Notes under the pieces: generated by a model
Databases searched by the model: none
The model's input: the letters and a program-made list of their open reading frames with translations, nothing else
What the model was told of the DNA's origin: nothing
Shown: positions 1 through 25,645 of the stretch, piece by piece
Layout of the letters: each line of letters opens with the position of its first letter
Position numbering within the stretch: the first letter of the stretch is position 1
IMG/VR virus record: IMGVR_UViG_3300017788_000153
Span: 1 to 25,645 of that record
From: a virus
DNA: 25,645 nt
Direction: 5' to 3' (one strand)
Position numbers and translations under genes: made by a program

Positions 1-156
1 ACGCTTGTTACCGGATTCTCAATGGCAATCAAGTGGCTAGTAAAGCATTACCTCAATGAACTTAAGCCCAATGGGGGTACCAGTATGAAAGATTCAATCG
101 ATAGATTGGAACGTCAAGTTGAAAAAATTATGGATATCCTTATGGAGAGAAAATGA
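1..156 (+). CDS. small membrane/coiled-coil protein, 5' end cut by window
   Basis: An open frame runs from base 1 to the TGA at 154-156, and its real start lies upstream or at an internal ATG (22-24). The visible 51 residues hold a short hydrophobic stretch, then LKPNGGTSMKDSIDR and a heptad-like amphipathic tail (LERQVEKIMDILMERK). The NGGTSMKD motif followed by a coiled coil recalls small membrane-associated proteins near phage lysis genes; I recognise the pattern but not a named family. The stop overlaps the endolysin ATG (ATGA), so the two are translationally coupled. It could be a lysis accessory protein, which is inferred from position only. Confidence 0.6.
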   Translation, partial: TLVTGFSMAIKWLVKHYLNELKPNGGTSMKDSIDRLERQVEKIMDILMERK

Positions 157-608
157 TTCCACTGGCACGTGTTGCTCAACCGGCTGCCGTTGCAGTCCTG
201 CGTCAAGCGACAGCCTTGAGACCGAAGAGGAACAAGGCATCGGATGGGCTGCTCCCATCTAAGGCGCACGTCAAGCAGAACCCAAACCCTGACCACAACT
301 CAGGCTTTGCGGTAGACCTGACCCACGACCCGGCCTGTGGCATTGACTGCCACGAAATCTTTGACCGGCTGAAGGAAGATGGACGGGTTAAGTACCTCAT
401 CTTCAGTGGCAAGATATGGTCACCGGATAAGGGTGAGCGTAAGTACGAAGGAAGCAACGGACATTACAAGCACCTGCACATCAGTATCAAAGATACCTTT
501 GGTGCTGACACTAGCCCTTGGTTTGCGTGGCTTGGCAAACCCAAGAAAGTAAACAACCTCAAAGCCAAGGTCAAAAAGAAGCCAAAGAAAGAGGCAACGA
601 ATGACTAA
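153..608 (+). CDS. M15-family (VanY/DD-carboxypeptidase-like) endolysin
   Basis: This is probably the cell-wall hydrolase that cuts peptide bonds in peptidoglycan at lysis. The 151-residue protein has the M15 zinc-peptidase pattern: H48-x2-G-x-A-x-D55 (HNSGFAVD) and, near residue 104, HYKHLHIS with H107 and H109. H48, D55 and a histidine of the second motif are the expected zinc ligands. A lysine-rich tail (residues 130-148) may aid wall binding. There is no signal peptide, so release would need the holin encoded next. The start at 153 overlaps the preceding stop, and the end overlaps the holin-like ORF by 8 nt. The length suits a single-domain phage M15 endolysin. The exact bond cleaved cannot be read from the sequence. 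Confidence 0.8.
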   Translation: MIPLARVAQPAAVAVLRQATALRPKRNKASDGLLPSKAHVKQNPNPDHNSGFAVDLTHDPACGIDCHEIFDRLKEDGRVKYLIFSGKIWSPDKGERKYEGSNGHYKHLHISIKDTFGADTSPWFAWLGKPKKVNNLKAKVKKKPKKEATND

Positions 609-825
609 AGAAAAAGCACTACAGGTACTGCACTCGTACCTACGAGCAGCACTGGCTGCAGCACTGGCTATGTACTTAGCCGGAGAGACCGACCCTAAGA
701 AGTTGGCTTACGCTGCGCTCGCCGCTGTAGCGGCGCCTGCAATGAAAGCATTTGATAAGAGTGCAAAAGAGTTTGGATTAGGTTCCAAGCCAGTAGCCAA
801 GAAGAAAGTGGCTAAGAAGAAGTAG
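601..825 (+). CDS. putative holin
   Basis: This 74-residue protein begins ATGACTAAAG, overlapping the endolysin stop. It has two Ala/Leu-rich helical stretches (about residues 12-27 and 34-50) separated by a short polar turn (GETDPKK), then a strongly basic Lys-rich tail (SKPVAKKKVAKKK). Two short hydrophobic segments with a charged C-terminus next to an endolysin is the usual makeup of small phage holins, which form the membrane lesion that releases the endolysin. The hydrophobic segments are weak, so function is inferred mainly from position. It is the last gene before a strong rightward terminator. Confidence 0.6.
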   Translation: MTKEKALQVLHSYLRAALAAALAMYLAGETDPKKLAYAALAAVAAPAMKAFDKSAKEFGLGSKPVAKKKVAKKK

Positions 826-1003
826 GTTCCTGCGAGGCAATGGGCGTCCCTGTAATGGGGGCGCCCTCTTTTTTTATTTCTACAAGTTCGTATCCTGCTT
901 CTGCAAGTCTACCGGTAATGTAATGCGCCATCTTCAATGGTGGGTCTGGCAACTCGTAGTGATACAGTTTCCATAAAACAGACGCAAGTATGCTTAAACC
1001 CAT
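812..1003 (-). CDS. small hypothetical protein, convergent to lysis genes
   Basis: A 63-codon leftward frame begins MGLSILASVLWKLYHYELPD and contains a well-formed stretch around KMAHYITGRLAEAGYELVE. Its ATG has an excellent Shine-Dalgarno sequence (GGGAGGT, about 6 nt upstream), and a TATAAT hexamer on the same strand lies 60 nt upstream (1068-1063). Against it, the 3' half overlaps the lysis terminator and the last codons of the holin-like ORF. No family is recognised; a weak N-terminal hydrophobic segment is present. I think it is real because of the RBS, but no function can be given. Confidence 0.5.
   Translation of the reverse strand: MGLSILASVLWKLYHYELPDPPLKMAHYITGRLAEAGYELVEIKKEGAPITGTPIASQEPTSS
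842..876 (+). terminator. Rho-independent terminator after the lysis genes
   Basis: A 9-bp stem GGGCGTCCC (842-850) pairs with GGGGCGCCC (858-866) with one G-U pair and a 7-nt loop. It is followed directly by TCTTTTTTTT. It closes the rightward endolysin/holin transcript. Confidence 0.9.
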
Positions 1004-1022
1004 CGGGTACCTCCCGTAACGT

Positions 1023-1068
1023 GGACCGCTCCTGCGGTCCCCCGTAACTCGCTAACGCTCGTATTATA
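1023..1068 (-). promoter_or_regulatory. candidate leftward promoter and leader hairpin
   Basis: On the minus strand a perfect TATAAT (1068-1063) lies upstream of a 7-bp GC hairpin, GGACCGC/GCGGTCC (1023-1040, loop TCCT on the plus strand). The hairpin is flanked by an 8-bp direct repeat CCCGTAAC (1013-1020 and 1041-1048). No good -35 box is visible. It would drive the leftward ORF ending at 812. The rest of the 1004-1153 gap holds the RBS of the rightward nuclease gene (GGGAGGATAA) and a weak rightward pair, TTGCTA (1108-1113) and TACCAT (1131-1136), with a 17-bp spacer. Confidence 0.35.
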
Positions 1069-1153
1069 CACACATTCCGGTTCGACACGCCGAGTTCTGG
1101 AAAATTCTTGCTAGTGTCCTTCTCTGGATGTACCATTACACCCGGGAGGATAA

Positions 1154-2125
1154 ATGAACATAATTGCGGAACTGATTACGGCCCTTCGTGATAAGGATGC
1201 CAGTCGGTCACGCTCGTTACAACCAGAGATAGGACCTAGTGAACTGGGTTCTTGTGCGAGGAAGGTCTGGTACCGGTTGAACTCTCAACCCGTGACCAAT
1301 GCCGATGACCTCAAACTCAGTGCCATTATGGGTACTGCTATCCACGCCGCTATCGAAGAAGCACTCCGGCTCCGGGACCCAGACGGGACCACCTTTGAAC
1401 TGGAGACCGAGGTAGCCTACAACGGTATGAAAGCCCACGTCGATTGTTACATCCCAGAGATGGCAACCATTGTGGACTGGAAGACTGTCAAGCAACGCAC
1501 GCTCTCCTACTTCCCGTCCAGGCAGCAGGTATGGCAGGTCCAGACCTACGGATATCTGATGTCTAAGGGTGCCGGTAGACCGGTCGAAAACGTGGCCCTG
1601 GTAGCCATTAGCCGGGACGGAGACGAGCGGGATGTCATTATGCACATCGAGCCTTACGACGAGTCTGTGGCCCTTGATGCCCTGCTCTGGCTAGAGAATA
1701 TTCGTGCCAGTGCTGAACCACCAGCACCAGAGAAAGATGCTGTTTCCTACTGCTCAAACTTCTGCAAGTACTATGACGCCTCCGGCGAGGTTGGATGCGT
1801 TGGTATAAAAAAAGAGAACGCACCTACGGTGTTGATTAAAGAACTCTCCGTAGCCAGTGCCTCTAGCAAATATCTACAAATCGACAATGAAATTAAAGCC
1901 CTGACAGCAGAGAAGGAAGCGATACGCTCTGCGCTGGAGGGGTACTCCGGCGTCACTGAGGAAGGGGTCCAGATACTCTGGACATCGGTTGCAGGAAGGC
2001 GTACAGTGGATAACGCAGAGGTTGAGAAACTTCTTGGGTTTATCCCATACAAAGTAGGAAAAGAATCTATGCGACTTGAAGTCAAGTCCATCAACGAACT
2101 GGGGGGAAATGATGTCAGCGAATGA
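1154..2125 (+). CDS. Cas4/RecB-like PD-(D/E)XK nuclease with predicted Fe-S cluster
   Basis: This is probably a DNA exonuclease for phage recombination or replication. The 323-residue protein shows RecB/Cas4 motifs: H64 in GTAIHAAIEEA, D97 in AHVDCY, D108-W-K110 in IVDWKT and Q130-TYGYL. Four cysteines sit where Cas4-type nucleases bind a 4Fe-4S cluster: C34 near the N-terminus, and C200, C204 and C215 after the nuclease core. A C-terminal extension of about 100 residues starts with a helical, probably coiled-coil segment (residues 230-265). The start has a strong GGGAGG RBS. It opens the rightward early operon, and the next gene begins inside its 3' end. There is no CRISPR array here, so a role in spacer acquisition is not suggested. 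Confidence 0.8.
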   Translation: MNIIAELITALRDKDASRSRSLQPEIGPSELGSCARKVWYRLNSQPVTNADDLKLSAIMGTAIHAAIEEALRLRDPDGTTFELETEVAYNGMKAHVDCYIPEMATIVDWKTVKQRTLSYFPSRQQVWQVQTYGYLMSKGAGRPVENVALVAISRDGDERDVIMHIEPYDESVALDALLWLENIRASAEPPAPEKDAVSYCSNFCKYYDASGEVGCVGIKKENAPTVLIKELSVASASSKYLQIDNEIKALTAEKEAIRSALEGYSGVTEEGVQILWTSVAGRRTVDNAEVEKLLGFIPYKVGKESMRLEVKSINELGGNDVSE

Positions 2126-2519
2126 ATCTACCAAGATTCAGATTAACTTTAAGTGGGAGAAGGATGGTGATATGGTCAACATCTACGCAACCGATGAGGC
2201 AGATGCCGCAGCGCAGTTGCAAGGATTGCAGAACATTATCCCTATCATTGCTCACACATCACAGATGTTCCGAGGTATCGGACTTGTTTCTGCACCAGTA
2301 GGACCAGCACCGACGGCATCGGTGACACCGATTGCTAAGCCAGCAGCACCAGCGACGGCAACGGGTACTGGACCAACCTGCGCTCACGGTGTGATGAATT
2401 GGCGTGAGTGGAACGATAGAGATAATCCCGGCGTGCGAAAGGCAGGGTATTTGTGTGCAGCGCCAAGAGAGTTTACCGGTAAGAAATGTAAGGCGGTCGG
2501 TGTCAAGACAGTTGCGTAG
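2109..2519 (+). CDS. hypothetical protein with C-terminal Cys motif
   Basis: I chose ATG 2109 (ATG 2112 is also possible) because it follows a GGGGGGA Shine-Dalgarno; the frame is open further upstream inside the nuclease gene. The 136-residue protein has an N-terminal domain with the phrase FKWEKDGDMVNIYATDEADA, an Ala/Pro-rich linker (about residues 68-100) and a C-terminal CAHGVMNWREW...GYLCAAP...KKC motif that looks like a small zinc-binding knuckle. It overlaps the nuclease gene by 17 nt. Similar Cys-tailed proteins occur beside recombination nucleases in actinophages, which is a recollection and not a homology result. A single-strand DNA-binding or nuclease-partner role is possible but unproven. 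Confidence 0.65.
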   Translation: MMSANESTKIQINFKWEKDGDMVNIYATDEADAAAQLQGLQNIIPIIAHTSQMFRGIGLVSAPVGPAPTASVTPIAKPAAPATATGTGPTCAHGVMNWREWNDRDNPGVRKAGYLCAAPREFTGKKCKAVGVKTVA

Positions 2520-2527
2520 GTCCACCT

Positions 2528-2803
2528 ATGTTGGAGCCTTGGAACTTCGATGACCCTAACTGCGCTGGTTTAGATACGGAAATCTTCTATCCTGATTTGT
2601 ATGAAGCCTTCCAGTATTCTGCTTACGCAGTCAAAACCTTAAAGAATCTCTGCGGTACTTGTAAGCACCAGGTCGATTGTCTAGAGTGGGCTTTGCACCA
2701 CGAAGGCTTTGGCATCTGGGCTGGCTACTCAGACAGAGAGCGACGAAAGATGAGACAAGAGCGAGGAATTGCCTTGCGACTACCGGAGTATCACCTTGAT
2801 TGA
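2528..2803 (+). CDS. WhiB-family Fe-S transcription factor
   Basis: This 91-residue protein has all WhiB (Wbl) hallmarks: cysteines C12, C42, C45 and C51 in the C-x29-C-x2-C-x5-C arrangement that holds a 4Fe-4S cluster, the G[I/V]WAG turn (GIWAG, 62-66), and a basic tail (SDRERRKMRQERG) expected to touch DNA. Wbl proteins are restricted to Actinobacteria and their phages and act with the host primary sigma factor, so this gene is the best host marker in the window. It may redirect host or phage transcription. It overlaps the next gene by 8 nt. Confidence 0.93.
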   Translation: MLEPWNFDDPNCAGLDTEIFYPDLYEAFQYSAYAVKTLKNLCGTCKHQVDCLEWALHHEGFGIWAGYSDRERRKMRQERGIALRLPEYHLD

Positions 2804-3629
2804 TTTGCAGAGAGCGTGGAGTGGCACACAGGCTAAGGCCGTTCCCTTGCCTGATGTGTGGAAAGGGCTTGCCGCCAACCAGATGAAGTTCCGCAGGGGA
2901 CAAGTCAATATGGTGGCAGCCCAACCCAATGCGGGTAAGTCGATGTTTGCTTTTATCTATGCGATAAAGGCCAATGTCCCCACGCTTTTCTTCTCTGCTG
3001 ATACTGATACTGCTACCGCCACTATCCGTGCTGCTGCTCACTTGACGCAGCATCCACAGATACTGGTAGAGCAGAACCTAGAGTTGACCTCTGAGTACTA
3101 CCGTTATCAGTTGTCTCAGATACGTCACATCCGATGGGTCTTTGACCCATCACCTACACTGGATGACATAGAGTTAGAAGTGAAAGCATACGTCGAACTC
3201 TATGGGATTCCCCCCGAGATGATTGTTGTTGATAACTTATCGAACGTCGTTGCTGAGCAAGAGAATGAATGGTCTGGTCTACGTGCGATTATGACTGAGT
3301 TTCATCACCTTGCCCGTACCACTGAGGCGTGCGTACTTGTTCTGCACCATACGTCAGAACAGAGCGAGTTCGGTAAGCAGAACGAGGCGCCTCCGCGTCG
3401 TTCTATTCACGGCAAGATATCTCAACTTCCCAGTATGATATTGACTCTGGGGTTCACGCCTTCAGAGTCAATACTCAGAGTGGCGGCGGTCAAGAACCGC
3501 TTTGGTCCACACTCAGCAGATGGTTCACTCTATACGGAATTGTATGTGAACTACTCTACTTGTCAGATAGGTGACCAAGATGCACAAGGTCGAGCCTATA
3601 GGAATGATGCAATACGAGGAGTTGTATAA
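2796..3629 (+). CDS. RecA/DnaB-like P-loop ATPase (RepA-like helicase or loader)
   Basis: From the TTG at 2796 (GGAG 7 nt upstream) the protein has 277 residues. Walker A is AAQPNAGKS (41-49), Walker B is MIVVDN (142-147), and a LVLHHTSE segment follows, with RRSIHGKISQLPS after it. This order matches the RecA/DnaB-C-like AAA_25 or RepA-type ATPases that act as replicative helicases or loaders in phages. There is no N-terminal DnaB domain, so it is a single-domain ATPase. A TTG at 2769 is in frame, but its RBS is poorer. The stop is fused to the next ATG (TAATG). It probably works with the primase encoded at 5432-6326. Confidence 0.8.
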   Translation: MIDLQRAWSGTQAKAVPLPDVWKGLAANQMKFRRGQVNMVAAQPNAGKSMFAFIYAIKANVPTLFFSADTDTATATIRAAAHLTQHPQILVEQNLELTSEYYRYQLSQIRHIRWVFDPSPTLDDIELEVKAYVELYGIPPEMIVVDNLSNVVAEQENEWSGLRAIMTEFHHLARTTEACVLVLHHTSEQSEFGKQNEAPPRRSIHGKISQLPSMILTLGFTPSESILRVAAVKNRFGPHSADGSLYTELYVNYSTCQIGDQDAQGRAYRNDAIRGVV

Positions 3630-3766
3630 TGGATTTAGAACTATACTTCACAGCACTAGCAGTGCTAGTAACTATCGGAGTGTTTAAGTTTATTCGTGAG
3701 TCTGTTTGGTGGTACCGGATTGAGAAGAAAACTCACCGCGTACTCGAAGATATTGACAACGACTAA
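3629..3766 (+). CDS. 45-aa single-pass membrane protein
   Basis: A short gene with a GAGGAG RBS begins at the ATG that overlaps the ATPase stop (TAATG) and ends in a TAATG overlap with the next gene, so it is coupled at both ends. It encodes MDLELYFTALAVLVTIGVFK followed by an aromatic/basic stretch (RESVWWYR) and an acidic tail. One transmembrane helix (residues 5-22) is clear. The function is unknown. Confidence 0.7.
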   Translation: MDLELYFTALAVLVTIGVFKFIRESVWWYRIEKKTHRVLEDIDND

Positions 3767-4245
3767 TGTTGATAACTCTTAGCCAGGAGGAAGTGCGAGT
3801 TTGTACTTCACTAGCCGTTGAGAGATGGCTGACAAAGTATGGCTCACAAGACCAACCCAACTACGCAAAGGGGAAAGCGGAGGGACGGTTGGAACACGAA
3901 CTGCTGGCTAATATCAGGGCTAACGTTTCAGAGTGGGCGGTGGCTAAAGCCTACGACCTACCCTGGAACGTGCCTTGGTACCCCAACGAACTGCATACCA
4001 ATCGCAAGCACATCGCTGATGTCGGTAAGTATGAGGTGCGTACCATCCGTACCGCTGATGCTATACCTTTCTGGAAGAAAGATTTGGGCAGACGTATCTA
4101 CGGGACAAAGGTTCTTGATACCGAGTATTACTCTCAAGTACAGATTTATGGTTGGTTCGAGGCAGGAGAAAACCTTAGTGAATCCTACTTCGATGCCTCT
4201 ATAGGAGGATGGCGTATGCCATTGGATAAGTTAAGTAATGAGTAA
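3766..4245 (+). CDS. hypothetical protein, possible PD-(D/E)XK-like fold
   Basis: This 159-residue protein contains SEWAVAKAYDLPW (E56), then D85 in HIADVG and E90-V-R92. That spacing resembles the E...D...E-x-K active site of restriction-endonuclease-like folds, with Arg in place of the usual Lys. It is Trp/Tyr-rich toward the C-terminus (QVQIYGWFEAGE). The assignment is tentative; the altered last residue could mean an inactive or divergent member. Start and stop overlap both neighbours. An ORF in another frame (3839-4204) is a shadow. Confidence 0.7.
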   Translation: MLITLSQEEVRVCTSLAVERWLTKYGSQDQPNYAKGKAEGRLEHELLANIRANVSEWAVAKAYDLPWNVPWYPNELHTNRKHIADVGKYEVRTIRTADAIPFWKKDLGRRIYGTKVLDTEYYSQVQIYGWFEAGENLSESYFDASIGGWRMPLDKLSNE

Positions 4246-4588
4246 CAAAAACGGACGTAAGGGTGCCGCCTTTGAGACGGGTGTGATGAAGTGGTTACGC
4301 GATAGGGGGATTGTCGCGGAGCGCCTCACGAAAGCAGGAGCCAAGGATGAGGGTGACCTGGTGGTTATCGTCGCAGGTCAGACTTATATTCTGGAGTTGA
4401 AGAACAGACAGAAGATAGACCTGCCTGCCTTCTGGGATGAGGTAATGACCGAGGCTCAGAACTATGCCAAGGCAAGAGGGTTAGAACATATACCTCCCGG
4501 CTTTGTTGTAGTCAAGAGACGCAACCACGGTATTGAGAAGTCGTGGGTAGTGCAAGACTTACAATCGTGGTTGGAGGAACGGAAGTGA
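4238..4588 (+). CDS. Holliday-junction-resolvase-like PD-(D/E)XK nuclease
   Basis: This compact 116-residue protein begins MSNKNGRKGAAFE. Conserved residues appear in the archaeal Hjc/phage resolvase order: E13, then G-A-K-D-E-G-D40, then E53-L-K55 in YILELKNR, all metal-binding positions of the PD-(D/E)XK fold. The size is that of a single-domain resolvase or VRR-NUC protein. It would cut branched DNA made during replication or recombination, or act as a generic nuclease. It overlaps the preceding stop by 8 nt and the next GTG start by 4 nt. Confidence 0.75.
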   Translation: MSNKNGRKGAAFETGVMKWLRDRGIVAERLTKAGAKDEGDLVVIVAGQTYILELKNRQKIDLPAFWDEVMTEAQNYAKARGLEHIPPGFVVVKRRNHGIEKSWVVQDLQSWLEERK

Positions 4589-4803
4589 GACACGGAAATC
4601 AAAGCATAGTTCCATCATTTCTTCTTGAAGCGATGGGTGATGATTGGAAGCGGTGGCTTGCAGCCACAGCCTTCAGTGGATTATCCGCGAATCCTGAATG
4701 GGATGGACAATCCGTATCCTTTAGGTTCAGACCAATAATAGAAGATGGCAAAGAAGTAGCCATTGAAGTTGAATCCTATTTTGACGTTGAGGAACGCAAA
4801 TGA
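4585..4803 (+). CDS. hypothetical protein (72 aa)
   Basis: The frame is open from 4543, but GTG 4585 is the likely start: it overlaps the previous stop (GTGA) and has GGAGG 7 nt upstream. The protein is soluble, with FLLEAMGDDWKRWLAATAF and an acidic C-terminus (EVESYFDVEERK). No family is recognised. Confidence 0.65.
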   Translation: MRHGNQSIVPSFLLEAMGDDWKRWLAATAFSGLSANPEWDGQSVSFRFRPIIEDGKEVAIEVESYFDVEERK

Positions 4804-5060
4804 CCCACGAAGAATTGTTGGCAATAATCAAAGAAAAAGATTTATCTTATAGTCATCCCGATAGCGTGTTCACGATGAATGATAGGGCGAACAAAGCCCT
4901 TCGTGCGGTGGTGGAATTGCATAAGCCGTTCAATGCAGATACAGATAAACCAAGTTGTTCTCGGTGTATGGATGCCACAACGGAAAATGGGAAATATGAA
5001 ATGATGATGTCTCCCTATCCTTGTGAAACTATTAGAACTATAGAAAAGGAGTTAATGTGA
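4800..5060 (+). CDS. small CxxC protein
   Basis: This 86-residue protein starts in an ATGA overlap, with GAGGAA as RBS. It contains ALRAVVELHKPF, then CSRC and, 22 residues on, YPCETIRTIEKEL. The pattern of a histidine, a CxxC and a later YPC followed by a helix recurs in small actinophage proteins and suggests zinc binding. No catalytic motif is seen and the role is unknown. Confidence 0.65.
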   Translation: MTHEELLAIIKEKDLSYSHPDSVFTMNDRANKALRAVVELHKPFNADTDKPSCSRCMDATTENGKYEMMMSPYPCETIRTIEKELM

Positions 5061-5317
5061 GACAGGGTGTGGCAAAGAGGGTAAGTCAATACACACCGCC
5101 GGGTGATTACGGTTTTGAGTCAGGCTATAAAGCAGGATGGGATGCAGCAATTCAATGGATGAAAGGACAACAAATGCCAGTACCACAGGGTGAAATCACC
5201 ACGACAGAGACAATGAGCAACCTCAATCCAAAGGAGGTGGCTGATGCTGAACAAGTACAAAGTGACGGGCACGGAGAGAGTGGCGTACCGGACGGAGATG
5301 CTCCTAGCAAACTCTAA
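5057..5317 (+). CDS. hypothetical protein
   Basis: GTG 5057 overlaps the preceding stop (GTGA) and follows AAGGAG. The first 40 residues look protein-like (GDYGFESGYKAGWDAAIQWM). The last 25 codons (5244-5317) coincide with the start of the next gene in another frame and read as low-complexity polar residues. The 74-nt overlap is unusual among these genes. Confidence 0.5.
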   Translation: MRQGVAKRVSQYTPPGDYGFESGYKAGWDAAIQWMKGQQMPVPQGEITTTETMSNLNPKEVADAEQVQSDGHGESGVPDGDAPSKL

Positions 5318-5432
5318 GGACGAAGCAGTACAGAAGTTTCTTACTGCACTCAAGAGCGGGGATAAGGCAACTTATACCTTCTTTACATCCGGAATTGAAG
5401 TCGAAGTAGAAGAGTTAAACGAAGAGGAATAA
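5244..5432 (+). CDS. small acidic hypothetical protein (62 aa)
   Basis: The ATG at 5244 follows a near-consensus Shine-Dalgarno (AAGGAGG, 6-nt gap from the end of the motif), the strongest in the operon, so this start is secure despite lying inside the preceding ORF. The protein (MLNKYKVTGTERVAYRTEML...VEVEELNEEE) is predicted to be mixed beta/alpha with an acidic end. Its TAATG overlap couples it to the primase zinc-finger gene. No family is recognised. Confidence 0.65.
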   Translation: MLNKYKVTGTERVAYRTEMLLANSKDEAVQKFLTALKSGDKATYTFFTSGIEVEVEELNEEE

Positions 5433-5794
5433 TGTCCGAAGGTTATCGAAGGGTTAGACCCATCGGGTCTCGCTCTGTCGAGGACCTGCCCATCGCACCC
5501 GTAGTAGCACACTATGGGGGGGAGGTACGCGAGGGTAAGAACGTCTCGGTTCGATGCTTTCTACATCCAGACAAGCGCAGAAGTGCAGTGATAGATACGG
5601 TTAAGCAGGTGTACTACTGCCATACCTGCGCTCAGGGTGGCAACGCTATTAACTTGGTGATGATTAAAGAGGGGGTGGATAAAAAGGATGCTTACAAAAT
5701 CGCAGTTGGAATCACTAGCCAAGGTAGCCAAGGAGTATCACGAGGCGCTCAGCGCCGAGGCAATAAGTTACCTCGTCGCACGTGGGATATCTAA
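5432..5794 (+). CDS. DNA primase zinc-finger part (CHC2 type)
   Basis: Residues 40-70 hold C42-x2-H45-x17-C63-x2-C66 (VRCFLHPD...YYCHTCAQGGN), the CHC2 zinc-binding domain that recognises template in DnaG-type primases. The following NAINLVMIKEGVDKKDAYK is typical of the domain. After about residue 92 the sequence turns unnatural (GSQGVSRGAQRRGNKLPRR). There the DNA also encodes, in the +1 frame, the N-terminus of the TOPRIM protein. So the useful part ends near codon 90, and the primase seems to be made as two polypeptides or by frameshifting. Confidence 0.8.
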   Translation: MSEGYRRVRPIGSRSVEDLPIAPVVAHYGGEVREGKNVSVRCFLHPDKRRSAVIDTVKQVYYCHTCAQGGNAINLVMIKEGVDKKDAYKIAVGITSQGSQGVSRGAQRRGNKLPRRTWDI

Positions 5795-6326
5795 AGAGGC
5801 AGCGCAATACGCACAGTTGGGTCAGATAACTGGTAGTTATGCGCCACATAGTTCGTATGCTGGCTGGCTTTCCATTCCATACATCGTCGTAGGTGAGGGA
5901 GTAGTAGGGTTCAAGTTCCGTAGACTTGGTGAGGGTAATCCCAAGTATGGTGCGCCAGCAAATCAGAAGTCGCACCTATATAACGTCAGAGATTTAGAAG
6001 AAGAGTCCGATGTCTTGGTAATATGTGAGGGAGAGTTCGATACCTTGATAGTCTCACAGATACTCAAGGTTCCTGCTGTTGGTTGTCCTGGTGTAGCCAG
6101 TTGGAAACAACACTTTGCCAAAATGACTATTGGTTATGAGCGCGTGTTGATTGTCGGAGACAATGACAATAAGGCAGATGGTTCCAACCCTGGACAGGAC
6201 TTCGCTCGGCGTGTCGCACAAGAGGTACCAAACAGTCAGATAGTACAATTACCACCAGGAATGGATATAACGGACAGTTATCTCACCGAGGGACCGGAGA
6301 AATTACGTGAAAGACTTGGCCTTTAG
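5688..6326 (+). CDS. DNA primase catalytic part (TOPRIM domain)
   Basis: This 212-residue protein has a helical N-terminal part (EAISYLVARGISKEAAQYAQLG, the TOPRIM-N-like region of DnaG primases). A TOPRIM fold follows: E114-G-E116 in VICEGEFDTL and D158-N-D160 in LIVGDNDN, the acidic residues that bind metal. No helicase domain follows, so helicase activity would come from the ATPase at 2796. The start ATG lies inside the CHC2 gene, +1 frame, 107 nt before that gene's stop, with GAGGGGGTGG about 9 nt upstream. The frame is open only back to 5664. Together the two ORFs make one ordinary phage primase. Confidence 0.82.
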   Translation: MLTKSQLESLAKVAKEYHEALSAEAISYLVARGISKEAAQYAQLGQITGSYAPHSSYAGWLSIPYIVVGEGVVGFKFRRLGEGNPKYGAPANQKSHLYNVRDLEEESDVLVICEGEFDTLIVSQILKVPAVGCPGVASWKQHFAKMTIGYERVLIVGDNDNKADGSNPGQDFARRVAQEVPNSQIVQLPPGMDITDSYLTEGPEKLRERLGL

Positions 6327-6729
6327 TGGACAGGGAAACAATGGAGAGCGTGATTTATACCTTGACTGGGTTAGGGTTTCGTGTGATACAAGTAGATGTA
6401 GAGCGTGGGACACTGTGGATACAGATACCTCCCGTACGCCATTAGCCGACCACCCGGCTGTTCTGGCCTACCGCAAAGGGATTGAGACAGATGACCTCAC
6501 CTCCTTCATAGAATCTTTTGCCTCCCTACGGGCCAACCGCGTGCGTGGTGTCGGCGCTTCGCAGTACGCACGCGAATCTGGTCAGCGCTTTGAGCAGTAC
6601 TCCATTGAGGATACCGTTCGAGAATTGGTGGAGGAACTGGCAGATGCCAGTAACTACATAGACTTTCTTGCTATCCGAATACTCCACCTCATCTCCAATA
6701 CAAAGGAGACGGGTATAGATTGTGACTAA
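6307..6729 (+). CDS. MazG-like NTP pyrophosphohydrolase
   Basis: Residues 60-128 form a helical domain with the MazG-type metal motif E106-L-V-E109-E110-L-A-D113 (VRELVEELADASNYIDFLA), preceded by RANRVRGVGASQY. Members hydrolyse (d)NTPs to monophosphates; in phages they may act on nucleotide pools or alarmones. The start is uncertain. GTG 6307 has GGAG upstream, but codons 1-36 read poorly and overlap a better frame; GTG 6415 would give 104 residues starting just before the conserved part. The last codons overlap the sigma-like gene by 8 nt. Confidence 0.7.
   Translation: MKDLAFSGQGNNGERDLYLDWVRVSCDTSRCRAWDTVDTDTSRTPLADHPAVLAYRKGIETDDLTSFIESFASLRANRVRGVGASQYARESGQRFEQYSIEDTVRELVEELADASNYIDFLAIRILHLISNTKETGIDCD
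6341..6445 (+). CDS. possible 34-aa microprotein
   Basis: A frame from ATG 6341 (GGGA 6 nt upstream) encodes MESVIYTLTGLGFRVIQVDV and 14 more residues. The composition is more protein-like than the overlapping frame of the next gene, whose first 36 codons look like out-of-frame sequence. It starts 15 nt after the primase stop. It is too short for homology-based judgement. Confidence 0.35.
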   Translation: MESVIYTLTGLGFRVIQVDVERGTLWIQIPPVRH

Positions 6730-7378
6730 GAATCTCCCCGAGGGCATAGACGAGTTGGTGAAAGAGCGAGCGAATGTGATACTGAAAAGGTATCACAAGT
6801 GGGTGGAAAGGGAAGACTTAGTACAAGAGGGTATGGCCTGGTGCGTAGCACGCACACAGCAGGTCGAGGATGCTTTTAATGAGCCAGATGATGAGCAACG
6901 TAAGCACAACCTCAAGCGAATAGGGTGGCAGATACTCCGGGCGTGCGAGCGTTATGCTCGCAGGGAGAAAGCACACCGCTCCGGTTATCTCAGTGGCGAT
7001 GAATACTTCTACGAGACCAGTACGGTAGCACAGATGATGCCACACATCTTGAGTAATATCTTTGATGGTGTACTGCTCGAACAGGCACAGCAGTTAGTCG
7101 ATGATGGTATGCCTCGCCGCTCCAGTGCGCCGAGTGAGGGGCGCAACCTCCTTGCTATGTTGGTGGATATCAAGCGTGGCTATGAAATCCTGGAGCACCA
7201 GGACCGCAAGGAAGAAACCAACCACTGTGATTATATCAAGGCTAGATACTACAACAAACTGAAACTCGAGCAGATAGCAGAGATGTTTGGGTGCTCAGTC
7301 TCTACCGCCGATAGGCGCTGTGAGAACGCACTCAAGGCCCTTCAGCGGGTTATTGGAGGGGATAACCCTTGGAGTTAA
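6722..7378 (+). CDS. sigma-70-like protein
   Basis: This 218-residue protein starts at GTG 6722. Residues 15-45 (RANVILKRYHKWVEREDLVQEG) resemble sigma region 2. Residues 181-208 (LEQIAEMFGCSVSTADRRC, then ENALKALQ) form the helix-turn-helix of region 4. The middle (100-165) is less conserved. It may direct RNA polymerase to phage promoters or act as a divergent DNA-binding regulator; no target promoter set can be proven here. It overlaps both neighbours by 8-10 nt and is the third regulator-like gene after whiB. Confidence 0.7.
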   Translation: MTKNLPEGIDELVKERANVILKRYHKWVEREDLVQEGMAWCVARTQQVEDAFNEPDDEQRKHNLKRIGWQILRACERYARREKAHRSGYLSGDEYFYETSTVAQMMPHILSNIFDGVLLEQAQQLVDDGMPRRSSAPSEGRNLLAMLVDIKRGYEILEHQDRKEETNHCDYIKARYYNKLKLEQIAEMFGCSVSTADRRCENALKALQRVIGGDNPWS

Positions 7379-7791
7379 GTACATTGACCGAGGCGGGATT
7401 GTTTGAGTACCTCAAGGCCAACCATTACTTTGACTTCTTGAAATCTGAAGGCACATACGATACCTTTGATTGTGTATCAGAGAGTAAGAGGATGTATGCC
7501 GAACTCAAATGCCGTCGCACGCACTATCCAGATTTGCTCATTGAAAAAATCAAATGGGATAACCTCGTACTTAACGCTCACAATAGAGATATGGATGCGT
7601 GGTACATCAACTCAACACCGAATGGTATTTACGGTTTCCATCTGGAAGAGTTCATCGAACCAGTGTGGGAGGAGCGGGCTATGCCCGCTACTACGGAGTT
7701 TGGAAACCGCTCAAAAATAGGGAAAATTGTGGGCTTTTTGCCACTGTCTTTTGCGAAGGTGCTCTATGCCCCCGTATCCTTTTCGGTGTGA
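7369..7791 (+). CDS. PD-(D/E)XK endonuclease-like protein
   Basis: TTG 7369 follows GGAGGGG by 7-8 nt and overlaps the sigma-like gene's end. In 140 residues the visible motif is D34 in YDTFDCVS, then E45-L-K47-C-R in MYAELKCRR, the D-x10-E-x-K signature of restriction-like nucleases, followed by HYPDLLIEKIKWDNL. The C-terminal 35 residues overlap the next gene and look less constrained. A structure-specific or repair nuclease is plausible, but the substrate is unknown. ORFs in two other frames here are shadows. Confidence 0.7.
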   Translation: MELSTLTEAGLFEYLKANHYFDFLKSEGTYDTFDCVSESKRMYAELKCRRTHYPDLLIEKIKWDNLVLNAHNRDMDAWYINSTPNGIYGFHLEEFIEPVWEERAMPATTEFGNRSKIGKIVGFLPLSFAKVLYAPVSFSV

Positions 7792-7942
7792 GTTCTGCGC
7801 TAACTACCTAGAGGTAGAGCGTGGGATGGATGAAGATGTAACCAACCCTGCGTGTAATTATTGTGGCGTACAGATGACGCGAGTATGGTCCGCTCCCTCC
7901 GTACACTTTAGAGGTACAGGATTTTACAAGACAGATAATTAA
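7766..7942 (+). CDS. FmdB-family zinc-ribbon protein
   Basis: ATG 7766, with AAGG 7 nt upstream, gives 58 residues that fit the FmdB-type zinc ribbon: MPPYPFRCEFC, an acidic middle, PACNYCGVQMTRVWSAP, and the terminal FRGTGFYKTDN typical of the family. Two C-x2-C pairs (the first at residues 8 and 11) bind zinc. The family is common in bacteria and actinophages as a putative regulator; its exact role is unknown. It is the last gene of the rightward early operon, just before a terminator. Confidence 0.85.
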   Translation: MPPYPFRCEFCANYLEVERGMDEDVTNPACNYCGVQMTRVWSAPSVHFRGTGFYKTDN

Positions 7943-7947
7943 AAGAT

Positions 7948-7977
7948 AAAGCCCCGCTCGCAGAGAGGCGGGGCTTT
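7948..7977. terminator. bidirectional terminator between converging operons
   Basis: A perfect 10-bp stem AAAGCCCCGC (7948-7957) / GCGGGGCTTT (7968-7977) with a 10-nt loop. Read leftward it is followed by TTTATCTTTT, read rightward by TTTACTTAT. It separates the rightward operon ending at 7942 from the leftward operon ending at 8040. Confidence 0.88.
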
Positions 7978-7983
7978 ACTTAT

Positions 7984-8022
7984 GTAGCGGAGCGGAAAGG
8001 GTAAGAATACGCTCGACGCTAC
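7984..8022. other. second hairpin in the convergent gap
   Basis: GTAGCG-GAGCG (7984-7994) pairs with CGCTC-GA-CGCTAC (8010-8022), an 11-bp stem with a 2-nt bulge. Its loop holds GAAAGGGTAAGAATA on the plus strand, matching the ribosome-binding motif of the leftward genes but on the opposite strand and with no ATG. Confidence 0.5.
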
Positions 8023-8039
8023 AACTCTAGTGTATCACA

Positions 8040-8492
8040 TCAGTACCAGGGATTGCCCCTTGCCTTCTTCCTCTTCCAAAAATCTAACGCTTTACAGGGA
8101 GAGGAATAACGGTGGCTAATGTATCGTAATCCTTTGAGGATTTGGAGTGCTGGCTCGGTCTCGGTCTCTTTGAGGAGTTGTGCGATACCCAAGGCACTAC
8201 TTTTAGGGTTGTCTGCCTTACTATCAAACCTGCTCTCAGAGGTCCAAAGAGTTCGCAAGCATACCCATTGTTCACCCGTCCAGCCATAGCCAGCACGCGC
8301 ATACGCCTTCGCCATCTTCCTATTCGCATCCTTCTGCTCCTTCGTATCCTTCGTTGCTTTCATTACTGGTGTGGGCTTGGGCTTGGGAGGAATGAACCTC
8401 GCCCTCTCCCACTCGTGTCCGTGAGGAAGTATTAGTACGGCTAGTGCCAGCGTGAGGACACACGCCAGCACTAGCCTACGTTTATGGGTCAT
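8040..8492 (-). CDS. lytic-transglycosylase-like secreted/membrane-anchored protein
   Basis: This 150-residue protein has an N-terminal signal anchor (RRLVLACVLTLALAVLILP, 5-23), a Pro/Lys-rich linker (32-60) and a C-terminal domain of the small SLT/lysozyme-like type. The catalytic Glu is E86 in LWTSESRFD, followed by SSALGIAQ (98-105) and GLRYISHRYSSPCKA. C78 and C133 are placed to form a disulfide. It would cleave glycan strands outside the membrane. It is the last gene of the leftward operon, far from the endolysin, so a role in spanin-like release, superinfection exclusion or host wall change is possible. The start overlaps the previous stop (ATGA). Confidence 0.75.
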   Translation of the reverse strand: MTHKRRLVLACVLTLALAVLILPHGHEWERARFIPPKPKPTPVMKATKDTKEQKDANRKMAKAYARAGYGWTGEQWVCLRTLWTSESRFDSKADNPKSSALGIAQLLKETETEPALQILKGLRYISHRYSSPCKALDFWKRKKARGNPWY

Positions 8493-8572
8493 TTATTTAT
8501 CTTCTCTTCAATCACCATTACCAGCCACGCTACTACGATTACTACGAGCGTGCCTATGATTATCTCCCTCAC
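8489..8572 (-). CDS. 27-aa transmembrane microprotein
   Basis: GTG 8572 overlaps the preceding stop (GTGA) and the TGA overlaps the next ATG (ATGA), with a purine-rich AAGGGGGAGAGG just upstream. It encodes one hydrophobic helix (IIIGTLVVIVVAWLVMVI) and a basic end (EEKINK). Coupling on both sides and a clean membrane helix argue it is real. It could be a small membrane partner of the transglycosylase that follows. Confidence 0.6.
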   Translation of the reverse strand: MREIIIGTLVVIVVAWLVMVIEEKINK

Positions 8573-8775
8573 CCTCTCCCCCTTCCCAGGACTATCGCCT
8601 GGCGTACTAGATTGGTTACCTCGACCCGTTCGGTGGGCGGTTCGCCCTCGGCAAACCACCCCCGCACGAATAGTTGTGTGTCCGGTTGAGCCATCATATA
8701 TTTCAGAGCGCTCTCTTCCACGTTCGTAAAGATTACAGATTTACCAGGAGATTTAATTTCGTATTGGAGATTCAT
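8569..8775 (-). CDS. hypothetical protein (68 aa)
   Basis: It starts MNLQYEIKSPGKSVIFTNVE after AGGAGGAGA and is soluble, with a likely beta-strand N-terminal half (YEIKSPGKSVIF) and QLFVRGWF in the middle. It overlaps the upstream gene by 23 nt and the downstream 27-aa gene by 4 nt. No family is recognised. Confidence 0.65.
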   Translation of the reverse strand: MNLQYEIKSPGKSVIFTNVEESALKYMMAQPDTQLFVRGWFAEGEPPTERVEVTNLVRQAIVLGRGRG

Positions 8776-8953
8776 TCTCCTCCTCTATCTCCGCCCTCTG
8801 CTTATGGATACCTAACTCCATATACTTCACCATAGACATTAACTCATTGACGATATCTTGCCCGCTTCCTCCGTGCGAGCCGAGCATACGCTCGGCGTTA
8901 CGCTTATGGAGTAGGCTCCGCTCGAAGAGATAGGTTGCCGTAGGGTCGCTCAT
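8753..8953 (-). CDS. hypothetical helical protein (66 aa)
   Basis: ATG 8953 is chosen because it overlaps the previous stop as TGATG and has GGGAGG upstream; GTG 8956 is one codon earlier. The protein is mostly helical (FERSLLHKRNAERMLG, ELMSMVKYMELGIHKQRAEI) with an acidic end. The role is unknown. Confidence 0.6.
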   Translation of the reverse strand: MSDPTATYLFERSLLHKRNAERMLGSHGGSGQDIVNELMSMVKYMELGIHKQRAEIEEENESPIRN

Positions 8954-9087
8954 CACTCCTCCCTCATTCTATCGTAGGCAGAGTCCGGGTCGCTCCCGCA
9001 CTCACAATAGCGCTCTAGGTTCCCACAATTCTCGCACTCGTCCAACATATCCAGAGAATAGGGGTCTTCTAGTATCGGCCCACTCAT
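8953..9087 (-). CDS. 44-aa Cys-rich microprotein
   Basis: ATG 9087 overlaps the previous stop (TAATG) and is preceded by AAGGTGAG. It encodes an acidic peptide with cysteines C18, C21, C28 and C30 (DECENCGNLERYCECGSD), a likely metal knuckle. The stop overlaps the next ATG. The function is unknown. Confidence 0.65.
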   Translation of the reverse strand: MSGPILEDPYSLDMLDECENCGNLERYCECGSDPDSAYDRMREE

Positions 9088-9185
9088 TACGCACTCACCT
9101 TTTCTTCGTAAGAATCATCACACGCTCGACACGAGCGAGAATCGTCCATACACCAGGGGCAGATAAACTCTTTACACTCGCTCAT
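9087..9185 (-). CDS. 32-aa zinc-ribbon-like microprotein
   Basis: ATG 9185 overlaps the preceding stop (ATGA) and follows GAGGAGGCGG. In 32 residues there are five cysteines: C4, C9-x2-C12 and C19-x2-C22 (FICPWCMDDSRSCRACDD), enough for a zinc site. It ends EEKVSA, the C-terminus shared by several genes here, encoded by the next gene's ribosome-binding site. Confidence 0.65.
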   Translation of the reverse strand: MSECKEFICPWCMDDSRSCRACDDSYEEKVSA

Positions 9186-9463
9186 TCGCCCGCCTCCTCT
9201 TTGATAGTGTAGATATCAGAATCGTCCTCCTCCTCTAGTGGAATGTTATTTTCAGTAAAGAACGCATTTACATCTTCAATACTCAACTCAATACCATCAT
9301 CGTCCCAGTGGTACGCAAAGAAAGAACTAACGGCATTCCGTAGGTCAGAGTATAGTTTGAAGTATTCATTTCTTTGTTCTGCCGTATCTCTTTGTATTCG
9401 TCTCTCAACTTCGAGAAGGTGCTGGTAGTCTTCTTTGGTCAAGGTAAGTGTATTTGTACTCAC
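9182..9463 (-). CDS. hypothetical acidic protein (93 aa)
   Basis: GTG 9463 overlaps the upstream stop (GTGA), after GGAGGAGGGCGA. The protein starts with a helical segment (LTKEDYQHLLEVERRIQRDT), has an aromatic middle (SSFFAYHWDDDG) and a very acidic end (LEEEDDSDIYTIKEEAGE). No family is recognised; acidic DNA-mimic behaviour would be speculation. Confidence 0.65.
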   Translation of the reverse strand: MSTNTLTLTKEDYQHLLEVERRIQRDTAEQRNEYFKLYSDLRNAVSSFFAYHWDDDGIELSIEDVNAFFTENNIPLEEEDDSDIYTIKEEAGE

Positions 9464-9651
9464 TCGCCCTCCTCCTCCTCTTCCGGTAGGTCAATCTTCT
9501 TGAGCGCCTTCTCTACCGCCTTCCGCCAGTCTTTCGCGTACCCTTCCGCTACTGGTAGCCGGTTCGGGTCAGGGTCGGTGAGGTCGAAGAGTTCAATCTG
9601 CCAACCCAGTTCTTCCTCCTTGATAGTCAGCACTAGCGCGTGTTCTCTCAT
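9460..9651 (-). CDS. hypothetical acidic protein (63 aa)
   Basis: The frame is open to 9768, but the true start is ATG 9651: it overlaps the stop of a separate 48-codon gene (TAATG) and follows the AGAGGTGAGTGCA motif. The protein is MREHALVLTIKEEELGWQIE, then a WRKAVEKALKK helix and a run of five Glu before Gly-Glu. The role is unknown. Confidence 0.6.
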   Translation of the reverse strand: MREHALVLTIKEEELGWQIELFDLTDPDPNRLPVAEGYAKDWRKAVEKALKKIDLPEEEEEGE

Positions 9652-9797
9652 TATGCACTCACCTCTCTTGGACAATCGGCATACGGGAACTCTTCCTGCT
9701 CCTCGCACCCGCACCAGTTGAATATCCTCACTTGCTCCGCGTGGGTAAGTCTTGCCATATCTTCCCACGAATAACTTAGTTGTGATAGGTCGTTCAT
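9651..9797 (-). CDS. 48-aa Cys-containing microprotein
   Basis: ATG 9797 overlaps the previous stop (TGATG) and follows AAAGGGGAGCAAG. It encodes MNDLSQLSYSWEDMARLTHA, then NWCGCEEQEEFPYADC (C29, C31, C42), and ends PREVSA. Overlaps at both ends support it. A longer frame over the same DNA (to 9768) is the 5' extension of the next gene and is not used. Confidence 0.6.
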   Translation of the reverse strand: MNDLSQLSYSWEDMARLTHAEQVRIFNWCGCEEQEEFPYADCPREVSA

Positions 9798-9925
9798 CAC
9801 TTGCTCCCCTTTCTCACTCGTTCTAGTCCTCGCTTATGGAACTCCTCCGCCAGGTCGGCAAGGTGTAATACTCCTATGATAGAGAGCGCGGTTAGCGCTC
9901 CCCATAGCATCAACTCGTAGTCCAT
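9797..9925 (-). CDS. 42-aa membrane microprotein
   Basis: ATG 9925 overlaps the preceding stop (TAATG) after GAGAAGGTGAGCGCG. It encodes one hydrophobic helix (LMLWGALTALSIIGVLHLA) followed by a charged tail (DLAEEFHKRGLERVRKG). It is a single-pass membrane protein of unknown role. Confidence 0.6.
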   Translation of the reverse strand: MDYELMLWGALTALSIIGVLHLADLAEEFHKRGLERVRKGSK

Positions 9926-10062
9926 TACGCGCTCACCTTCTCAACAATTACATCATCATAACCTTTAACTTCTCGCCAGAACTCAGCGATTCTTTCAGCA
10001 TCTATCTTGTGCGTGTAGTGTTGCCAGTTTATCTCGCTACCGCCCACCCATACTGTCCACAT
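9925..10062 (-). CDS. 45-aa hypothetical protein
   Basis: ATG 10062 is 4 nt after GAAAGGGTA (10075-10067). It encodes MWTVWVGGSEINWQHYTHKI, then AERIAEFWREVKGYDD and the ending VEKVSA. It is Trp-rich and soluble. It is the first gene after the punctuating hairpin at 10105-10138 and heads a chain of 11 overlapping genes. No family is recognised. Confidence 0.65.
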   Translation of the reverse strand: MWTVWVGGSEINWQHYTHKIDAERIAEFWREVKGYDDVIVEKVSA

Positions 10063-10066
10063 CTTT

Positions 10067-10075
10067 TACCCTTTC
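10067..10075 (-). promoter_or_regulatory. GAAAGGGTA ribosome-binding motif (representative of six)
   Basis: The 9-mer GAAAGGGTA lies 4-6 nt before the ATG of six leftward genes. Minus-strand positions are 10075-10067, 10891-10883, 11088-11080, 11375-11367, 11641-11633 and 11903-11895. It is the only strong purine block before these starts and so acts as their Shine-Dalgarno sequence. It occurs only where genes are separated by a structured gap, never where they overlap. Confidence 0.75.
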
Positions 10076-10104
10076 CCGTATTAGGTCATTCGCCTAATGT
10101 CCGG

Positions 10105-10138
10105 CTACCTCTCAGGGTACTTTGCCCCTGAGAGATAG
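10105..10138 (-). other. 13-bp CTATC-footed intercistronic hairpin, copy 3
   Basis: On the minus strand CTATCTCTCAGGG pairs with CCCTGAGAGGTAG (13 bp, one U-G) around an 8-nt loop. It begins within 9 nt of the upstream stop. A second hairpin ATTAGG/CCTAAT (10098-10080) and the GAAAGGGTA motif follow. No U-run follows the main stem, so it is not an ordinary terminator. Confidence 0.7.
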
Positions 10139-10145
10139 TCAAGCA

Positions 10146-10328
10146 TTAGCGGAAGGTTATCCGCGTGGCGTTCACCCACGCCTGGCCCTCTCCCCCCTCG
10201 GGGGTGACCAGGTAGCGGGGTTCGCCATAACTAGACTTGCCGTCGAGTATTCGTACCGGTACCCGAAAGGCCTCACTTCGTAAATATCCGACTTGTCCGA
10301 TTCGTTCCGCTAGTTCTGATAATTTCAC
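10146..10328 (-). CDS. hypothetical protein (60 aa)
   Basis: GTG 10328 overlaps the preceding stop (GTGA), within the recurring GGAGAAGGTAAGCGCG element. The protein is basic and mostly beta-strand in character (SEAFRVPVRILDGKSSYG, RYLVTPEGG, AWVNATRITFR). It resembles small phage beta-barrel proteins in general shape, but no family can be named. Confidence 0.65.
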   Translation of the reverse strand: MKLSELAERIGQVGYLRSEAFRVPVRILDGKSSYGEPRYLVTPEGGEGQAWVNATRITFR

Positions 10329-10462
10329 GCGCTTACCTTCTCCTTCTTTAGTTTAGCGAGTAGTTTCTGAATGGCTTCCTCTCGCCCGCTTCCCCACGTT
10401 CCTACGCGGTCATACATTAAGGCACTCTCAATGAGCGCCCACTCTTCCCTTGATAGTTTCAC
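10325..10462 (-). CDS. hypothetical protein (45 aa)
   Basis: The frame is open to 10537, but GTG 10462 is the start: it overlaps the previous stop (GTGA) and has GAAGAGGTGAGCGC upstream. The sequence is MKLSREEWALIESALMYDRV, then a helical basic half (EEAIQKLLAKLKKEKVSA). It ends with the shared EKVSA. Confidence 0.6.
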   Translation of the reverse strand: MKLSREEWALIESALMYDRVGTWGSGREEAIQKLLAKLKKEKVSA

Positions 10463-10878
10463 GCGCTCACCTCTTCGCGGTCTAGTTCGCACCCGTGACA
10501 GGAGCAAGGAGCGAAAGAGGCGAGAGCCTCCTCCCACCCCTTGCGGGCTTGTTTGAGGGTGTCGAATTGCTTGGAATCGCGCCCTATTCTTCCGTAGGGG
10601 CAGAGCATTACTACCTCATAGTAACGCGTAGCGCCCTCGTATCCGTGTTTTGAGGATACGATAACCGAAAGGCTATCTATCTCCCCCGCCACTCTCACGC
10701 CTCGAAAGGCGGAGATTCTCGAATTGAAGAACCTCATCGCGTCTTTGGTGAAGTAATAGGTTCCCTGCTCTTTGCTTGGAATCTGTTGCTCGTGCCATAT
10801 TTCCGCCGGTCTTGTTGGATAGTTCCGGCACCCGTTACACTCACACGCGAAACGGGTTTGGTTATTCTTTGCTCTCAT
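10459..10878 (-). CDS. hypothetical protein with paired CxCxxC ends (139 aa)
   Basis: ATG 10878 follows GAAAGGGTAAAGA. The protein has a CECNGC motif near its N-terminus (C12, C14, C17) and CSCHGC near its C-terminus (C125, C127, C130), suggesting that one metal site is built from both ends. Between them are FTKDAMRFFNSRISAFRG, a strand-rich part and YYEVVMLCPYGRIGR. It ends REEVSA. It is the largest protein of this operon apart from the transglycosylase. No family is recognised. Confidence 0.7.
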   Translation of the reverse strand: MRAKNNQTRFACECNGCRNYPTRPAEIWHEQQIPSKEQGTYYFTKDAMRFFNSRISAFRGVRVAGEIDSLSVIVSSKHGYEGATRYYEVVMLCPYGRIGRDSKQFDTLKQARKGWEEALASFAPCSCHGCELDREEVSA

Positions 10879-10912
10879 TCTTTACCCTTTCTCTATTAGG
10901 ACTAGGTGTCCT

Positions 10913-10950
10913 CTACCCCTCTCAGAGATTACCACCCCTGAGAAGGATAG
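10913..10950 (-). other. 13-bp CTATC-footed intercistronic hairpin, copy 2
   Basis: CTATCCTTCTCAG pairs with CTGAGAGGGGTAG (13 bp, two U-G pairs) around a 12-nt loop. It starts 8 nt after a stop codon. A smaller hairpin AGGAC/GTCCT (10912-10898) and GAAAGGGTA follow. Confidence 0.7.
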
Positions 10951-10957
10951 GCAACCG

Positions 10958-11074
10958 CTAGACCTCGCAATCGTGTCCATATGCGTATGCCTCGCGGGTC
11001 ATACTCACGCCACACTCTACGCACTTAATTAGCCACAGGCTATTAGTGTAATCATAGTCATCTTTTATTTTCAT
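10958..11074 (-). CDS. 38-aa zinc-finger-like microprotein
   Basis: ATG 11074 follows GAAAGGGTAGAAAA. It encodes MKIKDDYDYTNSLWLIKCVE, then CGVSMTREAYAYGHDCEV. The C-x2-C pair and later H-x-C could bind one zinc ion. It stands alone between two hairpin gaps, so it is probably translated as its own unit. Proteins with the KCVECGVSM pattern appear in phages as recollected, but no function is known. Confidence 0.65.
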   Translation of the reverse strand: MKIKDDYDYTNSLWLIKCVECGVSMTREAYAYGHDCEV

Positions 11075-11111
11075 TTTTCTACCCTTTCTGAGTTGCTACC
11101 CTAGCCACTCA

Positions 11112-11143
11112 CCACCCCCGCCGGGTTGCCCCGGCGAGGATAG
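11112..11143 (-). other. 14-bp CTATC-footed intercistronic hairpin, copy 1
   Basis: CTATCCTCGCCGGG pairs with CCCGGCGGGGGTGG (14 bp including three G-U pairs) around a GCAA tetraloop of the GNRA class. It begins 7 nt after a stop codon. A second hairpin TGAGT-GCTA/TAGC-ACTCA (11111-11089) and then GAAAGGGTA follow. Confidence 0.7.
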
Positions 11144-11150
11144 AAAGCCT

Positions 11151-11363
11151 CTAGCGGTTTTTCTTCCCGTTCCGCTTGATTATCTCCCGCTGGAGAAACC
11201 CGATAGCGTTCGCCAGTTCCTGAGCCTCTTCGAGGTTAGAGTAATCGTAACACCCTAACCAATCTATCGCGAAACCGAGGCTATAGGTACTAGCCCTCTT
11301 GGGCTTGACTTTGCCAGCGTTTAGCGCCCATTCTACATTTCCGTACTCTTCGATTTCTTCCAT
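11151..11363 (-). CDS. hypothetical protein (70 aa)
   Basis: ATG 11363 follows GAAAGGGTAGTA. The protein begins MEEIEEYGNVEWALNAGKVK, has a Trp/Tyr-containing middle (FAIDWLGCYDYSN), a helix (LEEAQELANAIGFLQREIIK) and a basic end. It lies between the second hammerhead ribozyme and the first CTATC hairpin. No family is recognised. Confidence 0.65.
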   Translation of the reverse strand: MEEIEEYGNVEWALNAGKVKPKRASTYSLGFAIDWLGCYDYSNLEEAQELANAIGFLQREIIKRNGKKNR

Positions 11364-11385
11364 TACTACCCTTTCCCTATCTGAC

Positions 11386-11439
11386 GGCCTCGTCAGTATC
11401 CGCGTTACGGATAGACGCCCCTTGCGGGGCGTTTCGGCC
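11386..11439 (-). ncRNA. type II hammerhead ribozyme, copy 2
   Basis: Reading the minus strand 11439 to 11386: GGCC (stem II 3' strand); GAA core; stem III ACGCCCC/GGGGCGT with GCAA loop; C17 at 11414; stem I TATCCG/CGGATA with TAACG loop; core CTGACGA; GGCC (stem II 5' strand). All invariant hammerhead positions (C3 U4 G5 A6 N7 G8 A9, G12 A13 A14, the A15.1-U16.1 pair, H17) are present. The open end lies in stem II, which defines type II. Cleavage is expected between 11414 and 11413. It directly abuts the TAA of the upstream gene. Confidence 0.9.
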
Positions 11440-11628
11440 TTATGCGCCTATTGCCCGCTTGATAGTGCGGACGTCTGCTTTATCTACCTGGACGGAGATA
11501 TCTTCCTTCGTTACGAAGAACCCACGAGAGGCGAGAGCCTCCTGAATTGTGGCGTGGATAGCGTAGAAACCTTCCGGTAGTACGTCGTCCATTTTGATTA
11601 TTACTGTGGTGTTGATTCCCTTGCTCAT
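11440..11628 (-). CDS. hypothetical protein (62 aa)
   Basis: ATG 11628 follows GAAAGGGTAAAAG. The protein is MSKGINTTVIIKMDDVLPEG, then AIHATIQEALASRGFFVTKE and DISVQVDKADVRTIKRAIGA. Alternating hydrophobic strands and helices suggest a small alpha/beta fold. It is flanked on both sides by hammerhead ribozymes, so cleavage at both would release it as a monocistronic RNA. No family is recognised. Confidence 0.65.
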   Translation of the reverse strand: MSKGINTTVIIKMDDVLPEGFYAIHATIQEALASRGFFVTKEDISVQVDKADVRTIKRAIGA

Positions 11629-11648
11629 CTTTTACCCTTTCGTAGTCT

Positions 11649-11702
11649 GACCTCATCAGCGCCGGAGATACCGGCGGACACCCCTCGCGGGGTGTTTCGG
11701 CC
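11649..11702 (-). ncRNA. type II hammerhead ribozyme, copy 1
   Basis: Minus strand 11702 to 11649: GGCC (stem II 3' strand); GAA core; stem III ACACCCC/GGGGTGT with GCGA loop; C17 at 11677; stem I CGCCGG/CCGGCG with TATCT loop; core CTGATGA; GGTC (stem II 5' strand, one G-U). Every invariant hammerhead nucleotide is present. Cleavage is expected between 11677 and 11676. Its first base is the last base of the upstream TAG stop. The upstream RNA product would end in a GNRA-capped hairpin, and the downstream one would begin with stem I. Confidence 0.9.
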
Positions 11703-11890
11703 TAGTTGATTCCTACCGATTCGTAGATTTTTTTACGATTTTTAGCGGACTCATATTCGGCAACGATTGAATCTAATTGCTCGCGGGTGAGTTCAATTCG
11801 TAGGTTATCGTTGAAATAAACCCAATTTATATTGCTAGATACGAGAATGACGCGGGAGGCGTTCGGCTCGTCGCTTATTGTTATGTGCAT
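11702..11890 (-). CDS. hypothetical protein (62 aa), first gene of leftward operon
   Basis: ATG 11890 follows GAAAGGGTAACTA. The protein begins MHITISDEPNASRVILVSSN, then has a strand (WVYFNDNLRIELT) and a helix (REQLDSIVAEYESAKNRKKI). It is the promoter-proximal leftward gene. Its stop codon is fused to the first base of a hammerhead ribozyme. No family is recognised. Confidence 0.65.
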   Translation of the reverse strand: MHITISDEPNASRVILVSSNINWVYFNDNLRIELTREQLDSIVAEYESAKNRKKIYESVGIN

Positions 11891-11918
11891 TAGTTACCCT
11901 TTCGTAGTTGGTTATTAA

Positions 11919-11999
11919 GTTATAGGAGGAGACTACACCCGATAGGGGATAGGTGTATCGGTCAAAATGGTCAGATATTTTCGTGTCGATTTATCGACA
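11919..11999 (-). promoter_or_regulatory. candidate leftward promoter region with palindromic operator
   Basis: A perfect 7-bp dyad TGTCGAT-TT-ATCGACA lies at 11984-11999. Downstream (leftward) are TTGACC (11965-11960) and a possible -10 TATAAC (11924-11919), but their spacing is not standard, so the exact promoter is unsure. The dyad shares its TGTCGA half-site with TGTCGACA in the rightward terminase promoter at 12605-12612. Confidence 0.4.
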
Positions 12000-12035
12000 A
12001 TTTCAGGGCGCTATTCGTACAGATGTTCGAGGGGA

Positions 12036-12175
12036 TAAGTTACCGGAAGAGGGAGGCGAGTAACTTACTGACGGGTAACCTACTAGCCAGTAACTTATTG
12101 AATAGCCGGAGGGTTAGCCCGCCCCTTCCCGCCCAATAACCTACGCTACCGTAACTTACGCTACCGTAACTTAGG
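12036..12175 (+). repeat. iteron-like array of GTAACYTA repeats, 15-bp period
   Basis: Six direct copies of (G/A)TAAC(C/T)TA start at 12060, 12075, 12090, 12136, 12151 and 12166. These are two groups of three with exactly 15-bp spacing. An inverted copy, TAAGTTAC, lies at 12036-12043. The last group also repeats the full unit GTAACTTACGCTACC almost exactly. Such arrays are usual at replication origins or as multi-site operators; which applies is unknown. Confidence 0.75.
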
Positions 12176-12176
12176 C

Positions 12177-12590
12177 GCTCGCCCGCCCCCCCCCTCCCCC
12201 TCGCGCCTTAGGCAGGGAAACCGACCCGGGGTTGCTAAATGTGCGGGACGGGGGGGCGCAACCCCCCAACAAAAAATCTCCACTAAAGTCAAATGCCTAT
12301 ATGTCCGTATTTGTCCTAGTATATTATGTGAGTTACACCACATTGACAAACTTTTTTTCCCAAAAACAGAAAATAGGGTATTTTTCCCGCCTTATATATA
12401 GTAGGGGGATAAAATCCCCGGAGCACTCTGCGTAGGGGATTTTCCCGCTACCGTTGGCTCCTCCGGTACAACCTCCGGAGCCACTAGGCGGAGGGGGTTG
12501 CCACCCCCCACACATCTCCTCCCTCCGGATAAATGGGGGTGAGGTCTGTCTTTTTTCAAAGACCACTTCACTTCCTCTCTGGATAAAAAA
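12177..12590. other. non-coding, hairpin-rich G/C-run region upstream of terminase
   Basis: There is no convincing gene. A run of nine C (12186-12194) precedes G-run hairpin GGGGGG/CCCCCC (12251-12267, loop CGCAA). Further features are hairpin GGGGAT-AAA-ATCCCC (12405-12419), near-repeats TAGGGTATTTTTCCCGC (12374-12390) and TAGGGGATTTTCCCGC (12433-12448), hairpin GGCTCC/GGAGCC (12456-12482) and hairpin GGGGGT-TGCC-ACCCCC (12493-12508). Its place next to the terminase would suit a packaging or replication site. The overlapping leftward ORFs here have biased, gene-unlike composition. Confidence 0.55.
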
Positions 12591-12592
12591 TG

Positions 12593-12622
12593 TTGACAGG
12601 CAAATGTCGACAAATCTATATA
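12593..12622 (+). promoter_or_regulatory. promoter of the structural operon with operator in spacer
   Basis: A consensus -35 TTGACA (12593-12598), an 18-bp spacer and -10 TATATA (12617-12622). The spacer contains the perfect palindrome TGTCGACA (12605-12612), an obvious repressor/activator site. Transcription would begin near 12629-12631, leaving only about 8-10 nt before the terminase ATG, just enough for its GGAG. Confidence 0.8.
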
Positions 12623-12638
12623 TAGACTTTGGAGCCTA

Positions 12639-14495
12639 ATGGCTGAGAATACAGCCGAGATAGCAAAACGGGTCATTCTCTCCTGCGTAGCAGAAGGAAT
12701 GACGATTGAGCAAGCCTGCAAGTCTGCAGGCAAGTCCATTAAGTCCTACGAGTACTACCGTCGCACCGACAAGGTATTCGCAGACAAGATTGACCGCACC
12801 CGGCTCGGATTACGCGAGAAGACTTTTGCCTCCACTGATGTCACCGAGATTGACTTCTTTGAGTTCCGGCAGCGGTTCCTGCACAGCAGGACCTTTGACC
12901 ACCAGAAGAATCTGGTCGATGTCATAGAAGGCCGTGAACCGGGCTGGTTACACCCCAATATGAAATATGAGCCAGGCCAGGCCAACCGTATTCTGCTAAA
13001 CATTCCACCCAACCACGCCAAGTCGATGACGATAACGGTGGATTATGTGACATACAAGTTATCTCAAGACCCCAATTTCCGGGTACTGATTGTCTCGCAG
13101 ACACAGCGCCTGGCGGGAGACTTCCTCTACGCGATTAAGCAGCGTCTGACTCACCCAAACTATGAAGACTTGCAGAACGCTTACGCGGCAGGGGTTGGCT
13201 TTAATAGCAAGACCGCATCGTGGCAGGCCACTCGCGTCACTTTTGGTGATGAACTCCGGGATTCTTCGGAGAAAGACCCCAATCTTGAGGCCGTCGGTAT
13301 CGGTGGTCAGATTTACGGTAAGCGTGCGGATATGATTATCATTGATGACGCCGTAACTCTGGCTAATGCCAATGACTTCGAGCGGCAAATCAAGTGGCTC
13401 AACCAGGATGTGCGCTCCCGTCTCAATCCTACCGGCAAGTTAATTATTATCGGTACCCGGGTAGCCCCAGTAGATTTATATAAAGAACTACGCAACAGCG
13501 ACCGATACCCTGGCGGTATCGTCCCTTGGACGTATTTGGCTATGCCAGCACTTCTAGAGACGGCAGACCGTCCCGAAGGGTGGACCACACTCTGGCCCTG
13601 GTCAGACCAAGCCTTTGATGGACAGCCAGAAGAAGAGAAGAACGAAGAGGGCTTGTACCCTCGCTGGTCGGGTAAGTACTTATACAACGAACGCCAGCAG
13701 ATGGATACCTCGACCTGGGCTTTGGTCTATCAACAGCAAGATGTTTCTGACGATGCCATCTTTGACCCGGTATGTGTACGGGGCTCTATTGACGGTATGC
13801 GTAAAGCCGGTCGATTAACTCCCGGCCATCCGCAACATCCAGCCAATCTCAATGGTTTCATTACTGTCTGTGGCCTAGACCCGGCAATGGTCGGTGATAC
13901 TGCTGTGGTCTGTTATGCCATCGATACTGCAACTCATAAGCGCTTCATTGTCGATGCTCATAAGGTCACCCGCCCCACACCAGCAATGATTCGCCAACTG
14001 ATATTCGACTGGACCAGTCTCTATCAGCCAAGTGAGTGGGTAGTGGAGAAAAATGCCTTTCAAGCCTTCCTCACTCAAGATGAAGGTATTCGACACCATC
14101 TGGCTAATCGCGGTGTCATTCTACGAGAACACCACACCGGCGCCAACAAGTGGGACTCAGGCTTCGGCGTTGCGAGTATGTCGACACTGTTTGGAACAAA
14201 ACAGCAAGACAACAAGCACCACCGAGATAACTTAATACATCTGCCTTCTGACCAAACAGAGAACATCAAGTCTCTGATTGAGCAACTGATTACCTGGTCT
14301 CCCACCACTAAAGGTAAGACCGATATGGTGATGGCTCTTTGGTTCTGTGAGATTCGCGCACGCGAGATTCTCAACCGAGGTCAGTACCAAGCCCACCATC
14401 TAAAGAATCCATTCCTTACCCGCCACGAGCGGAGCAAGCGAATGGTCGTCAACATTGACCAGTTGCTTGAGGAACAACAACGGGTCTTTATCTAA
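12639..14495 (+). CDS. terminase large subunit with N-terminal HTH-like domain
   Basis: This is the ATP-driven DNA packaging motor and nuclease. Of its 618 residues, 1-60 are a helix-turn-helix-like segment (EQACKSAGKSIKSYEYYRR) resembling small terminase DNA-binding domains. The ATPase follows: Walker A PPNHAKSM (123-130), Walker B DMIIIDD (231-237) and the coupling motif IIIGTR (269-274). The C-terminal RNase-H-like nuclease begins at GLDPAMVGDTAVV (D414) and includes KTDMVMALWF near the end. The start has GGAG 4 nt upstream. No separate small terminase gene lies before it, so the N-terminal segment may do that job. It is the first gene of the structural operon. Confidence 0.92.
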   Translation: MAENTAEIAKRVILSCVAEGMTIEQACKSAGKSIKSYEYYRRTDKVFADKIDRTRLGLREKTFASTDVTEIDFFEFRQRFLHSRTFDHQKNLVDVIEGREPGWLHPNMKYEPGQANRILLNIPPNHAKSMTITVDYVTYKLSQDPNFRVLIVSQTQRLAGDFLYAIKQRLTHPNYEDLQNAYAAGVGFNSKTASWQATRVTFGDELRDSSEKDPNLEAVGIGGQIYGKRADMIIIDDAVTLANANDFERQIKWLNQDVRSRLNPTGKLIIIGTRVAPVDLYKELRNSDRYPGGIVPWTYLAMPALLETADRPEGWTTLWPWSDQAFDGQPEEEKNEEGLYPRWSGKYLYNERQQMDTSTWALVYQQQDVSDDAIFDPVCVRGSIDGMRKAGRLTPGHPQHPANLNGFITVCGLDPAMVGDTAVVCYAIDTATHKRFIVDAHKVTRPTPAMIRQLIFDWTSLYQPSEWVVEKNAFQAFLTQDEGIRHHLANRGVILREHHTGANKWDSGFGVASMSTLFGTKQQDNKHHRDNLIHLPSDQTENIKSLIEQLITWSPTTKGKTDMVMALWFCEIRAREILNRGQYQAHHLKNPFLTRHERSKRMVVNIDQLLEEQQRVFI

Positions 14496-14504
14496 GGAGA
14501 GAAT

Positions 14505-14624
14505 ATGCCAGAAGTAAACGGTAAGAAGTTTCCATACACCGCAGCGGGAATGAAAGCCGCCAAGAAGGCCGCTAAGAAATCCGGCAAGAAAATGGCTATG
14601 AAAAAAATGGGCAAAAAGAAGTAA
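14505..14624 (+). CDS. 39-aa lysine-rich small protein
   Basis: ATG 14505 follows AAGGAGAG by 5 nt. It encodes MPEVNGKKFPYTAAGMKAAK followed by KAAKKSGKKMAMKKMGKKK. Very basic peptides with the FPYT-x2-G-x4-K pattern sit beside portal or terminase genes in many phages. A DNA-binding or virion role is possible, but none is established. It lies in the short gap between terminase and portal. Confidence 0.7.
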   Translation: MPEVNGKKFPYTAAGMKAAKKAAKKSGKKMAMKKMGKKK

Positions 14625-14633
14625 GGAATCAAA

Positions 14634-16367
14634 TTGTTAACAGTCAAAGAGATAGCGGCTAAGGTATCGCGTCTACAGACGCGCTATGCCGCACGTGACC
14701 AACGGATGCGCGATGTGCTCTCCGTGCGTCAGGGTGATATTGGCAAGGTATATCCAACGATGTTCTCTGAGGATTACCCCAAGCCATTAGTCGCTAACTT
14801 TATTGACGTTGCTGCCCGGGACTTGGCTGAGGCTATGGCGCCACTGCCAACCTTCAACTGCTCAGCAACCAATATGGTATCTGACGCAGCACGCAAGGCT
14901 GCTGATACCCGCACCCGTATTGCTAACTACTATGCCACCTCATCTGACTTACAAATCCAGATGTACACCGGCGCAGACTGGTTCAATACTTACGGTATGT
15001 TGCCAGCAATCGTAGAAATTGATTACGAGACCAACAGCCCACGTGTACGCTTGCTCAATCCTTTTGGTTCTTACCCAGAGATTGACCGCTTTGGTCGTTG
15101 TATCTCAATGACTCAAGTGATTACTACTGATGCAGAATCTCTTGCCTCACAGTATCCAGAGTTCTATGACATCATCGTTGGTAAAACTCAGTACACATCT
15201 GGCTCACCATATATCGATATGGTCCGTTACCACGACAAGTACCAAGATGTTCTCTTCTTGCCTAATCGCAACAACCTCGTTCTCTCCAAGACCGAAAACC
15301 CTATCGGTCAATGTATGGCACGTGTGGCTACCCGCTACTCGATTGACAACGAAGCACGCGGTCAGTTTGATGATGTGTTGGCAGTACAACTTGCCCGTGC
15401 TCGTTTTGCTATCTTGCAGATTCAGGCAGCAGAGAAGTCCATCCAGGCACCGATTGCTATTCCACAAGATGTACAAGAGTTGGCTCTCGGTCCAGATTCC
15501 ATCTTGCGTTCTGCTAACCCACAGGCTATCCGCCGTGTACCACTAGAACTTCCGAACAACGTCTTCGCTGAGTCCAGCGTTCTTGAGCGTGAACTCCGCG
15601 TAGGTGCTCGTTACCCAGAGGTTCGCTCCGGTAACATCGACGCATCTGTGGTTACTGGACGAGGAGTCCAGGCCCTTCAGGCAGGATTTGATACGCAGAT
15701 TAAATCTGCTCAAGCACAGTTTGCACGCCTCTTCACCGAACTTCTTGGCATCTGCTTTGAGGCAGATGAGAAGATATTTGGGGCAATGCAAAAGACTATT
15801 CGTGGCGTCGATGACGGCACACCGTACATCCTCAAGTATGTACCTTCACGCGACATCAAGGGCGATTACGCAATCGATGTTCGCTACGGCATTATGTCTG
15901 GTATGGACCCCAACCGTGCAGTCATTGCGCTACTACAAATGCGTAGCGACAAGATGATTTCCCGCGACTATGCTCGTCGGGAACTTCCTATCGACATCAA
16001 CGTTACCCAAGAGGAGCAACGCATTGACATCGAGGAAATGCGCGATTCACTACGAGTCGCAGTGGCACAATATGCCCAAGCAATCCCTTCACTGGCGGCG
16101 CAAGGTCAAGACCCATCTGAGGTTATCAATCGTATCGCATCTGTGATTCAAGGCCGCCAGAAGGGTCAACAATTAGAGACTATCGTGGAGAAGGCATTTG
16201 CTCCTGCTCCACAACCAGCACAGCCAATGGCTCCAGAAGTTTCAGCAGCGGGTGCGGCCCCCACAACTGCCTCGCAGGTTCCTCCCGCTCAAGAAGGTGC
16301 GGCCCCCGCTGCTGAACAACGTCCCGATATAGCACAGTTACTAGCCGCCATAGGCGGAGCAGCGTAG
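14634..16367 (+). CDS. portal protein
   Basis: TTG 14634 follows AAGGAATCAAA. The 577-residue protein sits directly after the terminase, as portals do. It shows portal-like features: an N-terminal helical region (YAARDQRMRDVLSVRQGDIG), PLVANFIDVAARDLAEAMAP, a beta-rich wing with IVEIDYETNSPRVRLLNPFG, and a helical stem/crown. The C-terminus (residues 525-577) is an Ala/Pro/Gln-rich flexible tail. It forms the dodecameric ring through which DNA enters the head. The identity comes from order and pattern, not a search, but is quite secure. Confidence 0.85.
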   Translation: MLTVKEIAAKVSRLQTRYAARDQRMRDVLSVRQGDIGKVYPTMFSEDYPKPLVANFIDVAARDLAEAMAPLPTFNCSATNMVSDAARKAADTRTRIANYYATSSDLQIQMYTGADWFNTYGMLPAIVEIDYETNSPRVRLLNPFGSYPEIDRFGRCISMTQVITTDAESLASQYPEFYDIIVGKTQYTSGSPYIDMVRYHDKYQDVLFLPNRNNLVLSKTENPIGQCMARVATRYSIDNEARGQFDDVLAVQLARARFAILQIQAAEKSIQAPIAIPQDVQELALGPDSILRSANPQAIRRVPLELPNNVFAESSVLERELRVGARYPEVRSGNIDASVVTGRGVQALQAGFDTQIKSAQAQFARLFTELLGICFEADEKIFGAMQKTIRGVDDGTPYILKYVPSRDIKGDYAIDVRYGIMSGMDPNRAVIALLQMRSDKMISRDYARRELPIDINVTQEEQRIDIEEMRDSLRVAVAQYAQAIPSLAAQGQDPSEVINRIASVIQGRQKGQQLETIVEKAFAPAPQPAQPMAPEVSAAGAAPTTASQVPPAQEGAAPAAEQRPDIAQLLAAIGGAA

Positions 16368-16378
16368 GAGGTGTAAAG

Positions 16379-16510
16379 ATGAATAAAGGTGGACGCGCAA
16401 AGGCAATGGTTTCTCCAGTTGTCGAAGGACCAAAGAACGCCCCGATGCCAAAAGGCGGAGAGGTCAGGTTTGGTTATACACCGGCAGGCCGTAAAGGCAA
16501 GAAGGCTTAA
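16379..16510 (+). CDS. 43-aa basic small protein
   Basis: ATG 16379 has a strong AGGAGGTG upstream. It encodes MNKGGRAKAMVSPVVEGPKN, then PMPKGGEVRFGYTPAGRKGK and a final KA. It is Gly/Lys-rich, likely disordered, and lies between portal and a membrane gene. Its role is unknown. It is similar in style to the Lys-rich gene after the terminase. Confidence 0.65.
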   Translation: MNKGGRAKAMVSPVVEGPKNAPMPKGGEVRFGYTPAGRKGKKA

Positions 16511-16549
16511 ATGAATCTTGAACTAGAGCGTACTGGGAGGTATGTATGA
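16511..16549 (+). CDS. possible 12-aa leader peptide
   Basis: ATG 16511 directly follows the previous TAA. It encodes MNLELERTGRYV and its TGA overlaps the next ATG (ATGA). It contains the GGGAGG used by the next gene. It may only couple translation. Confidence 0.25.
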   Translation: MNLELERTGRYV

Positions 16550-16737
16550 GTCACCCAGTACGCCCTGTTCACGTAGCACTAACAGTAGTAATCTTTTTCT
16601 ATAACTCAATAATGTCCCTTGCAGTTTTCTTCAAGGAGATTGCTTATCTTTTGACATCACACGCAAATTACCAATACGACTTGAATATGCGTATTGAAGA
16701 ACTACACGAAGATTTAGAAAAACTCCAGGAGGAATAA
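16546..16737 (+). CDS. small membrane protein with coiled-coil tail (63 aa)
   Basis: ATG 16546 follows GGGAGGTATGT. There is one long hydrophobic segment (VALTVVIFFYNSIMSLAVFF, 10-29), then a helical, acidic C-terminal coil (MRIEELHEDLEKLQEE). It lies inside the virion operon; a scaffold-to-membrane or minor virion role cannot be told apart. It is coupled to the next gene by TAATG. Confidence 0.65.
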   Translation: MSHPVRPVHVALTVVIFFYNSIMSLAVFFKEIAYLLTSHANYQYDLNMRIEELHEDLEKLQEE

Positions 16738-17132
16738 TGACAGCCGAGCCAATGAATCCTCGCGCTGGTGTTTCTGGTCCCGGAAAGTTCTCTAAGCGAA
16801 CAGACTCCTTGCCATCTAAGGCATATGGAGAAGGCGTAGAGACACAAGCCATCTCATCTGGCGCAGCCAAGGCAAAGACCCGAGGTATTGCAGACAATGT
16901 AGGTGGACGCCCAAAGCAACTTTCGGATATTGTGCCATTTAGCGCACCAACTCAACGACCAGATGAACCCATCACAGCAGGTATTGATATGGGTCCTGGA
17001 CCTGGCTCAAGCATTATGGGAGCACAAGGTACTCCAGTAAAACTTTCTGACACCATTGCTAAGATGATTCCATACGACCCTACCGGTGATACAGCAGCAC
17101 TTTATGAGCAACTTGCTGCAAGGGGCCTATAG
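16737..17132 (+). CDS. hypothetical virion-operon protein (131 aa)
   Basis: The start overlaps the previous stop (TAATG). The protein is largely disordered in character: GVSGPGKFSKRTDSLPSKAY near the N-terminus, GGRPKQLSDIVPFSAPTQRP in the middle, and a short ordered-looking end (ALYEQLAARGL). A GPGKFSKRTD-YGEG pattern occurs in actinophage proteins between portal and capsid, as I recall. Its function is unknown. The stop overlaps the following GTG. Confidence 0.65.
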   Translation: MTAEPMNPRAGVSGPGKFSKRTDSLPSKAYGEGVETQAISSGAAKAKTRGIADNVGGRPKQLSDIVPFSAPTQRPDEPITAGIDMGPGPGSSIMGAQGTPVKLSDTIAKMIPYDPTGDTAALYEQLAARGL

Positions 17133-20100
17133 TGGTTTCACGTCTTCAGGCAGCAGCAATGGCAGCCGGGTTATCAGACGATGACAAGGTAGCGGTTGCA
17201 GCGGTAGATAAAGCATTTCAAACCCACAGGAAGTTGCGCGACCTTCCTGCCGAGGTTGCTCAGGCTGAGTTTGCAAAACTTCCTGCCAATCAACAGCAGT
17301 CTCTTATTGCTATGTTCGGAGAAGAAGACGAGGCTATTGAACCTAAGAAAAGTTTTATTGGTACTGCTAAACATTACGCAGTTCAAAGTGTCCTTTTCCC
17401 GTTCAAGGTAGTAGGCGAACTTTCGGACTTAACGACGCGGGGTTATAGAACCTATCAACTGACAAAAGAAAAACCAATACTTCAAAAGTTTGATATTGTC
17501 GACACCTGGAAAGAGGCGGGCGACACTGGTGAAAAGGTCTTCAATCAAGAGCGTATAAAGAACGCCAGAAAAGAATACGGCGATGAGGCTATCGGAATAG
17601 CAATACAAGTAGATGCCGGAACATCGCTGGCTAAATTGGTCCAAGACGGAATCCTTACGCCAGAACAACAAAAAATTGCTGCACGCATTGGCAATGATGC
17701 CGAAGAAGCCAAAAAGTTTCAGAATACTATTGATGCCGTAAAAGCAGCCAAGTATTCACCTGGACGTCAGGTAGCCAACGCTATTCTTCCCGGACAATTA
17801 GAAGGTTCTGGTCTATTCTATCGTCCAATCTCTGGCACGGTAGATGCAGCCTGGCGCGTATTTGCAGACCCCACTCTTGCTTTGGGAAAGGCTGCTAAAG
17901 CCATTAAAGCAATGCGCTACTCCATCGATATTATGGTGGGTGGCGGTAATAAGATGAAGTGGTGGCAAGTAGGACCACTAAATCCACGTGGTGTAGATGA
18001 GGTCTTTGCTGAACCTAAAGTACAAAACTTTTGGAATGTTTACGGAAAAGAATTAGATAACCTCCGTGTGGCACAAAGGGCTGGAAATACCAAAGCAGCA
18101 GTTGCTGCTCGGGACCGCTTAAGAACGATTGCTCCAGAGTTTGGGCCATCTGTTATCGACGAGTTCAACAAAATTTCTGTTCCTATCAAAGATGCAGACA
18201 CTGCTAAGGCTTACTTCTCTAATGCTGCACAAGTGGTAGAGGTCCTCAAAGGCCAACCAGGACGTATCCGCCCGCTAGTTCCACGCCTAGACGCTTCTCG
18301 CAAAGCAAGAATTGCCACCCTAACTACGGCCAACAAAGTATTCAACATTGATAAAGTCGGCTCCAAACTGGTCCAAGCATTATATTTTGGCACAGTTACT
18401 AACGATGGAATCGTAGAAAAACTTACCCAAGAAGCCGGACAGAAACAAATTGTTAAAGCGCTTGGAGAAGCGAAAGCAAAAGGTATTGCCAAATACTCTA
18501 CCGCTCAAATCCAATCCCGTATGGATAGATTCAAGCAAAGATTTTCATATGTTCCATTTTTTCCAGAAGATGAATTTGATGTATTAGCAAAAGACTCCTC
18601 CGAAAAGATATATCGTTTGGCGCGTCTTACTATGCCACAGTATTATGCAAAAACGATTCGCGAGGCTTTTGATGCCGCAGGTGAAGGAACTCGTAAAGAA
18701 ATTTTCTACGGTCTCTGGAAGACTATGGCAGATTTTAGAGGTTTGTCTTTATCCACTAAGGGAAAAGATGTAATTGACCTTGTTACCCATAAAGGTAGTA
18801 GAAACTATGCCTCTAATAGTATTAGAACCCTGCCTAATGGACAAAAGGAAATCTTCAATCCATCGGCAGTTGGACCAGACGGAGAGTCTATGGCTCTTAT
18901 CCCGTCTCAACTCACCTCTATCGTAAGCGCTCCAAGTATCAAAGACCTCGACCGATACGCTGCACGTGATGGTCTAATCAAAAAATCTGCAAATATAGCC
19001 AATACTGAATGGGCTGAAAGAATCACCTCATATTGGGTTTTTGGAACTCTTGCTGGCCCGCGTTACTATCTTCGTAACGGCATCGAAGACCTGATGGTCC
19101 ACCTTGCCATTGGCAGCAGCCCCTGGGGACTTACCAAGGGTCGATTAAATTCAACCAAACTTCGCACCGTAGCCAAATATGATACAACCGGTGGTCGTAT
19201 ATCACGTGTGGCAGCAGACCCACTGGGTGTAATCAATCGTGTCGTTCGCAAAAGTGATAGAGCCTATTATGCTCAAAAAATAAAAGACGCTGGCTCTAAC
19301 GTAACCAAGGTGCGAGAAGTTCTCGCTGAGGCTGTAACGTCATCTAAACTTGGTGCGATAGGTATAAAGTTTACTGGTAAGGATGCAGAAATTCTTGCCG
19401 AGCAAATTCGCTATGGCGATTTAGATAACGCTTTAGCAGACGTGGTGCAAGCCGGAAAGAACGCTTTTACCGGAACAGATTTTGCTTCACGCTCTATGAG
19501 AGACCAGAAGCGATATGGCAGAGTATCAGCCCTAAAGATTGATATACCCAAAAATATGCGACGTGTTCGCGGTCGTGGATATACCAATGTTGGACCATTA
19601 CAAGATACCGCATCCACATACGCCTGGATGATGCAGATTAACTTCTGGGCTAATGATGAATTGGGAAGTTTGGCAGTAGCAAATCTCAAGGAAAAAAATG
19701 TTGCTATAAAGAAAATCAAAGAATGGTTGATAGAAAACCCAGACCAAAAGAGTAGATTTCGTCTCTATACTCCAGGCTATGGCGAGACTATTGATACCCA
19801 CGCAGAGCGTGTATATCAAGGAGCCAAGTCTTTATTCGTCAAGCGTGATGGTGATACCATCAACGAAGACCTGCTTAGTAAAGTGCGAGCAAAGGACCCA
19901 CTTACTGGAGAGTATAAAGTCGAGGGTTCTATTGGCATTGATGATTTACCAAAGTTGCCGGATGATGCTCCCGAGTCAATCACCGGTCCAGTACTCATTC
20001 CGGTTTCTGATTCTAATAACTATGCCGTCTCCTTTATGACAAAAGGATATGACTGGATGGGCGAGGCTAATGCCCGATTCTCCAGAGAACCAATGGTCTT

Positions 20101-21880
20101 CCAAGAGATAGTTACCGTTCGCAAGCAAATGCGCGAAAGCGGATTTGAGGATGCTTTCATCAAAGCCTACACCAAAGGCGTAAAGCCAGGCGACACCAAG
20201 ACTTTAGACAAAGTAACAATCAATGCCAAGAAGAAATTAGCCGAGATTGCAGAAGAGCGTGCCAAAACCAGGGTTCTAACGTTCGTAGATAACCCGTTAG
20301 TACAGACACAACTTGCTTTCAACGTTCGCAACTTTGCTCGATTCTATCGCGCAACGGAAGACTTTTCTCGTCGTATTGCCCGTACAGTTCGCTACAACCC
20401 AGAGTCAATAGCACGCGCAGCCCTGACTTATGATGGTATATCACACTCTGGTTGGATTCAGAGAGATGATAATAACGAAGCGTATTTTATATACCCTGGT
20501 AGCGTGTATATGTACAAGGCTATGCAGGCAGCAATGATTCCCTTTGGTATTGAGCCAGCGTTCAAGGCACCGATGCCTGTAGAGTTTGGCGCTAAACTAA
20601 ATATGATTACGCCATCACTCAATCCGGATGGAATCTTTCCAACATTTGCAGGACCAATATCTGCTATGGGTGTAACCGTCATTGAGAATATGCTTAATGT
20701 GATTTTTGATAAACCAGCCTGGGCCGATAGTATAGTAGAAACAACTCTTGGCAAATATGCCGTAGACCAACCTACTATTTCCAGATTGCTTCCGGCACAC
20801 GTCAATAAGGTATATTCGCTACTTGATAAAGATGAGCGCAATTCTCAATACGCTTCAGCCTTCCGTAAGGGGGTCACCTACCTAGAGGCTGCTGGCCACG
20901 GTATCAAAGAAAAACGTGATGCCAATGGCATTATCATTCCTCCCACACCGAAAGAGTTAGTAGATTACCAACAAAAGTTGAAGGCTAGTACATTGACAGT
21001 GCTCGCTCTGCGTGCTTTTTCCAGCCTTATAGTTCCCGCTTCACCACAAATTCTTCTCAAGACAGAGATGTCTGAGTGGGTGCGAGATAATGGTAGCCAA
21101 AACTTCAAACAGGTTTTCAATGAAATGCTTGCAGATAACGATGGAGACATCGACAAGACTACTGCTCGCTGGATTGAACTATTCCCTGACAAGTTGCCTT
21201 ACACTATCACAGAATCTGACCGTTCTACTGTAGCGATTATCCGTTACGCGGAAAACTCTGGAGCGTTTGTAGAGCAAAACAAAGACTTGTTCAAAAAGTA
21301 TCCAGAAGGGGCTGCGTTCCTTATCCCAAACAGTGGAGACTTCTCCTGGGATTCATACCGCTTGATGAAGGGTATGGGACTGCGTACTAATAAGCGTGTT
21401 GATGACTTTCTCAAAGAAGTCCAGTCTGCCAACGCCCTTCGTGTTTATTACGACAACCGAGAGAAGTTCTATGCCGACTTAGATAATGCCTTTGACCCAT
21501 ACAGCAAGAAGATACTTCGAGAGAAATGGGCTGGTTGGTCAGGGTATTGGAAGAAGACTCATCCTCTTATCCAGGAAGAATTGGCAGAAGGCGGTCTGAG
21601 AGAGATAAAACGAACCAAGGCTCTTGATGACCTAGTTCGTCTGCTCAACGATGATAGTATAAGCGTGCAGCCAAAAGCCAGAGCGGCACTTGGAAAAATG
21701 GTTGACTTATACAATAAATATAAGACTGAATCCTCGCAGTTAGATTTGCTTGGAAGTATCGGTACTGCGCTAAGCGATGAACTAAAGTTGTCGACATTAG
21801 CGCAAATGAAAGAAGTAGCAAAAACTAACTCAAATGCTAAGTCAGCATTTGATGTCTTGTTCTCAAGATTGCTTGACTAG
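17132..21880 (+). CDS. giant virion-associated protein (1582 aa)
   Basis: GTG 17132 overlaps the previous TAG and follows AAGGGG. One uninterrupted frame of 4.7 kb lies between the portal and scaffold/capsid genes. I find no catalytic motif. It is rich in charged helices, with several aromatic/hydrophobic patches (LFYRPISGTVDAAWRVFADP near 230; YWVFGTLAGPRYYLRNGIED near 633; MQINFWANDELGSLAV near 835) and proline-containing segments. Position and size fit an internal or ejection protein carried in the head, or a large minor head protein. A tape-measure role is unlikely this early in the operon. It has the usual base use of its neighbours, so it is not a recent insertion. Confidence 0.7.
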   Translation: MVSRLQAAAMAAGLSDDDKVAVAAVDKAFQTHRKLRDLPAEVAQAEFAKLPANQQQSLIAMFGEEDEAIEPKKSFIGTAKHYAVQSVLFPFKVVGELSDLTTRGYRTYQLTKEKPILQKFDIVDTWKEAGDTGEKVFNQERIKNARKEYGDEAIGIAIQVDAGTSLAKLVQDGILTPEQQKIAARIGNDAEEAKKFQNTIDAVKAAKYSPGRQVANAILPGQLEGSGLFYRPISGTVDAAWRVFADPTLALGKAAKAIKAMRYSIDIMVGGGNKMKWWQVGPLNPRGVDEVFAEPKVQNFWNVYGKELDNLRVAQRAGNTKAAVAARDRLRTIAPEFGPSVIDEFNKISVPIKDADTAKAYFSNAAQVVEVLKGQPGRIRPLVPRLDASRKARIATLTTANKVFNIDKVGSKLVQALYFGTVTNDGIVEKLTQEAGQKQIVKALGEAKAKGIAKYSTAQIQSRMDRFKQRFSYVPFFPEDEFDVLAKDSSEKIYRLARLTMPQYYAKTIREAFDAAGEGTRKEIFYGLWKTMADFRGLSLSTKGKDVIDLVTHKGSRNYASNSIRTLPNGQKEIFNPSAVGPDGESMALIPSQLTSIVSAPSIKDLDRYAARDGLIKKSANIANTEWAERITSYWVFGTLAGPRYYLRNGIEDLMVHLAIGSSPWGLTKGRLNSTKLRTVAKYDTTGGRISRVAADPLGVINRVVRKSDRAYYAQKIKDAGSNVTKVREVLAEAVTSSKLGAIGIKFTGKDAEILAEQIRYGDLDNALADVVQAGKNAFTGTDFASRSMRDQKRYGRVSALKIDIPKNMRRVRGRGYTNVGPLQDTASTYAWMMQINFWANDELGSLAVANLKEKNVAIKKIKEWLIENPDQKSRFRLYTPGYGETIDTHAERVYQGAKSLFVKRDGDTINEDLLSKVRAKDPLTGEYKVEGSIGIDDLPKLPDDAPESITGPVLIPVSDSNNYAVSFMTKGYDWMGEANARFSREPMVFQEIVTVRKQMRESGFEDAFIKAYTKGVKPGDTKTLDKVTINAKKKLAEIAEERAKTRVLTFVDNPLVQTQLAFNVRNFARFYRATEDFSRRIARTVRYNPESIARAALTYDGISHSGWIQRDDNNEAYFIYPGSVYMYKAMQAAMIPFGIEPAFKAPMPVEFGAKLNMITPSLNPDGIFPTFAGPISAMGVTVIENMLNVIFDKPAWADSIVETTLGKYAVDQPTISRLLPAHVNKVYSLLDKDERNSQYASAFRKGVTYLEAAGHGIKEKRDANGIIIPPTPKELVDYQQKLKASTLTVLALRAFSSLIVPASPQILLKTEMSEWVRDNGSQNFKQVFNEMLADNDGDIDKTTARWIELFPDKLPYTITESDRSTVAIIRYAENSGAFVEQNKDLFKKYPEGAAFLIPNSGDFSWDSYRLMKGMGLRTNKRVDDFLKEVQSANALRVYYDNREKFYADLDNAFDPYSKKILREKWAGWSGYWKKTHPLIQEELAEGGLREIKRTKALDDLVRLLNDDSISVQPKARAALGKMVDLYNKYKTESSQLDLLGSIGTALSDELKLSTLAQMKEVAKTNSNAKSAFDVLFSRLLD

Positions 21881-21888
21881 GAGAAGAA

Positions 21889-23256
21889 GTGTCAACATCA
21901 ACACCTGAGATGACCAATCAACAGGTCAACGACTATATGACTGGTGACCCCACTCAGAACACCACTGCTTCTGCTACAGCAAACATTGATACTTCTACCC
22001 TGCTTAGCAACTTCTACAAGAAGAGTCCAGCAGAACTCAAGGCGTTATCTACCGCATTGAAGAACGCTGGATACTCTGTATCTATCACTTCATCTCCAAC
22101 CGCAAGGTTGAGAGACCAGTACGCTAAGTCCTATTTCGATTTTATTATTTACAAAAAATCGGTTCCCGATTCGCCAGTCAGTACACCTGAAGAGTTCCTC
22201 AGCACCTTTAGAAAACAACCTGGCGCTGGTGGTCCTAGAGTATCTGAATCTTTTGGTATCACCACTCCTGATACCGCCGCTGCAAAAATTACAGAGTATT
22301 ACCAAAAGATGCTCTTCCGGGACCCAACCAAGAAAGAAATAACCAAACTTACCAATGCTCTTAATACGGCAGAGAAAAACTTGCCAACCACCACAGTTAC
22401 TCGAAAAGTTGGCGGAAAGACTCAAACCTTTACAACACCTGGAGTTAGTAGTAATCAGTTCCTAATTGACTCTATTGCCAAGACAAAGGAATACAAGAAG
22501 AATCTTGGTGTAGCACCAGACCTACTCAAAAGAAGTCTTGAGAAGGAAGAGTACTACAATCTTATCAAAGGCAAAACTATGGAACAGGTCTCTGAGATTA
22601 ACAAGACCAATCCATACGGTCGGGCTTTTAGCGAAGTATTCAAGATTGTTAGTGACTACGCAACCAAGGTTGGCACGATTGACGATGCCACTAAAGCACA
22701 ACTAGCCCGGGAAATCTATGACACTGCCAATGAAAGTAACCAGGGTTACATCCAACAAAAAGTCAACGAAAAGATTCAGGTAACTCCAGGAGCGCAAGCA
22801 ACCGGACAGACAGGTAAGAGTCTGGCCGAATTGCGTAATGTCGCCACCGCCAACGGTATAGACCTTGACAAGACTTTTGGTCTAGTTCTTACCGACTGGG
22901 CGCAGAAGTTAGACCAAGGCGAGGACATCAATACCTACAAACAGACAATTCGAGATGTAGCAAAAAGAGGTCTACCACAAAATATCGGGGCTCTTATGGA
23001 TAAAGGTGTGGACCTAGAAACAATTTACTCTCCGTACAAAAGGGCTATGGCAAATACTTTGGAAATCAACGAAGACACCATTACCTTAGATGACCCAACC
23101 CTTCGCTCTGCCATTACTGCAGAGGGAGAAAAGACTTTGTATGACTATCAAAGAGGTCTTCGCAAAGACCCACGTTGGCAATACACCAACAATGCCCGAG
23201 ATGAAGTATCGACAATAGTGGGCACGGTTCTCCGTGACTTTGGATTCCAGGGGTAA
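21889..23256 (+). CDS. hypothetical virion protein (455 aa)
   Basis: GTG 21889 follows GGAGAAGAA, 8 nt after the giant gene. The first 40 residues are Thr/Ser/Asn-rich and disordered; then come helical regions (SPAELKALSTALKNAGYSVS, AAAKITEYYQKMLFRDPTKK). The C-terminal part is the most ordered (NIGALMDKGVDLETIYSPYK ... RKDPRWQYTNNARDEVSTIV) and looks conserved. It is probably a structural or internal virion protein, inferred from context. Confidence 0.65.
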   Translation: MSTSTPEMTNQQVNDYMTGDPTQNTTASATANIDTSTLLSNFYKKSPAELKALSTALKNAGYSVSITSSPTARLRDQYAKSYFDFIIYKKSVPDSPVSTPEEFLSTFRKQPGAGGPRVSESFGITTPDTAAAKITEYYQKMLFRDPTKKEITKLTNALNTAEKNLPTTTVTRKVGGKTQTFTTPGVSSNQFLIDSIAKTKEYKKNLGVAPDLLKRSLEKEEYYNLIKGKTMEQVSEINKTNPYGRAFSEVFKIVSDYATKVGTIDDATKAQLAREIYDTANESNQGYIQQKVNEKIQVTPGAQATGQTGKSLAELRNVATANGIDLDKTFGLVLTDWAQKLDQGEDINTYKQTIRDVAKRGLPQNIGALMDKGVDLETIYSPYKRAMANTLEINEDTITLDDPTLRSAITAEGEKTLYDYQRGLRKDPRWQYTNNARDEVSTIVGTVLRDFGFQG

Positions 23257-23258
23257 CT

Positions 23259-24548
23259 ATGGCACTAGAAGATATAGCAGCAGAGGTTAAGGCGGCGAAG
23301 GCTGCCGCATCTGCCAAAAAGGCGGCGCCTAGTCCCAAGGTGCAACCACCTGCTCCTGCAAAAAAGGCTCTGGCTCCCGAGCCATCAGACCAGTTGAAGA
23401 GATTAGAAAGGGCTGCAGTACAAGCAAAAAAGGTTGCTGCAGATATCAAAACTCTTGGCAAAGAATCAGTGCAAGTATCTGAAGATGCTCTTGCCGCCGC
23501 ACTTGCAGCAGGAAAAACTATTGACAGAATAATGTTTCCTAGTGGGAAAGCAGCACCATCCGGTGAGACTATAGGCAATGTTCCTCTGCCGGATTTCAAG
23601 CCTGGACAAACTTTTACCCCACCAGAGGTAGGCGGTCCAGCACCGACTGTTACCACAACACCCACTGTTACTACCACGCCAAAACCAATGGACGAAAAGA
23701 CCGCAGAACGACGTTCTGCATTTGCTCTACTTCGTCAAGAATTTGACCGTTACGGTTTAGGTGACCTAGTTGGTGATATACAAACCCTTGCCGAAGAGGG
23801 CATTAGTGCTCCTGAATTTACTTTGCGTTTGCGCCAAACCGAACCATATAGACAACGATTTGCGGCAAATCAACAGCGCATCAACAGCGGATTACGCGCC
23901 CTGTCTGAAGCGGAGTACATTGGCCTAGAGGACCAGTACCAGAATGTTATGCGTCGTTATGGACTACCCGCATCCTTTTATGCAAAAGGTGAGCGTGGTA
24001 TCCAGCCAGAGTTTCAAAAGTTTATTGCCGGAGATGTTAGTCCGGCAGAACTTGAAGACCGGGTTCAGTTGGCTGCAACCCGAGTACAGAACGCTGCTCC
24101 AGAGGTTCTTTCCACGCTAGAAAGATTTTATCCCGGAATCAATAAAAGCAATCTCCTTGCTTACACGCTTGACCCACAACGTGCATTACCTGAGATTCAA
24201 CGCCAGATACAGGCCGCAGAGATTGGCGGAACAGCCGGTACTGCAGGGTTCTCGATTGGTCAGATGAGAGCGGAAGAACTTGCTCGGCGTGGTATTACAC
24301 AACAGCAGGCGCAACAGGGATATCAAGCCGCAGCGGAGATTCTCCCACGCGCCACACAATTAGCAGATATCTATGGTCAGGAGAAATACGACCAGACTGC
24401 AGCAGAACAAGAAATCTTTGGATTAGAAGGAGCAGCCTCTGCTCGACGCAAGCGTCAAAAACTTGCGGGTATGGAGCAGGCACAGTTTGGAGCACGAACT
24501 GGTATGGCTGGAAGCGCACTAGAGCGAGGACGCTCAGGCGCATATTAG
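23259..24548 (+). CDS. hypothetical virion protein (429 aa)
   Basis: ATG 23259 begins 2 nt after the previous stop, with AGGGGT upstream. The N-terminal 70 residues are Ala/Lys/Pro-rich helical repeats (AAEVKAAKAAASAKKAAPSP). A Thr/Pro linker (PTVTTTPTVTTTPKP, about 128-142) leads to an ordered domain with ALLRQEFDRYGLGDLVGDIQ, RLRQTEPYRQRFAANQQRI and EYIGLEDQYQNVMRRYGLPA. This pattern is familiar from phage internal virion proteins. The end is Gln/Arg-rich. It ends in TAG; the same frame downstream is discussed separately. Confidence 0.65.
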   Translation: MALEDIAAEVKAAKAAASAKKAAPSPKVQPPAPAKKALAPEPSDQLKRLERAAVQAKKVAADIKTLGKESVQVSEDALAAALAAGKTIDRIMFPSGKAAPSGETIGNVPLPDFKPGQTFTPPEVGGPAPTVTTTPTVTTTPKPMDEKTAERRSAFALLRQEFDRYGLGDLVGDIQTLAEEGISAPEFTLRLRQTEPYRQRFAANQQRINSGLRALSEAEYIGLEDQYQNVMRRYGLPASFYAKGERGIQPEFQKFIAGDVSPAELEDRVQLAATRVQNAAPEVLSTLERFYPGINKSNLLAYTLDPQRALPEIQRQIQAAEIGGTAGTAGFSIGQMRAEELARRGITQQQAQQGYQAAAEILPRATQLADIYGQEKYDQTAAEQEIFGLEGAASARRKRQKLAGMEQAQFGARTGMAGSALERGRSGAY

Positions 24549-24667
24549 ACCTGCCTCGGACCGACCGGCCCCGAGGAGTGTAAGAAGACCGGCAGATAGA
24601 GCCATACCGTTTCCCCGAACGACTATGAGGCTATCGACTACTACGAGAAAATGGGAGAGGACTAACT
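24549..24667 (+). other. gap with hairpin and gene-like in-frame tail after TAG
   Basis: After the TAG at 24546-24548 the same frame runs 16 codons to a second TAG, then 20 codons including NDYEAIDYYEKMGED to TAA (24663-24665). That tail looks like real protein but has no start codon. A hairpin CCTCGG/CCGAGG (24554-24576) begins 5 nt after the first TAG. It is either a decayed gene end or a stop-readthrough extension. Confidence 0.4.
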
Positions 24668-25138
24668 ATGTCCAATCAATGGGATGACGATGACGATGAC
24701 GATTACACCGCTCCAGAGGCGAATAACGACCTCGTTAAGCAATTACGCAAAGCCAACAAGCAGAAGGAAAAAGAACTAGCCGAACTTAAGGCTAACTTTG
24801 AAAATCTGAACAAGGCACAAAGAGAGCGTGCTATCAAAGACGTCTTAACATCTCGCGGGATTAACGGCAAGATTGCCGCATTTATCCCAGGCGATATCGA
24901 CGCATCAGAAGATGCAGTATCGCGGTGGCTTGACGATTATGCCGATGTATTCGGAATCGAACAGCCACAACAAGCGACTCCAAATGTGGACCCCAACCAA
25001 GCAAAGCAATATCAGAAGATGACGCAGACCGTAGAGCAAGGGCTTAGCCCGGATGCTGGCGATGACATTATGCGCCGTCTGATGAACGCTAATAGCAAGG
25101 AAGAATTGGATGCCGTCATTCGGGAGTCTGGACTCTAA
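24668..25138 (+). CDS. head scaffolding protein
   Basis: ATG 24668 precedes the capsid gene, as scaffolds do. The 156-residue protein opens with a run of seven Asp (NQWDDDDDDD), then a long charged coiled coil (LVKQLRKANKQKEKELAELK, about 22-60). A smaller domain follows (RAIKDVLTSRGINGKIAAFI) and a helical C-terminus (ELDAVIRESGL) that would bind capsid protein. It is the usual makeup and size of phage scaffolds, which guide prohead assembly and leave the head. Confidence 0.82.
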   Translation: MSNQWDDDDDDDYTAPEANNDLVKQLRKANKQKEKELAELKANFENLNKAQRERAIKDVLTSRGINGKIAAFIPGDIDASEDAVSRWLDDYADVFGIEQPQQATPNVDPNQAKQYQKMTQTVEQGLSPDAGDDIMRRLMNANSKEELDAVIRESGL

Positions 25139-25162
25139 CCCGACTAAGAAAGGCAAACGCTA

Positions 25163-25645
25163 ATGGCAATTCCAGGCGGGTCGATTACCTCGACCTCATC
25201 CATCAGCGCACTCGTACAAACAGCATACGACCAGTATGTCCGGATGGCGCTTCGCTCCATCCCTGTTATGCGTGCTCTCGCTGACGTGAAGCCAGTACAA
25301 CAAGCAATGCCAGGTTCATCGGTAGTCTTCTCAATCTACTCTGATTTGGCACAAGCCACATCGACTTTGAGCGAGTCTACAGATGTTTCGAGCATCGCTC
25401 TTGGTAACCCATCACAGGTTACTGTTACCCTCAATGAGTACGGTTCAGCGGTCACCACGACCAAGAAGTTGAACCTCACCTCATTCAACGATGTTGATTC
25501 AGCACTTGCTGACATCATCGCTTACAACGCAGCAGACAGCATCGACAATGTTGTCGGACAGGTCCTCTCTGCAGGAACCAACGTCATCTACGCAACCGGT
25601 GGAGCCACCGACCCATCGTCCTCAGCAACTGTTGAGCCAACCGAT
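25163..25645 (+). CDS. major capsid protein, 3' end cut by window
   Basis: ATG 25163 follows AAAGG by about 10 nt and the frame is open to the window end (161 codons). The protein starts MAIPGGSITSTSSISALVQT, with YDQYVRMALRSIPVMRALAD and VTVTLNEYGSAVTTTKKLNL. The N-terminal helix, the strand with VVFSIYSDL, and the NEYG-AVTTT stretch match the N4-gp56-like group of HK97-fold major capsid proteins. It directly follows the scaffold. The group assignment is from pattern; the capsid role is well supported by context. Confidence 0.85.
   Translation, partial: MAIPGGSITSTSSISALVQTAYDQYVRMALRSIPVMRALADVKPVQQAMPGSSVVFSIYSDLAQATSTLSESTDVSSIALGNPSQVTVTLNEYGSAVTTTKKLNLTSFNDVDSALADIIAYNAADSIDNVVGQVLSAGTNVIYATGGATDPSSSATVEPTD

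Follow-up and report, generated by a model that had tools for sequence, protein, structure and literature searches.

Two type II hammerhead ribozymes form the spacers of a leftward operon of tiny genes in the 25,645-base phage record IMGVR_UViG_3300017788_000153 (the window, that is, the whole stretch of DNA analysed), and they belong to a family in which fusion of the ribozyme to the preceding stop codon is the rule. In a large subclass of this family, which includes the second window copy, the sequence NUCAG directly 3' of stem II is complementary to the catalytic strand CUGAN, and covariation points to a conserved hairpin, here called the lock, that would capture the catalytic core. We favor, at a probability of slightly above one half, a reading in which the hammerheads cut the operon RNA between genes, after which the lock drives cleavage forward and structures the 5' end of the downstream RNA. 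The stop-to-start placement, the lock hairpin and the arrays of 10-12 ribozymes in cultured Streptomyces phages make the role of phage hammerheads testable, a role that has been called open for phages and prokaryotes (PMC6155905). If true, a natural lock on the catalytic strand would give a textbook ribozyme a new device for regulation or irreversibility, and would offer RNA engineering a usable part.

Two hammerheads between tiny genes

The record, a fragment of a tailed-phage genome, encodes terminase, exonuclease, DnaB-like helicase and primase, and its hammerheads lie among the small ORFs listed in Table 1. ORF-A, ORF-B and ORF-C had no match among PHROG families, and orthologues of them were not found across relatives, where the flanking ORFs change from phage to phage. 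A first-pass annotation had proposed a complete type II hammerhead, with none of the invariant nucleotides missing, in the intercistronic site between ORF-A and ORF-B, and both the element and its location held up. The covariance-model scan that it had suggested returned a match of 39.8 bits to RF02276 (Hammerhead_II), above the gathering threshold of 37, with an E value of 5.2e-5 over the window. The A15.1-U16.1 pair, stem III with its GCGA loop, C17, stem I and the CTGATGA core lie in the registers it had assigned, the Rfam alignment register places the cut where it had been predicted, and the G of the ORF-A stop codon TAG (11704-11702) is indeed the first base of stem II.

Hammerhead 2 and its core-capturing hairpin were missing from that annotation. 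This copy begins on the base that follows the TAA of ORF-B and is composed of stem II (GGCC/GGCC), GAA, stem III with a GCAA loop, stem I and CUGACGA. No RF02276 match beyond the two copies was found in the 25,645-base record, an Rfam search around the site at E values up to 5 gave nothing further credible, and blastn of the spacer region against named phages gave no match.

Table 1. Positions of the hammerheads, hairpins, ORFs and second spacer element in the window, and of the second element in relatives.
Feature	Positions	Strand	Remarks
ORF-A, 62 aa	11702..11890	(-)	no family match; TAG stop overlaps hammerhead 1 by 1 base
Hammerhead 1, type II	11649..11702	(-)	Rfam match 11702-11641; RF02276 and descriptor scan
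Hammerhead 1, stem II strands	11702-11699; 11652-11649	(-)	GGCC; GGTC
Hammerhead 1, GAA	11698-11696	(-)	
Hammerhead 1, stem III	11695-11678	(-)	ACACCCC-GCGA-GGGGTGT; A15.1-U16.1 included
Hammerhead 1, predicted cut	11677/11676	(-)	3' of C17 (11677); Rfam alignment register
Hammerhead 1, stem I	11676-11660	(-)	CGCCGG-TATCT-CCGGCG
Hammerhead 1, core	11659-11653	(-)	CTGATGA
Hammerhead 1, possible core-capturing hairpin	11647..11659	(-)	CUGAU-GAG-GUCAG; pairing only
ORF-B ribosome-binding site	11640-11635	(-)	AAAGGG
ORF-B, 62 aa	11440..11628	(-)	flanked by both hammerheads; TAA stop abuts hammerhead 2
Hammerhead 2, type II	11386..11439	(-)	Rfam match 11439-11379; RF02276 38.0 bits, gathering 37
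Hammerhead 2, predicted cut	11414/11413	(-)	C17 at 11414; inferred from Rfam alignment register
Hammerhead 2, lock hairpin	11381..11396	(-)	CUGAC 11396-11392, loop GAGGCC, GUCAG 11385-11381
ORF-C, 70 aa	11151..11363	(-)	downstream of hammerhead 2; AAAGGG 11374-11369
Second element at ORF-C stop	11083..11161	(-)	structured spacer, outside Rfam
Second element, further copies in operon	10968-10886; 10156-10070	(-)	
Second element in relatives	L004 6076-5997; L007 1825-1747; L086 1049-967		

Both copies contain the complete set of CUGANGA, GAA, A15.1-U16.1 and H17, and in both stems I and III are closed by loops and stem II is open. The isolated 71-nt RNA of hammerhead 1 is predicted to fold into the hammerhead secondary structure (-28.3 kcal/mol, z = -2.1); in longer native context RNAfold, which ignores tertiary contacts, disfavours stem II in both copies. 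Among relatives the core is kept and the stems vary with compensation, the stem II pairs being 100% kept with changes on both sides. The window copies thus share with the published type II family (RF02276; PMC3088659) the core, the three stems of which stem II is open, the cut site at C17, an intergenic location in phage or prophage DNA and the occurrence of several copies around single genes. They differ from it in that the usual pairing between the 3' tail and loop I is not evident, complementarity of at least four bases between the two being absent by eye from either copy, and in the complementarity of the hammerhead 2 tail to the catalytic core, where position 7 covaries. The loop I-tail pseudoknot is present in other type II subclasses, where it is common and not obligatory. 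Both window ribozymes are predicted to cleave.

Placement between stop and start codons

Pattern scans of IMG/VR and one of GTDB genomes yielded at least 388 distinct hammerheads, a set that is a sample; among the matches listed, five hammerheads came from the genome collection and all others from viral contigs. With placement scored on the longest upstream ORF, a stop codon fell within -4 to +1 of the first stem II base in 267 of the 368 distinct phage type II hammerheads among the matches listed, and exactly at that base in 118 of these 368, with TAG accounting for 95 of the 118. The same placement was seen at 14 of 485 CGAAAC decoys without a hammerhead core and at 27 of 1325 random positions, or 2-3%. 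The next start codon followed at a median of 79 nt past the stop and 54 nt past the cut (hammerheads among the matches listed), and such tight distances on both sides mean that the hammerhead is the intercistronic spacer itself. Far from being peculiar to this locus, stop-codon fusion is how phage type II hammerheads are usually placed.

The novelty claimed for intercistronic use at a stop codon survives in part. Clustered hammerheads that flank single prophage genes were described in 2011 (PMC3088659, Perreault 2011), where three arrays were found to cleave, cleavage was observed in vitro and in E. coli, no circular RNA was detectable, and a role in processing long phage RNAs was proposed; phage hammerheads were later reported to flank ORFs for small non-conserved proteins (PMC6155905, de la Pena 2017). 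To the flanking of small phage genes the window pair therefore adds a member. Neither the family-wide stop-codon fusion nor a core-capturing hairpin was found in the open-licence literature searched, including the text of PMC3088659, and a prior description elsewhere is possible. The prophage clusters of Agrobacterium tumefaciens, Azorhizobium and Clostridium scindens (PMC3088659) share with our locus the tandem copies around individual genes and a proposed part in processing phage RNAs; self-cleavage was shown for those clusters. The largest array found there was triple, whereas we found up to 12 matches per record, and the stop/start geometry is quantified here.

Arrays of this size occur in cultured Streptomyces phages, where type II matches run along one small-gene operon: 11 in Janus (NC_054660), 12 in Paedore (NC_054671) and 10 in Puginator (PP978857). 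Several of the Streptomyces-phage hammerheads begin 1-5 nt past the annotated end of a CDS. Those of Janus and Paedore belong to the tail-pseudoknot subclass, and so bear on processing and not on the lock. Single IMG/VR records contained up to 11 matches; in IMGVR_UViG_3300038412_000035, which has 11 Rfam matches, the descriptor scan found nine near-identical type II hammerheads in about 4.3 kb.

Closer to the window, 15 of 80 records related through the terminase, many of them fragments, contained an RF02276 match at E <= 0.01, several with two. The many related phages that have no hammerhead match indicate that the element is dispensable. A comparison with related phages, also proposed in the first-pass annotation, revealed at the same operon position a conserved core and changing stems, and in the descriptor scan the stop lay mostly at the stem II edge with different small ORFs around it.

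In the subclass with GACC in stem II, the codon before the fused TAG is AAC (Asn) in 18 of 28 cases, across unrelated ORFs; loci of this kind near the terminase include L023, L028, L053 and L063, among others. We rejected AAC as a conserved RNA signal: it is limited to the GACC subclass around this phage group, and so probably reflects shared ancestry. The pattern suggests a cassette that is shuffled together with its last codon. A hammerhead-like remnant fused to a stop codon was seen at one further locus (L238, TGAGCCGAAACCAGCCGCAAGGCTGGTCTGTCATAAGACA), where stem III and a short stem I are present but the CUGANGA core is not.

A hairpin complementary to the catalytic strand

The lock pairing can be examined through core position 7, which is unpaired in the active fold and covaries nearly perfectly with the N of NUCAG. 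When the scans constrained neither position 7 nor its partner, the 126 distinct hammerheads with TCAG in register, among the matches listed, had the position 7 pair as C-G in 77 cases, U-A in 47, U-G in one and a mismatch in one (Fisher p = 2e-32 on 120 distinct sequences). Clustering by stem sequence reduced the matches listed to 64 groups, of which 31 were U-A, 28 C-G, three of both states and two of other kinds. Both bases were switched between near-identical ribozymes, namely L220 and L255 (C7..G) versus L300 (U7..A). No such covariation is seen in hammerheads that have the same stem II followed by a different tail.

TCAG occupied this place in 18 of 164 hammerheads chosen regardless of tail, against 0.64 expected. 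By pair counting, the lock cells were paired in 99.3% and covariation was far above that of slid registers, the rows having been preselected for a near-UCAG arm so that the position 7 pair is the unbiased test. In off-consensus arms with position 7 paired, 13 of 19 were compatible with G-U pairing (UUAG 8 and UCGG 5, versus UCUG 5 and UAAG 1), a distribution that fits RNA pairing, though transition bias confounds it. As judged by sequence covariation, a conserved lock pairing exists in this subclass; covariation proves the pairing, not when it forms.

Two other explanations of the tail were rejected. For the lock subclass we dropped a loop I-tail pseudoknot as the reason for the UCAG tail: loop I does not match this tail, which is instead complementary to the core and covaries with it. 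Extension of stem II by the following base fails as well: directly 5' of stem II there stands in most cases a stop-codon A, which cannot pair with G or A. For hammerhead 1, a lock of the GGUCAG type is not accepted as proven, since its register has no covariation support of its own; the pairing may be coincidental, AG being common after stem II anyway.

Proposed processing of the operon transcript and other readings

If the hammerheads serve mRNA processing, each ribozyme would fold once transcribed and would cut the polycistronic RNA downstream of one gene's stop codon and ahead of the ribosome-binding site of the gene that follows. The stem III hairpin would then close the upstream mRNA, about 25 nt past its stop codon; the downstream mRNA would open with a 5'-OH and the hairpin of stem I, about 50 nt upstream of its start codon. 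Type II closes both stem III and stem I, so that a hairpin stands at both product ends, and both new mRNA ends should resist nucleases. It follows from the topology that type II is the only permutation in which a hairpin ends both products, which suits a role in mRNA processing. RNase III cuts the polycistronic mRNAs of T7 between genes and leaves end hairpins; that cut is made by a host protein nuclease, whereas the window elements are putative self-cutting RNAs.

The upstream product keeps the stem II strand with GAA (GGCC-GAA) and stem III, and the downstream product holds stem I, CUGANGA, the other stem II strand and NUCAG, so that all of the lock pairing is contained there. After the cut, the freed CUGAN would pair with NUCAG in hammerhead 2 and many relatives, preventing re-ligation and adding structure to the new 5' end. 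In predicted energies, the hammerhead fold is favoured over the locked fold by a median of about 1.3 kcal/mol before cleavage, and after cleavage the lock gains the 3' product about 5.1 (C-G) or 2.9 (U-A) kcal/mol. These energies, and the fact that the lock hairpin adjoins stem I without a linker, favor a lock that acts on the product; in the folded 3' product of hammerhead 2 the computed probability of the hairpin is 0.999.

The main rival takes the same pairing as a translation-gated off-switch, in which a ribosome terminating upstream would block stem II and CUGAN-NUCAG pairing would keep the ribozyme off; with the upstream gene untranslated, stem II would re-form and the RNA would be cut. 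This we regard as possible but rather unlikely. The stop codon is fused to the 5' strand of stem II. The sequence order allows either stem II or the lock but not both, and the two are almost equal in energy, with a median difference of 1.3 kcal/mol. A stronger stem II also accompanies the stronger C-G lock pair (p = 0.0024 within locus-GC quartiles, a coarse matching), and a second spacer element of the same operon likewise begins at stop codons. Yet stop fusion is equally common in hammerheads without a lock, and the order of transcription allows stem II to form before the lock strand exists. A wider version, that phage type II hammerheads are two-state devices whose stop codon in stem II and covarying hairpin let translation termination decide the cut, with perhaps the same logic in the second element, is likewise doubtful.

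It is improbable that the hammerheads are neutral, modular linkers, cassettes that recombine with small genes, with cleavage of little effect and patchiness arising from gain and loss. Their patchy occurrence among terminase relatives and the presence of similar cassettes between different genes would be so explained, but the compensatory changes in the lock and stem II, the tight stop-start placement and arrays of up to 12 per phage argue for selection. That the CUGAN..N'UCAG symmetry marks a DNA or RNA site for a phage protein and not a competing fold is very improbable: the sequence is near-palindromic (for example CTGATGAGATCATCAG), but one arm is the invariant ribozyme core, and off-consensus arms are mostly G-U compatible, subject to the same confounding.

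Least probable of all is excision of ORF-B as a 263-nt RNA that is then circularised or joined to other pieces, as in retrozymes (PMC4918200, PMC7761336), which also have two hammerheads flanking a short stretch: the piece would carry a full split hammerhead, GGCC of hammerhead 2 matching GGUC of hammerhead 1, but spliced or circular products were sought in similar arrays and none was found (PMC3088659), ligation would be opposed by a lock holding the freed catalytic strand, a single hammerhead is all that many related loci have, and retrozymes are of type I or III in a retrotransposon or repeat context with circular RNA, none of which was seen in the window, its two type II hammerheads lying between phage ORFs.

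The second spacer element starts at a stop codon, with the layout UAG...UUG-C-CUAUC-(hairpin)-GGUAG-...ACUAG followed by a second hairpin. It had no Rfam match, and copies were found in few other contigs. Its stems covary, 9 of 18 consensus pairs being changed on both sides across 16 sequences, and it could be a new self-cutting RNA or switch. It merits attention because new ribozymes have come to light among new structured RNAs close to hammerhead-associated genes (PMC6155905).
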